From NCBI RefSeq assembly GCF_039962255.1, contig NZ_JAMPKY010000011.1:1-64000 (forward strand): 64,000 nt of DNA. The letters are read 5' to 3'. Position 1 is the first letter of the stretch. Each line of letters opens with the position of its first letter. The position numbers and the translations under genes were made by a program. This stretch comes from Leptolyngbya subtilissima AS-A7 (GTDB lineage Bacteria; Cyanobacteriota; Cyanobacteriia; Phormidesmidales; Phormidesmidaceae). Positions 1-64,000 of this stretch are shown in pieces. The notes under the pieces are model-generated. The model was not told where the DNA came from. It saw only the letters and a list, made by a program, of their open reading frames with translations, and ran no database searches.

Positions 1-131
1 GCAGCTAGCAGGGTAGGGATCATCAGCACGCCGAACCAGCCCACATACAGGCGGTTCTCGGTGCTGGTCACCCACTGGCAAAACTGCTCCCACAGGGAGG
101 CAGTTTGTTGTCTCTGTAACGTCGTAGTCAT
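1..131 (-). CDS. psbA: Photosystem II D1 protein, N-terminal part (runs off the left edge)
   Basis: The reverse strand from 131 encodes [18 protein letters not shown] and continues through [16 protein letters not shown] to MIPTLLAA, the conserved N-terminus of D1, the reaction-centre protein of photosystem II in the thylakoid membrane. Only 43 codons are inside the window; the first transmembrane helix is just beginning at the edge. The ATG has no clear Shine-Dalgarno sequence. A promoter with a palindrome in its spacer lies about 70-100 bp upstream. Which psbA copy or D1 isoform this is cannot be told, because the diagnostic residues lie outside the window. Confidence 0.95.
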
Positions 132-198
132 GATAAAGATAAGTGCAGGTTGGTGGACTTGATTCATCCGCAAGGGATGACGAGGTATGTATATCTCT

Positions 199-228
199 AC
201 CTTAAACCCAACTGTTACAGTTTGTAAA
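199..228 (-). promoter_or_regulatory. Candidate psbA promoter with palindrome in the spacer
   Basis: Reading the minus strand, TTTACA (223-228) is followed after 18 bp by TAAGGT (199-204), a plausible -35/-10 pair about 70 bp upstream of the psbA start. The spacer contains the odd palindrome AACTGTTACAGTT (210-222). A dyad exactly between -35 and -10 is a typical place for a repressor or a spacer-twisting activator. Promoter elements are seen; use and regulator are inferred. Confidence 0.5.
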
Positions 229-1274
229 GAACCTTTAAGTAATCCATGAGAGATAACCACCACAGGCTGTCTCATTGTTGTTCCGGTGCCCTAGCAAGGG
301 TGTCGCTCCAGCAGCAACTACAGAGAGTTGTGGCGATCGCACTGCATCCCAGGCTTGCCGCTTCCGTTCCTGCTACGTTGCCCGTTGCTCTATATAGGTG
401 AAGGGAGAAGGCCTAGGTTGTAGGGCTGAAGCAAGCAACAGAACTGCAGACCTTGGTAGACGAGGCTCGATTGGACGCCAAGGGAAAGACCACGCGATGG
501 AAACAGCATCGCGTTCAGTTCTTCATCATGATCAGTAGCGTTTCACTATTGTTGCCTGCAGTATCTATGGCAGGCTATTCATTCTCTCTATGCCATATGC
601 TCTTGAGACCTCCACCCCTCTTTTGCGTTTGAAAGGGGAGCGACGGCACTTTAGGCTTAGATTGCGATCGCACTTCTCTATTCCCCTAAACACGCTCCTG
701 CCGAATGAACACGGGCGGAGCGATCGAGCGGTCCTTACCTTTGCCAAGTTTTTCTCTAAACCCTCATCCGGTCCCCCCCGATCGGTCAGGCTTTACGACA
801 TTTCTGATGCTACTAATTAACACTTAAAATATTTGCTTCCAAATTCAAATCAGCCTGCTCTTTCATGCCCTCGGGTTTTCCATCGCTCTCGGCAAGTAAC
901 TCAGTTCAGTCAAATCACCATTCATAGGACCAAACCATCCTCTGTACTGTTGCAGTCTCAGCGGTTGCGTTGGCAACACCGCTTCCTCGAAGCATCAGAT
1001 CTTCTAAAGTGAGTTGTGCTTGCCATACAACGATGGGTTGATAGGCTGGATAGCACAACTCTGGTTGACAACTTTTTCATTAGATATTGGCTCTAAGATT
1101 GTGAGTCAGTGGATCTATTGATAACTATAATAAAATTTAGATTAAGCTAAATTGACTCTAAACCTTTCCTCTAATCCACTAGGTAGAGTGGAAGACAAGG
1201 AGCACTGAATGATTCTAGAGGTTTTCTAGCAGTCATTTGAGATTACGATGTGTACCCCAAAGATGGATTGAATT
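229..1274. other. Long gene-poor spacer between psbA and cyAbrB
   Basis: Short ORFs occur on both strands (for example 590-820 plus and 565-747 minus) but they overlap each other, are rich in Arg/Ser and match no family I know, so they are not called. The stretch holds two HIP1-like octamers and a hairpin around 960-985 (AGCGGTTGC ... GCAACACCGCT). ATGATCAGTAGCG near 528 recurs near 3692. Nothing else was recognised. Confidence 0.5.
1126..1153 (+). promoter_or_regulatory. -10 element and inverted repeat upstream of cyAbrB
   Basis: TATAAT at 1126-1131 is a consensus -10 box; no convincing -35 was found at 16-18 bp. It is followed by an inverted repeat AATTTAG (1134-1140) / CTAAATT (1147-1153), which would fall at or just after the transcription start. 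cyAbrB proteins bind AT-rich DNA and may autoregulate; that this dyad is such a site is only an inference. Confidence 0.4.
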
Positions 1275-1664
1275 ATGGCAGTAAAAAGTAAGGAACCTTT
1301 GACAGGCAAAGAACTTTTGGCCAAAGTCAAGGATAATGACAGCCTCACTAAACGAGAACTTGCTAAGGAATGTGGTTACTACACGGTTGGTAAGGAAGGG
1401 CAAACCCGTGTGAATCTGGCTGAGTTTTATGATGCTCTGTTGGTAGCGAAAGGCATTCAGCTTGAACCGCAGAAGAGCGCAGACGGAAGAGGTCGAGAAG
1501 CGTCATATACCCTCACCGTTCATAAGAATGGTCAGATCGTGATTGGTGGAGCTTACACCCAGGAGATGGGCCTCAAGACTGGGGATGAATTCAAAATCAA
1601 GCTGGGTTATAAGCATATTCACCTGGTCAAGCTGGACGCTGAAGGCAATGAAGATCAGTCTTGA
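1275..1664 (+). CDS. cyAbrB family transcriptional regulator
   Basis: 129 residues in the two-part architecture peculiar to cyanobacterial AbrB proteins. The N-terminal part runs about 8-58 (LTGKELLAKVK ... GYYTVGKEGQTRVNLAEFYDALLVAKG). The C-terminal AbrB-like DNA-binding swapped-hairpin region runs about 75-120 (SYTLTVHKNGQIVIGGAYT, GLKTGDEFKIKLGYKHIHLV). Unlike Bacillus AbrB, the DNA-binding part is at the C-terminus. In Synechocystis the two paralogues (Sll0359, Sll0822) regulate carbon/nitrogen metabolism, hydrogenase and redox genes. The GYYT and TRVNLAEFYDALL segments look closer to cyAbrB1 (Sll0359), but the subgroup was not tested. The gene is monocistronic, with a structured trailer and terminator at 1935-1963. 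Confidence 0.9.
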   Translation: MAVKSKEPLTGKELLAKVKDNDSLTKRELAKECGYYTVGKEGQTRVNLAEFYDALLVAKGIQLEPQKSADGRGREASYTLTVHKNGQIVIGGAYTQEMGLKTGDEFKIKLGYKHIHLVKLDAEGNEDQS

Positions 1665-1689
1665 CGAATTAAGGGTTCCAACTTACACC

Positions 1690-1963
1690 TTTTAGGATTG
1701 ATCTTTCAGCCTGGTCATCTTGGTGTGAATAATGCAGCTTGCAACACAGATCAGCGAGCTGCTAGCGGAACCACTCGTAGCAGCTTGCCCAATGAGTTCG
1801 TCTTTCTCATTAAGTGGCTGATTCGAGATGATTTGAGCAACCGGGCACTCGGCAGCAGGCAGGCGTTACCTAAGGAGGTGTATCCCACATTCGACTGGGT
1901 AAGCGAGGAAGAGACATCATCGCTGTATAGACTCAACAGCCGGGCCTTCCCGGCTGTTGTTTT
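1690..1963 (+). ncRNA. Possible structured trailer or small RNA after cyAbrB
   Basis: About 270 nt between the cyAbrB stop and a strong terminator fold into several local stems: CTGCTA/TAGCAG near 1757-1781, AATGAG/CTCATT near 1790-1812, and AGCGA/TCGCT near 1902-1924, ending in the terminator. An ORF through this stretch starts with TTG, crosses the terminator and resembles nothing known. The stretch could be a long 3'UTR or an independent sRNA. No match to 6S, tmRNA, RNase P RNA or Yfr1 was recognised. Confidence 0.25.
1935..1963 (+). terminator. Rho-independent terminator
   Basis: A perfect 10-bp stem, AACAGCCGGG (1935-1944) with loop CCTT and CCCGGCTGTT (1949-1958), is followed by GTTTT. 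It ends the cyAbrB transcript or the RNA after it. Confidence 0.85.
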
Positions 1964-1979
1964 ACCTATCAAAATATAG

Positions 1980-2486
1980 GAAATAATGTAAAGCTTCTAA
2001 AGCTTATGAACTGCGACTACGGCGCAATTATCTCTTCTGAGGATGACGACCTCAAGGGTGGGAGCTAGCGTAAAACTTGGCGTGGGTACATACAGCAGTA
2101 TTCGTTAAGCGGCATCGTCATACAACTGTATTGTTTGATTGTGGAGCGCAAGGCGGGGCAAGCTCTGTGCTCCAATGAGATGGTCGATTGCCGCGCAGGA
2201 TCTCTCTCGCCAACTCCCGACTTATAGCTGACTACACAGACGTTCAATGGAGGTAATAAGGCAGTGAGACGAGATAACTCCACCAGTTTTATAGGGAGTT
2301 AGCCTAATGGCGCGCGGTAAATACGAATCCACTATTATTATCAGCGGCCCATTTAAACGTCTTAAAGACTGACCTACAGTGTGTGAAGCTGTACTGAATA
2401 TATAGTCGAGTTGCCCGAGAGTACTTTAGGGAGTTCTCGTTCCTCAACTTTCTTCAGAGGGGCACTGAGAACCCGAAACCACAGTA
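1980..2486. other. Gene-free spacer before tRNA-Ser
   Basis: No credible ORF. An imperfect hairpin GGAGC...GCTCC lies near 2142-2172. The only longer ORF (2065-2283 minus) has no recognisable features. Confidence 0.4.
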
Positions 2487-2569
2487 CGGAGAGGGAGGGA
2501 TTCGAACCCTCGGTCCTTGCGGACACCCGATTTCAAGTCGGGCGCATTCGACCACTCTGCCACCTCTCC
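2487..2569 (-). tRNA. tRNA-Ser (anticodon UGA)
   Basis: The minus strand gives acceptor GGAGAGG...CCTCTCC with discriminator G, D-arm TGGTCGAA, anticodon loop CTTGAAA (UGA), a long type II variable arm GTGTCCGCAAGGACC and T-loop GGTTCGAATCC. The long variable arm and the anticodon both say serine. CCA is not encoded. Confidence 0.95.
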
Positions 2570-2748
2570 AAGGGGGGATGACTACCGAACGGGCAGTCCT
2601 AACATCTGTTATATCACTCCAATGACAGACTTCAGATCAATCTAGGTGTTTATAGATAAGGATAATCCTGCCCTCCGAGGGTGTGCCAGACAATTCACAG
2701 GCACAAGGGAAGTCGTGAAACGCTGCTGCCTTCGTCAGAATATTTCAC

Positions 2749-2763
2749 ATTGACAATGTCAAT
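2749..2763 (+). promoter_or_regulatory. Dyad upstream of sigG
   Basis: ATTGAC-AAT-GTCAAT is a 6-bp inverted repeat with a 3-bp centre, 82 bp before the sigG start. It contains a TTGACA hexamer at 2750-2755, but no -10 box follows at 17 bp. A regulator site is possible. Confidence 0.3.
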
Positions 2764-2844
2764 CTTTGGAGCCACGCTGCCACCTCAACGCGAACCATTA
2801 AGGTTTGCTGGTGGCTATGCAATGTCGGCCTACTAATAAACGCT

Positions 2845-3498
2845 ATGAGTCAATCCATGTTCTCGACCTGGCCTGTTTCCATCAGCGCCCCCAAGGCCGC
2901 TGTTAAGCCCGAACAGCTGACTAGCACGGAACTGGTAGCCCTCTGCCAGCAACGGCTACGGCCCGAGCGAATGATGTTCGCCGAACTTCTGCGCCGCTAC
3001 CAAGGCCACGTAGATAAGTTGCTCTACCACCTCGCACCCGATTGGCCCGATCGCGCAGATCTTGCCCAGGAAGTCTGGATTCGGGTATACCGCAACATGC
3101 GCCGCCTGAACGATCCCGCTAAGTTCAAAGGCTGGCTGGGCCGCATTACTACTAACTTGTTCTATGACGAGTTGCGGCGGCGTAAGCGCAACCGCGCAAC
3201 CCTCTCCCTCGATGCTCCCCTTGCCCTTGAGGATGGCAGCATTGATTGGGATGTACCGGCTAGTGCTCCTGGCCCGGTTGACACTATGATGACCCAGGAA
3301 TTCTACGACCAGCTGCATCGCGCCATTGCCGATCTGCCTGAGGTCTTTCGCACTACCATTGTGCTGCGCGAGATTCAGGGGCTGTCCTATGAAGAAATTG
3401 CTGAGATGACTGGGGTATCGTTGGGTACTGTTAAATCTCGCATTGCCCGCGCTCGACAGCGGTTGCAGACTGAGTTGCAGCCCTACCTAGGTAACTAA
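2845..3498 (+). CDS. sigG: ECF (group 3) sigma factor, SigG-like
   Basis: 217 residues with the two-domain ECF layout. Sigma region 2 spans about 44-115 (FAELLRRYQGHVDKLLYHLAPD, DLAQEVWIRVYRNM, FKGWLGRITTNLFYDELRRRKR). A short acidic linker follows. Region 4 spans about 155-210 (LPEVFRTTIVLREIQGLSYEEIAEMTGVSLGTVKSRIARAR), with the helix-turn-helix that reads the -35 element. The size and the anti-sigma-like gene downstream match cyanobacterial SigG (slr1545), a sigma factor linked to membrane/envelope and light stress. The ATG at 2845 is preceded by a dyad at 2749-2763. The group call is firm; the SigG orthology rests on gene order and overall likeness. Confidence 0.85.
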   Translation: MSQSMFSTWPVSISAPKAAVKPEQLTSTELVALCQQRLRPERMMFAELLRRYQGHVDKLLYHLAPDWPDRADLAQEVWIRVYRNMRRLNDPAKFKGWLGRITTNLFYDELRRRKRNRATLSLDAPLALEDGSIDWDVPASAPGPVDTMMTQEFYDQLHRAIADLPEVFRTTIVLREIQGLSYEEIAEMTGVSLGTVKSRIARARQRLQTELQPYLGN

Positions 3499-3800
3499 AG
3501 CCAGTACATTTGAGGGTGCTCTACCAACTAACTTTACGTCTTGTGTGATTTGCAAAGCATCGGGAACCGATTTGAGGCAAGTACCTGTCCTTATAGCAAT
3601 GCCTGGGCAAAAGTAGAAGTCTCTATCTAGGGATATATGTTTTGCTTGTTAGAATTAATCCCCAGAGGTTACCGATTTTAAGGGGTTGGCATTATGATCA
3701 GTAGCGGCGGTAAGAACTGACGTATCTAGCTAATTGCTAGATTGGGTCATTGCCCGCCATGGTCGTTGTTTAGTTGCTTATTCCAGGTGTTGTTTTTGGT
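3499..3800. other. Spacer between sigG and its anti-sigma gene
   Basis: 300 bp separate the two genes, unusually long for a sigma/anti-sigma pair. It contains a perfect 6-bp hairpin TCTAGC-TAATT-GCTAGA (3725-3741) and AT-rich sequence with a TAGAAT hexamer near 3650. An internal promoter is possible; no ORF was found. Confidence 0.4.
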
Positions 3801-4373
3801 ATGGCTACTTTTTCTTATATGCCTAGCCAGGTTCAGCGTTCATCCTCCAGCGGTGCTAGTTCAGATGAGTCTTTAATGTCTACAGCGTCCTGCTGTCATG
3901 ATTTAGATGCCACTAAGCGCGATCGCTTCGAGTTGCTAAGCGCCTATCTCGATGGCGAGGTTACGCCCAAAGAACGCCAGCAGGTTTTGTGTTGGCTTCA
4001 GCAAGACGATAGTACCCGCATTTTATACAATCGTTTGCTCACTCTGCGCCAGGGGCTACGTACCCAAAGTGGCCCTTCCAACTACGACCCAGAAGAAACC
4101 GTTGCGGGTGTTTTTCACAGTCTTAACCACCGACTCAGGCTGGTCACTATGGCGGGTCTGGGAGTGGCCGCCATTGGCGTGATCAATCTTCTATCAGGTG
4201 GGGTTGGGGTGGGCAATTCTTCTTGGCGCGTGGCGACGAGTGCTCAGCCTGAGACTCTAAAAATTGCCCTTGATAGACCAGCTTTTCCTATTCCTGAGAC
4301 GTCGCCAGCTATGTCTACTGATATAGGCAACCCTGTTGAATCTGGCGGTCTTCCTATCGACTCTGAGCTGTAG
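3801..4373 (+). CDS. Anti-sigma factor-like membrane protein (SapG-type)
   Basis: 190 residues from the ATG at 3801; a TTG nine codons upstream is less likely. The N-terminal cytoplasmic part (about 40-90) has the RseA/anti-sigma helical look (RFELLSAYLDGEVTPKERQQVLCWLQQD, LYNRLLTLRQGL) with a preceding CCHD. One transmembrane segment lies near 115-135 (LVTMAGLGVAAIGVINLL), and a Ser/Pro-rich tail would be outside the cytoplasm. In Synechocystis the gene after sigG (slr1546, sapG) holds the sigma factor inactive at the membrane; the same role is inferred here from position and layout. A full ZAS zinc motif is not obvious. The hairpin terminator at 4408-4451 closes the unit. Confidence 0.7.
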   Translation: MATFSYMPSQVQRSSSSGASSDESLMSTASCCHDLDATKRDRFELLSAYLDGEVTPKERQQVLCWLQQDDSTRILYNRLLTLRQGLRTQSGPSNYDPEETVAGVFHSLNHRLRLVTMAGLGVAAIGVINLLSGGVGVGNSSWRVATSAQPETLKIALDRPAFPIPETSPAMSTDIGNPVESGGLPIDSEL

Positions 4374-4407
4374 TGGCTCGAGTTGATGCTTGCTTTAGCT
4401 TAAACGA

Positions 4408-4451
4408 CGCAGCGGGTTAGGTTTCTCAAAGAGACCTAGCCCGCTGCGTTT
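4408..4451 (+). terminator. Strong terminator hairpin between convergent units
   Basis: CGCAGCGGG at 4408-4416 pairs with CCCGCTGCG at 4440-4448, and the inner TAGGTTTCTC pairs with GAGACCTA after one bulge. TTTATAAA follows. It ends the sigG/anti-sigma unit and may also serve the convergent ndhO side. Confidence 0.75.
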
Positions 4452-4495
4452 ATAAACTTGGATTTACTTATCGATCCCTGGCTTGTCAGGTAGGC

Positions 4496-4714
4496 CTAAA
4501 ACTTTTCTAGCTGGTCAAGACGCAGCCAGAAGTTGGGGGTTGGCACCTTGCCAAACTTGACTAAGGCGTAGTCCTCACTGGTTTCTAAGATTTCCCCTTG
4601 GGTTTCAAACAGGTAGGGTGGGAACCGAGTATCGCTAGCAGTAGCCTCTAAACTACTTTCTAGCTTGTCGCGCACGGCGCGCACCAGATCGCCACGCTTT
4701 AAAGTTGCTGCCAT
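4496..4714 (-). CDS. ndhO: NAD(P)H-quinone oxidoreductase subunit O
   Basis: 72 residues: [19 protein letters not shown], then [17 protein letters not shown] and [16 protein letters not shown], the complete and characteristic NdhO sequence. NdhO is a small peripheral subunit of the photosynthetic NDH-1 complex on the cytoplasmic face of the thylakoid membrane (cyclic electron flow, CO2 uptake). A longer ORF extends upstream to 5041 in the same frame, but that part is antisense to mutM; the true start is the ATG at 4712-4714, matching the family's length of about 70 residues. Confidence 0.95.
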
Positions 4715-4799
4715 AGATCTATTTGCTATCAACCTCAGCCTTACTGTACACGAAATCCCTAGGCGCAGCACCTTAGGGTATCCGCTAGCGCTGGCTCCT

Positions 4800-5651
4800 C
4801 TAGCACTGGCACTGAGGGCAGTAGTGGGCTGATCGCCCGGCCAGCTTGAGACGGCAGATGGGGGTGTCGCAGCGGCGGCAGGGTTGGCCTTCGCGATCGT
4901 AGACCCAGGCAACGCCGCCGTAGTTGCCGTTAATACCGTAGATGTCGCGGTAGTCGCTAAAGGTAGTACCCCCTGACTCAATGCTAGTGATGAGCACCTC
5001 ACGAATGGCTCTGTGGAGCCGCTGGAGTTGCTTGGAGCCAACGCGATCGCTGAGGGTGAGCGGCCTGATCCCGCTTAAAAACAGCGCCTCATCGGCGTAG
5101 ATATTACCAATGCCTGCCACCAACCTCTGGTCGAGCAGGGCGTTTTTAATTGGGCGGCGACTCCGACTGAGACGCTGGCGCAGGTAATCGAGTGAAAACT
5201 CTTCGTCAAAGGGTTCAGGCCCTAGGGTTTGTAGGCCGGTCATGATGCTGGTGGGGGCAACCCCAGGGGGCACCCACCAGAGGCGGCCGAAGGTGCGCTG
5301 ATCGACGTAGCGCAGCTCGTGATTATCACTGAGCCAGAGGCGGACTCTACAGTGGGGCTGTACTGGCGTTTTTGGGTCGAGCCACAGCAGTTGCCCTGTC
5401 ATGCGCAGATGTACCCCTAGATAGCCGCCTGGGCTATCGTCGGATTGGGTGAGCTGCCCCAGCAAGTATTTACCCCGGCGATGCCAGGCCGACAGGCTGG
5501 TCCCAGTAATGCCGGTTAAAAACGCTGCTTCATCGTTGGCGGGATAGGCGATCGCGCGGGCCAGCAATACCTGCCCACCTTCTAGCCGATGCCCTGGCGT
5601 TACCCGTTCTAGACCGCGCCGCACGGTTTCAACTTCAGGTAATTCTGGCAA
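4800..5651 (-). CDS. mutM: Formamidopyrimidine-DNA glycosylase (Fpg/MutM)
   Basis: 283 residues. It starts [15 protein letters not shown]: after Met removal the N-terminal Pro is the catalytic nucleophile and Glu3 the general acid. The central helix-two-turn-helix includes [19 protein letters not shown]. The C-terminus is a zinc finger (CRRC ... CPQC). The enzyme removes 8-oxoguanine and formamidopyrimidines from oxidised DNA and nicks the abasic site, which suits a cell facing photosynthetic oxygen stress. It is in the same orientation as ndhO, 85 bp upstream of it. Confidence 0.95.
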
Positions 5652-5737
5652 AGCTTAACCTTGGGCCGCTGCCCCCTCACGGTGTGTTCCTGAACTATAG
5701 CAATCGTGAGGGATGCGCATATAGAAATGACTCTAAT

Positions 5738-5771
5738 AATTAAGGCCCATGCCGAAGCACAGGCCTTAATT
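5738..5771 (-). terminator. Hairpin downstream of psaE
   Basis: A perfect 10-bp inverted repeat AATTAAGGCC (5738-5747) / GGCCTTAATT (5762-5771) lies 86 bp past the psaE stop and before mutM. No long T-run follows on the minus strand, so it may terminate weakly or stabilise the psaE mRNA end. Confidence 0.5.
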
Positions 5772-5856
5772 GTTGCCTACAACGCTAGTCAACTCCCCAT
5801 GGTCCCGGTCAGAGCACTGAAGGCAGCTTTCGGCTGGGACTATAGGGCATTGCCTA

Positions 5857-6069
5857 CTAGGCCTTCTTAGCTGCCTTGGGGGCCTCAACCTCTTGAAGCT
5901 CGGCCAGCGCGAAGTTGTTGGTGTTGATGCCAGCGTAATTGACGTTATTAAAACGCACTACCGCGGGGTATTTGATGCCGCTTTGGTCGATGGTGGCAAC
6001 GGTGCCGACTTCCCGGAACCAGTAAGACTCTTTGCGGAGAATGCGAACTTTAGAACCACGTTGAACCAT
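5857..6069 (-). CDS. psaE: Photosystem I reaction centre subunit IV
   Basis: 70 residues: [43 protein letters not shown] and [13 protein letters not shown], followed by an Ala/Lys tail. This is the SH3-like stromal PsaE, which helps ferredoxin docking on photosystem I and cyclic electron flow. The ATG at 6067-6069 gives the family's [10 protein letters not shown] start and sits 9 nt after AGAGGG; an in-frame TTG two codons upstream is rejected. It is transcribed divergently from the cluster beginning at 6438. Confidence 0.96.
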
Positions 6070-6437
6070 GAACAATGCCCTCTTAAAATCAATATTAATG
6101 GCAGCTTGCCCAGGCCAAACCTCAGCCCAGACTCATTGCAGAAAGCCGTGGCTAAGCTTGGATAGGGGGTTATTCCATGTCCACCAGATTACTACGAGTC
6201 TTCAACTCCATGGCATTAGGGGGTTTAAGTTTTATTGCAGCCCCGAAAACAGGATCCATAAAAATTAAGGAAGATCGTGGACGAATCAGTCCGCGGTCAG
6301 GATGGGTAGCCTTTAGACTGCCCGGAGGACAAAAAGGTGGTGGGGCGATCGCCCCAAATCTTTTCGCTACAATTTTGTTTACATTTCGCAACATAGGGGA
6401 ATATTAGTAATATCACCCCGCGGGAGACTTGCTCAGC
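6070..6437. other. Divergent spacer between psaE and the PAP-like cluster
   Basis: A 370-bp regulatory region with no credible ORF (the 6170-6407 ORFs overlap on both strands). The part around 6300-6420 carries a HIP1 octamer and the promoter at 6378-6407. Confidence 0.5.
6378..6407 (+). promoter_or_regulatory. Candidate promoter of the PAP-like cluster
   Basis: TTTACA (6378-6383), an 18-bp spacer and TATTAG (6402-6407) form a good -35/-10 pair 31 bp before the first ATG of the cluster. GGGAG at 6422-6426 is the ribosome binding site, 11 nt ahead of the ATG at 6438, which favours that ATG over the TTG at 6429. Confidence 0.55.
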
Positions 6438-6914
6438 ATGCTCACTAACGTCCAGGCTCTAGTCCAAGCCACCGATGGTCGCTACGCCTCTGACCAAGAG
6501 CTAATGTTTTTTCAGCAATACCTGGGCTCTGTTAGCACTCGGCTGCGAGCTTACCAAAAAATTCAGGGGGCCGAGCAGCAAATTATTAACCAAGTCCTGA
6601 CTCGGCTCAAGGTCCAAAAGCCCGATATCTTTTTAGTAGGTAGTCAAGACTTAGCCACCAAGTGGCAGCGAGACACGGTACGAGTGTTGCGCTACAGCGC
6701 CACGGCCCTGCTGCTCAATGATTCGGAATGGCTTAAAGACACCCTGCTGATGTGGTTTCAAAGCATCATGCGAGCCTTTGGGGCCCAGGAGAGCTGCAAC
6801 CTCACCTACACCGTTATGCAGGAGGTGATGACCCAGCACCTCAATACCGAAGAGCTAAGACTGTTTTTACCCATCCTGGAGCTGAGCCGTACCCTTTTGG
6901 GTAAGTCTATTTAA
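6438..6914 (+). CDS. Phycobilisome-domain-like protein without bilin cysteine (A)
   Basis: 158 all-helical residues with the globin-like helical pattern of phycobiliproteins (LMFFQQYLGSVSTRLRAYQKIQGAEQ, RDTVRVLRYSATALLLND, WLKDTLLMWFQSIMRAFG). It is a paralogue of the product at 8260: both share R-x5-VLRY-x-A-x-A-x-LL-x-D where phycobiliproteins carry the chromophore segment. The bilin-attachment Cys is absent; the only Cys (ESCNL) is elsewhere. So it probably does not bind a bilin covalently and may act as a scaffold or sensor. First gene of the plus-strand cluster that looks like the Synechocystis slr0144-slr0152 photosystem II assembly operon. Fold assignment is by eye and moderate. Confidence 0.6.
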   Translation: MLTNVQALVQATDGRYASDQELMFFQQYLGSVSTRLRAYQKIQGAEQQIINQVLTRLKVQKPDIFLVGSQDLATKWQRDTVRVLRYSATALLLNDSEWLKDTLLMWFQSIMRAFGAQESCNLTYTVMQEVMTQHLNTEELRLFLPILELSRTLLGKSI

Positions 6915-7016
6915 GCCCAGCCAGGAGCCGAAATCGTCGGCGTCAACCGATCGCCTAATCGCCACAACACCGGAGCCCAAGTCGCCAATTGCAGCGGCCT
7001 GGGCGCTTTCATATGG

Positions 7017-7029
7017 AGTAATAATTACT
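7017..7029. promoter_or_regulatory. Palindrome in the spacer before the first V4R gene
   Basis: AGTAATAATTACT is a 13-bp odd palindrome in the 295-bp gap between 6914 and 7210. The gap has no credible ORF (a TTG-started extension of the V4R frame from 7108 looks non-native). It may mark a second promoter or operator inside the cluster. Confidence 0.3.
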
Positions 7030-7209
7030 ACGTTTTGTGTCGTGACAGAAAAGCGTAGGTAGGCGACAATGCTTTATCTCCAGCAGCTTTAGCCCTGGGC
7101 AGACAGGTTGGCAACGGTGCGATCGCGCACCTCTGTGCTGTTAATTTTGCGTCGGCCTGGGCACATTACAGCTATCACTGAAAACAGTCTTACAAGGCCT
7201 GTTCGAGCT

Positions 7210-7893
7210 ATGGTTATGACCACAGAGACCGCCCACCGTCTGCACCAAAAATTTCCTAAGAAGCATAACCACTATGCCCTGCGGGATTTCTTTCAATTTA
7301 ATGGCGATTACGGCACCATTACCGACTGGAACGACACCCGTAATGTGCTCACTAGCGAAGACTTCATCATTGGCCTGCTAGAGGGACTGCAAGAAGAAGT
7401 TGGTGACGCCTCGGCCGCCATCATGTACACCGTGGGGCTGGAGTGGGGCAAACACGACTCGCTGATATTTGAAGCCTGGTTTGAGCGCGAGTTTGCCATG
7501 AGCCCCCGCCGCGCCAACCTGATGTTTTTGCTCGAAACCTGGTGGTGGCCCTTCATTTCTCAGGGCTGGGGCCGGTGGGAGGTCGACATGAGCGATCGCA
7601 AACAGGGCTTTATGTTTATCAACGTGTTCGACTCCGCTGTGGCTCGCACCCTGGGTGACGTAGGCAAGCCCGTCTGCCACCTCTACGCCGGTCTGTTTGC
7701 TGGGTTTTTTACCGAGATGGTGCGCAAGCAGCTGAGCTGCATTGAAATCCAGTGCTACTCCATGGGCGAGACCTACTGCAAGTTTTTGCTGGGGAGCCGC
7801 GAGCGCATCGATGCCGCCTCCTTCTGGATGAATGAAGGGGCCAACGCCCGCGACATTGAGAAGCGCCTGCGGGCTGGGGAAGGTGGCCAATGA
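7210..7893 (+). CDS. V4R-domain protein (Slr0144-like)
   Basis: 227 residues from the ATG at 7210 (a second ATG is at 7216). The V4R (4-vinyl reductase) domain fills most of the protein. It has a conserved region DASAAIMYTVGLEWGKHDSL, an aromatic helix LETWWWPFISQGWGRWEVD, and a C-terminal cysteine cluster CIEIQCYSMGETYCKFLLG, the C-x4-C-x7-C pattern typical of V4R modules that bind small hydrophobic ligands or tetrapyrrole-like molecules. In Synechocystis two V4R proteins, Slr0144 and Slr0147, belong to the PAP operon and accompany photosystem II assembly intermediates. The stop codon overlaps the next start (ATGA), so translation is probably coupled. The ligand is unknown. Confidence 0.8.
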   Translation: MVMTTETAHRLHQKFPKKHNHYALRDFFQFNGDYGTITDWNDTRNVLTSEDFIIGLLEGLQEEVGDASAAIMYTVGLEWGKHDSLIFEAWFEREFAMSPRRANLMFLLETWWWPFISQGWGRWEVDMSDRKQGFMFINVFDSAVARTLGDVGKPVCHLYAGLFAGFFTEMVRKQLSCIEIQCYSMGETYCKFLLGSRERIDAASFWMNEGANARDIEKRLRAGEGGQ

Positions 7894-8177
7894 GCGTATT
7901 TTCTGTAGAGTCGCAGAACCAACCCTGGCTGAGAGAGACGGTTCAGGCCTTCTTTGAAACCGTAGCCTGGGATGGGCGATCGGTTCTCGCCGTTCCGGGG
8001 CTGGGGTCAAGCGCCCGGTCAGAGTCGACCATGACCATGACCGTCGGCGATTTCTTCCAAAACATCGCCTGGGATGGACAGCCCATCGTCGGGGTACCAA
8101 TCTCTCCCCTAGCCACAACGACCACTCCCGCGGCTGACCCCAATCTCGATTTAACCCTGGACGATCTATTTGGCTAG
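7890..8177 (+). CDS. Small protein with duplicated FF-x3-AWDG motif (Slr0145 position)
   Basis: 95 residues, largely low-complexity linkers around two copies of a 20-residue motif. T17-V-Q-A-F-F-E-T-V-A-W-D-G ends V-P at 36; T51-V-G-D-F-F-Q-N-I-A-W-D-G ends V-P at 70; a truncated third echo LTLDDLFG sits at the C-terminus. T, V, FF, AWDG and VP are identical between copies. This looks like a multivalent adaptor with short binding motifs rather than an enzyme. It starts in the ATGA overlap with the upstream V4R gene and occupies the place of slr0145 in the Synechocystis order. I know no established function. Confidence 0.7.
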   Translation: MSVFSVESQNQPWLRETVQAFFETVAWDGRSVLAVPGLGSSARSESTMTMTVGDFFQNIAWDGQPIVGVPISPLATTTTPAADPNLDLTLDDLFG

Positions 8178-8259
8178 TCCTTGCCATTGCTTAGCCTGCT
8201 AGCCGACGGTAAGCGCCATCAACTCGACCACCTGCGCCCCACTTCCCCGGAGATTTGCC

Positions 8260-8748
8260 ATGACCTTCAAGCTCGATACCCTATTTGACTCGCCTGAAAA
8301 GCAATACCTCGACGCCAACGACCTCAGCGTTCTGAGCCAGTACGTCAGCTCAATTCCGGAGCGGATGGCAGTCTACCGCACCCTGCGGGACCAAGAAATT
8401 GCCATTATGCAGCCCATTGCCGATGCCCTGCAGCAGCAGGCCGGACACCCCGAGCCTTTAGTCGAGCGCAGTGTGCGCAATGGGCTGATGGTGCTGCGCT
8501 ACGCCGCCATGGCCATGCTGCTCGACGACGACGGCTTTGTGGAAGAGCGCTTGCAGGGCTGGCTGCCCGAGATGGTTAAAGCTTACGAAACCCAGGCGGT
8601 CGATCAACAGCTGTTTCAGCTGCTGATGCAGCAGTTGGCCAAGGTCTTTTCGCCGGCCCAGCTCAACCTGCTCAAGCCCAGCATTGAAAAGGCTAAAAGT
8701 CTGATGCTCAATACTCGCGAAACCGTCACCCTAGCCGGGTTGCTCTAG
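8260..8748 (+). CDS. Phycobilisome-domain-like protein without cysteine (B)
   Basis: 162 helical residues, paralogous to the product at 6438: LSQYVSSIPERMAVYRTLRDQEIAIMQPIADAL aligns with LGSVSTRLRAYQKIQGAEQQIINQVLTRL, and VRNGLMVLRYAAMAMLLDDDGF with TVRVLRYSATALLLNDSEW. It contains no cysteine at all, so no covalent bilin is possible. Its N-terminus KLDTLFDS resembles the C-terminal LTLDDLFG of the preceding small protein. It occupies the position of slr0146 between the small protein and the second V4R gene. An ATG with CCGGAGA about 11 nt upstream supports the start. Confidence 0.6.
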   Translation: MTFKLDTLFDSPEKQYLDANDLSVLSQYVSSIPERMAVYRTLRDQEIAIMQPIADALQQQAGHPEPLVERSVRNGLMVLRYAAMAMLLDDDGFVEERLQGWLPEMVKAYETQAVDQQLFQLLMQQLAKVFSPAQLNLLKPSIEKAKSLMLNTRETVTLAGLL

Positions 8749-8845
8749 GCATAACTAGCGGTTTGGCCGTTGGGGGTTGCCCCCGTCCCGCCAGTGCTCG
8801 GCGGGTCTGACCACCATCATCACTACCCTGTGAAGGACGTTAACT

Positions 8846-9508
8846 ATGGTTTCTGTTGCCGATTTACTCACCGATGGCCGGCTGCCCGGCAACTACTTTG
8901 CCCAAGATCTCTATGTGCGGGGCTCGACCGAGCTGGGTCTGCTGGAAAATCGTCGCGGCGATCGCCTATTGGCCATCCCTGACTCGCTGCTCCAGGCCAT
9001 TTATTCTGGGCTAGAAAAAGAAACTGGTCAGGCGTCGGGGCTAGTGCTCTACAACTGTGGCCGCTGGTGGGGCAAAAATTTCTACGCCCGCTTCTGTGAA
9101 GAGCTAGCCGACTACTACAAGCAGCCCCTCTCCAGCCTGTCGATGGCCGAATTTCTCCAGTCGCTACAGCAGTGTTGGAAGACCCACGGCTGGGGCCAGA
9201 TTCATCTGGATATTACCTACCGCGATCGCGGTTTTTTAGGGGTAGAAATCTGGCATTCTCCTTTCACTGCCGCTGCCCCCCAGGGCCAAAAAACGGCAGG
9301 CGACCTAGAGCGCGGCATTCTTGAAATCTTCTTTAGCCAGCTCACCGGGCGCGAGCTGCGCTGTGCCCAAACCAGCTGCACAGCCAAGGGCGACGACTGC
9401 AATCGCTTTGTTTTGGGCTTACAAAAGCGGCTACAGCCTGTAGAAGCTCTGGTGGCCAATGGCCAAGCCCACCAGGCCATTATGCAAACCCTTATGCAGC
9501 AGGGGTAA
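8846..9508 (+). CDS. V4R-domain protein (Slr0147-like)
   Basis: 220 residues. The N-terminal part (FAQDLYVRGSTELGLLENRRGDRLLAIPDSLL) leads into a V4R domain about 60-190 (GLEKETGQASGLVLYNCGRWWGKNFYARF, WKTHGWGQIHLD). It ends in the cysteine cluster CAQTSCTAKGDDCNRFVLG (C-x4-C-x6-C). A helical tail follows. It parallels the V4R gene at 7210 but is divergent in sequence. The kinase gene starts 7 nt past its stop, so the two are co-transcribed. The ligand and biochemical activity are not known from sequence; a link to photosystem II assembly is inferred from the Synechocystis operon. Confidence 0.8.
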   Translation: MVSVADLLTDGRLPGNYFAQDLYVRGSTELGLLENRRGDRLLAIPDSLLQAIYSGLEKETGQASGLVLYNCGRWWGKNFYARFCEELADYYKQPLSSLSMAEFLQSLQQCWKTHGWGQIHLDITYRDRGFLGVEIWHSPFTAAAPQGQKTAGDLERGILEIFFSQLTGRELRCAQTSCTAKGDDCNRFVLGLQKRLQPVEALVANGQAHQAIMQTLMQQG

Positions 9509-9515
9509 ACACACG

Positions 9516-11342
9516 GTGGCCCTCACCCGGCAAATTCGGCGATCGCAGTATTACACCTTGGGGCTGGTAGGGCACGGGCAGTTTGGCCGAGTCTACTGCG
9601 CCATCCACCGCAAAACTGGGGAACTGGTGGCGATTAAAGACCTCCACAAAGACCGCTTTCCCACCCATAAGTTTTTGCGAGAGCTGCGGTTTTTAATTAG
9701 CCTTGAACACCCCAGCATTGTCACCTGCCATGCCCTAGAGCATTCCACCAGCGGTCGCCAGTTGGTGCTTGACTACTGCGAGGGGGGCACGCTGCGATCG
9801 CTGCTCGAAAGCGACACAGTACTCACTGTGCAGGAGGTGCTGGGATTTACCCTAGACATTCTCGCCGCCCTGGAGTGCGCCCATCGCCAAGGCATTGTGC
9901 ACTGCGACATCAAGCCCGAAAACATTCTCATGGAGCTGACGCCTGGGGGCTGGGTGGCGCGGGTCTCCGATTTGGGCATTGCCCGCCTCAGCCAGGAAGC
10001 CAAAGAGGCCGATATGGGTCATACCGGCTCCCCCGCCTACATGGCCCCAGAGCGATTTTATAACCAGCATCCTCCTGCTGCCGACCTCTACGCTGTGGGC
10101 ATTATTTTGTATGAGCTGCTGCTGGGTCAGCGGCCCTTTTCGGGCACTCCTATGGAGTTGATGGTGGCTCACCTCAATCGGCCACCGATTGTGCCCGTCC
10201 AGGTTGCCGAGCCCTTTAGCCAGGTGCTGCGCAAAGCGCTACAAAAGCTGTTGCCCAAGCGCTACTTCAGCGCCCAAGCCATGCGCGCCGACCTGACGGC
10301 GATTTATCAGACTTACCAAACCCAGGGACTGCTGAGTCAGCCCGCCTGTGCCAAAGCGCTGCCAGAGCTAGATTTGGCCTCAGATTTGCCCTTTGTAGCG
10401 CTGCCTCACCCCACGGTGGTGATGGGCTTGGTGCCCCGACCCCATCAAAGCCATCTGATGGTGACCTGTAGCCAGCAGCGGGTATGGTTTTATCACTGGC
10501 CTCAAGCAGGTATGGCTACACCTCAGGCCAGTCAAGGCTTTGCGCTGCCCGCGCCAGTGCAAAGGTTTCTGCCAACTCCCCAGGGAGGCTTTTTGGTCAC
10601 CACAGAATCGCTGCACCTGTTGTCGATGACCCACGGTTTAGGCTGTGTTGCCCAAGGCATTTGCCCCGATGGGGTGGCGGTTGCCCCCAATGGGCGCTGG
10701 TTTGCCACCGCTACCCAGGTTGCCAAAGACTTATTCCGCGTAGCTGTGCGTCAGTTGACAATGCCACCGGAGCAAGGGGTCAAAATATCGGCACCGCGAA
10801 CAGCTGCGGTCGCCGCTGCGGATGGGGATAAACTAGTTACCCTTCTCGCTCCAGACAACCGCCACGCAGCGTTGGTAGTGCGCCGGGGTAGCCGTACGCT
10901 GTTTCACGGAGTAACCCGCCGGGGTACTTATCTCGGGGCAGTTGCTGCCTCGGTGCCCATTTACAATTTGGTGCCCACCCGCACCCCCTATCGTTACCTT
11001 GCCCTAGAGGAAAACTGCCCCAATGCTCTGCTGATCGTCGACCTGAAGCCATTTAGGATGCTGCGTTACCGGGTCGATATTTCACCACACTGGCTGTTTG
11101 AGACAGCTGTAGGCTACGGGCTGCTCAGCCAAGAGGGAGAATTTTTGCTGATTAACGATGAAGGCCGCGTCATCAATCGTACGGCTGGGCTGCCTCGACC
11201 GCAGGCTATGGTACCCCTACACTCTAAAACTAGCCCTGACAAATCAGCGCCGATTCAATATCTGTGGAGCGTCAGCGAAGCTGCGAGCAGTCGTATTTAC
11301 CCTGTTGATCTAGCCGATTTAGCTCCAGACATTCTGTTTTAA
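9516..11342 (+). CDS. Serine/threonine protein kinase, SpkG-like
   Basis: 608 residues from the GTG at 9516, which has AGGGG 10 nt upstream and does not overlap the V4R gene; an ATG at 9459 would overlap it by 50 nt. The Hanks-type kinase domain spans about 12-280: glycine loop GHGQFGRV (19-26), Lys41 in VAIK, catalytic loop HCDIKPEN with Asp131, DLG in place of DFG (152-154), and GSPAYMAPE. HCD and DLG are mild variants compatible with activity. The C-terminal 300 residues have repeated beta-strand-like blocks (VMGLVPRPHQSHLMVTCSQQ, LPTPQGGFLVTTE, GVAVAPNGRWFATAT), suggesting a propeller-like sensor. No transmembrane segment is seen. In Synechocystis, spkG (slr0152) closes the same cluster. 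Confidence 0.85.
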   Translation: MALTRQIRRSQYYTLGLVGHGQFGRVYCAIHRKTGELVAIKDLHKDRFPTHKFLRELRFLISLEHPSIVTCHALEHSTSGRQLVLDYCEGGTLRSLLESDTVLTVQEVLGFTLDILAALECAHRQGIVHCDIKPENILMELTPGGWVARVSDLGIARLSQEAKEADMGHTGSPAYMAPERFYNQHPPAADLYAVGIILYELLLGQRPFSGTPMELMVAHLNRPPIVPVQVAEPFSQVLRKALQKLLPKRYFSAQAMRADLTAIYQTYQTQGLLSQPACAKALPELDLASDLPFVALPHPTVVMGLVPRPHQSHLMVTCSQQRVWFYHWPQAGMATPQASQGFALPAPVQRFLPTPQGGFLVTTESLHLLSMTHGLGCVAQGICPDGVAVAPNGRWFATATQVAKDLFRVAVRQLTMPPEQGVKISAPRTAAVAAADGDKLVTLLAPDNRHAALVVRRGSRTLFHGVTRRGTYLGAVAASVPIYNLVPTRTPYRYLALEENCPNALLIVDLKPFRMLRYRVDISPHWLFETAVGYGLLSQEGEFLLINDEGRVINRTAGLPRPQAMVPLHSKTSPDKSAPIQYLWSVSEAASSRIYPVDLADLAPDILF

Positions 11343-12270
11343 TCTGAGTTTGACATTAGGTTTAGGAAGTTCGACAGCAGATTTATCGCCCTCAAATTGG
11401 GGCAAGAATTGGAGCTATCAAAGGGCGTGGCTAACACTTCGTCACTGCGCTTTTACAAGGATGCAAGTGGTAGCAAAGCATTCTTCAAATCAATAGCTAG
11501 CCAAAACATTAGTAGTCTACTCATTAGGGGTGGGCTGAGTGCCGCTTAGGTAGGTTTCCTAAGTGCAGAATGTCTTAGCTCTGGAAATTTGGTAGTGACA
11601 GTAAATGTTGTGATTAGCCATCGCTAGCTCGATTAAGAATGCTGCATTATCCTCGGTTGCGATGGCTATTGGTCAATGAACTGACCGGGTTTTGGCAGCA
11701 GCTAATATCTTAAGCGCAGTAGCCATCGCTATATTTGGTTGAATGTCATTGCGAAGTTGCGTCGCGTTCAGCCAAAGTTTAGTAGATATCAATTGTTGAC
11801 GTGTATTGCTCTACTGACTCAAGGTTTAAGGCACATCTTAAATGAAAAATACTTCTGCAAGTAAATCAAAGTATTTAAATCGAAACATCTGTAGCAGCAA
11901 AAAACGAGAAATACATAAGAATTGATTGAAATTGTCAAAATATAAAAAGTTGCATAATTTCATAGTTGCTATTAGCGATTTGACGGAAATTACGGAAGCA
12001 CATTCTCTATTCTATGGCAATAATAAAGAATATCAATGCCTGGGAAAGACTAGGGGAGCGATTCTCAACCTAATTCATGTTTGAAATAGATTGGCCTAAG
12101 AAAATTGTTTGGGCTTTTTGAGCCCTAAAAAACCATTTAGTTATTGGGTCGCTTTAATCCTGTCTGAGAAAGATGCACAATCTGCATCAAAACTAGGCCA
12201 TCAAGTCTGTTGCAGGCAGTAATTTTCCTGATTTCGAAAAACTGTTCATCTGTACTTTAAGGCATCCATT
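11343..12270. other. AT-rich 930-bp spacer
   Basis: No credible ORF. TAGCCATCGC occurs three times: 11615-11624 plus, 11659-11668 as its reverse complement, and 11720-11729 plus; the last is the first ten bases of TAGCCATCGCTATA (11720-11733), found again at 63705-63718. A small hairpin GGGCT-TTTTG-AGCCC lies at 12111-12125. AT-content rises towards the gene at 12271, suggesting an extended promoter or 5'UTR. Confidence 0.5.
11615..11733. repeat. TAGCCATCGC repeat cluster
   Basis: Three copies of a 10-mer in 120 bp, the second inverted, so that copies two and three form a 10-bp stem with a 51-nt loop. The copies with their flanks resemble scattered short repeats of cyanobacterial spacers. 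No mobile-element ORF is nearby. Confidence 0.5.
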
Positions 12271-12762
12271 ATGTCCACCGCTGTTATTTCACCTGTAGCT
12301 CAGTTGCGTTCTGAACTTGGCGACTTTAGTAGTATTATTTGCTTCAGAGCCTTAGTTGTTGGTACCGAAGAAGTCTTGGGTGAAAAGGCTGCTGCGATCG
12401 CCCTCATTGGTGCTGGCCGTCAGCGGGGTCGGCAAGTAGCAGAGCAATTAGGTCTTGCCGGGCAAGGTAGGTCGCTTGCATCTGTGGCTGAAGTACTTCA
12501 AGCTGCCCTGGGCAAGGATGGCACCCGACTCTGCATTGTTGATAAAATTGTCGAAGCCGAAGAAAAGATTTCAGTTTACTGTCGAGAGACGATTTGTTCG
12601 GCTGGAGAACCCGAAGGGTCTCCCCGTCAGCTCACTTTTACACTAGGAGCCATTCAAGGTGTGCTTGAGAGCGTCACAGGAAAGCGTTTGCGCGGCAAGC
12701 AAACGGAGTCTGTTCTGCGGGGCGGCAATTTTGACACGATCGAATTTGAAGTGATTGGTTAA
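12271..12762 (+). CDS. Conserved protein, weakly V4R-like
   Basis: 163 residues. I do not recognise a named gene. The C-terminal part (LTFTLGAIQGVLESVTGKRLRGKQTESVLRGGNFDTIEFEVIG) resembles the end of V4R/hydrocarbon-binding domains, with the G-A-x2-G-x3-x-V-T-GK pattern. The usual cysteine cluster is missing; the Cys residues present (ICF, LCIV, YCRETICSAG) are elsewhere. The central segment LGEKAAAIALIGAGRQRGRQVAEQLGL is compatible with an alpha/beta fold. Monocistronic, with 930 bp of AT-rich upstream DNA and a hairpin at 12787-12823 behind it. It may respond to the same signals as the V4R cluster upstream, but that is only proximity. Confidence 0.55.
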   Translation: MSTAVISPVAQLRSELGDFSSIICFRALVVGTEEVLGEKAAAIALIGAGRQRGRQVAEQLGLAGQGRSLASVAEVLQAALGKDGTRLCIVDKIVEAEEKISVYCRETICSAGEPEGSPRQLTFTLGAIQGVLESVTGKRLRGKQTESVLRGGNFDTIEFEVIG

Positions 12763-12786
12763 TTGGTTAAACCAAATGCTGCTTAG

Positions 12787-12823
12787 AGTCTGTAGTTCTT
12801 TTGTAGGAAGAGCTACAGACTTT
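12787..12823 (+). terminator. Hairpin terminator
   Basis: AGTCTGTAG (12787-12795) pairs with CTACAGACT (12813-12821), and inner TCTT/AAGA adds pairs; TTT follows. Located 25 bp after the V4R-like gene. Confidence 0.6.
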
Positions 12824-12865
12824 GACGTAATCAAAGTCTATCCATCCTCATAATTAATTAAAAAA

Positions 12866-12948
12866 TTTAGGTCTGGGTTGGATGAAACTAAGTGTATTCC
12901 TACCCCAAACTGGGTTTTGTTAGGTTCTGCTAGTGCGCCACCCAACCT
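12866..12948. repeat. Interspersed repeat with GCGCCACCCAACCT
   Basis: The stretch from GGTCTGGGTTGGATG to GCGCCACCCAACCT (12935-12948) looks like the common cyanobacterial spacer repeat built from GTTGGGT/ACCCAAC blocks. The same 14-mer recurs at 14488-14501, flanking the histidine kinase and its upstream spacer. Confidence 0.5.
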
Positions 12949-13060
12949 GCTCATAATTGTTGGGCAGTAACAAGTGTGGGCAATATTTTACGGGTGAGAC
13001 GGTGCTTTGCGGTTAAGGGGGGAACGAGAGTAGCTAAAACAGTGGAGCCGACAACGCTCC

Positions 13061-14227
13061 CTACGCTGACTGACGATCGCCTTCAATAGGGCATGACTGT
13101 GGCAGGCAGACGGTGAACGTTGTGCCCTCCTGCGCCGTCGAAGCGACCTCTACTGTGCCCCCGTGGGCAACAACGATCTCGCGCACAATGTACAAACCCA
13201 GACCGATGCTGCCTGGAACCCGTTGCACTACTGATTCTGGTATGGTGTGGCGCATGAGCGGGTCGAAGATTCTTCCTAGCATCTCCGACGAGATCGGCGG
13301 CCCTTCGTTATGCACGCTCAAGACCACGCTCGGTCCTTCTGAAGCGATCGATAGCTCGATCGGCTGCTCGGCTGATCCATGCTGAATTGCGTTGCCCATC
13401 AGGTTGGAGACGACTTGGCGGAGTCGGGCCGCATCCCAGTCGCCCATGAGGTGGCCGTCTGAGTGAAAGCGCAACGTTCGCTGCGGGTAGGCAACGCAGA
13501 ATTCCTCGAAGACTTGGCGACAGAGTGTTTCTAGATCAACTGGACCGCGCGTTAACGGTATTGAACTGCCCAGCCCCGTCGAGGCGAAGTCGATTAGGTC
13601 GCGGATCAACCGCGTGATCGCTTCCGTGTTGGTCTCGATCACCGACAGCGCTCTGGGAGAGTCTGGGTGTTTGTCTGAGGTGCGTGAGATCAGTTGTGCG
13701 GCCATGCTGATGGAGTTTAGCGGGCTGCGCAGGTCGTGGCCGAGGATGGCCAAGAACATGCGACGCGACTGATCGACACGACTGGTATAACTGCCGACGG
13801 CTGCGGCGAGCGATTGGTCGATCGACTCGTTAAAGCGGGTGATATCGTCGATGTCGTCGATATCAAGCTGCGGGCGACTCGTGCGCCACAGGCGGAGCAC
13901 ACTGGCACGCAGGGCGCGGTATTCAGAGACGACCTCCATGATGTCAAAGCCTGAACCCACGCGCGCCGCACCGTGCAGTACCGAGGCGTTGTCGAGCTGG
14001 TCACTCTCCTCACCAACAGCGCCGCCATGGCCTTTGGACTTGCTCGCATGCTGCGCAGGGCTTTGTCCGATCTGCATGTCCCGCGCGGCTGCCAGTAGCA
14101 TCGCCTCGGCGTCATCACGCAGGGCGAGCTTTGTCATCTTCATGCCGGGTGTGAGGCTGCGCGCAAACGCTTCCCATTCCACGAGGATGGGCTCGATGTT
14201 CCCAAGAATGAAGTCTGCCAGTCGCAT
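13061..14227 (-). CDS. Orphan sensor histidine kinase with RsbRD-like N-terminus
   Basis: 388 residues from the ATG at 14225-14227, chosen because GGAG lies 6 nt upstream; an ATG seven codons earlier (14248) has only a weak GAAG. Residues 1-150 look like the RsbRD N-terminal helical domain (MRLADFILGNIEPILVEWEAFARSL). The HisKA dimerisation helix contains LGHDLRSPLNS (phospho-His). The HATPase domain shows NLMGNAIQHG (N-box), GLGLYIVREIVVAHGG and EGTTFTV. No transmembrane segment, so a cytoplasmic sensor. No response regulator is adjacent. The gene contains no HIP1 octamer although flanking spacers do, and its N-terminal family is commoner in proteobacteria, so acquisition by transfer is possible. 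Confidence 0.85.
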   Translation of the reverse strand: MRLADFILGNIEPILVEWEAFARSLTPGMKMTKLALRDDAEAMLLAAARDMQIGQSPAQHASKSKGHGGAVGEESDQLDNASVLHGAARVGSGFDIMEVVSEYRALRASVLRLWRTSRPQLDIDDIDDITRFNESIDQSLAAAVGSYTSRVDQSRRMFLAILGHDLRSPLNSISMAAQLISRTSDKHPDSPRALSVIETNTEAITRLIRDLIDFASTGLGSSIPLTRGPVDLETLCRQVFEEFCVAYPQRTLRFHSDGHLMGDWDAARLRQVVSNLMGNAIQHGSAEQPIELSIASEGPSVVLSVHNEGPPISSEMLGRIFDPLMRHTIPESVVQRVPGSIGLGLYIVREIVVAHGGTVEVASTAQEGTTFTVCLPQSCPIEGDRQSA

Positions 14228-14487
14228 GGATTTCTCCGTTGGGAACATCTTCAGAATAGGGGCATGATACCGCTGGGGACGGCCAAAAAGACATCAGCCT
14301 AATGCCTCTCTAAGAGTGATTAGAGGGGTGATCGAGTAGAAACACGTCAGCTAATTGCGTCTGAGGGTGATTAGGTGAGAAAAACTCAGTGCAACTACCC
14401 CAAAGACTCACTATTCGGAAGGCAGTGCGTGTGGCTAATAGCTGCGATCGCCCTATCCATTAGGGGACGGAGAGCGATCGCACTGGA

Positions 14488-14501
14488 GCGCCACCCAACC
14501 T
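14488..14501. repeat. Second copy of GCGCCACCCAACCT
   Basis: Identical to 12935-12948. Just upstream (14290-14400), two imperfect copies of a roughly 50-bp unit share TCAGC-TAAT-GC-TCT and GTGATTAG, giving a small degenerate tandem duplication. Confidence 0.4.
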
Positions 14502-14510
14502 ACGCGACGG

Positions 14511-15212
14511 CTATATCAGCACGGCTTTATTGGTAAACACGCCCTCGGCGTCTACGTCATAGACAATCGGTACGCCCGTAGCCAGTTCTAGGCTAGCTAC
14601 GGCCTCTTCGCTGAGGCGATCGAGCACCATCAAAATCGATCGCAGCGAGTTGCCGTGAGCCGCCACCATCACATTTTTCCCGGCCTTTAGCTCTGGCAAA
14701 ATAGCTGCTTCAAAAAACGGCACTGTGCGCTTTACCGTATCCTCTAAGCTCTCGCCCCCCGGCGGTCGTACATTGAATGATCGCCGCCAGAGGTGAACCT
14801 GTTGCGCTCCAAATTTCAGCGACATTTCGGCTTTATTCAACCCTTGAAGATCGCCGTAGTAGCGCTCGTCTAGAGCGGGAGAGCGAATGATTTTGAGTTC
14901 TTTGTCGGGTTCGCCAAAGTGGCGATCCCAGCCGTGCCAGTCGGGTTCTGCCGGGTCGTGCCAGATGTAGGGTAGGCGGCCACCGCACACCTCACCGCAC
15001 TCGGTCAGACAAACGATCGCCGTTTCGATCGCCCGAATCAGCATGCTAGTGAAGCAGATATCGACGGTGTAGCCAGCATCGCGTAGTTTGCACGATGCGA
15101 TCGTCGCCTCGGCCCGCCCCCGCTCACTCATGGGAATATCGACCCAGCCGGTGAATTTGTTGACCGCATTCCACAGGCTTTGCCCGTGGCGGATCAAAAT
15201 GAGTTTAGCCAT
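14511..15212 (-). CDS. gpmA: 2,3-bisphosphoglycerate-dependent phosphoglycerate mutase
   Basis: 233 residues. LILIRHGQSLWN holds the phospho-accepting His of the RHG motif. FTGWVDIPMSERG, ERYYGDLQGLNKAEM, RRSFNVRPPGGESLEDT and VAAHGNSLRSI (second catalytic His) are all present. It interconverts 3- and 2-phosphoglycerate in glycolysis. Compared with E. coli GpmA there is an altered central stretch (HDPAEPDWHGWDRHFGEPDKEL) before the ERYYG motif, seen in some cyanobacterial versions. Monocistronic, followed by a repeat. Confidence 0.92.
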   Translation of the reverse strand: MAKLILIRHGQSLWNAVNKFTGWVDIPMSERGRAEATIASCKLRDAGYTVDICFTSMLIRAIETAIVCLTECGEVCGGRLPYIWHDPAEPDWHGWDRHFGEPDKELKIIRSPALDERYYGDLQGLNKAEMSLKFGAQQVHLWRRSFNVRPPGGESLEDTVKRTVPFFEAAILPELKAGKNVMVAAHGNSLRSILMVLDRLSEEAVASLELATGVPIVYDVDAEGVFTNKAVLI

Positions 15213-15416
15213 AGCGCAGGCCCGTGGGAGAGAACTATCTATAAGGGTAAGTATCCTTCCTTTGTAACCTTTAGGGATGTTTGACGGGGCAAAGCCAAAG
15301 CGGCGCTGGCGACAGGTCGCTGCTTTGGGGCCAAGCTCTCAAAATGCCAACCTGCAAATTTTTTTGCAATACTTTAGTAATACTCTTGTTGCTAAAGTCC
15401 CCTCGCTCAACTCTAT

Positions 15417-16865
15417 ATGCCTGCTGCCAATCCCCTGCTTGCCCTCGACTATCTGCCTGCCCTAGAGTCTCTGGGGGATGACTACTACGACATCGTAGCC
15501 GCCGCCGAATTTCCCAAGCACATCCTGCGGTTTCGCAACGACGATGTGGTGCGGCAGCTCGGCCTCGACCCCGCTGCCGTCAGCGATGATGACTTTACTG
15601 AGGCCTTTGGCAAATTCCAGGGGCGCGAACCTTTTTTGGCGCTGCGCTACCACGGCTACCAGTTTGGCGAATACAACCCCTTTTTGGGCGACGGGCGGGG
15701 CTTTCTCTACGGCCAGGTGCGCGGCACTGACGGCAACCTCTACGACTTTGGCACCAAAGGCTCTGGCACTACCCCTTACTCGCGCGGCGGCGACGGCATG
15801 CTCACCCTCAAGGGCGGCGTGCGCGAGGTGCTAGCGGCAGAAGCGCTCCACGCGCTGGGTGTGAATACGTCTCGGGCCTTTAGCCTAGTCGAAACGGGGC
15901 AAGCTCTCTGGCGCGGCGATGAGCCTTCCCCCACGCGATCGTCGGTGCTGGTGCGCTTTAGTCAATCGCACATTCGCTTTGGCACCTTTGAACGGTTGGA
16001 GTACCACAACCGCCCTGATCTGATCGCCAAGCTGCTGGAGCATGTGATCGATATTTATTACCCCGAGGCGCGGCTGTTTACCGATACCCAAGAGCGGTAT
16101 CTGCATTTTTATGGGGAACTGTGCGATCGCGTCGCCCGCCTTGCCGCCCAGTGGATGTCGGTGGGCTTCTGCCACGCTGTGCTCAACACCGACAACATGT
16201 CGATCACGGGCGAAAGCTTCGACTACGGCCCCTTCGCCTTTATGGATGGCTACGACCCCCGCTTCACCGCCGCATATTTCGACTATGCCGGGCGCTACAG
16301 CTACGGCAACCAGCCCATTATCTGCCAGATGAACCTTAAGGCGCTGCAAAAGCCCCTCAAACTGGTCATGCCCGAGGCGGATCTGGAAGCAGCTTTAGAA
16401 CCCTTTAAAGGTCGCTACGCAGTCTACTATCACGAGTGTATGCTCCACAAACTGGGCTTTGAAGCCCTCACGGACGATCTGGCCAGCACCTTAGTCAGCC
16501 AGACCATTGAATTGCTGAGCGCTATGGAGGTGGGCTATCACGATTTCTTCCTGGGTCTGACCCAGCAATTTTCGGCTGACTGGCGCGACGATGCCAGCCA
16601 AATTTTTAGCACCACGCTGCAAGCCTCTGACTCGGCGGCGGTGGCTCCGCTCGAAGCATGGAGCCAGACTTACTACCGTTGTTTGCAAAGTCTGGCTCCA
16701 GAAGCTATGGAAGGCGTTGCCTCGCTACTGCAACGTACCAACCCCTCCACCGTGCTCCTGCGCCCCGAAATTGAGGCGATCTGGGAACCCATTACGACTG
16801 ACGACAACTGGCAACCCTTCTACGACCTGCTGACTAAGATTCAGCATCCGTTTGTTCAGGGCTAG
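15417..16865 (+). CDS. selO: SelO-family protein adenylyltransferase (YdiU)
   Basis: 482 residues. The SelO pseudokinase-fold signature is visible: [83 protein letters not shown], and [28 protein letters not shown]. SelO enzymes bind ATP in an inverted orientation and transfer AMP to Ser/Thr/Tyr of target proteins, in a redox-linked stress role. The protein ends without the CxxU/C tail of some eukaryotic SelO. Translation starts at the ATG at 15417, giving full family length. No operon partner is clear. Confidence 0.92.
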
Positions 16866-17003
16866 GCCTTCTATTGGGTTGGTCTCAAGAATAGTAGGCA
16901 TTCCCTGCCCTACGGATCGTCAGCATCTCTTTTGGCAGGGGTAGGGCGTGACCGGCCCTAGGTAAACTGAGATACATAACGTCTTTATAGATGGTCTAAA
17001 CCC

Positions 17004-17330
17004 ATGGACGACAACCCTACCTCTAGCCCCCTGGCTCCTCCCGCCACCGGCAAAATTTTGCAGTGCTTTAGCGGTTCCTTTGTAGCAGGCACCATCGCTA
17101 TGCTGGCCTACCGCATGATGCTCTCGATCGCCGCTAACTTTGCCGCCCGCCCCGTGCTGACCGACAATCCAGCCGTGGCGAATATTTCATCCGCCGTGCG
17201 TACCCTGGTCGTCGGCATGGCCGCTCTGGGGGCTGGAATCTTTGGCCTAGCCGCCCTGGGGATCTTCTTGCTGGGCATTCAGCTGCTGTTTCAGCGCCTG
17301 ACCGGACGCCCTTCCACCCTGCAAGACTAG
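17004..17330 (+). CDS. Small membrane protein, DUF3082-like
   Basis: 108 residues with two predicted membrane segments: about 22-50 (LQCFSGSFVAGTIAMLAYRMMLSIAANFA) and 68-98 (RTLVVGMAALGAGIFGLAALGIFLLGIQLLF), with a short Pro-rich N-terminus. The pattern fits the cyanobacterial/plastid DUF3082 family. Function unknown. It lies between selO and the photolyase in the same direction, with 93 bp to the next gene. Confidence 0.65.
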   Translation: MDDNPTSSPLAPPATGKILQCFSGSFVAGTIAMLAYRMMLSIAANFAARPVLTDNPAVANISSAVRTLVVGMAALGAGIFGLAALGIFLLGIQLLFQRLTGRPSTLQD

Positions 17331-17423
17331 CTGTATCCTCGGCCCCATCACTCTCCTACCCCATCACCCCCGCTCCCCACTACTGCGTAACAATAAAGCA
17401 GGCCGTTTTAAGGATGCAGCACA

Positions 17424-18923
17424 ATGACCATCGGGGTTTGGGTACTGGGCAATCAGCTCTGGCACAATCAGGCTGCACTAGCTAGCTGCGAGGGCAAAGA
17501 CGCTTCGGTTCTATTCATAGAGGCTCAAACCTTTGCTGAGGCACGCCCTTACCACAAGCAAAAGCTGGTGCTGGTGTGGTCTGGCATGCGCCACTTTGCC
17601 GACGAATTAAAGAATGCGGGGTGGGCTGTTACCTACGCGATCGCCAACGACACCGAAACTGCCCTACGCAACTGGCTCAAAGCCGAGGGCATCACCGAAC
17701 TGCGGCTGATGGACGCTACTGACCATCCGTTCACCGCTTGGTTGCAGGGGCTAGACCTGTCCTGCAAGCTAGTGATTCTCGACAACAACCTCTTTCTCTG
17801 GCCGGCTGAGGACTTCAACGCTTGGGCCGACAAGCGCAAGGGCCTGCTGATGGAGAGCTTTTACCGCGAAGGCCGCCAGCGCTTTGACCTGCTGATGACA
17901 GGCGACCAGCCGATGGGCGGCCAGTGGAACTTTGACAAAGACAACCGCAAGCCCCCTAAGGGCAAGCTCAACACCCCAGAGCCCCACTGGTTCGAGCCTG
18001 ACGTCACCACCCAGGCTGTGATCGATAGGGTGGAAAAGCTAGAGATTTCGACCTTTGGCGAAGCTACTCCCTTTCGCTGGGCCGTCACCCGCGAGCAGGC
18101 CTTGCAAGTGCTGGATGGGTTTATTGCGGAGCGGCTCCAGACCTTTGGCCCTTACCAAGATGCGATGGTGACCGGCGAAGACACTATGTGGCATGCCCTG
18201 CTCTCGCCCTACCTGAACCTGGGCCTGCTGCATCCGTTAGAAGTGGTAGAGCGGGCCGAGGCGGCGCTGGCTGAGCATGACCTGCCGCTCAATAGCGTGG
18301 AGGGCTTTATTCGTCAGGTAATGGGCTGGCGAGAGTACATGCGCGGTCTGTATTTGCACTTTGATGCTGATTATGGCGATCGCAACTGGTTTGACCACCG
18401 CCAGCCGCTGCCCGAGTTTTTCTGGACTGGCGAGGTAGAGATGAACTGTCTGCACCAGGTAATTGCTCAGATTAGCCGCATGGGCTACGCCCACCACATT
18501 CAGCGGCTGATGATTCTCAGCAACTTTTCGCTGATTGCTGGGTTTACGCCCCAGGAGGTCAAAGACTGGTTTCACGCGGTGTTTATCGACGCCTACGACT
18601 GGGTGATGCAGACCAACGTGATTGGTATGGGTCTGTTTGCAGACGGGGGGCTGCTGGCTTCTAAGCCCTACGCTTCGTCGGCAAACTATGTGAACAAGAT
18701 GAGCGACTACTGCAAAGGCTGCCGCTACAACCCCAAACAACGCACCGGGGAAGACGCCTGCCCGTTTAACTTCTTTTACTGGGATTTTCTCCATCGCCAC
18801 CGCGACAAGCTGCAAGCCCAGGGCCGCATGAGCTTCATTCTCAAAAACCTGGACCGGATGGATAGCGAGGAGCTAGAGGTAATCCACCAGCAGGCCCAGG
18901 ATTGGCATAAGGCCCACCCGTAA
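17424..18923 (+). CDS. Iron-sulfur cryptochrome/photolyase-related protein (PhrB type)
   Basis: 499 residues of the FeS-BCP / (6-4) photolyase branch. Features are the N-terminal WVLGNQLW antenna-domain start, the FAD-binding helical domain with GFIRQVMGWREYMRGLYL, and GYAHHIQRLMILSNF. Four cysteines lie at 342, 430, 433 and 446. Their spacing (88, 3, 13) equals that of the [4Fe-4S] ligands in Agrobacterium PhrB (350, 438, 441, 454), so the cluster is very probably present. The enzyme would use blue light to repair (6-4) photoproducts. GTPEPHWFEPDV-type linkers are typical. Start ATG 17424. Confidence 0.92.
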   Translation: MTIGVWVLGNQLWHNQAALASCEGKDASVLFIEAQTFAEARPYHKQKLVLVWSGMRHFADELKNAGWAVTYAIANDTETALRNWLKAEGITELRLMDATDHPFTAWLQGLDLSCKLVILDNNLFLWPAEDFNAWADKRKGLLMESFYREGRQRFDLLMTGDQPMGGQWNFDKDNRKPPKGKLNTPEPHWFEPDVTTQAVIDRVEKLEISTFGEATPFRWAVTREQALQVLDGFIAERLQTFGPYQDAMVTGEDTMWHALLSPYLNLGLLHPLEVVERAEAALAEHDLPLNSVEGFIRQVMGWREYMRGLYLHFDADYGDRNWFDHRQPLPEFFWTGEVEMNCLHQVIAQISRMGYAHHIQRLMILSNFSLIAGFTPQEVKDWFHAVFIDAYDWVMQTNVIGMGLFADGGLLASKPYASSANYVNKMSDYCKGCRYNPKQRTGEDACPFNFFYWDFLHRHRDKLQAQGRMSFILKNLDRMDSEELEVIHQQAQDWHKAHP

Positions 18924-19060
18924 CTAGAAGTTGTGTTTTGTGACGGTTTGGAAGGGCGATCGCAGCCCCCAGGGCCCTGGGGCTAAAATGCAGATTCGAG
19001 GGGTAGATGGTGATTTACCCCCGTAGCGATTGCATCCTTTGTTGAGACCCCGGTATTTGC

Positions 19061-19516
19061 ATGGTTCAAACTGCGCCCCAGACCCCAACCGACACCCTAC
19101 CCGCTGATAGCTACCTGGTAGTGGGGTTGGCCACCTGCTACCTGCGCCAAGAGGGCGAGACTATCGAGATTCAGGTGCTGGAGCCAATTCCGTCATCCTA
19201 TTTAGAATCGGTGATTCAAGGGGTGCCGACCTCCTACAGCGCCATCTGTGGCACTACCATGGCCCAAGCCCTAGCGATGGAACTACCCGAGATCGCTGCG
19301 GCCCCTGCTCAACCCTGCGCCGACTATGAAGAGCGCATCTTGGCCGCCGCCCGCACCTACCAGTCTCGGCCTGCAGCGGCAGAGCTAGTGCCCGCAGGCA
19401 CCCTGCGCCGCGATCTCAACTATTCCACCGAGAGAAAGCGGGTGCTCAACAGCCAGCGCAAGATTTCAAAGAACGACAACGTCAAGCAGCACAAATATAC
19501 CCACGAAGTGCTGTAG
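19061..19516 (+). CDS. Conserved cyanobacterial hypothetical protein
   Basis: 151 residues, soluble, not recognised as a named family. The N-terminal half is a compact alpha/beta-looking segment (DSYLVVGLATCYLRQEGETIEIQVLEPIPSSYLE, GVPTSYSAICGTTMAQAL). The C-terminus is basic and ends YSTERKRVLNSQRKISKNDNV, which suggests binding to nucleic acid or a membrane. It lies between the photolyase and furA. A GC-rich palindrome (AGCCCC...GGGGCT) lies at 18963-18984 in the spacer before it. Confidence 0.6.
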   Translation: MVQTAPQTPTDTLPADSYLVVGLATCYLRQEGETIEIQVLEPIPSSYLESVIQGVPTSYSAICGTTMAQALAMELPEIAAAPAQPCADYEERILAAARTYQSRPAAAELVPAGTLRRDLNYSTERKRVLNSQRKISKNDNVKQHKYTHEVL

Positions 19517-19600
19517 GCAGGTTTTGAGTTCAAGGTATAGGGTTCGAGGTCTGGGGATGATTACAGACCTTAAACCCTGAATCCTGTACCTCATACCCCT

Positions 19601-20056
19601 TTAAATCGGCACAATTGATCGCTGGCAGCTGGGGCAGATGCCGTGAATCAGCAGCTGGCAATCCAAAATGTGGTAGCCGGAGCGATCGGCAGTTTTAGAC
19701 CCTACCTTAAGCACCGAGTCATTTTTGAACTCGATGGTCTTGTTGCACCGCACGCAAATCAGGTGGTGGTGGTGGTGGGGGGCAGGCTGGTTAATCTCGT
19801 AGCGTTTTTGGCCCTCGGCCAGCTCTAGCTCGCGCAAGATACCCATGCGCGCCATTAGCTTGAGGTTGCGGTAAATGGTGGAGAGGCTGATGGGTTCGCC
19901 TTCTTTCTCCAGCAGGTCACACAGATCTTCGGCACTGAGGTGAGTGCTCTCAGGCAAATTTTGAAAAGTTTTGAGCATGGTCTCTCGCTGGGGAGTCATG
20001 CGCCAGCCGCGCTCGTTGAGTTCGGCTTTAAGGGCTGATGGAGTGTAAGCAGCCAT
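19601..20056 (-). CDS. furA: Ferric uptake regulator, FurA type
   Basis: 151 residues. The winged-helix DNA-binding domain runs about 8-90 (LKAELNERGWRMTPQRETML, LSLSTIYRNLKLMARMGILREL-like). The dimerisation/metal domain has APHHHHHLICVRCNKTIEF and a C-terminal CPSC, giving two CxxC motifs. The His-rich and CxxC positions match Anabaena FurA. Fur represses iron-uptake and photosynthesis-related genes when Fe(II) is sufficient. Two Fur-box-like elements at 20094-20157 suggest autoregulation. Start ATG at 20054-20056. Confidence 0.92.
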   Translation of the reverse strand: MAAYTPSALKAELNERGWRMTPQRETMLKTFQNLPESTHLSAEDLCDLLEKEGEPISLSTIYRNLKLMARMGILRELELAEGQKRYEINQPAPHHHHHLICVRCNKTIEFKNDSVLKVGSKTADRSGYHILDCQLLIHGICPSCQRSIVPI

Positions 20057-20093
20057 GGCCTGGTTTCTCCCCGCTAGATTTCAATAACTGATC

Positions 20094-20157
20094 CTTAATG
20101 AGAATACTAGCGAACTTTTTGGGGTATTTGCAATAATTTTTCGCTATTGAGAATGAC
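20094..20157 (-). promoter_or_regulatory. Candidate Fur boxes upstream of furA
   Basis: Two ATTCTCA-type elements on the minus strand (plus-strand TTAATGAGAATA at about 20095-20106 and TATTGAGAATGA at about 20145-20156) lie 40 and 90 bp before the furA start in AT-rich DNA. They resemble half of the 19-bp Fur consensus. Autoregulation is inferred. Confidence 0.45.
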
Positions 20158-20170
20158 TCCGAAGACTGCT

Positions 20171-20899
20171 TTAGATGTCTTCAAGTTTGCGTTGGGCGTG
20201 GGCCGCCATAACCAAAGTGAGAGCTGCTAAAGGAGCTGTGACGGCCCGTAGAATGTGAGGCCCTAGTGAAACCGGCTGAAAACCGGCGGCGATCGCCCCC
20301 TCTACCTCAGCCTCTGTCCAGCCCCCCTCTGGCCCAGTGGCAATCACGGCAGGGCGGGTGGGATCGCTCGCTTGAGCCACCGTTAGCAGGTGAGGGGCAT
20401 CGCCCCGAGCCACGCAGATCCAGCGGCTGCCCTCGCTCACCTGCTTGAGATAATTCCGCCATGGCAAAGGGGGCAAAATTTGGGGCAGCAGCAGCCGTTC
20501 CGACTGTTCGGTGGCTTCGGCGGCGATGCGCTGCCAGCGATCGAGCTTTTTGGGGTTGGGCTGATGCAGGGTGCGATCGCTAATCACCGGCTGTAATGTG
20601 CTCACCCCCAGCTCGGTGGTCTGGCGCACGACATCGTCGAAGCCGCTGCCCTTGGGTAGGGCGATCGCCAGGGTAACCGGAGCTTGGTTAGATGAGGATG
20701 GCAGAGAGAGGGGAGCGATCGCCGCCATATCTGGCTTTGCAGTCAAAGTAGCAATCCACTGCTGCCCCTGGCCGTCGAGGGCCACAAACTGCTGCCCAGT
20801 CCCCAGTCGCAGCACTCGATACAGATAGTGCTGCTGGCTGCTGCTCAGACAAAGCTGGTCAGCTACCACCTGATCAGGCTCAACCATTAATCGCTGCAC
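20171..20899 (-). CDS. rsmE: 16S rRNA m3U1498 methyltransferase
   Basis: 242 residues. The N-terminal PUA-like part is MQRLMVEPDQVVAD..HYLYRVLRLGTGQQFVALDGQG. The C-terminal SPOUT methyltransferase holds IATGPEGGWTEAEVEGA, VSLGPHILRAVTAPLAAL, the deep-knot signature that binds SAM. It methylates U1498 in the decoding region of 16S rRNA. The start is GTG at 20897-20899; ATG four codons later is the alternative. A terminator lies immediately upstream, so it is separated from the flavoprotein gene. Confidence 0.93.
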   Translation of the reverse strand: MQRLMVEPDQVVADQLCLSSSQQHYLYRVLRLGTGQQFVALDGQGQQWIATLTAKPDMAAIAPLSLPSSSNQAPVTLAIALPKGSGFDDVVRQTTELGVSTLQPVISDRTLHQPNPKKLDRWQRIAAEATEQSERLLLPQILPPLPWRNYLKQVSEGSRWICVARGDAPHLLTVAQASDPTRPAVIATGPEGGWTEAEVEGAIAAGFQPVSLGPHILRAVTAPLAALTLVMAAHAQRKLEDI

Positions 20900-20949
20900 C
20901 GCTTCTCCTGTTGCTTGTCACCGCCATAAACCTTATACCGTGAACCCCA

Positions 20950-20983
20950 AAAACTAAGGCCCCCAGCTCGAAAGCTGGAGGCC
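20950..20983 (-). terminator. Terminator downstream of the flavoprotein gene
   Basis: GGCCTCCAGCT/AGCTGGGGGCC (plus-strand arms from 20958 and to 20983) forms an 11-bp stem with one mismatch and a TTCG-type tetraloop; on the minus strand it is followed by TTAGTTTTT. It ends transcription from 21172-22599. Confidence 0.8.
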
Positions 20984-21171
20984 CTGGTTCTTATTAGATG
21001 TTTCAGTATAGTACGTACCCTATAGAAGCCTTAGCGGCTTATGACTAATGTAGGCGAATGTACGTAAAGAAGAAATAAGCCCTATGTGAAGTTCTGCTAA
21101 TTTTCTGCGGTATTTGCCTAGGCGTCGGCGCTATCCCTTGAGCTGTGGACGTTTCATCCTTCTGCTCCAAC

Positions 21172-22599
21172 CTAGCCCCAGAAGCGCAGCACCCCAAATA
21201 TCCTGGACAATACCCCTTGAAGGCGCTCATTTTTAGCGTACTTCTGCTTTGTCAGCTGAAGGGCAGCCTTGCTATTCACCTCTGCCAGGGTGGGGTAGAT
21301 GTGAATCATACTGGTCAGCGCGCCGACCTTAAGGTTGTTGCTCATGGCCAACACAACTTCGTGAATCAGCTCCCCGGCGTGGGGGCCAATTAGATGCGCC
21401 CCGAGAATCTTGCCGTTGCGGCGAGTGATGATCTTGGCAAACCCCTGACCAGAAGCCTCTGCTAGGGCGCGATCGACCCCGGCAAAATCCTGCTTGAGAA
21501 TATAGATATCGTCGTAACGCTGGCGGGCCTCGGCTTCAGTTAAACCCACCCGGGCCAGCTCAGGGTCGGTGAATGTTGCCCAGGGTATGACCCGGTAGTT
21601 AGCGGTTTTGGTGGGAAACAGCAGGGCGTTTTGCATTGCCACGGCTGCCTCGTAGCCAGCCACGTGGGTAAACCGATAGCCGCCAACCACATCCCCAGCG
21701 GCATAGATACGGGAATTGGTGGTTTGCAGCTTAGAGTTCACCGTAATGCCCTCCTTACCCACGGCTACCCCAGCGGCCTCTAGGTTGAGAGACTCGACGT
21801 TAGGGGCCCGGCCCGCCGCTAGCAAAATGTCGTCGACTACCACAGTGCCGTTGGTGGTGTAGACGTGCTTTTTGCCGTCGATGACCTCGACTCGCTGGGC
21901 GCGGGTGCCGTTGAGAATGCGCACACCATCTTTTTCCATTTGCGCTTGCACCACGGCAGCGGCTTCGGGGTCTTCCTTTGGCAGAACATGGTCTTGGCCG
22001 CCGATCAGAGTGACCTCGGTGCCCAAGCGAGCGAAGGCCTGGCCCAGCTCACAGCCAATGGGGCCAGAGCCTATCACCGCTAGCGATTGCGGCTGATGTT
22101 TAAGGGAAAAAACCGTCAGGTTGGTGATGTAGCCCGCTTCTTCTAGCCCCTCAATCTTGGGGTTGGCTGGGCGAGAGCCGGTAGCAATAATGTAGCTGCG
22201 AGCTTTGAGGGCGCGACCGTTGACGGTAAAGGTGCGGGAGTCGATGAATTCGCCCTTGCCATAGATCACCTCGACCCCAAGCGACTCAAAGCGTTCGGTG
22301 GAGTCGTGCACCTGAATGGTGTCGATCACCCGGTGCACGTGGCCTAGGGCGGCCTGGAAGTCAATTTTTTCGAGCTGGGCATGGACGCCAAGCTCGGGGC
22401 CGCGCGAGACCTCATGGGCTACCCGCGACGCATGAATGAGGGACTTGCTGGGCACGCAGCCGTGGTGCAGGCAGTCGCCGCCGAGGCTACCTTCTCGCTC
22501 GACCAGGGCGACTTTAGCTTTGAGCTGAGCGGCGGCACTGGCGGCGACTAGCCCGGCAGAACCGCCGCCAATAACGACCAAATCGTAGTCAACGGCCAT
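21172..22599 (-). CDS. FAD-dependent disulfide oxidoreductase, mercuric-reductase-like
   Basis: 475 residues of the dihydrolipoamide dehydrogenase / mercuric reductase family. Features are GGGSAGLVAASAAAQLKAKVALVE (FAD), the redox motif GGDCLHHGCVPSK with two Cys, the NAD(P)H site IGSGPIGCELGQAFARLG, YAAGDVVGG, and the dimer domain with HIYPTLAEVNS (the His-Pro position is Tyr-Pro-Thr, as in the slr1849-like group). The N-terminal HMA domain and C-terminal CC pair of true MerA are absent, so mercury reduction is not certain. A basic C-terminal tail of about 30 residues is extra. AGGAG lies 6 nt before the ATG. Confidence 0.85.
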   Translation of the reverse strand: MAVDYDLVVIGGGSAGLVAASAAAQLKAKVALVEREGSLGGDCLHHGCVPSKSLIHASRVAHEVSRGPELGVHAQLEKIDFQAALGHVHRVIDTIQVHDSTERFESLGVEVIYGKGEFIDSRTFTVNGRALKARSYIIATGSRPANPKIEGLEEAGYITNLTVFSLKHQPQSLAVIGSGPIGCELGQAFARLGTEVTLIGGQDHVLPKEDPEAAAVVQAQMEKDGVRILNGTRAQRVEVIDGKKHVYTTNGTVVVDDILLAAGRAPNVESLNLEAAGVAVGKEGITVNSKLQTTNSRIYAAGDVVGGYRFTHVAGYEAAVAMQNALLFPTKTANYRVIPWATFTDPELARVGLTEAEARQRYDDIYILKQDFAGVDRALAEASGQGFAKIITRRNGKILGAHLIGPHAGELIHEVVLAMSNNLKVGALTSMIHIYPTLAEVNSKAALQLTKQKYAKNERLQGVLSRIFGVLRFWG

Positions 22600-22788
22600 G
22601 GTAGTCTCCTTGCCCTGGGGTGCTGGCTGGGAATTCGTTTAATCCTTTCCCTAGAGCATAGGCAAAATTTTTGAGGGCTGCTGAGACCGCCTGAAACGGG
22701 AGTTAAGGCTGGGGAGAAAAAGCGAAACAGGAAGAACAAAGAACGAATGGGGATTCATTCTGAAAGGTGCTTTTCTCCCAGCCGTTAC

Positions 22789-23520
22789 CTACAGACCCAG
22801 CACGCCTAGCTCATGCTGGCGGGGCACGATGTTGAGCACATCGAGCTGAGCGCAGTATTGCAGGTCGGCTTCATTGTTGAGGCGCAGCAGGCGCTGGCCG
22901 TGGCTGGCGTAGTGCATCAAGTCGAGCAGCTGGTCTTGCCACTGTAGGTAAAGGCTGACGGCGGCGATCGCCGCGTCATTCCCCGCCAAATCTTTAAATG
23001 TCTGCCCCGTCGCGGCAATAATGCCGTGAATGATGGCTCCAGCACAGACCGTGTCTTCCAAAGAATAAGTGCCCTCCCAGCCTGAGCCAACGATCCACAC
23101 GGTTTCTGGTTGCTGACTGAGCACAAAATCCACTACGGCCTGGCGCGTCGTTAGGGCGGCGGTGATTACCGTGGGGGCATGCTCAATGCGCTTGAGGCAG
23201 CGGGTGCCGTTGGTGGTGCTCATAAACAGCCGCTTGCCGCCGGATAGCTCGGGGGAGTGATCGAGCGGCGAGTTGCCCAGGTCGCAACCCTCAACTTTGC
23301 CGCCGCCCCGCTCGCCCGCCCGCAGCCGTTTTTCGGTGGGCCAGGTTTCGCTAGTGGTGAGCAGGTCGTCGAGGTCGCTAAAGACTTGAATGGCCTCGGC
23401 CCCCGCTGCCAGAGCTGCCGCCATGGTGGTGGTGGCCCGTAGCACATCAATGGCGATCGCACAGTCGGGCGCACCCTGCTCAGGCACTTCTTCAGGAGTA
23501 TGGAATAGGAATAGTTTCAC
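22789..23520 (-). CDS. comB: ComB-family 2-phosphosulfolactate phosphatase
   Basis: 243 residues, starting at GTG (23518-23520). Family blocks are [48 protein letters not shown] and [22 protein letters not shown]. In methanogens ComB dephosphorylates 2-phosphosulfolactate for coenzyme M synthesis; cyanobacteria lack that pathway, so the substrate here is unclear. Same orientation as the flavoprotein but 190 bp apart. Confidence 0.9.
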
Positions 23521-23613
23521 GGCTTAGAAATTTACTTAGGGGTTACTGATCGGGATCGGGGTTGCCAGGCGGGGGTAACAACTCATTCTATGCGGGGAGT
23601 TGTCCCATTTCTC

Positions 23614-23646
23614 CAAAAAAAGGAGCACCCCTAGGGGCGCTCCTTA
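23614..23646 (-). terminator. Terminator of the DUF4912 gene
   Basis: AAGGAGCGCCCC-TA-GGGGTGCTCCTT on the minus strand is a 12-bp stem (one G-T wobble) followed by seven T. It lies 30 bp past the stop at 23677. Confidence 0.9.
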
Positions 23647-23676
23647 ACTTGTGATTCTGCCGTTAAGCAAGGCAGC

Positions 23677-25017
23677 CTAGGGCAACCACTCCAATACCGC
23701 TTCGTCTTTGGTGTTGGTGTGGCGCGAGGGGGTAGCGCGATCGAAGGTCATGTGGATGGCGCGAGTTTGTTCGCCATCTGCCGCTACCGCCATGATTGGA
23801 TAGTCAATATTGCCGTCTTGGAACGACATTTGGAACCGGAAGGTGCCATCGGAGTTGAGCTTGATTGGCTGCCCACCAATGGTGACGGTGGCATCGGGCT
23901 CGGTGGCTCCGTAGACGATCAGCTCGGCATCGGCCACCAGCCAGAACTTACGGGGCCGAATGGGCGGCGCAGAAGCTGAGAAGCCTGCTCCTGACATGGT
24001 TAGCCCAGCGCCTGACATAGTGAACCCGGCCCCGGCGAACCCTGCTCCCGACATGGTGAGTTCGTTAAAGGCACCAATGCCCGACATAGTCGGCACCCCA
24101 GCCGCAGCACCAGGGACGGCCCACAGCCCGGCTCCGGAGGGGAAGACGTAGGAGCTGATGGCCTTTTCGGGAGCCATAGAACCCGGCACGTGCTGCATGG
24201 AGCCGAAGAGTGACCCGGCGACCCGCTGGACCTCGGTGGATTGGGTCATGGCATAGACTTCGTCGTAGATGGCGTTGGTGCTTTCGGCGGCGCGCTGGCT
24301 GGGGTGCTTGAGCGCTGCTACAGCCTTGCCGCGCAGGTCGGCCTGCCAATCGACGGTGACAAAATGGTCTTCGACCCAGTCGGAGGGGTAGACGGGGGGA
24401 ATGTGGACGGGCAGGGAGCGAGCTAGTACTAGCCAGCGGCCGTCGTTGCAGAGATAGCCGATCTCGGCCACGTAGTCGCGATCGCTCACCGGAATGGGCA
24501 GGTACCACTCCCGCGCCATTTCGTCACACTCGTACTGCTGCAAGCTGTGGGGAGTTTGGCGCAGAAAATCAATATCGGTGACGTCGTAGAAGCGCAGAGC
24601 CAGCCGTGAGCCCCCCTGCCGCCGCAGCTCGTCTTTGTGGGTATGGGGAATATCCCAGTAGCAGTAGGCCCACTGGGGGTCGCGGGGCATGAGCACAATG
24701 CGGCTTTCACCGTAGCCGCTGGGCAAATCGGCTAGGCCATCATCCACGGTGGCCAAGACCTCCACCGGGGGCGGAGTTGGAGCTGTGTAGGCGGGAGTCG
24801 CCCCAGCGGTAGCGCCGGCCATAGCGGGTACCACCGCTGGCACCTTTGGGACAGAAACTGGCGCTGCTCCTAAACTGCGCTTGGCGTCAATAGCTTGAAT
24901 GGCCTCAATTAGCTCGGTCTTGCGCATGCGGCTGTAGCGGGACACCTCATACTCACTGGCCACTTTGCGGAGCTGCCGCAGGGTCATTTCTTCTAAGGGT
25001 GGGCGGGGGGAAGACAT
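23677..25017 (-). CDS. DUF4912 protein with Rho_N/SAP-like N-terminus and TMSGAG repeats
   Basis: 446 residues. Residues 8-50 are a Rho_N/SAP-type helical motif (LEEMTLRQLRKVASEYEVSRYSRMRKTELIEAIQ). An Ala/Pro/Thr linker follows. The DUF4912 domain starts near 105 (SRIVLMPRDPQWAYCYWDIP, LALRFYDVTDIDF, WYLPIPVSDRDYVAEIGY). Residues about 315-350 are a degenerate TMSGAG(F/L) repeat. The C-terminal beta domain is FWLVADAELIVYGATEPDATVTIGGQPIKLNSDGTFRF, an Ig-like/carboxypeptidase-regulatory-like fold. Function unknown; the mix suggests nucleic-acid or polysaccharide binding. Cytoplasmic by sequence. Confidence 0.8.
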   Translation of the reverse strand: MSSPRPPLEEMTLRQLRKVASEYEVSRYSRMRKTELIEAIQAIDAKRSLGAAPVSVPKVPAVVPAMAGATAGATPAYTAPTPPPVEVLATVDDGLADLPSGYGESRIVLMPRDPQWAYCYWDIPHTHKDELRRQGGSRLALRFYDVTDIDFLRQTPHSLQQYECDEMAREWYLPIPVSDRDYVAEIGYLCNDGRWLVLARSLPVHIPPVYPSDWVEDHFVTVDWQADLRGKAVAALKHPSQRAAESTNAIYDEVYAMTQSTEVQRVAGSLFGSMQHVPGSMAPEKAISSYVFPSGAGLWAVPGAAAGVPTMSGIGAFNELTMSGAGFAGAGFTMSGAGLTMSGAGFSASAPPIRPRKFWLVADAELIVYGATEPDATVTIGGQPIKLNSDGTFRFQMSFQDGNIDYPIMAVAADGEQTRAIHMTFDRATPSRHTNTKDEAVLEWLP

Positions 25018-25508
25018 AGAGCACTCTCCTCATAGAGACCAGGACGACAGACGATCAATCACGACAGGCCGAAGGGGATAGCTGCCAGCGGAGGAGCGCT
25101 ACTGATCCCGCGCGGGATCGGTAGCGGTCTCCGTCTAGAATCTTTCTGCCTAGCTGCCGGGCTTCAGGTTCAGGTGGGGATCAACCGTTGCCATGTAGCA
25201 TGCCAAAAACTACCGCTGGGATCAAGCCCCTGGCAAGGCTTTTCTGGCTCTGTTAGCGAAGGAGTAGGGGTTCGGGGATCAATTTGTCACAAGATCATGA
25301 CAAATTGATCCCCATGCGTATTATTGCGTCAGGAAATCATGACTTTAGCGATGGCTGGGAACGGGATAGGGAGGAGCGATCGTCCGGTTCTCTACCATGC
25401 GTTCCGATTTCGCATCCCCTGCTAGAGTTTGGAGATGCGAAGGTGATTGACGCCAACTCCCCTAAAGAACTGGCGACAACTACGCCCATTTGTTTCTGTA
25501 GCCCGCCC
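25018..25508. other. Divergent spacer with two inverted repeats
   Basis: 490 bp between the DUF4912 gene and the LmeA-like gene. An ORF from 25284 runs in frame into the downstream gene, but its first 75 codons cross both inverted repeats and look non-coding. Contains the perfect repeat at 25274-25313 and a second IR TTCGCATC (25409-25416) / GATGCGAA (25434-25441). Confidence 0.5.
25274..25313. repeat. Perfect 16-bp inverted repeat
   Basis: GGGGATCAATTTGTCA (25274-25289), loop CAAGATCA, TGACAAATTGATCCCC (25298-25313). No T-run follows on the plus strand, so it is not a standard terminator. It could be an operator, an RNA switch element or the end of a small element. Confidence 0.7.
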
Positions 25509-26273
25509 ATGACCTCTGACCCTGCTAATCCTGTCGACGCTGCCAAGGGCAGCCGCATCATCAGTCGGCTGCTACCTCCGGCCATTCGTCTGTGGCTGCA
25601 CACCCAGCTCGACCACCTGGAGGGGCTAGAGTTCGCTATCGATGGCAAAGATCGACAGATTCTAGGCGGCTACCTGCCAAGGGTGACCCTGGCAGCTCGC
25701 CAGGCGGTGTACCAGGGGCTGCACGTTAGTCAGGCCGAGGTCAAAGCGACGGATATTCGCGTCAATCTGCCCCAGGTACTGCGGGGTAAGCCGCTGCGAC
25801 TGTTGCAGCCCTTTCCCGTAGATGGCCAGGTGACAGTGCTAGCTGAGGATCTGCGAGCTTCTCTGGGTTCCCCACTGCTGGGTCAGGGATTGCGTGACGT
25901 GCTGAAGCATCTGCTGGCTGGAGCAGTGTCGGAAAAACAGGTGCCTCTAGTGCGCTGGCTGGGCGACGGGGATAAGCCTTCCGAGGTTGATATTGCTCTG
26001 GCGAGCGATCGCATGACGCTGCACTGGCCAGGGACATCCCTTAGCAATGATGCCCTGGAGCTAACTTTGGGGTTGGCGATGCGGGATGGGCGGTGGCTGT
26101 GTTTAGAGCAGCCGGTGGCCACGGTGGTTTCAGCAACCGGAGAGCCGCAGTCGCCGATTGTGTTAGACGAGACTGCCTTTGACCTGGGGCCAGAGGTCGA
26201 TATTCGCCAGCTGGCGGTTACCCCCGCAGGCATTGACCTGGTGGGTATGGTACAGGTCATTCCAGCTGACTAG
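25509..26273 (+). CDS. LmeA-like phospholipid-binding protein (DUF2993)
   Basis: 254 residues from the ATG at 25509. The family pattern is clear: RLLPPAIRLWLHTQLDHLEGLEFAIDGKDRQILGGYLPRVTLAARQAVYQGLHVSQAEV, then repeated beta strands typical of DUF2993. It lacks a cleavable signal peptide. Members bind lipid in a TULIP-like groove; mycobacterial LmeA acts on lipomannan. The cyanobacterial role is unknown. Its stop codon lies inside the 19-bp inverted repeat at 26269-26321. Confidence 0.75.
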   Translation: MTSDPANPVDAAKGSRIISRLLPPAIRLWLHTQLDHLEGLEFAIDGKDRQILGGYLPRVTLAARQAVYQGLHVSQAEVKATDIRVNLPQVLRGKPLRLLQPFPVDGQVTVLAEDLRASLGSPLLGQGLRDVLKHLLAGAVSEKQVPLVRWLGDGDKPSEVDIALASDRMTLHWPGTSLSNDALELTLGLAMRDGRWLCLEQPVATVVSATGEPQSPIVLDETAFDLGPEVDIRQLAVTPAGIDLVGMVQVIPAD

Positions 26274-26321
26274 TTCCACATGCCCGCATATAAGCTGTGA
26301 GCGCGGGCATGTGGAACTAGT
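26269..26321. terminator. Bidirectional hairpin with 19-bp perfect stem
   Basis: Arms 26269-26287 and 26303-26321 (ACTAGTTCCACATGCCCGC and its exact complement) enclose a 15-nt loop. It sits between two convergent genes; the LmeA-like stop codon is within the first arm. The following TTTGTAG is a poor T-run, so it may act mainly as a bidirectional or stabilising hairpin. Confidence 0.6.
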
Positions 26322-26333
26322 TTGTAGTCTTGC

Positions 26334-27749
26334 TTAACCCCTAGCCTTGGCTTTTTTCTCGGGCAGATTGCGGGGTGGAATTGCCCGACCTTCATAAAAT
26401 CGGCGTTCTAAAATCCCCAAGCCCGCCCAGGCCGCAGCGGTGGACAAAGGCACCAGACCCATCAGGATGGTGGCAAAACTGGTGAGGCTGCCCGTGGCGA
26501 TCGCGATCGGCAGCAGCGACCAGACCACCGCACTCACCCCCAGCAGCCCCCAGCGAAGTTTTTGGATGCGATCCAGCGCTGTGCGGCAGCTGTGGCAGTG
26601 CTGGGTGTGGGAGTGGTAGCGATCGAGCAGCGCGACTTGGCTCAACGCCGGTTCAAGGGATTGCCCAGGGAATGGATCGGCCTCAAAATCGCTGACCCAG
26701 TTACGAAAGGCCAGCACGTAGCGATCGGCCTGGGTGGGCAGGTAGCACGCCTGGGCGTAGGTGCGATTGGCTCTCTCCAGTTCGCGCTCTTGTAAGTGCA
26801 GAAAAATCTGGTCATCTTCGAGCACGCCATTGTTGCCAATGTGGCTATACCAGCGAGGTGTGAGGCCAATCACCGTAGCGGGCAATTTTGACGAAAACTT
26901 AAAGGGAAAGCGGGCAAACAACCGGCACTTGCCCTTGCTCATCGGGGTGGCGTAAACCACGGTCAGGGTGCGGCCAAACTGCTTTGAAGTGAGGTCGTGG
27001 TACATCAGTGCCGGGGCGACGAAGGTGGTGTGCTGGGTTCCCAGCGTGCCCTTGCGGGGGCCTTCAGGCCAGAGTCCCTGGAATCCCTGCTTCCCGGCAT
27101 TCAGCACCTCCATTTCCATGGGGGCCGCGTTTTCTCGCTTGCCGACGGTTTTGTGGTGGGTGTAGGGAATGTGGCTGACATCTAGCACATTTTCGAGCAG
27201 GGTGAGGGCGTCGTAGGGCAAGTCGCGAAAGGTGTTGAGCACAACCCAGCCGTCGGGTTCCTCCTCAACTGGACCCATAATGGGCACCTCAACTTGAGGC
27301 GCATTCTCTGCTTTGCCAGGATAGACAAACAGCAGCCCCTGCCGGACGGCAGTGGGCATAGAGACAGCGCAGGCCCGACCCGACTGCTGGGCCTTGGCCT
27401 CAGCCGCCTGCTGAGGAATATAGGTGCAGGCACCGTCGCCAGAGAATGTCCAACCGTGGTAGGGGCACTCTAGCTCACCAGATTCATTCACCCGGCCCTC
27501 GGATAGGGGAGCGAGGCGGTGGGGGCATTTGTCTTCGAACACGCGCCAGGCCTGACCCTTGGCATCCCACCAGATGACGATGCCCCGGTCGAGCAGGGTG
27601 AAGCGGGTAGGCTGCACCGGGTCAAGGTCTTCTACATAGGCAACGGGGTACCAGGCCTCGGCCCAGTCAAACCGGGCGGGATTGGGGCCACCGGCGGGCA
27701 AGGCGGCGGTGAAACCCGTGGACTGGGGAGCGATCGCAAGGGATGTCAT
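26334..27749 (-). CDS. Rieske oxygenase, pheophorbide a oxygenase/TIC55-like
   Basis: 471 residues. The Rieske [2Fe-2S] site near 70-95 has CPHRLAPLSEG and CPYHGWTF. The mononuclear iron site is in LLENVLDVSHIPYTHHKTVG (D-x3-H-x4-H). The PaO domain follows. Near 385 a CxxC motif (HTQHCHSCRTAL) matches the redox-active pair of the PAO/TIC55/PTC52 group. Two C-terminal transmembrane helices (LLGVSAVVWSLLPIAIATG, FATILMGLVPLSTAAAWAGL) anchor it to a membrane. Plant relatives open the ring of pheophorbide a or act on protochlorophyllide; the cyanobacterial substrate is not settled. Monocistronic. Confidence 0.88.
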   Translation of the reverse strand: MTSLAIAPQSTGFTAALPAGGPNPARFDWAEAWYPVAYVEDLDPVQPTRFTLLDRGIVIWWDAKGQAWRVFEDKCPHRLAPLSEGRVNESGELECPYHGWTFSGDGACTYIPQQAAEAKAQQSGRACAVSMPTAVRQGLLFVYPGKAENAPQVEVPIMGPVEEEPDGWVVLNTFRDLPYDALTLLENVLDVSHIPYTHHKTVGKRENAAPMEMEVLNAGKQGFQGLWPEGPRKGTLGTQHTTFVAPALMYHDLTSKQFGRTLTVVYATPMSKGKCRLFARFPFKFSSKLPATVIGLTPRWYSHIGNNGVLEDDQIFLHLQERELERANRTYAQACYLPTQADRYVLAFRNWVSDFEADPFPGQSLEPALSQVALLDRYHSHTQHCHSCRTALDRIQKLRWGLLGVSAVVWSLLPIAIATGSLTSFATILMGLVPLSTAAAWAGLGILERRFYEGRAIPPRNLPEKKAKARG

Positions 27750-28245
27750 GGGCTAGTCCCGGTGGTAAACCATTTCTCTTTACATTCTGCAATATTTTTG
27801 TGAGTCAGGGGCTGGGTTGCGTCGGTGATTCTCCCCTGGGGCGATCGGGCTCGGATGCCCAAAACCTCAAGAAAGGGTAGAATGCGCTAGACATGAGCCA
27901 TATTTGAGATTTCGGTAGGCTTACCCAGGCTGTTTTTAGCTACTGTGCCTTAATTTGAAGTTAAATTGTCTCGATTAAGTGCCTTTCTGGTAGCGGAATG
28001 CTTTAGCTTTAGCGCAGGGTAGAGCAAGTCTAGTATCCAGTCAGGGCATGACTTTTAGACTAGGTTAGAAAAATTGTTTCTCCGGCTCGAGCTGAGCTTT
28101 CTCAATGAGCGGCAGTCGGGAATAGGGTTAGGGGCTTCTGTATAGCTATAGGTGAGCCCCACTGTGCAGCGGCTAAGGTCGAAGGCGGGTGTGGCGGGTA
28201 ATAGCTTGCCAAACGTAATTGCTTCTCTCTTGCTATGTCTGACGC
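27750..28245. other. Divergent spacer, no gene seen
   Basis: About 500 bp between divergent promoters of the Rieske oxygenase and the diguanylate cyclase. No ORF of note and no strong hairpin was found. Confidence 0.5.
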
Positions 28246-30288
28246 ATGACGCGCCAATCCCTTCCCCAGCCCGATATTAGTCAATCGCAGATTCTCGACA
28301 TAGTGACTGCAATCTGCGAGGCGTCGGCAGCGGGCGGTGAGCTAGAGGCGTTGCTTCAGCAGGGGGTAGATCGGCTGCGATCGCTCCTCGATACCGATCG
28401 GGTGGTGATCTATCAGGTGTTATCTCCCGAGGATGGCTTGGTCATCGCTGAGTCGGTGGCTGCCCCTTGGCAGCCTTTGCAGGGCGAGCGAATCAATGAA
28501 TCCTGCTTTGCCAGCAGTGAGGAAGATCGCTATCGCCGGGGCCAACTGAGTCTGGTGGCCGATGTGCAGCACAGCACCCTTGACCCCTGCTACGCCGAAT
28601 TGCTGAGTCGCCTACAGGTGCAGGCCAACTTAGCGGTTCCGATATTCGCGGGGCCGCACTTATGGGGCCTGCTCATTGCCCACCACTGCCGCAGCCCCCG
28701 CCCGTGGAACTTATCGAGCTGTGATTTGCTAGTGCATGCGGCGCGTCACCTTGGCCAAGGCGTTTACCAACACGGACTGCAACAGCAGCTCCAAGCCTTT
28801 TCTGTCCGTAGCCAAACTGAGCAGCTGTTTGATCTCTTTACCCATCACGTTGAGCAAGTTTTGTTTATTCGCGATGCGGTGTCTGGCCAGTTTTTGTACG
28901 TCAGCGCCGCCTACGAACGCATTTGGGGCCATGCTCCCGCACTGCTCTACAGCGATCCTGGCCTGTGGCTCCGGCAGATACATCCTGACGATTTGCCTCA
29001 GGTGCAGGCCTCCCTGGGCCGACAGTTTGAAGGCAATTCTGTGCGGCGGGAGTATCGCATCGTGCGCCCCAACGGCGACGTGCGCTGGGTGCAGGCCCAT
29101 GTGCAAGTGGTCAACGATGACCAAAATCAACCCCGCTATATGGTGGGCTGGGCCGAAGACTGCACAGAGCGCCGGGAGTTGCAGGCCAGTCTTAGGGCGA
29201 CCGAGGCTACCCTCAGCCGCCGAGTGGGGCAAGAGCAACTGCTGCGCATGCTGACGGCGCGCATGCGCGAAAGTCTCGATCTGGAAACTATTTTGGGTGC
29301 TACGGTAGCCGGCGTTAAAACGGTGTTTAGTGCCGACCGAGCGGTGATTTTTCAGATTTTGGCCAATGGCGATCGCCGCATTGCCCAGCAGGCGACCAAC
29401 CCCGAGTACATTACCATCACCGACAGCATGATTCCGTCAGGGCCGCTGCCTGCGGCCTACCTGGAGAGGCTATATACGTGGCAGCCCTACATCATCAATG
29501 ACATGGCGGCAGAGCCCTGGCCACCTGACTTGACCACGTTTCTCTCGACTGTTGGAGTTGAGTCGGCGATGATTGCGCCCATTGCCCATCCCTTTGGGGG
29601 CGACCGCCATCCCCTGTGGGGCATTTTAGTGGTCCATGCCTGCGGCGAACACCGCCAGTGGCAGCCCTTTGAAGCCAACATGCTGCAACACTTCGCTGAT
29701 CAGCTCAATACGGCCCTGCATCAGGCCGAGCTGTATCACCAGCTTCAGGCGGCTAACCAGGAGCTCGATCGCATCGCTAAGGTAGACAGCCTCACGCAGC
29801 TCGCCAACCGCCGCTGGCTCGATGAATACCTCAGTCAGCAGTGGCAGCGGCTAGCTCGAGAGCGCAAACCGCTGAGCGTGGTGCTGGCTGATGTCGATTA
29901 TTTCAAACCCTACAACGACACCTACGGCCACGCTGCGGGAGATCAATGTCTGGTAGAAATTGCCAGCGCTATGCGCTTCGGCGTTCGTCGCCCCGCTGAC
30001 CTGGCCGCCCGCTACGGCGGTGAAGAATTTGCCCTGGTGCTGCCCGATACCGACACCGCCGGGGCCATTCGCGTGGTGCAGCTGGTGCGCCATCACCTGC
30101 AAACCCTCGCTCTGCCCCATGGGGCCAGCCCCAGCGGCGATACCATCACCCTCAGCTTTGGAATTGCCACCGTCAGACCCAGCCCCGACAGCTCAGCCGA
30201 GGCCATTTTAGAAATCGCTGACCAGGCCCTCTACGCCGCTAAAGATGCCGGCCGCGATCAGTATCAGGTGTTTCAACCTCGGTATTAG
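28246..30288 (+). CDS. GAF-PAS-GAF diguanylate cyclase
   Basis: 680 residues, soluble. GAF 1 spans about 15-165 (LLDTDRVVIYQVLS, VQANLAVPIFAGPHLWGLLIAHHC), phytochrome-like in sequence but without the CH chromophore pair. A PAS/PAC block spans about 190-310 (LFIRDAVSGQFLYVSAAYERIWG, VRWVQAHVQVVNDD). GAF 2 spans about 325-490. GGDEF spans about 510-675 with VDSLTQLANRRWLDEYL, DVDYFKPYNDTYGHAAGD and active-site GGEEF at 591-595. The inhibitory I-site RPAD (582-585) lies five residues before it, so product inhibition by c-di-GMP is expected. The stop overlaps the convergent gene by four bases. Confidence 0.9.
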   Translation: MTRQSLPQPDISQSQILDIVTAICEASAAGGELEALLQQGVDRLRSLLDTDRVVIYQVLSPEDGLVIAESVAAPWQPLQGERINESCFASSEEDRYRRGQLSLVADVQHSTLDPCYAELLSRLQVQANLAVPIFAGPHLWGLLIAHHCRSPRPWNLSSCDLLVHAARHLGQGVYQHGLQQQLQAFSVRSQTEQLFDLFTHHVEQVLFIRDAVSGQFLYVSAAYERIWGHAPALLYSDPGLWLRQIHPDDLPQVQASLGRQFEGNSVRREYRIVRPNGDVRWVQAHVQVVNDDQNQPRYMVGWAEDCTERRELQASLRATEATLSRRVGQEQLLRMLTARMRESLDLETILGATVAGVKTVFSADRAVIFQILANGDRRIAQQATNPEYITITDSMIPSGPLPAAYLERLYTWQPYIINDMAAEPWPPDLTTFLSTVGVESAMIAPIAHPFGGDRHPLWGILVVHACGEHRQWQPFEANMLQHFADQLNTALHQAELYHQLQAANQELDRIAKVDSLTQLANRRWLDEYLSQQWQRLARERKPLSVVLADVDYFKPYNDTYGHAAGDQCLVEIASAMRFGVRRPADLAARYGGEEFALVLPDTDTAGAIRVVQLVRHHLQTLALPHGASPSGDTITLSFGIATVRPSPDSSAEAILEIADQALYAAKDAGRDQYQVFQPRY

Positions 30289-30869
30289 GTCAGGGGCACG
30301 AGCATCAGTGCACCGTAAGCCACAGCGGTCAGCGCCACCGTGACTCCCAACAGCCCTTGGCTAAACCTAGAGCTGAGTCGGGGCAGCAGGTAGGCGCTGG
30401 CGATTAGCACCAGCACCAGTTCTATCGTGGCCCCCAAACGGCCGAAGTGATCCACATCCCAGTAGGAGACGGGGCTCATGAAGCGCACCGAGCTGAGGGG
30501 CCAAAAGTGCTGGTGGGCATCGTCGTGGTGCAGGGGTAGGTCGGCTAGGTGGTGCAGCACCATGCTGGCTCCCAAAAACCCGATCGAGGGGCCGAACCAC
30601 GACCGCCTAAGGCTATAGCCCAGCGCTACACCCAGCAGCCCCAGAGGAATGGAGTTGCCCACGGCAAAGATGGCCTGCCAGGGCTGGCTGTAGTAGGCCT
30701 CGCCCCAGATAGTTTGCTCGGGTAAACCCTGTCGACGAGCCCAGCCGTAGAATACAAACATGGCCGCATCGGGAATCAGCGCACCGATCAAGATCGGCCA
30801 GGTCATCGCTGGAGCCTCCGGGCGACGCAGCAGAGCCAGGTTGAGAATTAGGTGACTGGGAGTATTCAT
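30285..30869 (-). CDS. Multi-pass membrane protein, YdjM-like metal-dependent hydrolase family
   Basis: 194 residues with about five hydrophobic segments. The opening MNTPSHLILNLALL and the later LVLHHLADLPLHHDDAHQHFWPLS are His/Asp-rich, like the membrane-bound metal-dependent hydrolase (YdjM/DUF457) family. Function unknown. Only 7 bp separate its start from the divergent cysteine desulfurase start. It overlaps the diguanylate cyclase stop by four bases. Confidence 0.6.
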   Translation of the reverse strand: MNTPSHLILNLALLRRPEAPAMTWPILIGALIPDAAMFVFYGWARRQGLPEQTIWGEAYYSQPWQAIFAVGNSIPLGLLGVALGYSLRRSWFGPSIGFLGASMVLHHLADLPLHHDDAHQHFWPLSSVRFMSPVSYWDVDHFGRLGATIELVLVLIASAYLLPRLSSRFSQGLLGVTVALTAVAYGALMLVPLT

Positions 30870-30876
30870 AGGGCCT

Positions 30877-32034
30877 ATGGTACATCGACCGATTTATCTC
30901 GACTGCCATGCCACAACCCCGGTAGATCCGCGGGTGGTAGAGGCGATGCTGCCGTTTTTTACCGAGCACTTTGGCAACCCCGCTAGCCTTACCCACGCCT
31001 ACGGCTGGGAGGCCGAGGCGGCAGTGACGAAAGCCAGGGAAACCCTTGCCGCCGCTATCCACGCCAGCCCTGAAGAGATTATCTTTACCAGCGGAGCCAC
31101 CGAGGCCAACAACCTGGCGATTAAGGGTATCGCCGAAGCGTGCTTTAGCCGGGGGCGGCACATTATTACGGTGCAGACCGAGCACAGTGCTGTGCTCGAC
31201 CCCTGCCGCTATCTCGAATCTTTAGGCTTTGAGGTCACCTACCTACCGGTGCAGCCCTATGGGTTATTGGATCTCGATGCTCTGGAGAAAGCTTTTCGCG
31301 ACGATACCGTGCTGGTGTCGGTGATGACGGCTAACAACGAGATTGGGGTGCTGCAACCCCTGGCCGAGATTGGGGTGCGGTGCCGCGATCGCAACGTCTT
31401 CTTCCACAGCGACGGCGCTCAAGCGATCGCCAAAATTCCCCTCGACGTAGAGGCCATGAACTTAGATCTACTATCGCTGACAGCTCACAAGGTCTATGGT
31501 CCCAAGGGCATCGGTGCCCTTTACGTGCGACGGCGGCCACGGGTGCCCCTGGCCCCGCAGCTCCACGGCGGCGGTCACGAGCGGGGTCTCAGATCGGGCA
31601 CCCTATACCCGCCCCAAATTGTAGGGTTTGCTAAGGCAGTGGAGCTAGGTCTAGCCGAAATGGAAAAAGAATCCGCTCGGCTGATCGCACTGCGCCAGCG
31701 CCTTTGGAATAGCTTGCAACCTTTGGGCGGAATGCATCTCAATGGCCATGCCACCTTGCGGCTGCCCGGTAACCTTAATGTCAGCTTTGAGGGGGTCGAT
31801 GGCCAGGCGCTGCTGCTGGGGCTGCGCGGGATCGTGGCGCTGTCATCGGGGGCGGCCTGTAGCACTGCCAGCACCGCCCCTTCCCCCGTGCTCAAGGCCC
31901 TGGGGCGGGAGGATGGGCTAGCCTACGCCTCGCTGCGTTTTGGCCTGGGGCGGTTTACTACCGCTGCTGAGATCGACCAGGTGGCAGCTGGGGTGGTGTC
32001 CACGGTGCAGGCGCTGCGTCAGGCGACGGTTTGA
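30877..32034 (+). CDS. Cysteine desulfurase (NifS/IscS family)
   Basis: 385 residues. PIYLDCHATTPVDPRVVEAMLPFF is the family start. FTSGATEANNLAIKG, VQTEHSAVLDP, MTANNEIGVLQPL and HSDGAQAIAKIPLDVE follow. The PLP lysine is in SLTAHKVYGPKGIGALYVRR, and the active-site loop has SSGAACSTA with the catalytic Cys. It takes sulfur from cysteine for Fe-S clusters or thiolation. The sequence follows group I (IscS/NifS-like) rather than SufS. No iscU or other Fe-S gene is adjacent. Confidence 0.93.
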   Translation: MVHRPIYLDCHATTPVDPRVVEAMLPFFTEHFGNPASLTHAYGWEAEAAVTKARETLAAAIHASPEEIIFTSGATEANNLAIKGIAEACFSRGRHIITVQTEHSAVLDPCRYLESLGFEVTYLPVQPYGLLDLDALEKAFRDDTVLVSVMTANNEIGVLQPLAEIGVRCRDRNVFFHSDGAQAIAKIPLDVEAMNLDLLSLTAHKVYGPKGIGALYVRRRPRVPLAPQLHGGGHERGLRSGTLYPPQIVGFAKAVELGLAEMEKESARLIALRQRLWNSLQPLGGMHLNGHATLRLPGNLNVSFEGVDGQALLLGLRGIVALSSGAACSTASTAPSPVLKALGREDGLAYASLRFGLGRFTTAAEIDQVAAGVVSTVQALRQATV

Positions 32035-32155
32035 GTACCCCCACGGTTGACTCAATGGGGCATAATGAGAATTAGCTTTGGGGCTCAGGGGCATCGGCAA
32101 GAGCATTGCCCAGATTCGATTTACACCGTGTAGTGTTAAATTCCCCGGCAGGCCT

Positions 32156-33463
32156 ATGACAACCCAAGCCCGTCAGCTTAGCGACCTTCTCAAAGCCGGT
32201 ATTGAGCAAGCCCGGCTGGGCTATTTTGAGGCGGCGATCGCCCAGTTTGCTCAAGCCGTTGCCCTAGATCAAACCTGTGCTAAGGGCTTCTACAATCGGG
32301 GCTGTGCCCACCGCGATCTGGGTCGTAACGGGGCTGCGATCGACGACTTTTCGGCGGCCCTGCGCCTAGAGCCAACTTTCACCAATGCCTACATCAACCG
32401 GGGCAGCGTCTATCGGCTGGTGGGTCAGCTAAGCGAGGCCCTAGGTGATCTAGACCGGGCCATTGAGCTACAGCCCACTTCGGTGAAAGCCTACGGCAAT
32501 CGGGGCCGCATCAAGCTTGATTTAGAAGACTATGCCGGGGCGATCGCAGACTTTTCGGTGGTGCTAGTAGAGCAGCCTAAGTTCACTAAAATTCTGCTGT
32601 GGCGAGGGTTGGCCTACCTGAAGCAGGGGGCGATCGCCGCCTTGGCCGAACACCGCCGCGAGGCCTACCAGTTTGCTGTTGCTGACTTTTCTCGGTTGTT
32701 GCAGAGTCAACCCAACCACGCCGAAGCCTACAACTACCGGGCGGTAGCCCACTTTCAGCTGCGCAACACCTACCAGGCCACCCTCGACATCAACCGCGCC
32801 CTCGATTGCCAGGTTGACTATGCCGAGGCTTACATTAACCGGGGCATGCTGCGCCACGAGCTGGGCGACTTTCAGGGGGCAATCGACGACTACACCACGG
32901 TCTTACAGCTCAACCCCGAACTACAAGATCGCTCCTACAACCAGACCCTAGTGGGCCTAGCTCTCGACAGCCCCGATGCCACCCTGAGCGAAGACACCCC
33001 CCTCAACTTGCGCTTTCGCCTGGCCGACCTGTATGACAGCCGGGGGCTGCTACGGGCCCAGGTGGGCGACATGGAGGGGGCGATCGCCGACTACACTCTG
33101 GCTCTGCGCTTTAACCCCCACAGCGGTCGCATCTTGGCTAACCGAGGCCGCGTGTTTAGCCGCCAAGAAGACTATCCAGCGGCGATCGCTGATTTTGACT
33201 GCGCCCTAGAGATAAACGAGAGTGATGCCATGGCATACTGCGATCGCGGCTACGCCCTTTACTTTCTTGACGAGTGGGAGCTAGCTCTCGACGACTTCAA
33301 CTGCGCCATTGATATCAGCCCCTCCCTAGCCGAGGCCTATATCGGGCGCGGCCACACTAATATTCGTCTGGGCCATGGGGCTGCCCTGGCTATGGATGAC
33401 TTTCGCAAAGCCTTAGAGCTGTCGTGGGATAGCCGCAAATCGGAGCGATCGCGCCCGCTCTAG
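32156..33463 (+). CDS. Tetratricopeptide repeat protein
   Basis: 435 residues from the ATG at 32156 (a TTG 26 codons upstream is less likely). Almost entirely TPR units of 34 residues, with about ten recognisable (YFEAAIAQFAQAVALDQTCAKGFYNRGCAHRDLGRNGAAIDDFSAALRLEPT-type), interrupted by a non-TPR insert around 200 and 290. No signal peptide or transmembrane helix, so a cytoplasmic scaffold. Binding partner unknown. Confidence 0.85.
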   Translation: MTTQARQLSDLLKAGIEQARLGYFEAAIAQFAQAVALDQTCAKGFYNRGCAHRDLGRNGAAIDDFSAALRLEPTFTNAYINRGSVYRLVGQLSEALGDLDRAIELQPTSVKAYGNRGRIKLDLEDYAGAIADFSVVLVEQPKFTKILLWRGLAYLKQGAIAALAEHRREAYQFAVADFSRLLQSQPNHAEAYNYRAVAHFQLRNTYQATLDINRALDCQVDYAEAYINRGMLRHELGDFQGAIDDYTTVLQLNPELQDRSYNQTLVGLALDSPDATLSEDTPLNLRFRLADLYDSRGLLRAQVGDMEGAIADYTLALRFNPHSGRILANRGRVFSRQEDYPAAIADFDCALEINESDAMAYCDRGYALYFLDEWELALDDFNCAIDISPSLAEAYIGRGHTNIRLGHGAALAMDDFRKALELSWDSRKSERSRPL

Positions 33464-33598
33464 CCATTGCTGCGATCACTACCGCTGTAAAACAATCCCT
33501 GGCGCTGAGCCTGAAGTAATCGTCAATCTCAGCTGGCCTAGTCAACCGCACCGGCTCGACTATTGGGAGTCTCATACCTACCCTTTGAGCTAAACACC

Positions 33599-34093
33599 AT
33601 GGGAAAACAGGTTTCAGCAGGCCGCAAACACCCCTGGTTGGGCAGCGTGGTCGGAGCTTTGGTAGGTGCCGTCGGTCAATATCTCATTGCGGTGCTCTTT
33701 TTTTACTACGTATTCAACTGGGGTGGGCCGTTTTTTCGAAATCACGCGGGCGTTAGTTTGCCTGCCCTAGTGTTGTCATACCCGGCCTGGATATTTTTTG
33801 GGCTATCCGCTGGGCTAGGAGGACTAGGGGGTGCCTTAGGCGGCACGACGCGGCGATTGGCCAGAGGGGCAGCCCTAGGCGGTGGCACGGTTGGGTTGGT
33901 CTATCTGGCGCTGGTTGTGGTGCCACTCAACCGCATGATTGAGCTGAGTGGCGGCGACATTACCGACTACTCGACTGATACTTGGGCTGTTGTCCTCAGT
34001 CTGGTAGCGACTGTGGTTTGGGGGGCGATCGCAGGCACCAGTGCCGCCGCCATCCGAAAAATCGCCCTAACTCGGCCTAACACCTCACGCTAA
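33599..34093 (+). CDS. Glycine-rich integral membrane protein of unknown function
   Basis: 164 residues from the ATG at 33599. About four membrane segments: near 12-35 (WLGSVVGALVGAVGQYLIAVLFFYYVF), 55-75, 80-110 (ASGLGGLGGALGG-like) and 130-155 (WAVVLSLVATVVWGAIAGTSAAAI). No family recognised. Confidence 0.55.
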   Translation: MGKQVSAGRKHPWLGSVVGALVGAVGQYLIAVLFFYYVFNWGGPFFRNHAGVSLPALVLSYPAWIFFGLSAGLGGLGGALGGTTRRLARGAALGGGTVGLVYLALVVVPLNRMIELSGGDITDYSTDTWAVVLSLVATVVWGAIAGTSAAAIRKIALTRPNTSR

Positions 34094-34242
34094 GAACGTT
34101 TTGGCAAGTGGGGTCTGCGTTGACCAGCCGGGCCAGTCTTCGACTATTGCCCCCTTACCCATCCCACTGCCGCAGTTATCCCCATCAAAGCTGCAACGAC
34201 CACCGTATCTGACGGCTACCTTCTGTAGGCATCACTAAGCTG

Positions 34243-35100
34243 TTACCGTCGTCTACCACGGCTAGGGCTACGACGTGGGGCCGAGCGCCGTGAATTGCTG
34301 CCAAAACTACCGCCTGAAGGCCGAGCGCGCTCATTTCGTCGGTTGTTACGTCGCAAATTACTGTTACCGACACCATTGCCTGAAGGTCTATTGGTGTTAA
34401 CCCGCGGGGCAGTGCTACCGGGTGAGCGTAACCTGCCACTGGCCCGATACTGACGGTTCCGATGTTCAGCAGGGGGTGCTTGATAGCGTGACTGATAGCG
34501 CGAAACAGCTTCGTTGTAGCTGCGACCATAACCACCGTGGCCGACCAGTGCTACACCCGGTTGATAAATCGGCGGCATGTAGTATTGCGGACGGAAGAGT
34601 AAGCTGCCAACCGCCTGACCCGCTAGCGCTCCTGCAAATGGCGTCCAAAAGCTTGGCTCTCGACGAACAATGACGACTTCTTCCTGTCCAGTCTGCGGAT
34701 CGGTTTGAGTGGCAGTGACGTTGTGAACATATTCGATTCGAAAATCGGGTGTTAGATACAGCGCAGGTTGTCCGTTTTCAACGCGCAGTTCACTCGATTT
34801 GCCCGCAGAAATTTCTTCGTTGGTTAATTGTGCCAACGGCAAATTGGCGCTGCGAAACATCGACTGCCCAGGCGCAGTGTTAAGCAACATTAGGCTATAT
34901 TCACCCGAACTGTCGTCGTAGGTAGCTTGCTGGACGGGATAAGCTCCATCTGTAATGGAGGTAGCAGCAACAGGGGCAGTTGTTTCTTGCGGAGGTTGCG
35001 GTGCTGGCTGCGAAGTGGAGTAATCTTGTGGGCTAGTACAGGCAACCGACGACCACACTAGGGTTAATGCTAATAAAGAAGCAGAAAGTTTACGCATCAT
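34243..35100 (-). CDS. Lipoprotein with Arg/Ser-rich C-terminus
   Basis: 285 residues. The signal peptide with lipobox is MMRKLSASLLALTLVWSSVACTS, with Cys21 predicted to be lipidated. A Pro/Thr-rich stretch follows, then a soluble region 50-150 (LTPDFRIEYVHNVTATQTDPQTGQEEVVIVRREPSFWTPFAGALAG). The last 80 residues are strongly basic and Ser/Arg/Asn-rich, ending SRGRRR. It lies 35 bp downstream of the DUF1517-like gene and is likely co-transcribed, controlled by the promoter at 35878-35907. Confidence 0.65.
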   Translation of the reverse strand: MMRKLSASLLALTLVWSSVACTSPQDYSTSQPAPQPPQETTAPVAATSITDGAYPVQQATYDDSSGEYSLMLLNTAPGQSMFRSANLPLAQLTNEEISAGKSSELRVENGQPALYLTPDFRIEYVHNVTATQTDPQTGQEEVVIVRREPSFWTPFAGALAGQAVGSLLFRPQYYMPPIYQPGVALVGHGGYGRSYNEAVSRYQSRYQAPPAEHRNRQYRASGRLRSPGSTAPRVNTNRPSGNGVGNSNLRRNNRRNERARPSGGSFGSNSRRSAPRRSPSRGRRR

Positions 35101-35135
35101 TGTAGTTAGGGGAGAGGCATTATGAATCAGAAAAA

Positions 35136-35729
35136 CTAGAGCGGAATGAGTTCAGGGAAGCTTTCAATCAGTTGGTCTGATGTGAGTTGGTCTCCCAATT
35201 GAGCAGGAGAAAAATGTATTTGAATCGCTCTTAAAGTTCCCCTGTAGTTCAGGTTGACTAGAGCTTTTAAGCCTGCCTTTAATGCAGTCACATCGGCTAG
35301 ATTATTTTCTAGTTCGGGCACTTCGCCTTCAGAAGCAACTACAAGCATGACAACCACATTTTGTGTCACGGGGATGGCGAAATCCTCACTTCTGCTAGAG
35401 TCAGAATCTATTGCGCTACCATAACGTCCAGCCGAGTCGGTAAATAGCTCATTGACGTAATCTCCAGCATCACCCTCGTCCCAAAGAACATCTCCCTCAT
35501 TGGCTGCCGATTGCCAAAAAGTTTCATACTCCAGCAAGCTTTCGCAAACCCGCACGAGTTGATCGCCCAGCACTTGCATATCACCTTCTGAATCGATCGC
35601 CTCACGTGCCGTTTGATTAAGCACACCTAGGAGTGGTGCTACTTCTCGGCCTGAGAGATGCACAAAAATGCGACACACAACAAAGCGGGTCTGTCCGCTA
35701 ATCTGACTGAAGCGATCGCGCAAACTCAT
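35136..35729 (-). CDS. DUF1517-like protein
   Basis: 197 residues from the ATG at 35727-35729 (nine codons into the open frame; MSLRDRF). The body resembles the C-terminal part of cyanobacterial/plastid DUF1517 proteins: FVVCRIFVHLSGREVAPLLGVLNQTAREAIDSE, LVRVCESLLEYETFWQSAANEGDVLWDEGDAGDYVNELFT, and the closing LIESFPELIPL. It lacks the N-terminal transmembrane part usual in that family. Function unknown. Probable first gene of a two-gene unit with the lipoprotein. Confidence 0.6.
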   Translation of the reverse strand: MSLRDRFSQISGQTRFVVCRIFVHLSGREVAPLLGVLNQTAREAIDSEGDMQVLGDQLVRVCESLLEYETFWQSAANEGDVLWDEGDAGDYVNELFTDSAGRYGSAIDSDSSRSEDFAIPVTQNVVVMLVVASEGEVPELENNLADVTALKAGLKALVNLNYRGTLRAIQIHFSPAQLGDQLTSDQLIESFPELIPL

Positions 35730-35877
35730 GGCAGGTTGATCAAGAAAGGCACACAAGCTCTATTCTAGATAGCCAAATTCACGATGTTCTTGATCTAAAG
35801 GCTGATTGATGGGGTGGTTTCTACCATGGTTTAGGCGGATAACTCAACAGAGGGTTAGACTGGTGCGTTACGCCAGA

Positions 35878-35907
35878 CTAATAGAATGCAAGCTGCATCC
35901 TGTACAA
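35878..35907 (-). promoter_or_regulatory. Candidate promoter of the DUF1517-lipoprotein unit
   Basis: On the minus strand TTGTAC (35902-35907) and TATTAG (35878-35883) are separated by 18 bp, about 150 bp before the DUF1517 start. The half-site array begins 49 bp upstream of the -35 hexamer. Confidence 0.45.
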
Positions 35908-35955
35908 GTCGAGTTATTTCCACCAATGCTGTAGTGATCACCGCAATGGCATTAC

Positions 35956-36010
35956 AACTTCGCAAACTTGTGAAGTTACCGATCAAACTTACAAAGTTAA
36001 TAATCAAGTT
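35956..36010. promoter_or_regulatory. Array of six AACTT/AAGTT half-sites with two phased dyads
   Basis: Half-sites at 35956-60, 35965-69, 35973-77, 35986-90, 35994-98 and 36006-10. Two make perfect dyads AACTT-N3-AAGTT (35965-35977 and 35986-35998) whose centres are 21 bp apart, i.e. two helical turns. This is the geometry expected for cooperative binding of a dimeric activator or repressor upstream of 35878-35907. The regulator is unknown. Confidence 0.55.
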
Positions 36011-36239
36011 TTATTTGTTACTTGGCGATCGATAAATGTATGTAGTCCAGCCAAAACCGGCCTAAGGATACTAAAACAGGCCCCAACTCTTATTAAAAGA
36101 ACATCCTCAGGTGGATGTGCCCAGACTGGGCTAGTCTTACATCTACGGCGTGAAATTGGACAAATCTAAATTCAAAACTCCGCAGCCTCCGCGAGAGGGA
36201 GAGACTACGGAGCGGGTAAAACCCTTGCTATATGAGAAA

Positions 36240-36312
36240 CGAGCATGGCAGGATTCGAACCTGCGACCCCTAGAACCGGAATCTAGTGCTCTATCCACTG
36301 AGCTACATGCCC
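36240..36312 (-). tRNA. tRNA-Arg (anticodon CCG)
   Basis: Minus strand GGGCATGTAGCTCAGTGG... folds with acceptor GGGCATG/CATGCTC, D-arm AGCTCAGTGGATAGAGC, anticodon stem CTAGA/TCTAG around TTCCGGT, and T-loop GGTTCGAATCC. Anticodon CCG reads CGG arginine codons. CCA is not encoded. Confidence 0.95.
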
Positions 36313-36477
36313 TTAGGCTGCACCATTCTAGCATCTGTTGAGGGCATTGAAACGATACACGGGCTTTTGTGCCTAGAGATCGCGCCAAACCCTTAGGATA
36401 GGCAGAGCAGCGATCGCCCGCCCCCAGCAAATCTCAGACGGGCCGCGCCTGTGCCCTTTCTTCACCACTGTCGCTCT

Positions 36478-37146
36478 ATGACTCAACCTACCGATCGCCT
36501 CGACGCCACCGCCGCTGCCCTCAACCAAGAGGCTGAAGCAGCCAACCTGTCAGAGGAGCAGTATCGCCGCAAAATGCAGCGCCGCCAGGAGGTGCAGCAG
36601 CAGCGTATCGCCGAGCGCAATGTTGAAAAGGGTTTGGTGATTATCAACACCGGCAACGGCAAGGGCAAGACCACCGCCGCCCTGGGCATGGTGCTACGCT
36701 CCCTCGGCCATGGCTATAAAGTAGCGATCGTGCAGTTCATCAAAGGCGCATGGGAACCGGCGGAGAAGGCGGTGCTGGAGCGGTTTGGCGCCCAGCTCAC
36801 CTTCCAAGCCATGGGCGAAGGGTTTACCTGGGATACGCAGGATCGCGATCGCGATACCCAAACCGCCCAAAACGCTTGGGAAACAGCTCTTTCTTACATT
36901 CGTAACCCCGAGTACAAAACCATCCTGCTCGACGAAATTAACATTGCTCTCAAGCACGGTTTTTTGAGCGCTGATCAAGTGGTGGCGGGGCTGGCCGAAA
37001 AGCCGGAAATGACCCACGTCATTCTCACCGGGCGAGGTGCACCCCAAGCACTGATTGACAAGGCCGACCTGGTGACGGAGATGACCTTGGTAAAGCACCC
37101 CTTCCGCGAACAGGGAATTAAAGCCCAACCGGGCATCGAATTTTAG
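36478..37146 (+). CDS. cobO: Cob(I)yrinic acid a,c-diamide adenosyltransferase
   Basis: 222 residues from the ATG at 36478. A helical N-terminus precedes the P-loop GNGKGKTTAALG (about 59-70). VAIVQFIKGAW, FTWDTQDRDRDTQTAQ, ILLDEINIALKHGF and VILTGRGAPQALIDKADLVTEM are the BtuR/CobO blocks. It adenosylates cobalt in cobalamin synthesis and salvage. No B12 riboswitch was seen in the leader. A short palindromic repeat follows the gene (37161-37180). Confidence 0.93.
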   Translation: MTQPTDRLDATAAALNQEAEAANLSEEQYRRKMQRRQEVQQQRIAERNVEKGLVIINTGNGKGKTTAALGMVLRSLGHGYKVAIVQFIKGAWEPAEKAVLERFGAQLTFQAMGEGFTWDTQDRDRDTQTAQNAWETALSYIRNPEYKTILLDEINIALKHGFLSADQVVAGLAEKPEMTHVILTGRGAPQALIDKADLVTEMTLVKHPFREQGIKAQPGIEF

Positions 37147-37160
37147 GATCTGCGCTGCCG

Positions 37161-37180
37161 TAGGGTGGGCACTGCCCACC
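37161..37180. repeat. Interspersed palindrome GGTGGGCA/TGCCCACC, copy 1
   Basis: TAGGGTGGGCA-C-TGCCCACC lies just after cobO; the same core occurs at 41608-41627 with one base changed at the centre. Such elements are common in cyanobacterial spacers. Confidence 0.6.
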
Positions 37181-37232
37181 ATCAGAACAGCCGTTCTCAG
37201 GCCACCCCTCAATTCCAAACCCCTGATAACCT

Positions 37233-38087
37233 ATGGATCGCTACGCCACCCTACGCCACATCCAAAGCCTCGACCCCGAGCGTGACCACTCCGAAATCTG
37301 CTGCCTGCTGGCAGGCTACGAATTCCCCTGGGATGTAACCCGCGCCCTGGAAGTTGCCCTGCTGCGGACGTTTTGCATCCCCAGCGTGTCGGCGCTGCTC
37401 GATCGCACCGGTGAGTTTCGCCACCACGCTCAAAAGCGCTACGACGACACCGGCATTGTGGTGTCTGAAGCGTTCAAGCACGGCTACGACAGCCCCCGAG
37501 GCGCCGCGTTTATTCAGCGCATGAATGCCATTCACCGCCACTACGCCATTAGCAACCACGACTTCCTCTACGTGCTCTCAACCTTTGTGTATGAGCCAAT
37601 TCGGTGGTGCGATCGCTTTGGCTGGCGGCCCTTCTGCGAGCAAGAGCGACAGGCCTGCTACTACTTCTGGCGAGCAATTGGCGATCGCATGGGCCTTCAA
37701 GACATTCCGCCGACCTACGAGGCGTTTGAGCAGTTTAACCGCGAGTTTGAAGCCGAGCATTTTGCCTACGCCCCCACCAACCAGCGGGTCGCCGACGCCA
37801 CCCGCCACATGCTGCTGTCCTGGTTCCCGGCTGTCACCCGGCCGGTGGTGAACTGGGGTCTGCCCTGCCTGCTCGACCCGCCCTTGCTAGCAGCGCTGGG
37901 ATGGCAGCCGGTGCCGGTGGCAGTGCAGCAGTTGGCTAACACCGCCCTCAAAGCTCGCAGTCGCCTATTGCGTCGCCTGCCGCCGCGCACCGAGCCCGAT
38001 TTCTTTGTCGATCAATCCATTCGCAGCTATCCCGAGAGCTATACCGTGGAAGATATTGGGCCAGAGGCGCTGCGATCGCGGCTTTAG
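37233..38087 (+). CDS. MpaB/DUF2236-family oxygenase-like protein
   Basis: 284 residues. Family blocks: WDVTRALEVALLRTFCIPSVSALLDRTGEF, RYDDTGIVVSEAFKHGYDSPRGAAFIQRMNAIHRHYAISNHDFLYVLSTFVYEPIRW, and FLVGWxxF-type FGWRPFCEQE. The conserved His/Asp/Arg cluster fits the heme-binding latex-clearing-protein/MpaB superfamily. No signal peptide. Substrate unknown. Same strand as the following GIY-YIG gene, 72 bp apart. Confidence 0.8.
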   Translation: MDRYATLRHIQSLDPERDHSEICCLLAGYEFPWDVTRALEVALLRTFCIPSVSALLDRTGEFRHHAQKRYDDTGIVVSEAFKHGYDSPRGAAFIQRMNAIHRHYAISNHDFLYVLSTFVYEPIRWCDRFGWRPFCEQERQACYYFWRAIGDRMGLQDIPPTYEAFEQFNREFEAEHFAYAPTNQRVADATRHMLLSWFPAVTRPVVNWGLPCLLDPPLLAALGWQPVPVAVQQLANTALKARSRLLRRLPPRTEPDFFVDQSIRSYPESYTVEDIGPEALRSRL

Positions 38088-38159
38088 GCGTTTTGCCGCC
38101 AACGCTATTGGTAGGGTTATGCACTATCATCAAAAGCCATAACCGCTACTGGTAGCCCC

Positions 38160-38753
38160 ATGCCCTCCGACTATCAGCCCTCCTTGCTCTCCGATACCGA
38201 TCTGCGGGCGGCGGATCTGTCCTGGGCCTACAACCGTCCGGCGGGAGCGACCATGCTAGCCGACGAACTCCAGGGCTGGAAGCAGCGCGTGGCCCAGTTT
38301 CAGGCCACCGTCAAGTCTGATCCGCCGGTACAGGGGACGCTGTTTGAGGTAGCCAGCGATTCATCTGCGGATACGATTGATCCCTTTACCCTGCCGCCCC
38401 GCAATGCCGAGTTTTGGCGGGGACAGTTTCAAGAGTCGGGGGTGCCCGCCCTGTATTTTGTGGTCGATCACGACGCGGCGGTGCTGCTCTACGTGGGCGA
38501 AACTGTCAAGTCAAACCAGCGCTGGAAAGGGGTGCACGACTGCAAGCGCTACATTCTTAGCTATGTGGAAGCCCATCGGGTTCACCAGCTGCCTGTAGCG
38601 GTAAACATTGGCTTTTGGCCCCACGCCGACTGCGATCGCAAGGCCCGTCAGAGGCTAGAGCAAGAGCTAATTTGCCGCTGGCGATCGCCCTTTAATAAAG
38701 AAAACTGGGCAACGTGGAGCACTCCATTTGTAGGCGGCAAGCTGGATGCCTAG
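38160..38753 (+). CDS. GIY-YIG nuclease-family protein
   Basis: 197 residues. The GIY-YIG-like core is near 98-185: ALYFVVDHDAAVLLYVGETVKSNQRWKGVHDCKRYILSY, then LEQELICRWRSPFNKENW with the catalytic-type Glu and Asn. A 90-residue N-terminal extension (SWAYNRPAGATMLADELQGWKQRVAQFQ) is of unknown role. No partner gene suggests a homing or restriction context. Confidence 0.7.
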   Translation: MPSDYQPSLLSDTDLRAADLSWAYNRPAGATMLADELQGWKQRVAQFQATVKSDPPVQGTLFEVASDSSADTIDPFTLPPRNAEFWRGQFQESGVPALYFVVDHDAAVLLYVGETVKSNQRWKGVHDCKRYILSYVEAHRVHQLPVAVNIGFWPHADCDRKARQRLEQELICRWRSPFNKENWATWSTPFVGGKLDA

Positions 38754-38788
38754 CGCCCGCCATGCCAACCTTTTGCAGTAAACATTAG

Positions 38789-39214
38789 CTAACGATTCTG
38801 AAATCCTGGACCTTGAAGGTAGTTGACTAGGGCGATCGCCAGGCCCCCCAGCAGGGCATAGATGGCCATGGCGATCAAGTTGTTGAGGTCAAAAATCTGA
38901 GTGGCGTCAGCGCTGGTGGGGCTGATAAAGAGAGTCGAGAACGGCCGCATGAACGGTTCTGACAAGGTATAAATGGTTTGGGCAAAGGGGTTGTTGGGGT
39001 TAGCGCTGGACAATCGCAAGAACAACCGCAGCGCCAGCAGCACCTCTAACGCCCCGACCAGCAGCACAATAGAGTTGCGCACCCAGGCCAACCGAGCCCG
39101 TCGCTGGGCTGCCCGCAACCGATCGTGCTCCTGCCTGAGACGATAGACCTCCTGGTTGTGAATGAGTTCTCGGTCGCGTTCAAACTCACTGTGTCCGTTG
39201 GGTCTTTGGCTCAT
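38789..39214 (-). CDS. YggT-family membrane protein
   Basis: 141 residues from the ATG at 39212-39214 (MSQRPNGHSEF). A charged N-terminal coiled coil (about 10-45) precedes two transmembrane helices (WVRNSIVLLVGALEVLLALRLFLRL and NLIAMAIYALLGGLAIALVNYL) with the family motif NPFAQTIYTLSEPFMRPF between them. YggT/YlmG proteins affect membrane organisation and cell division. A longer in-frame ORF upstream to 39313 is not used. Confidence 0.85.
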   Translation of the reverse strand: MSQRPNGHSEFERDRELIHNQEVYRLRQEHDRLRAAQRRARLAWVRNSIVLLVGALEVLLALRLFLRLSSANPNNPFAQTIYTLSEPFMRPFSTLFISPTSADATQIFDLNNLIAMAIYALLGGLAIALVNYLQGPGFQNR

Positions 39215-39484
39215 GGGGGGGTATTGCCTGCAATTAACGGTTCTTGGTGCTAAAGCAACCGCTACGTTAGCTAAAACATAACGCAGCTTGGCCAGCGCTA
39301 CAGTTTGGCTCACTTTATTTATATAGAGTATGGCTCAGAAGCTATCTCTGCCAGGGATATTACCAAACCAGCACAAATAGTGCCTACCACCATAAGTCAA
39401 TGGGATAGGAAATCTATAGGACAGCAGCGCCGCGATCGCCAGACCAAGTTGCAATAATGGAGGGGCGCACCCAAGCAACAAGCT

Positions 39485-40012
39485 ATGCCCCTGATGCAGA
39501 GCAGGAACCTATGGTTTGAGCCACTGACTGCGGCCCATGCCGACGAGCTCTTCTCGATTTTGGTCACTCCCTCGGTTCTGGCTTTTATCGATTCGCCTGC
39601 AAGTCTGCCAAGTCGCGCAGACCTCAGAGAAGAATACGCCAACCGAGCGAGGGGACCCGTGGATTTAGCTAACGAGCGACGGTTCAATGTAGCTGTACGG
39701 TTGAAAACCCTTCTCGCTCCAGCGATTGGACGCCTTGAGGCAACTGGGTACGGCGAGTGGGGAGAGGTAGCCTATCTGTTTGGCGAAGCTTGGTGGGGAA
39801 AAGGATTAGCCTTTGAAGCGATGCTCTGGTGGCATGGTTACTTGGCAACTACCGCCCCCCAAACTGTATGGTGGGCGATGGTGCACCCAGCTAACGACAG
39901 GAGTATACGACTGCTGCACAGGCTAGGGTACGAGGAAATGGAATTTAGCCAGTCCCCCAACCTGCGCTCCTACGATGTCGGCGATCGCTGCTTTGTCCGA
40001 TCTACTACCTAG
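39485..40012 (+). CDS. GNAT-family N-acetyltransferase (RimJ/RimL-like)
   Basis: 175 residues. [27 protein letters not shown] is the family start. [26 protein letters not shown] holds the acetyl-CoA binding Gly region, and [21 protein letters not shown] the C-terminal motif. Target unknown. Its stop overlaps the convergent ArsA-type gene by four bases. Confidence 0.85.
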
Positions 40013-41190
40013 CCAGCACTAGCGAAGCGAATCTTCAAGTAGTCGTCTTCCATCTTGGCCCCAGCGGGTTGCAGGGCCGCCAAAGCCTGGGGCAGCACTA
40101 AGTTGCGGCGGTGGTTGCCGATGCGCACATTCAGCTCGTCTGCCGACTTGCTCAGCTCAATCTGGTCCTTGGGAATGCCAGGCAGATAGAGTTCCAGGCT
40201 GTAGCTGCCTTCCTCTTGCACCACGCGCAGGGTGGTCTCTTTGTAGTAGACCTGAGTGGGGTCTTCGTCGGTATAGAGGGTTTCTTTGAGGCGCTGGAGA
40301 GATTCTAAGCCACACAGTTCTTCGGCAAATAGGGGCGCCTCTTTCACCGGCAGCGGATGAAAGTTCTCATGAATTTCGTGCCTATACTGCTGCTGCTTTT
40401 CCTTCATCCGCTGGAAGAAGGGGTCCTGCACTTCGTCGGGGATGATGCGGTTGGCGATCACCAGATCGGTACCCACGTTGTAAAGGCTGAGGTAGGCATG
40501 GGCCCGGAGCGATTCTTTAATCACCATTTTTTCGGGGTTGGTGACCAAACGTACGGAGGTGGTGCCCGCGTCGGTGAGCACTTTCTCTAGCTCGATCAGC
40601 TGCTCGTAAAATTCGTAGGGAGCATCCATCACCTCTTTGGTGGGCAGGTTAAAGCCCGCCACCGGGCGAAAGAAGGGCTGCACCAGGGGTCGCAGGGCTT
40701 CGGAAACGGCCTGGAAGGGTTTGTAGAGTTTGCGCATGTACCAGCCCGCCACCTCGGGTAGGCTGAGCAAGCGCAAGGCGGTGCCAGTGGGAGCTGAGTC
40801 GATAATCAGCACGTCGTACTCGCCTTCGTCGTGGTGGCGCTTCATGCGCACCAGGCTAAAAATTTCATCCATGCCGGGAAGAATGGCCAGCTCTTCGGCC
40901 TCAATGCCTTCGAGACCGCGGGCCTGAAGTACGTCGGTGATGTAGCGCTTCACCGCGCCCCAGTTGCCTTCGAGTTCCATCAGGGCGTCGAGTTCTGCGC
41001 CCCACAGGTTGGGCTGCACCAGGCGAGGCTCGTGGCCTAGTTCGATATCGAAGCTATCTGCCAGGGAGTGAGCGGGATCGGTGCTCAGAACCAGGGTTTT
41101 GTAGCCCAGTTCTGCGCAGCGCAGGCCTGTGGCGGCTGCGACGGAGGTTTTGCCGACGCCGCCTTTACCGGTCATTAACAATACCCGCAT
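40009..41190 (-). CDS. ArsA/GET3-type ATPase with HSP20-like C-terminus
   Basis: 393 residues from the ATG at 41188-41190. The P-loop [22 protein letters not shown] is of the deviant-Walker type. Switch region [13 protein letters not shown] and [18 protein letters not shown] are present. The final 80 residues ([50 protein letters not shown]) form the alpha-crystallin-like ArsA_HSP20 domain seen in cyanobacterial and plastid homologues. No Cys triad for arsenite, so a membrane-protein targeting role is more likely than arsenic efflux. Confidence 0.88.
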
Positions 41191-41349
41191 GTGGGTGTCC
41201 TCGCCTTTTCCGTATGGTTCCCTATTTCTATAATCTATAGGGTTTTTGAGGTTTCCGCAGGGCGGGAGAGAAAGCATGTTGGGGCGTGATCCCCAAAATC
41301 ATGATTTTTCTAAGCTTGAAGGCTTTTCGTGAAACCATTCCTGTTGTAG

Positions 41350-41369
41350 GGGCGAACGGTCGTTCGCCC
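41350..41369. repeat. Palindrome GGGCGAACG-GT-CGTTCGCCC
   Basis: A 9-bp perfect inverted repeat with a 2-bp centre, preceded by GTAG. This is a familiar short interspersed palindrome in bacterial and cyanobacterial spacers. No transposase nearby. Confidence 0.6.
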
Positions 41370-41607
41370 ATGTGAGGTCTCTACGTTTAATCCGAGATTT
41401 GAGGACGACGTGGGGATAGTTTGGACAGGGTGGTGGCGGCGCACAATAGGGAAAGACAGCCCGGTCTACCGCTGGGGCCATTTCGCTGGCCCCAGACCCC
41501 CATCGAGCAGGGACGTTCCGCCGCCCTGCACCCGACGGAAAGGAGTGACAGATCATAGGTTTAAACGTCTGTTCTGCAAACGGGTCTTTTGGTGACATTC
41601 AGCTGGG

Positions 41608-41627
41608 TAGGGTGGGCATTGCCCACC
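41608..41627. repeat. Interspersed palindrome GGTGGGCA/TGCCCACC, copy 2
   Basis: Same core as 37161-37180, with T at the centre in place of C. Confidence 0.6.
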
Positions 41628-41720
41628 TTAATCTCTGATTTTCTAAAACTATTATCTCAAGCACTAAACGACCGCTTTCTTTGTCTGCTGGTTAGTGGCT
41701 CAACTTACGCTCTCGCTCCC

Positions 41721-42497
41721 CTAAGCTGCGATCGCATCCATTAACTCTTCTGCCATATCAAAGTTGGCGGTGACGGATTGCACGTCGTCGAGATCTTCGA
41801 GGGCGTCCATCAGTTTGACCAACAGACGGGCCTGGTCGGGGGCATCGACAACCAGCGTATTGCTGGGCAGCCAGCGGAGCTCTGCCTGTTGGACGGTTAA
41901 TCCCTGGGCCTTAAGGCTGGTGTCGAAGGTCTCTAGATCGGCGGGGGCGCAGAATAGCTCGGCGGCGGGAATTTCTTCGTCGCGACGACCTAGCACCGTG
42001 GTCAGTTCGTAGGTCTCGGCCCCGGCCTCCATGGCAGCTTCGAGCAGGGTTTCTTCGTCGCCGGGGTGGACGATGGTGACGACGCCTTTTTGCTCAAACA
42101 TCCAGCCGACGCAGCCGGTTTCGCCCAGGTTGCCGTTGCTCTTGCTGAAGGCGGCGCGCAGATCGGCGGCGGTGCGGTTGCGGTTGTCGGTGAGGGCTTC
42201 GATTAGGATGGCGACGCCGCCGGGGCCGTAGCCCTCGTAGCGGATAGCCTCGAAGCTATTGTCGGCACTGAGGCTGCCGGAACCTTTGGCGATCGCGCGA
42301 TCGATATTGTCGTTGGGCACCCCTGCCGCCTTCGCTTTATCGATTGCCGTGCGCAGCTGAAAGTTGCCCGCCGGGTCACCCCCCTGGCGTGCCGCCACAA
42401 TGATTTCCCGCGACATCTTAGCGAAGACTTTGCCCTTGACGGCATCGACCCGCGCCTTTTGGCGCTTGATGTTGGCCCACTTGCTATGACCTGCCAT
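41721..42497 (-). CDS. YebC/PmpR-family regulator
   Basis: 258 residues. MAGHSKWANIKRQKARVDAVKGKVFAKMSREI is the family N-terminus. GGDPAGNFQLRTAIDKAKAAGVPNDNIDRAI, YEGYGPGGVAILIEALTDNRNRTAADLR and GCVGWMFEQKG follow. Members act as transcriptional regulators or, in the mitochondrial TACO1 branch, as translation factors easing polyproline stalling. Start ATG at 42495-42497. Confidence 0.93.
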   Translation of the reverse strand: MAGHSKWANIKRQKARVDAVKGKVFAKMSREIIVAARQGGDPAGNFQLRTAIDKAKAAGVPNDNIDRAIAKGSGSLSADNSFEAIRYEGYGPGGVAILIEALTDNRNRTAADLRAAFSKSNGNLGETGCVGWMFEQKGVVTIVHPGDEETLLEAAMEAGAETYELTTVLGRRDEEIPAAELFCAPADLETFDTSLKAQGLTVQQAELRWLPSNTLVVDAPDQARLLVKLMDALEDLDDVQSVTANFDMAEELMDAIAA

Positions 42498-42549
42498 ACC
42501 TCACAAACGGATGCACTGCATGCTTGATTTTATCGCCCCGAGGGCAACC

Positions 42550-43617
42550 TCAGGAATTGACTAACGGGGCAGCGGCGCGCAAGGCAGCTCCAATCAGGCC
42601 CACCTGAGGGTTGAGCACAATGTGAACCGGTACCCGATCGAGCAGAGGGCTAACGCGGCCCTTGTGGGTAAAGGCTTCGAGGAAAGCTCCGGCAGTCATA
42701 GCGTCGAGGTTTTTGGCGGCGATGCCCCCGGCCACATAGAGGCCACCGTAGGGCAGCAGTTTGAGAGCGAGGTTGCCTGCCTCGGCCCCGTAGGCGGAGA
42801 CAAAAATTTCCATGGCTTTGTGGGAGAGGCGATCGCGGCAGCCCACGGCGGCCTGGGCGATGACGGCGCCGGGGTCAACGGTTTTGGTGGAGAGGCCGGT
42901 TTGGCGTTCCCAAGCGGCGATCGCTTCAGCGATCTCTGGGGTCTCGGTGGCGAACTCGCGATCGCGCAAAAATTGGTAGATCGCCACAATGCCTTGACCC
43001 GACACCACTCGCTCCACCGACACGCGCGAGATCTGGTGCTTATCGAGCAGGTAGCGCATCAGCTGAAACTCTAGCTCTGAGCGGGGCGCGAAGTCGGCGT
43101 GCCCCCCTTCAGACGGAAACACTAGGGGACGCCCGCTCGTGGCTAGGGCAAACCCCTGACCCAGGCCGGTGCCCGCGCCAATGATGGCCACTGGGGCATT
43201 GCTATCAGGGTCGCCCGCTTGCAGGGTGTGGATGTCTTCGGCCGCGAGACCAAAGACCCCGTAGCCAACGGCTTCAAAGTCGTTGATCAGCTCAACCCGG
43301 TCGAGTTCGAGTTCGATCTGGAGGCGATCGCCCTCTAGCGACCAGGCCAAGTTGGTCAGGCTGGAGGTGTTTTCTACAACTGGTCCGGCGATCGCAAAGC
43401 AGGCTCGCTTAGGCGCGTAGGTGTGCCCGGAGTCCACAGCGGCCTGGTGCAAAAACTCTTTCACCATAGGCACCAGGTCGGGGTAGGCCTGGCTGGAGTA
43501 AGTGCGCTCAAACTCGTTTTTGAGAATCACCGGGGTCGATGGACTGGGTTCGCTGGCTTCGACCAGGCGCAGAATGGTTTTGGTGCCACCAATATCACCG
43601 GCAAGCAGATAGGTCAT
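42550..43617 (-). CDS. glk: Glucokinase
   Basis: 355 residues. LLAGDIGGTKTILRLVE is the phosphate-1 motif. ACFAIAGPVVENTSSLTNLAW, ELINDFEAVGYGV, IGAGTGLGQGFA and FPSEGGHADFAPRSELEF follow. This is the ROK-independent bacterial Glk type (COG0837) that phosphorylates glucose with ATP. Its start codon lies 23 bp inside the end of larE, so the two are translationally linked. Many cyanobacteria keep glk for glycogen turnover and mixotrophy. Confidence 0.93.
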   Translation of the reverse strand: MTYLLAGDIGGTKTILRLVEASEPSPSTPVILKNEFERTYSSQAYPDLVPMVKEFLHQAAVDSGHTYAPKRACFAIAGPVVENTSSLTNLAWSLEGDRLQIELELDRVELINDFEAVGYGVFGLAAEDIHTLQAGDPDSNAPVAIIGAGTGLGQGFALATSGRPLVFPSEGGHADFAPRSELEFQLMRYLLDKHQISRVSVERVVSGQGIVAIYQFLRDREFATETPEIAEAIAAWERQTGLSTKTVDPGAVIAQAAVGCRDRLSHKAMEIFVSAYGAEAGNLALKLLPYGGLYVAGGIAAKNLDAMTAGAFLEAFTHKGRVSPLLDRVPVHIVLNPQVGLIGAALRAAAPLVNS

Positions 43618-44452
43618 GGCTGGAACGTTCTGGGGGGCTAACGACAGTTGCGGGCAGATCCTGGTTTAGCTTACCGCTGCGAAAGCCCTCTAGATCAAGG
43701 GTGACGTAGGTGAAACCGTAGTCTTGCAGCGCCTTTACCAGGGCTTCAAGATCGGTGGCAGCTACAAATTCTTTAATATTTTCGACAGGAATTTCAATAC
43801 GGGCGGTGTCAGCCTGCGATCGCACCCTGAGCTGCCGCAGCCCCAAATGCCGCAGGTACAGCTCTGCCTGGCCCACCCGCCGCAGCTTTTCTAGGGTGAT
43901 GGCCTCGCCGTAGGGAAAGCGCGAACTCAGGCAAGGCTGGGCCGGTTTATCCCACCAGGGCAGCCCCAGTAGGCGCGAGATCTCGCGTACCTCAAACTTG
44001 GTGATGCCCACTTCAGCCAGAGGTGATCTGGCACCGCGCTCTTGCGCCGCCTGAATGCCGGGGCGGTAGTCGCCCAGATCATCGGCATTGACGCCATCCA
44101 CCACGTAGGGGTAGCCCCGCTCTAGGGCCAAGGGCTTGAGAGTGTCGTGCAGCTCGCTCTTGCAGAAGTAGCAGCGGTTGATGGGATTGGCCGCGTAGTT
44201 GGGATTATCCAGCTCGTGGGTGGCGACAATTTCGTGAGCAATGCCGATCGCCGCTGCCTGCACCTGGGCTTCTTCTAAATCAGCGGGCATGAGTGAGGGA
44301 GAGTTGGCAGTGACGGCAAGGGCGCGATCGCCCAGCACGTCGTAAGCGACCTTGGCCACCAGGGTACTGTCGATGCCGCCCGAGTAGGCGATCAGCGCCC
44401 GATCCATCGTGGCGAATAGGGCTTTGAGCTGGTCAAGTTTTTGCGACACCAT
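43595..44452 (-). CDS. larE: LarE-type ATP-dependent sacrificial sulfur transferase
   Basis: 285 residues from the ATG at 44450-44452. PP-loop AYSGGIDSTLVAKVA; INRCYFCKSELHDTL; VVDGVNADDLGDYRPG; and AQPCLSSRFPYG with Cys174, the position of the sacrificial Cys176 in Lactobacillus LarE. LarE adds sulfur to the pyridinium carboxylate in nickel-pincer cofactor synthesis; no larB/larC is adjacent, so in this strain it may serve another thiolation. Its last 23 bp overlap the glk start. Confidence 0.88.
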   Translation of the reverse strand: MVSQKLDQLKALFATMDRALIAYSGGIDSTLVAKVAYDVLGDRALAVTANSPSLMPADLEEAQVQAAAIGIAHEIVATHELDNPNYAANPINRCYFCKSELHDTLKPLALERGYPYVVDGVNADDLGDYRPGIQAAQERGARSPLAEVGITKFEVREISRLLGLPWWDKPAQPCLSSRFPYGEAITLEKLRRVGQAELYLRHLGLRQLRVRSQADTARIEIPVENIKEFVAATDLEALVKALQDYGFTYVTLDLEGFRSGKLNQDLPATVVSPPERSSHDLSACR

Positions 44453-44606
44453 AGTTGAGCTACAAAAGTTGAAAGGATGCGGCCTAGAAATCAGGCTAGG
44501 CCAAAGGGCTGCCTGCCACCATCCTACCGAGGCGCCTTTCCCATTGCCCATTTCTCATGGTCACAGTACTTTGTGCTCCATCCAAATGGCGTTGGCGACT
44601 TCAAAT

Positions 44607-45815
44607 TCAACTGTTCAGCACGGCTTCGTAAGCTTGCCCGGCTCGCTCCCAGGTAAAGGTGTCTTCAATTAGCTCGCGACCGCGCGCCGATAGGGTGGCA
44701 CGCAGTTCGGGCTGGTCGAAGAGTTGGGCGATCGCCTCTACATACTCATCTACCGTGTTGGCCCGCAGCGCCCGCTGGGGCTGGTCTACGGCGAGACCTT
44801 CGAGACCGCGATCGCTCGCCAATACCGGCACCCCCGCCGCCATCGCTTCTAGAGTTTTATTCTTAATGCCAAAGCCCATGCGCATGGGCACCACACACAC
44901 CGTTGCCCGGTGCAGATATTCCGCCACCGATGGCACCCGTCCAGTGACGACGACTCCCGGCAGATTACCTAACGCCCGCACTTCTAACGTGGGTTTGTTG
45001 CCTACCAGGTAGAGGGTGGCGTCAGGGTAGCGCTGGCGCAGAGGCGGCAAAATGGCTTGAGCTAGAAACTTGGCGGTGTCTACGTTGGCGATATAGTCCA
45101 TCGCGCCGACAAAAACCATGCTGCGGCCGCTGGGGTCGGTGGGGCGATAGGGAAACTGCACCAGATCCACACCGTTAGGAACAATATGCAGGGGAGTAGC
45201 CCCGGCGATCGGGGTAAAGAACTGTCGGTCTTCCTCAGTAGTGATTACCAGGTCGGTGAATTTTTGGGCGTAGCGGCGTTCGTAGCGGCGCAGCAAAGGC
45301 AGGTTGAGGCGATCGCGCAGCGGCTTCTCCGCCGTTCCAGTCTCTAGCTGATTGACCAGAGTTCCGTAAAACGAGCTGTGGATATCGACCACTACTTTCT
45401 TGACTCGCTGACGATAGCTGGGGCGCACGAACACTTCATTGACGCTGTGCTCACAGGTAATGGCGTCGCAGTGGCCGCCCTCTACCCAGTCATCGATCCA
45501 CTGCTGCATGGCAGGGGTGTGCAGGTAGGTAGTGCTGGGGGGTGTGCCCGTAGCGAGAAAGTGGGCAAAGCGGCTAATTTTTCCTCCTATCCCTGGCTGA
45601 AGGTCTGCGGCGGTGGGGCGAGGAAAGCACGTTAGTTTATCCACATGGGTGGATAGGGCATCGACCTCTTCATCCGTTACTTCGTCAGATCGCTGCGTTA
45701 CCAGCGTGACCTCATGGCGCTGGGCCAGGTGCTTGAGCAGGTAAAAGGTGCGAATTTGGGTGCCCCCTAGGGTCGGCGGGTAGGGAAACGTCGTGGAGAT
45801 CATCAAAATTCGCAT
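44607..45815 (-). CDS. Glycosyltransferase family 4 protein
   Basis: 402 residues from the ATG at 45813-45815. N-terminal Rossmann part MRILMISTTFPYPPTLGGTQIRTFYLLKHLA; C-terminal GT-B part with LHIVPNGVDLVQFPY, MVFVGAMDYIANVDTAKFLAQ, PLRQRYPDATLYLVGNKP, VVVTGRVPSVAEYLHRATVCVVPMRMGFGIKNKTLEAMAAGVPVLAS. The TGATG overlap with the upstream family 2 gene shows co-translation. Probably makes an exopolysaccharide or cell-wall glycan. Confidence 0.9.
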   Translation of the reverse strand: MRILMISTTFPYPPTLGGTQIRTFYLLKHLAQRHEVTLVTQRSDEVTDEEVDALSTHVDKLTCFPRPTAADLQPGIGGKISRFAHFLATGTPPSTTYLHTPAMQQWIDDWVEGGHCDAITCEHSVNEVFVRPSYRQRVKKVVVDIHSSFYGTLVNQLETGTAEKPLRDRLNLPLLRRYERRYAQKFTDLVITTEEDRQFFTPIAGATPLHIVPNGVDLVQFPYRPTDPSGRSMVFVGAMDYIANVDTAKFLAQAILPPLRQRYPDATLYLVGNKPTLEVRALGNLPGVVVTGRVPSVAEYLHRATVCVVPMRMGFGIKNKTLEAMAAGVPVLASDRGLEGLAVDQPQRALRANTVDEYVEAIAQLFDQPELRATLSARGRELIEDTFTWERAGQAYEAVLNS

Positions 45816-46807
45816 CAGCCTGGTTCCCCCAAACGAGTAATGGCGTGGGCAGTCTCGGATAGCTTGGCCTGGGCCTGTCCTTGGGTGCGGGCGTGGGCGC
45901 ACCACAGGTCCAGCGGAGTGATCGCTAGCTCCAAACCGGTGCCGCGTCCATTCAGGAGCTTAACGGTTGCCTGGGGCAGTTCTTTCAGGCCCCAGCGCAG
46001 CAGACGATAGCGTATTTCTTTTGCGGTGAGGGGGCGCATCAGATCTACGCCGTGCAGATCGTGCAGGTAGCGGTTTGAGCAGCCATAGCGGTACCACTGG
46101 CTCCGCAGCCCCTTCAGACTATCTCGATGGCGATGGTAGACCACGGCATTGGCGGCGTGGACGAGTTGCCATTCAGTGGCTTGCTGAATGCGCCAGCACA
46201 GGTCAGCGTCACCGCCCGTGGTCAAATGGGGCCGGAAGAGTCCAACTGTACCCAAAACTTCGACCCGCACCGCTAGGTTTGCCGTCTGGCCGTAGGGCAA
46301 AAAAGCATGGTTGAGGGTGTTGTGCTGGGACAGGGTGCCTTGGCGATCGGCATAGCGCTCTAGCCAGTTTTGGCTGGGTAGGGCCTGAATTTCCCCCGCC
46401 ACCAACCCGACATAATGGTCGGCAAAGGGCTGTACCAGGGCGCCGAGCCAGCTAGGCTCAGGATGACAATCGGCGTCGGTAAAGGCGAGAATGTCACCCC
46501 TGGCGGCGATGATGCCAGCGTTGCGGGCGGCGTAGGAGCTTTGGATGGAGCTGTAGGTGATGGCCCGCAGCTGAATACCTTGGGAGGCAGCGGTTGTGGC
46601 GGCGGCTTGCAGGAGATCGGGGGTGCGATCGCAGCTACCATTGTCCACCAGCAAAAATTCGACGCGATCGGCCGGATACTGCTGCCCCATTAGCCGTTCT
46701 ACTAGTCCGGGCAAATCGGCCTCACCGTTGTAGATAGGCACAATCACCGACACCGAGGGATAGACCATCGGCTGAGCCGCATCGGTTGTCACAGTGGGAA
46801 CCGCCAT
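45815..46807 (-). CDS. Glycosyltransferase family 2 protein
   Basis: 330 residues. The GT-A signature is VSVIVPIYNGEADLPGLVERLM, FLLVDNGSCDRTPDLL, ARNAGIIAARGDILAFTDADCHPEPSWLGAL (DxD-type), TTGGDADLCWRIQ. It lies directly upstream of the family 4 enzyme with the TGATG overlap; the two should act on the same glycan. No transmembrane segment. Confidence 0.9.
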   Translation of the reverse strand: MAVPTVTTDAAQPMVYPSVSVIVPIYNGEADLPGLVERLMGQQYPADRVEFLLVDNGSCDRTPDLLQAAATTAASQGIQLRAITYSSIQSSYAARNAGIIAARGDILAFTDADCHPEPSWLGALVQPFADHYVGLVAGEIQALPSQNWLERYADRQGTLSQHNTLNHAFLPYGQTANLAVRVEVLGTVGLFRPHLTTGGDADLCWRIQQATEWQLVHAANAVVYHRHRDSLKGLRSQWYRYGCSNRYLHDLHGVDLMRPLTAKEIRYRLLRWGLKELPQATVKLLNGRGTGLELAITPLDLWCAHARTQGQAQAKLSETAHAITRLGEPG

Positions 46808-46972
46808 CGTCTGTCACACAATCCACAGGGCAAACTGGTTCCAGTATGCCCATTGTCTTGGGGGATGTCCCGAGGCTGGAGCCGCGGTGCGATAGCTGTC
46901 GAGAGGAAGAGCAATCCGCAAGGACGATCGCGCTTCTCGCTATACTGCTGAACGCAACTCGTTGTTGGCTCT

Positions 46973-47878
46973 ATGCGTTCTCTCCTGCAACCCTGCTTGA
47001 CTGTTGGTCTTGCTGTCACTCTAGGCCTATCGGGCTGTGCCCCTGTCCCGGATGCGGCTTTAGAGGATGTCGTTCCGGCGGAACCCGCGATGCCTCCGGT
47101 TTACGAAGTCGTCAGCTTACCCGCTGCAACAGTGCATGTGGTCACTATTCCCGACCCGGTGCGCTACCCGGTGCAGGTGGCGGTGGTGGATGAGCTAGCG
47201 CGAGTTGACCAGATCGCCTCCCAACTTTGTGGGGCTGAAGGGTGCGTAACTGCCGCCCTTAACGCAGGTTTTTTTGACCCAAACAATGGCCTCACTACTT
47301 CCTACGTCGTGAAGGATGGCGCCCTGGTGGCCGATCCCAACCAAAACGAGCGACTGATCGGCAACCCTGACCTAGCTAGCTACATGGATAAGATTTTGAA
47401 TCGCTCAGAATTTCGCCGCTACGATTGCGGTGGCACCCCAAGCTACGACATCACCTTCCATCAGGACCCTGTGCCCACGGGATGCGTCCTGGTGGATGCG
47501 GTGGGTGCTGGCCCTCAGCTGCTGCCCCAGGATACGTCGGTGGAGGAGGGTTTTATCGATCGCGCCACCCGCCGCGATGCCCTCGGTAGCCAGTCGCTCA
47601 ATGCTCGCTCGGCGGTGGGCCTCAAGGCCGACGGCAGCGTGGTGATGGTGATGGTGGCCCAGGTGCCGGAAGTGTCGCCCTCAGGCATGACCATGGGGGA
47701 AGTGGCGGCCTTTCTGGGCGATCGCGGCGTCACTCAAGCCCTTAACCTCGACGGTGGCAGCTCCTCAACCTTGATGTATGGCGGCACTACCCACTACGGC
47801 CGTCTCAACAACTCCGGAGAACTAGTGCAGCGCCCGGTGAAATCGATTCTCTGGGTCGAAAATCTGCAACTGCAATAG
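46973..47878 (+). CDS. Phosphodiester glycosidase-family lipoprotein (NAGPA/DUF2233)
   Basis: 301 residues. Lipobox signal MRSLLQPCLTVGLAVTLGLSGCAP, with Cys near 22. NAGPA-domain blocks: VTAALNAGFFDPNNGLTTSYVVKDGALV, ARSAVGLKADGSVVMVMVAQV, GVTQALNLDGGSSSTLMYGG. Members cleave phosphodiester-linked sugars from glycans; the bacterial substrate is unknown. Divergent from the glycosyltransferase pair, so possibly linked to glycan turnover at the cell surface. Confidence 0.85.
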   Translation: MRSLLQPCLTVGLAVTLGLSGCAPVPDAALEDVVPAEPAMPPVYEVVSLPAATVHVVTIPDPVRYPVQVAVVDELARVDQIASQLCGAEGCVTAALNAGFFDPNNGLTTSYVVKDGALVADPNQNERLIGNPDLASYMDKILNRSEFRRYDCGGTPSYDITFHQDPVPTGCVLVDAVGAGPQLLPQDTSVEEGFIDRATRRDALGSQSLNARSAVGLKADGSVVMVMVAQVPEVSPSGMTMGEVAAFLGDRGVTQALNLDGGSSSTLMYGGTTHYGRLNNSGELVQRPVKSILWVENLQLQ

Positions 47879-47895
47879 TCATCGAGAAAGCTCTA

Positions 47896-48387
47896 TTATG
47901 GGCAAAAGGCCTCGCCCCAGTTCAGCACTGTTGACTGGTCAGGATCTGTACATTCAAAGGAGACGATCTGGTTTTCGATGAGGCCAAAGGTCGTTTCCCA
48001 ATCGGTCTGATCAAGCTGAAAAGTTACCATGCTGAGGGGTTGGCAACGATTGATCAAGCTAGTGCTAAGCGCAGTCATTAATTGTGGCGACTGCATAATT
48101 TGTGGTGCAGATTGCCCTTGAATACGCAACAAGATGCCTGTAGGTTTCTGCGCAGGATAGCTACTGTATAGATCACCTAGATCAACCGCTGAGGCATTAC
48201 CGATGAATGCATTGTGCTCATCGTAGATCACATTATTGGCCTCTTCTAGGGCCGACCGACATGCCTGAACAGTATCCTCGCGAGAAGCTTGCGCTTGACT
48301 GGTTTGCGCCTGGCTGGGCTGAGGAAATTGAGCCACAAACAAAACGCAAGCAAAACTAACCAGTCGAGCCAGTTCTTTCTTTCTCAT
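47896..48387 (-). CDS. Secreted hypothetical protein
   Basis: 163 residues from the ATG at 48385-48387: signal peptide MRKKELARLVSFACVLFVAQFPQPSQAQ, then a TSQAQASRED stretch and a small globular domain (TVQACRSALEEANNVIYDEHNAFIG, VSFECTDPDQSTVLNWGEAFCP) with four cysteines likely disulfide-bonded in the periplasm. No family recognised. Confidence 0.6.
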   Translation of the reverse strand: MRKKELARLVSFACVLFVAQFPQPSQAQTSQAQASREDTVQACRSALEEANNVIYDEHNAFIGNASAVDLGDLYSSYPAQKPTGILLRIQGQSAPQIMQSPQLMTALSTSLINRCQPLSMVTFQLDQTDWETTFGLIENQIVSFECTDPDQSTVLNWGEAFCP

Positions 48388-48465
48388 GGGACAGCTAGGG
48401 GGAAATAAAGAGTGAGCGTAGTTTTCCCAGATCACTAACGCTGTGCTCCACCATCCATTCCCCGC

Positions 48466-49167
48466 TTACTCCAGCGCCAGCCGCCGCTCCGCAAATGCTC
48501 GATTGTGGCGGAGATTTAGCTCCAGTTCCACTAGTTCACTGAGCTGGGTAGTGAGGGTTTCAATGCGCTTATTGGCTGCGACCCTGCGGTGGAGAGCTGC
48601 CCTAGCGAGATCTTCTCGACCGATGGCTAGGGCCTTCTCGGCAACGTGGTGCCATTCGTCGGCTGCTTTATAGGCGGTCTGCTGGTCGGCTAGGGTAGTG
48701 TTGTAGGCGGTGGCAATGTCGCCTAGGGCTTTTTGAAAGTTGGCTCGGGCTTCGACGGGGGTGGTGGTGTAGCGATCGCCCTCGGCCAGTCGCCGCAGTT
48801 CGGGTAGGTTAAGCTGGTCGGTGCGCAAGCCAAAGTTGGCTAGCTGGCGGCTTTCGCTGCGGCCTGTGGTGCACCAGTTAGCAAAATGTTCGCAGTTGTT
48901 AAGCAGCAAGTCGTACTGACGCTCGCCTAAGCGACTGATTGCCCGCTCGACAACAACGTCAGGGTCATAGACCAGCGATTTGCGAACGGTGTAAACCGGG
49001 TTGTTCCAAGAAAAGGCGTCGTAGCTGGTGCGAGCGATCTCAGCGATATCTCGGGCTTTGCTGTAGTGGATGACGGTACCATCGCCGCAGTCAATGCCGT
49101 GGTGCTGATATAGCCCAGGTACCCCTGCCAGGTCGCGCATGACGTAAATTTGATCACCCTTGGCCAT
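48466..49167 (-). CDS. LRAT/NlpC-like acyltransferase-type domain fused to PspA-like coiled coil
   Basis: 233 residues from the ATG at 49165-49167. Residues 1-125 match the LRAT/NlpC-P60-like NC family: GDQIYVMRDLAGVPGLYQHHGIDCGDGTVIHYS with His22/His23, and LLLNNCEHFANWC with Cys92. Residues 140-233 are a helical segment (FQKALGDIATAYNTTLADQQTAYKAADEWHHVAEKALAIGREDLARAALHRRVAANKRIETLTTQL) that closely resembles PspA/Vipp1 (IM30). A longer upstream ORF to 49515 is not used. The fusion hints at membrane-stress-linked lipid or protein acyl transfer. Confidence 0.7.
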   Translation of the reverse strand: MAKGDQIYVMRDLAGVPGLYQHHGIDCGDGTVIHYSKARDIAEIARTSYDAFSWNNPVYTVRKSLVYDPDVVVERAISRLGERQYDLLLNNCEHFANWCTTGRSESRQLANFGLRTDQLNLPELRRLAEGDRYTTTPVEARANFQKALGDIATAYNTTLADQQTAYKAADEWHHVAEKALAIGREDLARAALHRRVAANKRIETLTTQLSELVELELNLRHNRAFAERRLALE

Positions 49168-49406
49168 AGCTGCTGTCTCGCTTAGAACAGTGTTATCAAA
49201 ACCTTGAGGTAGGCTGCAATTTGGGCAAGGGCAAGCGGCCGTTTGCCCCGACGACAGCCCAGTGTTTAACGGTAAAACCGTACCTATTCCTGTTAAGGAC
49301 TCATGGACGTGCCTATGAGCAGCGACCTGAAATAGGTATTTGTGCCATTGCCCTTCTTCGTTATAGCAGCCCTGTTTGTGGCTGGGCAGTGCGGGCATAC
49401 ACACCG

Positions 49407-50072
49407 CTAAAACCCCATTTCTCCCGTTGCCAAATCTAAGCTGAGCTGTCCTCCAGCGGCAGGGATTGTCATGCGATCGCCTGTGAGATCCATCTCGGGG
49501 TTGCCGCTTAGCCAAAAGCCCTGGGCAGCTTGGTCAACGACTGCCGCTCGCGACTGACCACTAACCTCGACAATGTCGTCAAAGCTGTGCTGGGCCACGA
49601 CATCTCCGTCTAAACCCATCATCACAATGGCGCGAGGGCTGGCCACGTTAATCCATTCGTCGAGAAGTACCACGGTACCGGCGTCATTCACCAGAGCCAG
49701 GCGGGGACCGTAGCTGTGAGGCAATCGGTCTGACCAGACTTGCTGACAGCGATCGCCCAGGGTCTCAAACAGACTAGCGGTAGTGCGCTGAGTGCCAGCC
49801 TCGTCTTTCCCCAGCGTCAAAATCAGGTGGTAGTTGCCAGCAGGCGACGTTTCGTGGCGCAGCAGCGGTGGGTAAGGAATAGAATCCTGGCCAAGCACGG
49901 GCAGCGATTGCGATAGAAGAGCGAAACCTGGCAGAGTAGTCCAGTTAGACACCAAGCCCAAAGACGGCTGTGGGATGGTGGCACGAGCCGTCTCACTGAA
50001 GGGGATAGGTCCGTTCACGGTCACCATCACTCCCTGAGCAACCAGCAGCCAGCCAATTAGCACTGCCATCAT
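49407..50072 (-). CDS. Secreted hypothetical protein paired with the metzincin
   Basis: 221 residues. The N-terminal hydrophobic segment MMAVLIGWLLVAQGVMVTV is a signal peptide or anchor; the rest looks like a small beta-rich domain (GNYHLILTLGKDEAGTQRTTASLFETLGDRCQQVW, GPRLALVNDAGTVVLLDEWIN). The start overlaps the upstream stop as ATGA, so it belongs to the protease operon. No family recognised. Confidence 0.6.
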   Translation of the reverse strand: MMAVLIGWLLVAQGVMVTVNGPIPFSETARATIPQPSLGLVSNWTTLPGFALLSQSLPVLGQDSIPYPPLLRHETSPAGNYHLILTLGKDEAGTQRTTASLFETLGDRCQQVWSDRLPHSYGPRLALVNDAGTVVLLDEWINVASPRAIVMMGLDGDVVAQHSFDDIVEVSGQSRAAVVDQAAQGFWLSGNPEMDLTGDRMTIPAAGGQLSLDLATGEMGF

Positions 50073-51016
50073 CGCCCTCGGGGCTGCCAGCGCAGATAGC
50101 CCGCCAGCAACACCGCCGTCAACAGCGTCATTGCTGGGCCGTTGGGAATCGGTTCGGGAGCCTGCGCTGTCGCGGCGAAGGCGGCCTCGGGCAGCAGGGC
50201 CAGGTCGGTCACGGGAGTTACTTTGGGTGGGGGAACCCAGGGTAAGGCATCGGGAGCGGCTGACAAGGGAGGCAGCGTGGTGGGAATCTCCACTGGGGCG
50301 CTGTCGACAGATGAGGCTGGCGCAGTGCCAGCAAAGCCGCTGTTGCGGGCTTCGTCGATTTGGCGATCGGTGAGCTGATCTATGCGCGCACCATCGGGGT
50401 TAATGTCGTCGAGAGAGCTAGGCGAATTGCGAAAGCCGCCGTCGGTCATCAGATTATTCACGCCCCCAGCCCCAAGGCCCTCATGGGTTAGGCCCAGGTT
50501 GTGGCCAATTTCGTGGGCCACTGTGTCGAGGCGGCCAATGCCGTTATTAAAGGTGAGAATATCGTCGTCAATCAAAACGCCGTTTTGGTCAATCCATCCT
50601 AGACCAAGGGTTTCAAGCCCTTCAGAGGGGAAAATACTCTCCACAAACCACATACTGATGGGGCCAGATGTGCGGGTTGAGAGCGGGCTGCGCCCAAAGG
50701 CTCCGGCTCCGCCCGCAAAGGAAAGCTCGGCGAACTCGTCTTGGTTGTCGATGCTGAGAAAGCGGCTGGCGTTGAGCCGGTTGGGGGCCAAAAAGCTGAC
50801 GTCGAGGTTGGCCTGGGCCCAAATTTTGCGGGTGGCTTCTTCAAAGGTGGCCAGGTCGGCGCAAAAGATGCCAAGGTCGTCACACACTTGAATGGGCTGA
50901 ATGCTGACAAACCGCGTCGCGCCGCTGCTGCTCGCCCCTTCGCCCGAGCAGGACACCAGAGCCGCCGAGAGGCCGCAAACAATCAAAAACTGGGGCTTAA
51001 GAAGCGCGTTGGCCAT
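50069..51016 (-). CDS. Metzincin-like zinc metalloprotease with PEP-CTERM-like tail
   Basis: 315 residues from the ATG at 51014-51016 (a TTG 14 codons upstream is the alternative). N-terminus MANALLKPQFLIVCGLSAALVSCSG ends in a lipobox-like LVSC. HEIGHNLGLTHE in the middle is the extended zinc site HExxHxxGxxH; a downstream Met-turn (NNLMTDGG) follows. Then a Pro-rich linker and a C-terminus PEPIPNGPAMTLLTAVLLAGYLRWQPRGR-like: PEP, hydrophobic helix and basic end, as in exosortase-processed proteins. No exosortase is in the window. Confidence 0.75.
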   Translation of the reverse strand: MANALLKPQFLIVCGLSAALVSCSGEGASSSGATRFVSIQPIQVCDDLGIFCADLATFEEATRKIWAQANLDVSFLAPNRLNASRFLSIDNQDEFAELSFAGGAGAFGRSPLSTRTSGPISMWFVESIFPSEGLETLGLGWIDQNGVLIDDDILTFNNGIGRLDTVAHEIGHNLGLTHEGLGAGGVNNLMTDGGFRNSPSSLDDINPDGARIDQLTDRQIDEARNSGFAGTAPASSVDSAPVEIPTTLPPLSAAPDALPWVPPPKVTPVTDLALLPEAAFAATAQAPEPIPNGPAMTLLTAVLLAGYLRWQPRGR

Positions 51017-51094
51017 CTGAGGTAGAAGCGATTGGCTCGGGTTGGGCAAAGCTGTCAAAACACCATACCCTGAGCAACCGTAGGATCAGGGAGA

Positions 51095-54000
51095 TTATCC
51101 AAAAATTTTCTGTAAAATTCCTTTTTTTTGACGCTGGCCCAGCACTAAATGTTGCAGCATTTGCCCTTGCCACAGCGGCAGAGGGTTGCTAGAGCGCTGT
51201 AGCTGCGCCACTTGAGCCAGATCGGAGGCGGCTTCGGCCCCGCCCCCAGTCAGCCAGCGAGCAATGGGATGATCCCACCCCTGAAGAAATTCGTCGAGCA
51301 TTACCCGGTGGCTATCGTCGATGGGGAAGGGGGTTTCGCTGGTGTCGGCGTGGGTGGTTTCGTGCAGCGCTTTGCGAGGTTTGGTGGTGGCGGCTAGAGC
51401 TTTGGCAGTCAGCGATCGCCAGGTTTCGCTCAGCAGCGGCGGCAGCGCCACCAGACTGGCGGCCTGGGCCAGATCGTTCGCTAGGGCAATTAGGTCGCGA
51501 TCGCCGGTTTGCTCACCATAGCTGGCAAAGTCGTCGAGCAGGGGCTGCAGCAGTTCGCGCTCGAGCACCGTGGCCAACCCGGCTACGGCCACGGCATCAA
51601 CCATGGGTCCGCTGACAGCAGATAGGTGAGTCACCGCGATGGCCAAGTCTCTCTGGCTATCGGGGCTGAGGCAAAACCAGACGCGATCGCTCAAGCCTTG
51701 GCGCACCTGCTGCTTGGCGTCGTCGAGCTTCAGCGGTGAAGAGGCTGGGACGGCAACGGGCGATTCTGCTATGGGTGATGGGGACGGCTGAACGGGTGAT
51801 ACGGGCTGAACCTTCGCCGACTGAGTCGACGCGTCTTTCTGAACTGAGGCCTTAGCAACCCGAGTAGGCTGAACTGACATAGATTGGGTCTTTGCTGCCG
51901 CAAAATCTGCCTTTTCTGCCCGAGCAGGATTGTCCTGTCGTGGAGCAGTCTGGGTCTGACTTACCTGCATTTGGGCCTTTAGTAGAGCTACATTCTCAGC
52001 TTTTAATGTGGCCAGTTGAGACTCTTTTTGAACCATCAGAACATTCTGGTCGGCTATTAAAGCATCCCGTTCTGCCAGTAATACGTCCTTCTCGCTGAGC
52101 TGAGCTTCCGCCGCCGCTAGCCGCTGGGCCAGCTGCTGAAGCTCTACCGCTGTCGCTCCGGCCCGCACCAGATTGCCGTAGTGAGGTTCGCTCAGATCAA
52201 CCGGCTTAGCCGACTCGCCCGGCAGGTAGAGCCAGCCCTGCTGATCGCCCCGGTTGACGACTAACCGCTGGCCCTCGGGGTTGCCAATGGTAAGGGTGGT
52301 GGCGTCTGGGGTCGTTTTAGTCGTGGCGGAGTAGCGGCGGTTGCTGTAGGTAAACTCGGCAGCCTCCGGGGTCGGTGGAGCGATTCGCGAATCGCTCCGT
52401 CCCGGAATCGCATCTGAAGTCGCCGGCGCTGAGGGTGGAGCAACTGGCGGAGCAGTAATCACCTCTGCCTCCCGCTCTACGACTGGCGCATTGGCTGGGA
52501 TAACGGGTATCCCGGATGGGCGCGCAGCTGGCGACCCCACTCCCCCACCACTACTCGCCGGAGGACTTGTCAGCGGCACAGGCACAGATAGCTTCGGTAG
52601 AGCTGGCGCTGCCAGGCGGGTCGGTAGCGGCGCGATCGCTTGGCCCTTTGCTGAAGCGCTCGCGGGTTCTGCCCCCGCCGCCGATCGCACCCCCACCAGC
52701 TCCAGCTCCACAGTCGTGGTGCCCTGCCACTCGTTCTGCTTGAGCTTGTAAGCCACATCGAGGTGATTGGGCAGAGGGTAGTACTCGCCCCAGCGCCAAG
52801 CGATCGCCTTGATCGTCTCGCCCCCAGCTTCCGCTAGCACCAGCTTGAGGTGGTCGCGGTTGCGGCCCACCGTCTGCTGCTCTAGCACCCGCACATTTGG
52901 CGTCCAAAACACCGGGTCGGGGTTCTCAATGCCGCAGGGATGCAGGTGATCGATCTGATCAAACAGGCCCTGGTGAATATCGCTTAGGCTTGCCTGGCTG
53001 TCGATTCTAACCAGTGGCTTGAGCAGATCGACCGAGAGGGTTTGGCAGGCGTAATGCGACAGCCGCGTGGTCACCTGGCGCAGCCGATTAGCTAAAAATG
53101 AGAACCCCCCCGCTGCCCGGTGGCCGCCAAACTTTTCCATCAGATCGTGGCAGGTTTGCAGAGCGGCAAACACGTCAAACTCCGGAATGCCCCGCGCCGA
53201 GCCGCGAATCACCTTATGGTCGTCATCTTCGTAGGTGCCGATGAAGACGGGTACGCCATAGCGCTCCACCAGCCGCGAGGCCACAATGCCAATGACGCCA
53301 TGGTGCCAGCCGGGCTGCACGACAACCAAGACGCGATCGCGCTCAATATCCACCGTGCCCAGCGACCGCTGTTGCTCACACCAGGCGATCGCCTCCTGCT
53401 CAATGCTCTGGCAAAGATCTTGGCGGGTGCCGTTGATCTGCTCGCACTGCATGGCCCGCTCTAGCGCCACCCCGACATCGTCGGTAGTGAGCAAATCAAT
53501 CACAATCTGCGGATCGCTGATTCGGCCCACAGCATTAATGCGCGGCCCCAGGCGAAAGCCAATGTGCTCTGGCTTTAGCGGCTTGCTCTGGTCGGCCAGC
53601 CCGGCGACTTGAATTAGTGCTTGAATGCCGAAAAGGCGCGATCGGGGCAGCAGCCCCAGCCCCCGCCGCACCCAGCGGCGGTTCACCCCCGTCAGCGGCG
53701 CTAAATCCGCGATGGTGCCCAGGGTAAACAGCTCTAGCAGTGGCCCAGTCAAGTCTTGGGTACGCCCCAGCGCCTGGGCCAAGCACACCGCCAAAATGTA
53801 GGCTACCCCCACCCCCGCCACCCCTCGGTAGGGCGAGGTCTCAGGCAGCAGCTTGGGGTTTAAAATCGCGTTTGCCGGGGGAATCTCGGGAGGAATGTCG
53901 TGGTGGTCGGTGACAATCACTGCCAGGCCCAGCTCACGGGCGCGCGCAATCGGAGCCACCGCCGCGATGCCGTTGTCCACCGTGAGAATGATGCTCACGC

Positions 54001-54457
54001 CCTCGGCGTAGCAGTCTTCGACAATGCGGGTGTTGATGCCGTAGCCCTCAGCCATCCGGCTGGGAATGGTGTAGGTCACCTGCGCCCCCAACGCCCGCAA
54101 GGCCCGCAGCAGTAGAGCGGTGCTGGTCATGCCGTCGGCATCGTAGTCGCCACAGATGGCGATCGCCTGCTGAGTGGCGATCGCCGTAACCAGCAGCTCT
54201 AAACTCGCCGCCAGATCAGGAAACTCCGCCAAGGGCGACGGCAACTGCTGCCGCTCAGGGTCAAGAAAATCGGTGGCCTGCGCCGGAGTCGTAATGCCCC
54301 GGTTGATCAACACCTGAGTTAACAGCGGCGACAGCCCCGTAACCTGCGCTAAGGATATTGCCAGAGGCACATTTGCCGGTGCCACCTGCCACCGCTGGCG
54401 CGGCAAGCCAGCCGTGGCGGTTGTAGATGAGGTGGAGGGGGCAGCAGACTCAGTCAC
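51095..54457 (-). CDS. recJ: RecJ single-stranded-DNA exonuclease with long C-terminal extension
   Basis: 1120 residues, GTG start. Residues 1-590 are the RecJ core: ICGDYDADGMTST (DADG), VTDHHDIPPEIPPANAILNP (DHH), FRLGPRINAVGRI, and the DHHA1/OB part with GGHRAAGGFSF. Residues 595-700 are a Pro/Ala-rich linker; 702-765 a small domain (FTYSNRRYSATTKTTPDATTLTIG); 770-830 a coiled coil (QLAQRLAAAEAQLSEKDVLLAERDALIADQN); 835-915 low complexity; 920-1120 a helical domain. Usual RecJ is about 580-800 residues. The enzyme degrades ssDNA 5'-3' in recombination and mismatch repair. Confidence 0.9.
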   Translation of the reverse strand: MTESAAPSTSSTTATAGLPRQRWQVAPANVPLAISLAQVTGLSPLLTQVLINRGITTPAQATDFLDPERQQLPSPLAEFPDLAASLELLVTAIATQQAIAICGDYDADGMTSTALLLRALRALGAQVTYTIPSRMAEGYGINTRIVEDCYAEGVSIILTVDNGIAAVAPIARARELGLAVIVTDHHDIPPEIPPANAILNPKLLPETSPYRGVAGVGVAYILAVCLAQALGRTQDLTGPLLELFTLGTIADLAPLTGVNRRWVRRGLGLLPRSRLFGIQALIQVAGLADQSKPLKPEHIGFRLGPRINAVGRISDPQIVIDLLTTDDVGVALERAMQCEQINGTRQDLCQSIEQEAIAWCEQQRSLGTVDIERDRVLVVVQPGWHHGVIGIVASRLVERYGVPVFIGTYEDDDHKVIRGSARGIPEFDVFAALQTCHDLMEKFGGHRAAGGFSFLANRLRQVTTRLSHYACQTLSVDLLKPLVRIDSQASLSDIHQGLFDQIDHLHPCGIENPDPVFWTPNVRVLEQQTVGRNRDHLKLVLAEAGGETIKAIAWRWGEYYPLPNHLDVAYKLKQNEWQGTTTVELELVGVRSAAGAEPASASAKGQAIAPLPTRLAAPALPKLSVPVPLTSPPASSGGGVGSPAARPSGIPVIPANAPVVEREAEVITAPPVAPPSAPATSDAIPGRSDSRIAPPTPEAAEFTYSNRRYSATTKTTPDATTLTIGNPEGQRLVVNRGDQQGWLYLPGESAKPVDLSEPHYGNLVRAGATAVELQQLAQRLAAAEAQLSEKDVLLAERDALIADQNVLMVQKESQLATLKAENVALLKAQMQVSQTQTAPRQDNPARAEKADFAAAKTQSMSVQPTRVAKASVQKDASTQSAKVQPVSPVQPSPSPIAESPVAVPASSPLKLDDAKQQVRQGLSDRVWFCLSPDSQRDLAIAVTHLSAVSGPMVDAVAVAGLATVLERELLQPLLDDFASYGEQTGDRDLIALANDLAQAASLVALPPLLSETWRSLTAKALAATTKPRKALHETTHADTSETPFPIDDSHRVMLDEFLQGWDHPIARWLTGGGAEAASDLAQVAQLQRSSNPLPLWQGQMLQHLVLGQRQKKGILQKIFG

Positions 54458-54984
54458 AGTACAGAAGCACTAGATCGCGTGAACTTATCATAGCCGCAGT
54501 TCCTGATTTGGTTGAACCCGGCTCACCTCCAGCAGAGATTCGTAACCCAGTCACTTTAGAGCACTACGCAGAATATAGAAGACGAAAGCCAACGGTGCCC
54601 AGGCATGACCGCTCAACAAACCGCCTTACAACCCCTATCACGAACAACTCCCACGTCTGTTATTCGTAAAGCTGCCGCAAATTACTTTGAGCTTCAGTAA
54701 GCAGCCAGTTTGTCATGCTGCTTCCTTTCAGTATTTTTCCAGTCTAACGACCATTACCTAACGGCTAATCTTTTACGAATGTAGGTTGAATAGAACGAAG
54801 TGGAACTCAACGCTCTGCTAGATTCTGCCACCGGTCCCATGCTGTAGAGCCGGTCATCTCACACAAAATCTGTCGAGTTGGTTTTGCAGAGGTGCGTGAA
54901 TGGAGCAAGCCCACCCTACAGGCCAGTCCAACGAAATCACTTCAGGCTTAACCTATTACGTATTTATTGATTGAAATGAATCAA
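54458..54984. other. Gene-free spacer after recJ
   Basis: No credible ORF. A stretch near 54778-54815 (GTAGGTTGAATAGAACGAAGTGGAACTCAACG) resembles the common cyanobacterial GTTGGGT repeat, and CAAGCCCACCCTAC near 54905 resembles one arm of the GGTGGGC palindrome. Confidence 0.4.
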
Positions 54985-55066
54985 TGGGCGGAGCGAGACT
55001 CGAACTCGCACAACCGAAGTCGCCACATTTTGAGTGTGGTGCGTCTACCAATTCCGCCATCCGCCC
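54985..55066 (-). tRNA. tRNA-Leu (anticodon CAA)
   Basis: The minus strand folds with acceptor GGGCGGA/TCCGCCC and discriminator A, D-loop ATTGGTAGAC, anticodon stem CCACA/TGTGG around CTCAAAA (CAA), a type II variable arm GCGACTTCGGTTGT, and T-loop AGTTCGAGTCT. Its 5' end is overlapped by the 3' end of the M48 protease gene (22 bp). Confidence 0.94.
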
Positions 55067-55911
55067 TTGGATGCGTCCTCATTATACTCAACTGCGGGAC
55101 GTTTAACCAACTGGTAGTAGTCATTGGTGCTGGCCCAGCGATCGATCTCTCGGGCACGCAGCACTGGCACCGGATGGGTCAGCCCCTGAGTGCGCACCTG
55201 TTTAAGGGCTTCGCCAATGGCATCATCGCTGAGGCTATCGTAGGCGCGGGCCTGAGCAATAAAGGCATCGACATTGAGCTGGTCAACTAGCGAAGGCGAA
55301 CCGCCACAGAGCTTCATCAGCAGGGAGGCGACAACGCGGGGGTCTTGGGCAACCAGTAGGGCAGCGCGATCGCAGGTAAACTCAGCACAGCGCACCCACT
55401 CCATTAGCTGATTTTGAAGGCTCTGCGCCAGCACTTCGCCTAGGGGTAACTGACTGGCGGCCAAAGTGATTAGGTTGGCCAGGGTGAGGTAAACGCTGTG
55501 CTCACACTTGAGGTGGCCCAACTCGTGGGCGATCACTGCCTGAGTCTCTTCAGGAGTGAGCAGTTCAATCAGCGCCGTGTGGATGACGATGAAGGGCTGC
55601 TCGCCGCGCATAGCAAAGGTGTAGGCGTTAGGCACCGGGTTTTGGCGCACGTAGAGCTGGGGCACCTCCAGGTCAAGAATGCGGCAGGCTTCGACCAGCG
55701 ACTGGTGCAAATCGGGCAGCTGGCGATCGCTCACCTGCAAGCTTGAGGCCAAATGGTCGAGGTGAAAGAACCGCTCTGCTAGGGGAGCCAGGGCCATGCG
55801 CACTATCACATCGAGTCCCGGCAGCTGCTTTAGAGCGCGGGTCGCTTCGAGATCGAGGGGGTGACGAAACTGGTCGGCGCGCAGCCCTACCAGCAGGGTT
55901 TTACCAGTCAT
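55045..55911 (-). CDS. M48-family metallopeptidase
   Basis: 288 residues from the ATG at 55909-55911 (six codons inside the open frame). The catalytic HELGH is in ETQAVIAHELGHLKCEHSVYLTLANL; the third ligand follows in AEFTCDRAAL. Preceding IHTALIELLTPEE is typical of M48. Hydrophobic stretch LANLITLAASQLPLGEVL may touch the membrane but no clear transmembrane helix. Its last 22 bases, including the stop, lie inside tRNA-Leu on the same strand. Confidence 0.88.
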   Translation of the reverse strand: MTGKTLLVGLRADQFRHPLDLEATRALKQLPGLDVIVRMALAPLAERFFHLDHLASSLQVSDRQLPDLHQSLVEACRILDLEVPQLYVRQNPVPNAYTFAMRGEQPFIVIHTALIELLTPEETQAVIAHELGHLKCEHSVYLTLANLITLAASQLPLGEVLAQSLQNQLMEWVRCAEFTCDRAALLVAQDPRVVASLLMKLCGGSPSLVDQLNVDAFIAQARAYDSLSDDAIGEALKQVRTQGLTHPVPVLRAREIDRWASTNDYYQLVKRPAVEYNEDASKGGWRNW

Positions 55912-56065
55912 AATTTTGGGGCTATTCAATAGCTTCTATCGTAGCTTGGGGAAACTGGCTTCGTTGGTGGGTGAGTTCCCTTTCGGCCCCTAAGTCCGCT
56001 ACCATACGCCTCTGACTAACGTTGTTTAACCTGCCGCCTGATAGCTGCCCCGAGGAAATGCCGTT

Positions 56066-56431
56066 GTGACCCCCCAAGAATTTGGTCTGCTGTTGATTTC
56101 GGTCATTGCCAGCTCCTTTGGCCAGCTTTTTCTTAAGCTGGGGGCTTTGCAGTTAGGCAAAGTAACTAGCAATAACGCCCTGAGCCACATTCTGAGCATT
56201 GCGACTACCCCAGCTCTGCTGGCAGGACTGGCCGCCTACGGAGTTGGGGCGATCACCTACATCCTGTTGCTGACGCGGGTCAATTTGAGCGTAGCGGCAC
56301 CAGCGGCTTCGCTGATTTATTTCGCCTCGGTCATTATTGGCGTAGTTATTTTTAAAGAAGATCTATCGTTTGGGCGTCTGGTAGGACTGGGGTTGATTAT
56401 GAGTGGCGTGGTGCTAGTTGCCTCTCGCTAA
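56066..56431 (+). CDS. Small EamA/SMR-like membrane protein
   Basis: 121 residues, GTG start with GAGG about 10 nt upstream. Four transmembrane helices: about 6-26, 45-66 (LLAGLAAYGVGAITYILLLTRV), 72-92, 98-118, with the SMR-like motif LIYFASVIIGVVIFKEDLSFGRLVGLGLIMSGVVLV. Could be a half-EamA transporter or a flippase subunit. Substrate unknown. Confidence 0.75.
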   Translation: MTPQEFGLLLISVIASSFGQLFLKLGALQLGKVTSNNALSHILSIATTPALLAGLAAYGVGAITYILLLTRVNLSVAAPAASLIYFASVIIGVVIFKEDLSFGRLVGLGLIMSGVVLVASR

Positions 56432-56574
56432 CGCTGCGTCAGGTCAGACTAACGCTACCCTTACGGCACTGGCATCCCTTACTTGATGGCGGCAAGGGCA
56501 AGTTTTGACGATGATGCCAGCCTCGGCTTGGAAGTAGCCGGGCCAAAGCAACGCCCAGGCCTGATCCTCAGCCT

Positions 56575-57189
56575 ATGATTGTGACCGTAGCTAGCTTTAA
56601 AGGAGGCGTGGGCAAGACAACCACCGCCATCCATCTGGCTGCCTTTTTGCAGGGCTATGCCGAAACCCTGCTGATCGACGCCGACCCCAACCAGTCGGCC
56701 TCAGCCTGGGCCAGCCGAGGTGAGCTGCCCTTTTTAGTGGTCGATCAGTGGCAGGCGAGAGACCTTCCCACTCCCCATGGCCATGTGGTCATCGACACTC
56801 AAGCCCGCCCCATTGCCGATGACCTGGCCCTGCTGGCGGCTTCCTGCGACCTGCTGGTGCTACCCAGCACCCCCGATATTTTGGCCCTCGACGCCCTAGC
56901 TCTAATGGTGGGACATTTGGCAAGGCTACCTGTGGCCCCCTACCGCATTTTGCTGACCATGATTCCCCCTTACCCAAGCCGCGCTGGAGCCGAGGTGCGA
57001 GCCATGTTGATAAGCACCGGCCTACCGCTGTTTGCGGGGGGCATTCGCCGCTATAGCGCTTTTCAAAAAGCTGCCCTGGCCGGTACGGCGGTCTATGACG
57101 TCAAAGACCCAAAGGCTGAGGTGGGCTGGCAGGACTATGCAGCGATCGGTAAGGAGATTTTGGCCTACGCGCCGGGAATGGGGCGTTAG
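56575..57189 (+). CDS. ParA/MinD-family ATPase
   Basis: 204 residues. Deviant Walker A FKGGVGKTTTAIHLAAFL; LLIDADPNQSASAWASRG; HVVIDTQARPIADDLALLAASCDLLVLPSTPDILALDAL. The usual DTPP Walker B is DTQA here. No ParB or centromere repeats are nearby, so a role in plasmid segregation is not supported; it may position a cellular cargo such as carboxysomes or chemoreceptors. Start ATG 56575. Confidence 0.85.
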   Translation: MIVTVASFKGGVGKTTTAIHLAAFLQGYAETLLIDADPNQSASAWASRGELPFLVVDQWQARDLPTPHGHVVIDTQARPIADDLALLAASCDLLVLPSTPDILALDALALMVGHLARLPVAPYRILLTMIPPYPSRAGAEVRAMLISTGLPLFAGGIRRYSAFQKAALAGTAVYDVKDPKAEVGWQDYAAIGKEILAYAPGMGR

Positions 57190-57417
57190 AGAGAGAATTT
57201 TGAATGTGTGCTTTCAGCAGAAACTCAAAATTCAAAACTCGAAACTCAATTCTGGCTCGCTCCACCCGCCTTACGCCAACCCGCCCCCATCCCTACGGTT
57301 CTCACCACCTTTGACGGATGAGAGAGTCGTTAACAGTTCGTTACAATGAGGTCATTGGATAGGGAATGCGTCTCAAGATTACGCCTCTGTCCTCAGGTTT
57401 TAATTACGAGGTGCCCT

Positions 57418-58536
57418 ATGAACGGCAACTTACGGGTGGGGAATCTATTTGGCATTCCCTTTTATGTAAATGTGTCTTGGTTTTTTGTGCTGGCCCTAGT
57501 GACGTGGCAATACGGCAGTGGCTTAGCGGCGGCATTCCCCTATTTGGGTGGATCGTTGCCTTGGGTGCTAGGACTGGGGGCTGCGCTAACCCTATTTGCC
57601 TCGGTGCTGGCCCATGAGCTGGGTCATAGCTTCGCGGCGATGAAGCAGGGCATTGGGGTCAACTCGATTACGCTGTTTTTGTTTGGCGGTTTGGCGGCTC
57701 TAGAGAAGGAGTCGGATACGCCGAAGGGAGCATTTTGGGTGGCGATCGCAGGTCCCCTAGTCAGCTTTGTCCTATTTGGCCTTTTCTCGATTGCTGGGCT
57801 AGTACTGCCTCTATCTGGGCCGCTGGCGGGTATTGTGTCGCTGCTGGCCTACATTAACCTGGCTTTGGGTGCCTTTAACCTAATCCCCGGCCTGCCACTG
57901 GATGGTGGCAACGTGCTGAAGTCAATTGTGTGGAAGATTACGGGTCAGCCCCATAAGGGTCTGGTGTTTGCCAGCCGCACGGGTCAACTGCTGGGCTGGA
58001 CTGCGATCGCCTTGGGTATCGGCTCCATCCTGGGCATCAGCTCGGTGGGTAGTGTTTGGACGCTGTTGATTGGTCTGTTTCTGCTGCAAAACGCTAACCG
58101 CAGCGCGCAGTTTGGTACGGTGCAGGGTCGTTTGGCTGGCCTGACGGCCCAAGATGCCCTGGCACAAGACAGCCCGGTTGTAGAGACCACCATGTCTTTG
58201 CGAGAGTTTGCTGACGGCGCTCTGCTGGCTGCCCCTTCGGCCTGGCGCAAGTTTTTGGTGGCTGACGAAACCGGTTTGCTGGTGGGCACGGTGCTGGTAG
58301 ATGCCCTCAAGCAGGTGCCCCGAGAGCAGTGGGCTGAGACCAGCGTTGCCGCCATTATGGAATCTGCCGGTGACATCGTAACGGTGGGTGCCGAGCAGCC
58401 GCTGATGGAGGTCATTAAGACCTTGGAGACTCGGAAGATTCAGGCGCTGGCGGTGATTGGTAATGATGGCTCTTTGGCGGGTTTGCTAGAGAAGACCTCG
58501 ATTCAAGCGCTGTTACAGTCGCCTCAGGCAGCTTAG
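57418..58536 (+). CDS. Site-2-type zinc metalloprotease (M50) with CBS domains
   Basis: 372 residues from the ATG at 57418 (MNGNLRVGNLFGIPFYVNVSW). Membrane helices flank the zinc site VLAHELGHSFAAM and the second motif NLIPGLPLDGGNVL (N-x-x-P-x-x-P-L-D-G). The C-terminal 130 residues hold tandem CBS-like segments (TTMSLREFADGAL, AAIMESAGDIVTVGAEQPLMEVIKTLETRKIQALAVIG), a likely nucleotide-binding regulatory module. S2P proteases cut membrane-bound anti-sigma factors or other anchors. A terminator follows at 58573-58607. Confidence 0.92.
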   Translation: MNGNLRVGNLFGIPFYVNVSWFFVLALVTWQYGSGLAAAFPYLGGSLPWVLGLGAALTLFASVLAHELGHSFAAMKQGIGVNSITLFLFGGLAALEKESDTPKGAFWVAIAGPLVSFVLFGLFSIAGLVLPLSGPLAGIVSLLAYINLALGAFNLIPGLPLDGGNVLKSIVWKITGQPHKGLVFASRTGQLLGWTAIALGIGSILGISSVGSVWTLLIGLFLLQNANRSAQFGTVQGRLAGLTAQDALAQDSPVVETTMSLREFADGALLAAPSAWRKFLVADETGLLVGTVLVDALKQVPREQWAETSVAAIMESAGDIVTVGAEQPLMEVIKTLETRKIQALAVIGNDGSLAGLLEKTSIQALLQSPQAA

Positions 58537-58572
58537 CCACTGCTTAAAACACAGTAGAAGGTGCCTCAGCTT

Positions 58573-58607
58573 AAACGCAGATCAGACAAGTCTGGTCTGC
58601 GTTTTTT
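58573..58607 (+). terminator. Terminator of the S2P protease gene
   Basis: AAACGCAGATCAGA pairs with TCTGGTCTGCGTT (one mismatch) around CAAG, followed by TTTTTT. 37 bp past the stop at 58536. Confidence 0.85.
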
Positions 58608-58804
58608 GCAATGGGAGTTCCAGAAGATTGGATTGTGGACTACCGAGGTGCGGAGAATCGGGTGTTTATCGGCAGCCCTAAGGAGCCTACGTTTTATAGT
58701 GTGTCGGTTGCTTAGTGCAGCCTATCAACAACGGCAATATCTGCTAAGTGAAACTATTAATTGCGCCCAGCTACTTAGCTAGCTGCTAGAAAGTAGTCAG
58801 AACT

Positions 58805-59170
58805 TTAGCTATAGCGGTTTAGGAGATCCCCAAGCAAGTCTTCGAAGCGGCCAAAGCGACCAAACTCCATTTCGTCAAAGTCATCGTTTTGCCTGCTGCC
58901 AGAGTGGCTGGTGGTCGTATATCCTTTCTCGGCCTTTTTCCAGTGGACACCATAGCGATCGTACTGGTGGCGTTTTGCCGGGTCTGAAAGCACTTCGTAA
59001 GCTTCGTTTAGGGCTTTAAACTGCTCTGCCGCTGCCGCATTGTTGGGGTTGAGATCGGGGTGAAGCTGACGGGCTAGTTTTCGATAAGCCTGTTTGATGG
59101 CCAGCAGGCTCGCCTGGCGATTGACCTTTAAGACCGCGTAGTAATCTGTCGAGTCTTGAGGAGTTGGCAT
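58805..59170 (-). CDS. J-domain (DnaJ-like) protein
   Basis: 121 residues. J-domain 9-76: [36 protein letters not shown] with the HPD that stimulates Hsp70 ATPase, [27 protein letters not shown] short acidic/aromatic tail ([26 protein letters not shown]) replaces the Gly/Phe and zinc regions of full DnaJ. Probably a specialised DnaK partner. The convergent S2P gene ends 270 bp away. Confidence 0.92.
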
Positions 59171-59245
59171 CGTTTTGCTGTCTGATTGACTGTTGGCGAA
59201 AACTCAGCTTCGTCTTCTTCACTATACTAGACAGCACAATCGGGC

Positions 59246-60961
59246 TTACTCAAAGCCCAGCTCTTGCTTGAGCTTAGCCAGAGCCGTTTCACGGGTCTTT
59301 TGTAGGGCCACGTCGGCGTCAAACCGATCGATTTCGCCGCCGATCGCACAGTGGGGGCGCGCGATTTCCATCATCAGGCCATACTCCAGCCCTTCGGTGA
59401 CCGCCTGGTACGAGGCTTCGATAATGTTAGTCGAAACCCCTAGGGTCGTCCAGCGTTGAGCACCGTTGCCCGACTCCATCAGCACCCGCGTTTTGGCCGC
59501 CGTGCCCGCGCCGCTATCGATGATCCGCACCTTGTAGTCAGAAAGGTGAAAGTTGGCGATCGCCGGATAAAAGGTCAGCAGCGCCTTTCGCAGGGCCGTG
59601 TCTAGCGCCGCCACTGGCCCATTGCCCTCCGCCGCCGCGAGAATTTCCTCCTCCCCCACCATGACTTTGATCGTGGCTAGCGATTGGCTGCTGTGGTCGC
59701 TGCCGTTGCCTTGGTGCTGGCAGTTGATGTAGAAGCCCTTGAGGTCGAAGAATTGGGGGCGATCGCCTAGGGCCTCCCGCATCAGTAGCTCAAAGCTGGC
59801 CTCGGCAGCTTCAAACTGGTAGCCCTCGTGCTCCAGAGCTTTGAGCCGGGTGAGCAACTGACGCGAGGCCGGGTTGTGGCGGTCTAGCTCTAGCCCAAAG
59901 CTGCGGGCTTTGACCAGCACGTTGCTCAGCCCCGCCTGATCCGACACCACAATGCGGCGGCTGTTGCCCACCGTGGCCGGGTCGATGTGCTCGTAGGTTT
60001 TCGGCTCGCGCTCCACGGCGCTGACGTGAATGCCGCCCTTGTGGGCAAAGGCCGATCGCCCCACGTAGGGGGCATGCTCGTCGGGGGCCAGATTGACCAC
60101 CTCGCTGATAAAGCGGCTGGTCTCAGCCAGGGTTTCGAGCCGGGCCGGGGCAATGCAGGGGTAGCCCAGCTTGATTTGCAGGTTGGGGATCAGCGTGCAG
60201 AGGTTGGCGTTGCCACAGCGCTCGCCGTAGCCGTTGATCGTGCCCTGCACCATAGTGGCCCCAGCCTCCACCGCCGCCATGGCGTTGGCCACTGCCGTGC
60301 CGCTGTCGTTGTGGGTATGAATGCCCAGCTGGGGCCGGGGTTCTGGAAACCGCTGGAGCCAGGTGTTAACGGCAGTTACAATCGCGCCGACTTCGTGAGG
60401 CAGGGTGCCGCCGTTGGTGTCGCACAGCGCCAGCCACTCGGCCCCAGCTTTTACCGCTGCTTCGAGGGTTTCTAGGGCGTAGTCGGGGTTGGCTTTGTAG
60501 CCGTCAAACCAGTGCTCGGCGTCGTAAATTACCCGGCGACCCTGGCTGCGAAAGTAGCAAATGGTATCGTCGATCATAGCCAGGTTTTCGGCCAGGGTGG
60601 TCTGCAAGCCGGTAGTCACATGCAAGTCCCAGGATTTGCCAAACAGCGTAATCCACTCGGTGCCCGCAGCCAGCACTGGTTGCAGCATCGGCTCTTCGGC
60701 AGCGACTTTGCCAGGGCGGCGGGTCGAGCAAAAGGCGGTAATGCTGGCCTGGGTAAGGGGAGTTTCTTTCAGCTGCCAAAAGAACTGCACATCCTTGGGG
60801 TTGGCTCCCGGCCAGCCGCCTTCGATGAAGGGCACCCCGAGGGCGTCGAGCCGTCGGGCAATGCGAATTTTATCTTCGATCGATAGGGCCAATCCCTCCC
60901 GCTGGGCACCATCCCTGAGCGTGGTGTCATAGATGTAAAGGGGAGTGCGCTGCTCAACCAT
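59246..60961 (-). CDS. cimA: Citramalate synthase
   Basis: 571 residues from the ATG at 60959-60961 (a GTG 12 codons upstream is possible). The HMGL-like TIM barrel is YIYDTTLRDGAQREGLALSIEDKIRIARRLDALGVPFIEGGWPGANPKD, with LGIHTHNDSGTAVANAMAAVEAGATMVQGTINGYGERCGNANL and FAHKGGIHVSAVE. The C-terminal LeuA-type regulatory domain follows (LKGFYINCQHQGNG). It condenses pyruvate with acetyl-CoA to (R)-citramalate for isoleucine synthesis, the threonine-independent route used in cyanobacteria. Feedback by isoleucine is typical of the family. Confidence 0.93.
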   Translation of the reverse strand: MVEQRTPLYIYDTTLRDGAQREGLALSIEDKIRIARRLDALGVPFIEGGWPGANPKDVQFFWQLKETPLTQASITAFCSTRRPGKVAAEEPMLQPVLAAGTEWITLFGKSWDLHVTTGLQTTLAENLAMIDDTICYFRSQGRRVIYDAEHWFDGYKANPDYALETLEAAVKAGAEWLALCDTNGGTLPHEVGAIVTAVNTWLQRFPEPRPQLGIHTHNDSGTAVANAMAAVEAGATMVQGTINGYGERCGNANLCTLIPNLQIKLGYPCIAPARLETLAETSRFISEVVNLAPDEHAPYVGRSAFAHKGGIHVSAVEREPKTYEHIDPATVGNSRRIVVSDQAGLSNVLVKARSFGLELDRHNPASRQLLTRLKALEHEGYQFEAAEASFELLMREALGDRPQFFDLKGFYINCQHQGNGSDHSSQSLATIKVMVGEEEILAAAEGNGPVAALDTALRKALLTFYPAIANFHLSDYKVRIIDSGAGTAAKTRVLMESGNGAQRWTTLGVSTNIIEASYQAVTEGLEYGLMMEIARPHCAIGGEIDRFDADVALQKTRETALAKLKQELGFE

Positions 60962-61092
60962 AGCCAGTGGTGCCCTAGGAATTATCGTTGGTGTCACAGT
61001 TATCTAGAGTAAGCCTTGGGCTGGGGATGCTTGAGAACGCCGGGGCGATCGCGTTATAAAACGTAGATATTCTTCGTCTGCCAGGAAATGCC

Positions 61093-61419
61093 ATGCCCAC
61101 CGTCACCGCCCAGGGAAAAACCATGCAGTGCGAAGCCGGAGCCAACCTGCGCCAGGTCTTGCTAACCCACGGTATCGATCTCTACAACGGCCAGGCCAAG
61201 GTGATCAACTGCCGCAGTCTTGGCACCTGCGGCACCTGCGCAGTGGCAATCCAAGGCGAAGTTTCAGCCACCAACTGGAAAGACAAGGCACGCCGATCCC
61301 TCCCTCCCCACGACCCCGCCCGCGACCTCCGCCTCGCCTGCCAAACCCAAGTACTGGGCGACATTGTCGTCACTAAATACGACGGCTTCTGGGGCCAAGG
61401 CCAAACCCCCATCTGGTAA
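61093..61419 (+). CDS. [2Fe-2S] ferredoxin, Slr0148-like
   Basis: 108 residues. Plant-type fold with ligands Cys40, Cys46, Cys49 and Cys83 (INCRSLGTCGTCAVAIQ ... RLACQT), i.e. C-x5-C-x2-C-x33-C, one residue longer than PetF in the first spacing. VTKYDGFWGQG ends the domain. The sequence resembles Slr0148, the ferredoxin of the Synechocystis PAP operon, which is missing from the related cluster at 6438-11342 here; that this is its displaced counterpart is an inference. It ends 21 bp before the convergent hydrolase gene. Confidence 0.8.
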   Translation: MPTVTAQGKTMQCEAGANLRQVLLTHGIDLYNGQAKVINCRSLGTCGTCAVAIQGEVSATNWKDKARRSLPPHDPARDLRLACQTQVLGDIVVTKYDGFWGQGQTPIW

Positions 61420-61439
61420 ACCCCAACTCTCCTACTCCG

Positions 61440-63314
61440 CTACCCGCCAACTCTCCTACCCGCCAACTCCCCCTCTCTCCCACTCCCCCGCTGAGGCGTC
61501 CGAATCGCATCCAACATATCTGTCTTCGTGCCATCCACGCTGCCGCCCTGAACGCTCACTCGGTAGCGCATGGGTGATAAATAGCCCTGAATTTTGAACT
61601 TTTGGCAATCGATGTGAAGCTGGCTGAGGGCGACCTGGCGATCGCGATCGAGGGTGTCGAGATAGCCGCTAAACCCCAAAAACGCCAGCCGATAGAGCAA
61701 CTGCTGACTAAACTGCCCCTCAAAATAGCCGCCGTGCACGTCTCGCTTACCGGTTCCGTAATCCAGAGTCAGCATTAGATAATCCCAGGGCAGCAGGGCC
61801 GATCGCCCCAGCGCGCGGGTCAAAAGCCCCGTCGGACGGATAGAGCAACTATTGTTCTGCAGATCAAACTTCAGATCGGTGTAGTCGGTGCAGTCAAAAT
61901 AGGTAAAGAAATCGGCTACTGTGGCGCGTTGACTATCGCGCTTTGACTGCACCTCAAACAAATCCCCCAGGGTGACTACTCCCCGAGCTTGAAACCGCTC
62001 ATAGGTGAGAAACAGATTTTCCATCACCTTTTGGCTTGACTGGGCGATCGCCTCACCGACAGACAAATTTACCGGAAAGTCGCGATCGAGGGAGGCCAAA
62101 TTGACTAAGCCATAGTCGTCGATGCTGCCCGTTTTGTTTTGCAGCGCCACATTGCCTAGGCGATAGCCCCGGGCCTGAGTGCGGCTAGGAAAAGCAATAT
62201 AGTTGGCGGCTGTGGAGGCAATGCGCAGCGCAATATCTCCCTCATTACAAAACAAGTACGATTCTGAAAATCGCCGCAATGACGACGACAAAAAGTTGGC
62301 CCGACTTGACACAATCGTCAGCACTGGAATGTCAGGAGAGGCAAGAATCAGCCGCTCCAAGCGGTACACATCGCCCACATCGCTGGGCGGCTGTTTATTT
62401 ACCGATCGCATGTCGAATACATCTGACAAAATGCGCACGACATTGGTCACTACGAAACCGCCCATGCTGTGGCCAATAAAGCTGAGCTTCACCTTATTGC
62501 GGCTGCGTTGAGCCCAGTATTCGCGAGCTTTGAGCAGCGCTTGCTGTTGCTCATACTCAGTTTTTGCCAGAGGAAATAGAGCATTAGCTGTGCGTTGCAC
62601 AATCGCCTGATCAATTTGGCGCAGCAGTTCGACTAGATCTAGCACGCCAAAATTGTCGGCCCGATAGCTGTCGCGGAAATACACGATCAGTCGCAGCACA
62701 ACTAGGGCCGCCATCAGCAGCCCCAAGGCGAGCAACAGCACCAGAGAAAGGCTAATTAAAAATCCCCAGGTCGATGTCTCCAGGGCGTTGAGCAATTCAA
62801 GAATCAGTAGCCCCAGCGCACAGATTGCCCCGGTCAACAGCAGATCTCGTGGCAGCGGTGGTAAGGCGGCCAGGGCCTCAAAAACTTTTTTGGGCTCGCT
62901 GAGCGCCACATTTTCAGAAGGCCAGCGGTAGCCGATAAAAACGCGGTGGGGGCTCCTGCTAATGGCCGAATCGTGGCGGTTGGCGTACTTAAAAATATTT
63001 TTGTACCAGGCCTGCACCCCATGGAGGCTAGTGTTGTAGCCATGCACCGTAATCACAAGTTCGGCAAACCCATCGGCGCTGCTGCCCATCATGTGGTGCA
63101 GGTGGTCGGCAATGTCGGCAATTCCCTGATTAGCCTGCTGCTGAACTCTTTCGCTGGCTTCCTCGGCGTCTTCAATATTGGGTGGGGCGCTACTCATGAC
63201 AAAGTAGCCGGGAATTTTGCCCTCAACGCCGCTGGTGTCATCTAGATCAACGATTTTGGCCAGATTTTCCTCGGCGAAAGCAAATTTCTGAATAATAAAG
63301 GGAAGCTGTTTCAT
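61440..63314 (-). CDS. Membrane alpha/beta hydrolase-fold protein
   Basis: 624 residues. The first 150 look like a DUF900-type hydrolase (GYFVMSSAPPNIEDAEEASERVQ, ELVITVHGYNTSLHGVQAWYKNIFKYANRHD, VFIGYRWPSE). Two transmembrane helices lie at about 160-215 (LLLTGAICALGLLILELLNALE, LISLSLVLLLALGLLMAALVVLRLIVYF). The nucleophile elbow GHSMGG follows in LSFIGHSMGGFVVTNVVRIL. The last 15 residues come from a simple repeat (see 61441-61469), so the real end may be approximate. Possible lipase/esterase at a membrane. Confidence 0.75.
   Translation of the reverse strand: MKQLPFIIQKFAFAEENLAKIVDLDDTSGVEGKIPGYFVMSSAPPNIEDAEEASERVQQQANQGIADIADHLHHMMGSSADGFAELVITVHGYNTSLHGVQAWYKNIFKYANRHDSAISRSPHRVFIGYRWPSENVALSEPKKVFEALAALPPLPRDLLLTGAICALGLLILELLNALETSTWGFLISLSLVLLLALGLLMAALVVLRLIVYFRDSYRADNFGVLDLVELLRQIDQAIVQRTANALFPLAKTEYEQQQALLKAREYWAQRSRNKVKLSFIGHSMGGFVVTNVVRILSDVFDMRSVNKQPPSDVGDVYRLERLILASPDIPVLTIVSSRANFLSSSLRRFSESYLFCNEGDIALRIASTAANYIAFPSRTQARGYRLGNVALQNKTGSIDDYGLVNLASLDRDFPVNLSVGEAIAQSSQKVMENLFLTYERFQARGVVTLGDLFEVQSKRDSQRATVADFFTYFDCTDYTDLKFDLQNNSCSIRPTGLLTRALGRSALLPWDYLMLTLDYGTGKRDVHGGYFEGQFSQQLLYRLAFLGFSGYLDTLDRDRQVALSQLHIDCQKFKIQGYLSPMRYRVSVQGGSVDGTKTDMLDAIRTPQRGSGREGELAGRRVGG
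61441..61469. repeat. Short tandem repeat TACCCGCCAACTC, period 16
   Basis: Two copies at 61441-61453 and 61457-61469, with a degenerate third before them. The hydrolase C-terminus (GELAGRRVGG) is translated from this pyrimidine-rich stretch between the convergent genes. Confidence 0.6.
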
Positions 63315-63767
63315 AGATGCCCTGGTTAGACTACACAGGAAGAATTACAGGAGAGTAGTCGAAAGCTTCGGCCTTAGAGCCCTGCGGTACACGAAAATAG
63401 ACTACAGTTCTGCGAAGCTTTTTACGAACAAAGCCTCCAAAAATTTTAAAATTAGGAGGGCTTAGAATTAGAAAACTGCTGCAAGGGTAAAGCCTGGAGT
63501 TAGCGCCATCACCGGGTTGTTGGCAGCCTGCGTACGCTAGGTAAAATCTGGATTAGAACAGCTCAAAATGCCAGGACTCAAACCTGTTAGGGCATTTTCT
63601 TCATTTTTCGTTCTTCTGCTATAACCCCCGCTTGTTTACAGGGTTATAGGTCAAAGTGCTGCCCTAGCTTTTGCCGGCGACAGTGACTATTGTCTTCGGC
63701 GCAATAGCCATCGCTATAACCTTTCGCCAAGGCTTTTAGCCTAGATCTTGCTCAAAAACCTGGTGGA
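63315..63767. other. Spacer with a TAGCCATCGCTATA repeat
   Basis: 450 bp, no ORF of note. TAGCCATCGCTATA at 63705-63718 repeats 11720-11733. A CAGGACTCAAACCTG stretch near 63568 resembles a tRNA T-arm but no tRNA fold was found around it. Confidence 0.4.
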
Positions 63768-64000
63768 TTAAGCTTCTTTAGCCAGCACCGGAGCCGCTTG
63801 CAGGAGGGTTTGGGTGTAAGGGTGCTGGGGCGATTCAAACAGTGTTTTAGTAGGGGCAATTTCTACAATTTTGCCCTGCTGCATGACGGCAATGCGATCG
63901 CACATAAATCGCGCCACCCACAGGTCGTGGGTAATAAATAGGTAGGTGAGATCAAACTCATGCTTGAGGGCAATCATTAGATCGAGCACTTGGGTCTGCA
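63768..64000 (-). CDS. Peptide-type ABC transporter ATPase, C-terminal part (runs off the right edge)
   Basis: At least 76 residues in frame: QTQVLDLMIALKHEFDLTYLFITHDLWVARFMCDRIAVMQQGKIVEIAPTKTLFESPQHPYTQTLL. The H-loop (ITHD) and the HPYT motif place it in the Opp/Dpp/GSI ATPase group, which imports oligopeptides or related solutes with ATP. Walker A and signature motifs lie beyond the window. The ATG-like positions near the edge are internal. Confidence 0.9.
   Translation of the reverse strand, partial: QTQVLDLMIALKHEFDLTYLFITHDLWVARFMCDRIAVMQQGKIVEIAPTKTLFESPQHPYTQTLLQAAPVLAKEA

Follow-up and report, generated by a model that had tools for sequence, protein, structure and literature searches.

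The six plus-strand genes at positions 6438-11342 of the window, the 64,000-nucleotide stretch of DNA analyzed here, form a Pap (slr0144-slr0152)/BBAG cluster whose gene order, globN-V4RA-small-glob2-V4RB-kinase, is that of one lineage, and the Slr0148-type ferredoxin Fd5 has not been lost but only moved elsewhere in the genome. The Pap gene set is known in cyanobacteria and is linked to photosystem assembly. We consider it reasonably probable that the cluster and the relocated Fd5 belong to one conserved module encoded at two loci, which would act as a thylakoid ligand- and redox-sensing complex with the kinase as its output.

Identity of the six-gene locus

All six plus-strand open reading frames of the preliminary description were found (Table 1), with the ATGA overlap and the gaps of 7 to 295 bp given there. 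From globN to the kinase, the intergenic distances are 295, -4 (the ATGA overlap), 82, 97 and 7 bp. The first ATG of the kinase ORF is at 9459, and a start at the alternative GTG, 9516, leaves 7 bp after V4RB; the kinase motifs VAIKD, HCDIKPEN and SDLG are all present. The small motif protein had no match in the Pfam search. Similar repeats were seen by eye in 24 relatives inspected out of the 136 mapped, and the 4-bp overlap between V4RA and the small protein recurs in 104 of 136 relatives.

Table 1. Genes of the Pap/BBAG locus in the window.
Gene	Position	Strand	Description
globN (P0001)	6438..6914	+	158 aa, Slr0149-type phycobilisome-domain globin (cyanobacterial BBAG); PF00502 2.3e-17
V4RA (P0002)	7210..7893	+	227 aa, Slr0144-type; PF02830 4.6e-21; C156, E179, C182, C190
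Small motif protein	7890..8177	+	95 aa, Slr0145 position; TVxxFFxxxAWDG-like motif copies, C-terminal LTLDDLFG
glob2 (P0004)	8260..8748	+	162 aa, Slr0146 position, second phycobilisome-domain protein; PF00502 7.5e-8; no cysteine
V4RB (P0005)	8846..9508	+	220 aa, Slr0147-type; PF02830 8.9e-13; C-E-C-C degenerate (Gly152, Gln175)
SpkG-type Ser/Thr kinase (P0006)	9516..11342	+	608 aa from GTG 9516; Pkinase 8.7e-47

V4RA and V4RB are the only V4R matches in this genome at E ≤ 0.001, and, as in members of the cluster, they flank a small protein and a phycobilisome-domain protein. As a reference we used locus L070 (genome G120), which has the slr0144-slr0152 gene order and stands in for Synechocystis PCC 6803; among the best 80 matches of the named-genome scan, its best named match was Cyanobacteria bacterium RI_101, with 92% identity. 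The window kinase and the L070 kinase are reciprocal best matches (281.5 and 281.9 bits, the next matches scoring 87.7 and 65.8), and the V4R genes pair one-to-one with the L070 V4Rs (335 versus 69 bits and 252 versus 74 bits), which upholds the homology to slr0144-slr0152 that had been proposed. The exact six-gene order was present in 31 of 141 mapped loci, a set in which a few genomes are counted twice, and V4RA-small-glob2-V4RB were consecutive in 134 of the 141; given this recurrence, the arrangement is not due to chance. On the other hand, globN is missing in 5 of the 21 mapped stretches of the window's family and is thus not essential at the locus.

The operon of Synechocystis sp. PCC 6803 and the window locus have in common V4RA, the small protein, glob2, V4RB, a Slr0149-type globin and a SpkG-type kinase. 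They differ in that the window globin carries Trp instead of Cys and lies upstream, whereas in Synechocystis-type clusters it lies downstream of Fd5; what had been called an extra phycobilisome-domain gene is this Slr0149-type globin. Furthermore, Fd5 is on another contig, and neither a Slr0150-type ferredoxin gene nor a Slr0151-type TPR gene is present at the window locus. The reported loss of the Slr0150-type ferredoxin therefore stands for the locus itself. A TPR gene within the window (32078-33463) was considered as Slr0151 and rejected, because its match to the profile is confined to the TPR part.

The BBAG, V4R clade A and B, and Fe-S cluster of Rockwell, Martin and Lagarias (PMC10151467), as described in the sections of that paper cited here, differs from ours in that the window's Fe-S gene is unlinked and its BBAG lacks CXRD; rb262, the protein beside this genome's Fd5, is not mentioned in those sections. 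According to the same sections, the cluster layout varies among cyanobacteria, the CXRD bilin motif occurs in some but not all cyanobacterial BBAGs, and BBAG functions are called unknown (section 12).

Fd5 and rb262 at a second locus

The preliminary description stated that the cluster lacks its ferredoxins. This is true of the locus, and Fd5, the Slr0150-type ferredoxin and the Slr0151-type gene were found in none of the 21 mapped stretches of the window's family; it is not true of the genome, because an Fd5 orthologue of 161 aa (E 6.8e-81) is located on contig C6 (G000:C6:272126-272605). A ferredoxin gene inside the window, at 61093-61419, was also considered as the missing Slr0148-type gene and was rejected at 23.5 bits, compared with 264 for the C6 gene. 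The idea of a stripped-down ligand-sensing and phosphorylation module without redox genes, in which the ferredoxins were lost and a phycobilisome-domain gene was added, would account for the 21 stretches, and the presence of Slr0150- and Slr0151-type genes in only 24 and 49 of the 141 maps, respectively, indicates that those two are separable. Nevertheless, we give this idea almost no credence, since Fd5 is retained elsewhere in the genome, as it is in 36 of the 37 family genomes with a V4R match, and since a globin of the Slr0149 type is no gain. As regards Fd5, it is already refuted.

We compared the occurrence of V4R and Fd5 in 388 genomes, a sample of the class with completeness of at least 90%. 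As raw genome counts, in which shared ancestry is ignored, 207 genomes had both, 4 had V4R only, 1 had Fd5 only and 176 had neither; the corresponding numbers in the window's family were 36, 1, 0 and 13. Two genomes, G145 and G181, have V4R without Fd5, for which assembly gaps are possible. In G037 and G039 (genus g1), G005 (g3) and G060 (g13), V4R, Fd5 and rb262 are all absent together, while other members of these genera have both V4R and Fd5. As these genes are unlinked, their joint absence speaks for the Fe-S protein as a regular partner of the V4R and globin proteins and against its being an operon passenger. The suggestion that the core is separable from the redox genes does not hold for Fd5, which is inherited together with V4R even where the two are unlinked.

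In related families, the same six-gene run is preceded by rb262-Fd5, whereas in the window's family this pair is at another locus, which consists of a LysR-type regulator, rb262, Fd5 and often HrcA. Ferredoxins at the same position in neighboring genomes had been named as a result that would refute the preliminary interpretation, and this is half the case: Fd5 lies directly upstream of the globin in 13 mapped loci, all of other families. RbcR was considered for the regulator gene, which NCBIfam did not settle, and we call it LysR-type.

A relocated Fd5 could have acquired a new job, perhaps alongside rb262 and the LysR-type regulator, its link to the cluster being history only. The LysR-rb262-Fd5 layout is common to five genomes of other families, which suggests that it is old and stable, and globN, the usual neighbor of Fd5, is the gene missing from the five family maps mentioned above. 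However, 49 of 50 family genomes have either both V4R and Fd5 or neither, although the two genes are unlinked, and rb262 lies within the cluster in other families. We regard a new job as distinctly unlikely.

The name rb262 is a working name only: the protein was thought by eye to be roadblock-like, which was unsupported in Pfam, NCBIfam and PDB sequence searches. It has no Pfam or NCBIfam family, and its domain of roughly 107 residues was in no protein-family library searched. Both rb262 and Fd5 occur in 191 genomes, rb262 only in 2, Fd5 only in 17 and neither in 178. The two genes adjoin in all 15 fetched loci of the window's family, and where clusters have Fd5 before V4RA, rb262 immediately precedes Fd5 in 17 of 22. 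The rb262 gene is not universal, as judged from the 17 genomes with Fd5 alone and from the type III loci, of which 0 of 27 had the rb262 domain nearby.

The bilin-cysteine column of the globins

In P0001, Trp76 occupies the column at which nine of nine aligned phycobiliproteins of the same genome have the chromophore Cys; these nine were chosen by a pattern filter from the 15 PF00502 matches of the genome, with L193 and L194 left out. The motif reads KWQRD, so that CXRD is absent, and Cys120 is the sole cysteine. Together with the lack of any cysteine in P0004, this agrees with the earlier label "bilin-less" at the canonical site. A CXRD site in glob2 was rejected as a candidate, because none of 137 relatives has it at the column; 11 of the 137 have Cys without RD.

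Among the upstream globins in the window's gene order, 32 of 33 have Trp at the bilin-Cys column, and all 32 of these have Cys120. The Trp-type globins also keep the motif Asp (32/32) and mostly the Arg (28/32). Cys/Trp changes occurred at least four times on the globin tree, which was built by a quick method, has many open forks and long branches, and comprises the 111 rows kept after those shorter than 140 aa were dropped. This Cys/Trp difference is a direct test of whether the module needs bilin attachment.

GlobN is orthologous to the globin adjoining Fd5 in type I clusters. Its model (pLDDT 94.5) has a TM score of 0.84 to allophycocyanin and shares the fold of light-harvesting phycobiliproteins, from which globN differs in lacking the chromophore Cys at the usual column; its identity to the 50 chains listed is 15-21%. 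The phycobiliprotein-type fold and the association with the cluster both place P0001 among the BBAGs. It is conceivable, if rather unlikely, that the pocket is turned round, with globN binding a tetrapyrrole via Cys120 or non-covalently, in a two-locus module of which rb262 is a frequent member. At the column of Cys120, the genome's own 162-aa phycobiliprotein L191, which we take to be CpcA-like, has Trp128.

The V4R proteins

The C-E-C-C residues of V4RA (spacing 0, +23, +26, +34) are kept in 142 of 142 sequences, and in 133 of 136 V4RB sequences Gln stands in place of the Glu. For the fold of V4RA we used a model of the L070 protein, which heads alignment A2, in place of the window's own. 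In Foldseek, this model matched the V4R domains of the sensors PoxR, MopR and DmpR (18 chains, E 4.3e-6 to 1.7e-4), which suggests a common fold, and the four C-E-C-C positions line up with their counterparts in PoxR and MopR. V4RA differs from these regulators in having no AAA+ or DNA-binding domain and in having its own N-terminal part. In MopR, the C-E-C-C residues presumably have a zinc role; a literature search on the MopR zinc residues found nothing. Judged from sequence, the residue set of V4RA is of the zinc type, and the protein is a putative sensor.

These residues bear on the alternative that the complex is a non-sensing assembly scaffold, in which the phycobilisome-domain and V4R folds are mere building blocks without bound ligand. 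The Trp at the Cys column in this lineage's globN and the absence of CXRD at the glob2 column are consistent with a scaffold, as is the reduced photosystem II activity of pap mutants reported in the part of PMC9145668 cited here. In contrast, the invariant C-E-C-C of V4RA and the Asp and Arg kept in Trp-type globins point to retained binding chemistry. We consider a scaffold unlikely.

A probable module encoded at two loci

For the favored two-locus module, we infer a thylakoid ligand- and redox-sensing mechanism with kinase output. The ligand bound by V4RA would be hydrophobic and might be a tetrapyrrole set free in photosystem turnover, and the small protein may tie the globin-fold and V4R subunits together via its repeated motifs. 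Fd5 would report or supply electrons, and the SpkG-type kinase would be the output, with Fd5 as its likely target. The window globin, with no bilin attachment expected at the usual cysteine, could be a structural or otherwise ligand-binding subunit.

Several reports, most of them cited here from excerpts, are relevant. Excerpts of PMC9880817 describe mutual interaction of Synechocystis Slr0144-Slr0149 and their location at the thylakoid membrane, and those of PMC11863333 deal with SpkG and Fd5 phosphorylation and give only indirect support for SpkG activity. The pap mutants grew more slowly and had lower photosystem II activity according to excerpts of PMC9145668, whereas normal growth was reported in PMC5970561. 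Reports also disagree on photosystem II versus photosystem I (PMC4853703), and the excerpt of PMC9175036 describes the Pap proteins as poorly understood.

We consider rb262 a further candidate subunit of the module; in one natural fusion, at locus L098, the C-terminal domain of rb262 is joined to V4RA.

Gene layout of the cluster

The six genes of the cluster (globN, V4RA, a 95-aa motif protein, glob2, V4RB and a Ser/Thr kinase) are arranged as in the preliminary description, with gaps of 295, −4, 82, 97 and 7 bp in this order, the last value assuming that the kinase starts at the GTG at 9516. The window covers bases 1-64000 of contig C11 in a genome of 5.66 Mb and 18 contigs, in which V4RA and V4RB are the sole V4R matches at E ≤ 0.001. 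The cluster, its phycobilisome-domain globin (BBAG), the two V4R clades, the variable layout and the loss in many cyanobacteria have been published (PMC10151467), and in a 2026 preprint the V4R pair is taken to have arisen by duplication (PMC13174344).

We placed nine gene families on maps of 141 loci, comprising the window and 60 and 80 stretches from two genome sets that share a few genomes. The core, V4RA-small protein-glob2-V4RB, is contiguous in 134 of the 141 loci, and the remaining genes take a few layouts around it. Type I has the slr0144-slr0152 order, core-Fd5-globN-(Slr0150-type ferredoxin)-Slr0151-type-kinase, where Fd5 is the Slr0148-type ferredoxin (Fd5 after V4RB in 55 maps). 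Type II is Fd5-globN-core-kinase (13 maps), and in type III (26 maps) the core is followed by globN and Fd5 on the opposite strand and then by the kinase. Fd5 lies directly 5' of V4RA in 9 maps, and 20 maps, including the window, show globN-V4RA in a stretch without Fd5. The upstream globin, initially described as an extra phycobilisome-domain gene, thus proves to be the BBAG of the Slr0149 type, placed as in type II.

In the window and in each of the 11 loci from the same genus (L042-L052), psaE is encoded divergently from globN or from the cluster; the remaining 129 mapped loci gave no psaE match. This neighbourhood is suggestive because other work has also linked the Pap gene set to PSI (PMC4853703).

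Coordinates of the cluster and of other features observed
Sequence	Position	Strand	Feature
Window	5857-6075	-	psaE (PF02427, 1.7e-35)
Window	6438-11342	+	Six-gene cluster
Window	12271-12762	+	163-aa protein 3' of the kinase, kept in 4 further same-genus loci; without a match in NCBIfam or a credible one in Pfam; C-terminal part resembles V4R-like proteins by eye
Window	48466-49515	-	349-aa protein with LRAT domain (PF04970, 1.4e-22)
Window	61093-61419	+	Small [2Fe-2S] protein (Fer2, 2.7e-7), distant from the Slr0148 type (23.5 bits)
L049 (same-genus genome G042)	15981-16448		Second globN-like gene, Cys-bearing, about 3 kb past the kinase; long branch
L098	16345-17187		Separate rb262-type gene adjoining the fusion gene
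L098	17749-19551		600-aa fusion: pentapeptide-repeat-like stretch (by eye), rb262 C-terminal domain, V4RA
Own genome, C5	138619-139041		Divergent phycobilisome-domain protein (L193)
Own genome, C10	14220-14642		Divergent phycobilisome-domain protein (L194)

Fd5 is retained away from the cluster

A profile built from 11 cluster-borne Slr0148-type ferredoxins was searched against the ferredoxin loci of the genome and the window. Only one match was strong (264 bits and E 6.8e-81, against 37 bits for the second best), and it is a protein of 161 aa encoded on contig C6, so that this ferredoxin, previously considered lost, is present in the strain.

Among 388 genomes of the class, V4R was found in 211 (E ≤ 0.001) and Fd5 in 208 (E ≤ 1e-30); 207 have both and 176 neither, four have V4R without Fd5 (G053, G145, G160, G181) and one has Fd5 without V4R (G113), an association with a Fisher p of 1.5e-105 that ignores shared ancestry. 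Within the window's family (50 sampled genomes), both occur in 36 and neither in 13; the remaining genome, G053, has one weak V4R match and no Fd5. Fd5 was absent from the stretch around the cluster in all 21 maps of this family, and a single deletion therefore cannot easily take both V4R and Fd5. Both are nevertheless missing in G037 and G039 (genus g1), G005 (g3) and G060 (g13), although each of these genera includes further genomes that have both.

A protein encoded beside Fd5

Fd5 stretches were fetched for 15 genomes of the family, the strain's own and 14 others. In all 15, the gene preceding Fd5 encodes a protein of 260 to 313 aa, here called rb262; beyond it lies a divergent LysR-type regulator in 14, and in the 15th the contig ends there. 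The same trio occurs in five of the six fetched other-family genomes with off-cluster Fd5 (G084, G067, G225, G069, G078) and was not found in the sixth, G299. rb262 is part of the association and not a mere landmark, because in 17 of the 22 clusters with Fd5 before V4RA its gene is immediately upstream of Fd5 and because its distribution is shared: of the 193 genomes among 388 with rb262 (E ≤ 1e-8), 191 also have Fd5 and two do not (G145, G296), 17 having Fd5 only and 178 neither.

With a 107-position profile of the C-terminal part, a protein resembling mainly this part was detected in the fetched stretches of 21 of 54 type I loci, several times immediately 5' of V4RA, and in none of the 27 fetched type III stretches. 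In G120 such a protein is encoded on the chromosome, far from the cluster. Searches of 14 rb262 proteins against Pfam gave a best E of 0.046, in one member each; the strain's own rb262 had no NCBIfam match at 0.01, and the best E of rb262 against the PDB was 0.62. We found no published account of rb262 with V4R, although one may exist.

The V4R pair, the small protein and a possible mechanism

Residues C156, E179, C182 and C190 of V4RA are kept in 142 of 142 sequences and align with the C-E-C-C columns of PoxR and MopR, which presumably have a zinc role. In V4RB the Glu column is occupied by Gln in 133 of 136 sequences, and the first Cys column holds Gly in the window and Cys in 99 of 136. A V4RA model (the L070 protein from G120, mean pLDDT 74.6) matches the sensor domains of PoxR, MopR and DmpR and, more weakly, H-NOX heme domains and TRAPP subunits. 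In the small protein, FFxxxxW motifs recur and an LF motif lies at the C terminus; since the strict pattern finds 0 to 4 copies per protein among 136 relatives, the repeat reading is partly by eye.

In Synechocystis, interactions among Slr0144-Slr0149 are supported by co-fractionation and affinity purification, and their stated location is the thylakoid membrane (PMC9880817). One review records reduced PSII activity and slower growth for the Pap set (PMC9145668); elsewhere, growth was unaffected under the tested conditions, yet oxygen evolution was reduced (PMC5970561). Fd5 phosphorylation is abolished on loss of the kinase SpkG, the kinase activity of which was not directly demonstrated (PMC11863333). 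Because of these reports on interaction, phenotype and phosphorylation, we favour a thylakoid sensing complex. V4RA would bind a ligand that is hydrophobic or a tetrapyrrole, the subunits of the complex may be held together by the motif protein, and Fd5 could serve as both redox arm and kinase target; the direction of signalling in such a complex is likewise conjectural.

Trp76 and Cys120 in globN

The globN model (mean pLDDT 94.5) matches allophycocyanin (TM 0.84). Taking the chromophore Cys of nine aligned phycobiliproteins of the strain as the reference column, and with second copies and other paralogues included in the counts, Cys occupies this column in 43 of 51 type I globins (the rest being 2 Trp, 2 Ser, 2 Tyr, 1 Phe and 1 Gly) and Trp in 32 of 33 type II globins, while among the 27 type III globins 15 have Trp and 12 have Cys. 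All 32 Trp-bearing type II rows keep the Asp of CXRD, and 28 of them keep the Arg. The motif is stated for some cyanobacterial BBAGs only (PMC10151467), which implies its absence in others.

Cys120 is present in all 32 Trp-bearing type II rows and both Trp-bearing type I rows, in none of the 15 Trp-bearing type III rows, and is missing from 41 of 43 Cys-bearing type I rows. Trp76 and Cys120 therefore go together in types I and II but are not paired in type III. The Cys120 column corresponds in the alignment to Trp128 of L191, a 162-aa phycobiliprotein of the strain that we take to be CpcA, where this residue presumably lines the pocket. A change between Cys and Trp is easy because their codons are one base apart; a quick globN tree requires at least four such changes, and for Microcoleus-type clusters it intersperses Cys-bearing rows with Trp-bearing ones. 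The near-fixity of Trp in type II globins suggests selection. We found no earlier report of this pattern, of unlinked Fd5 retention or of the rb262 partner, parts of which the supplement of PMC10151467 may hold.

The two further divergent phycobilisome-domain proteins of the strain, L193 and L194, have domain scores of 71 and 63.8 bits.
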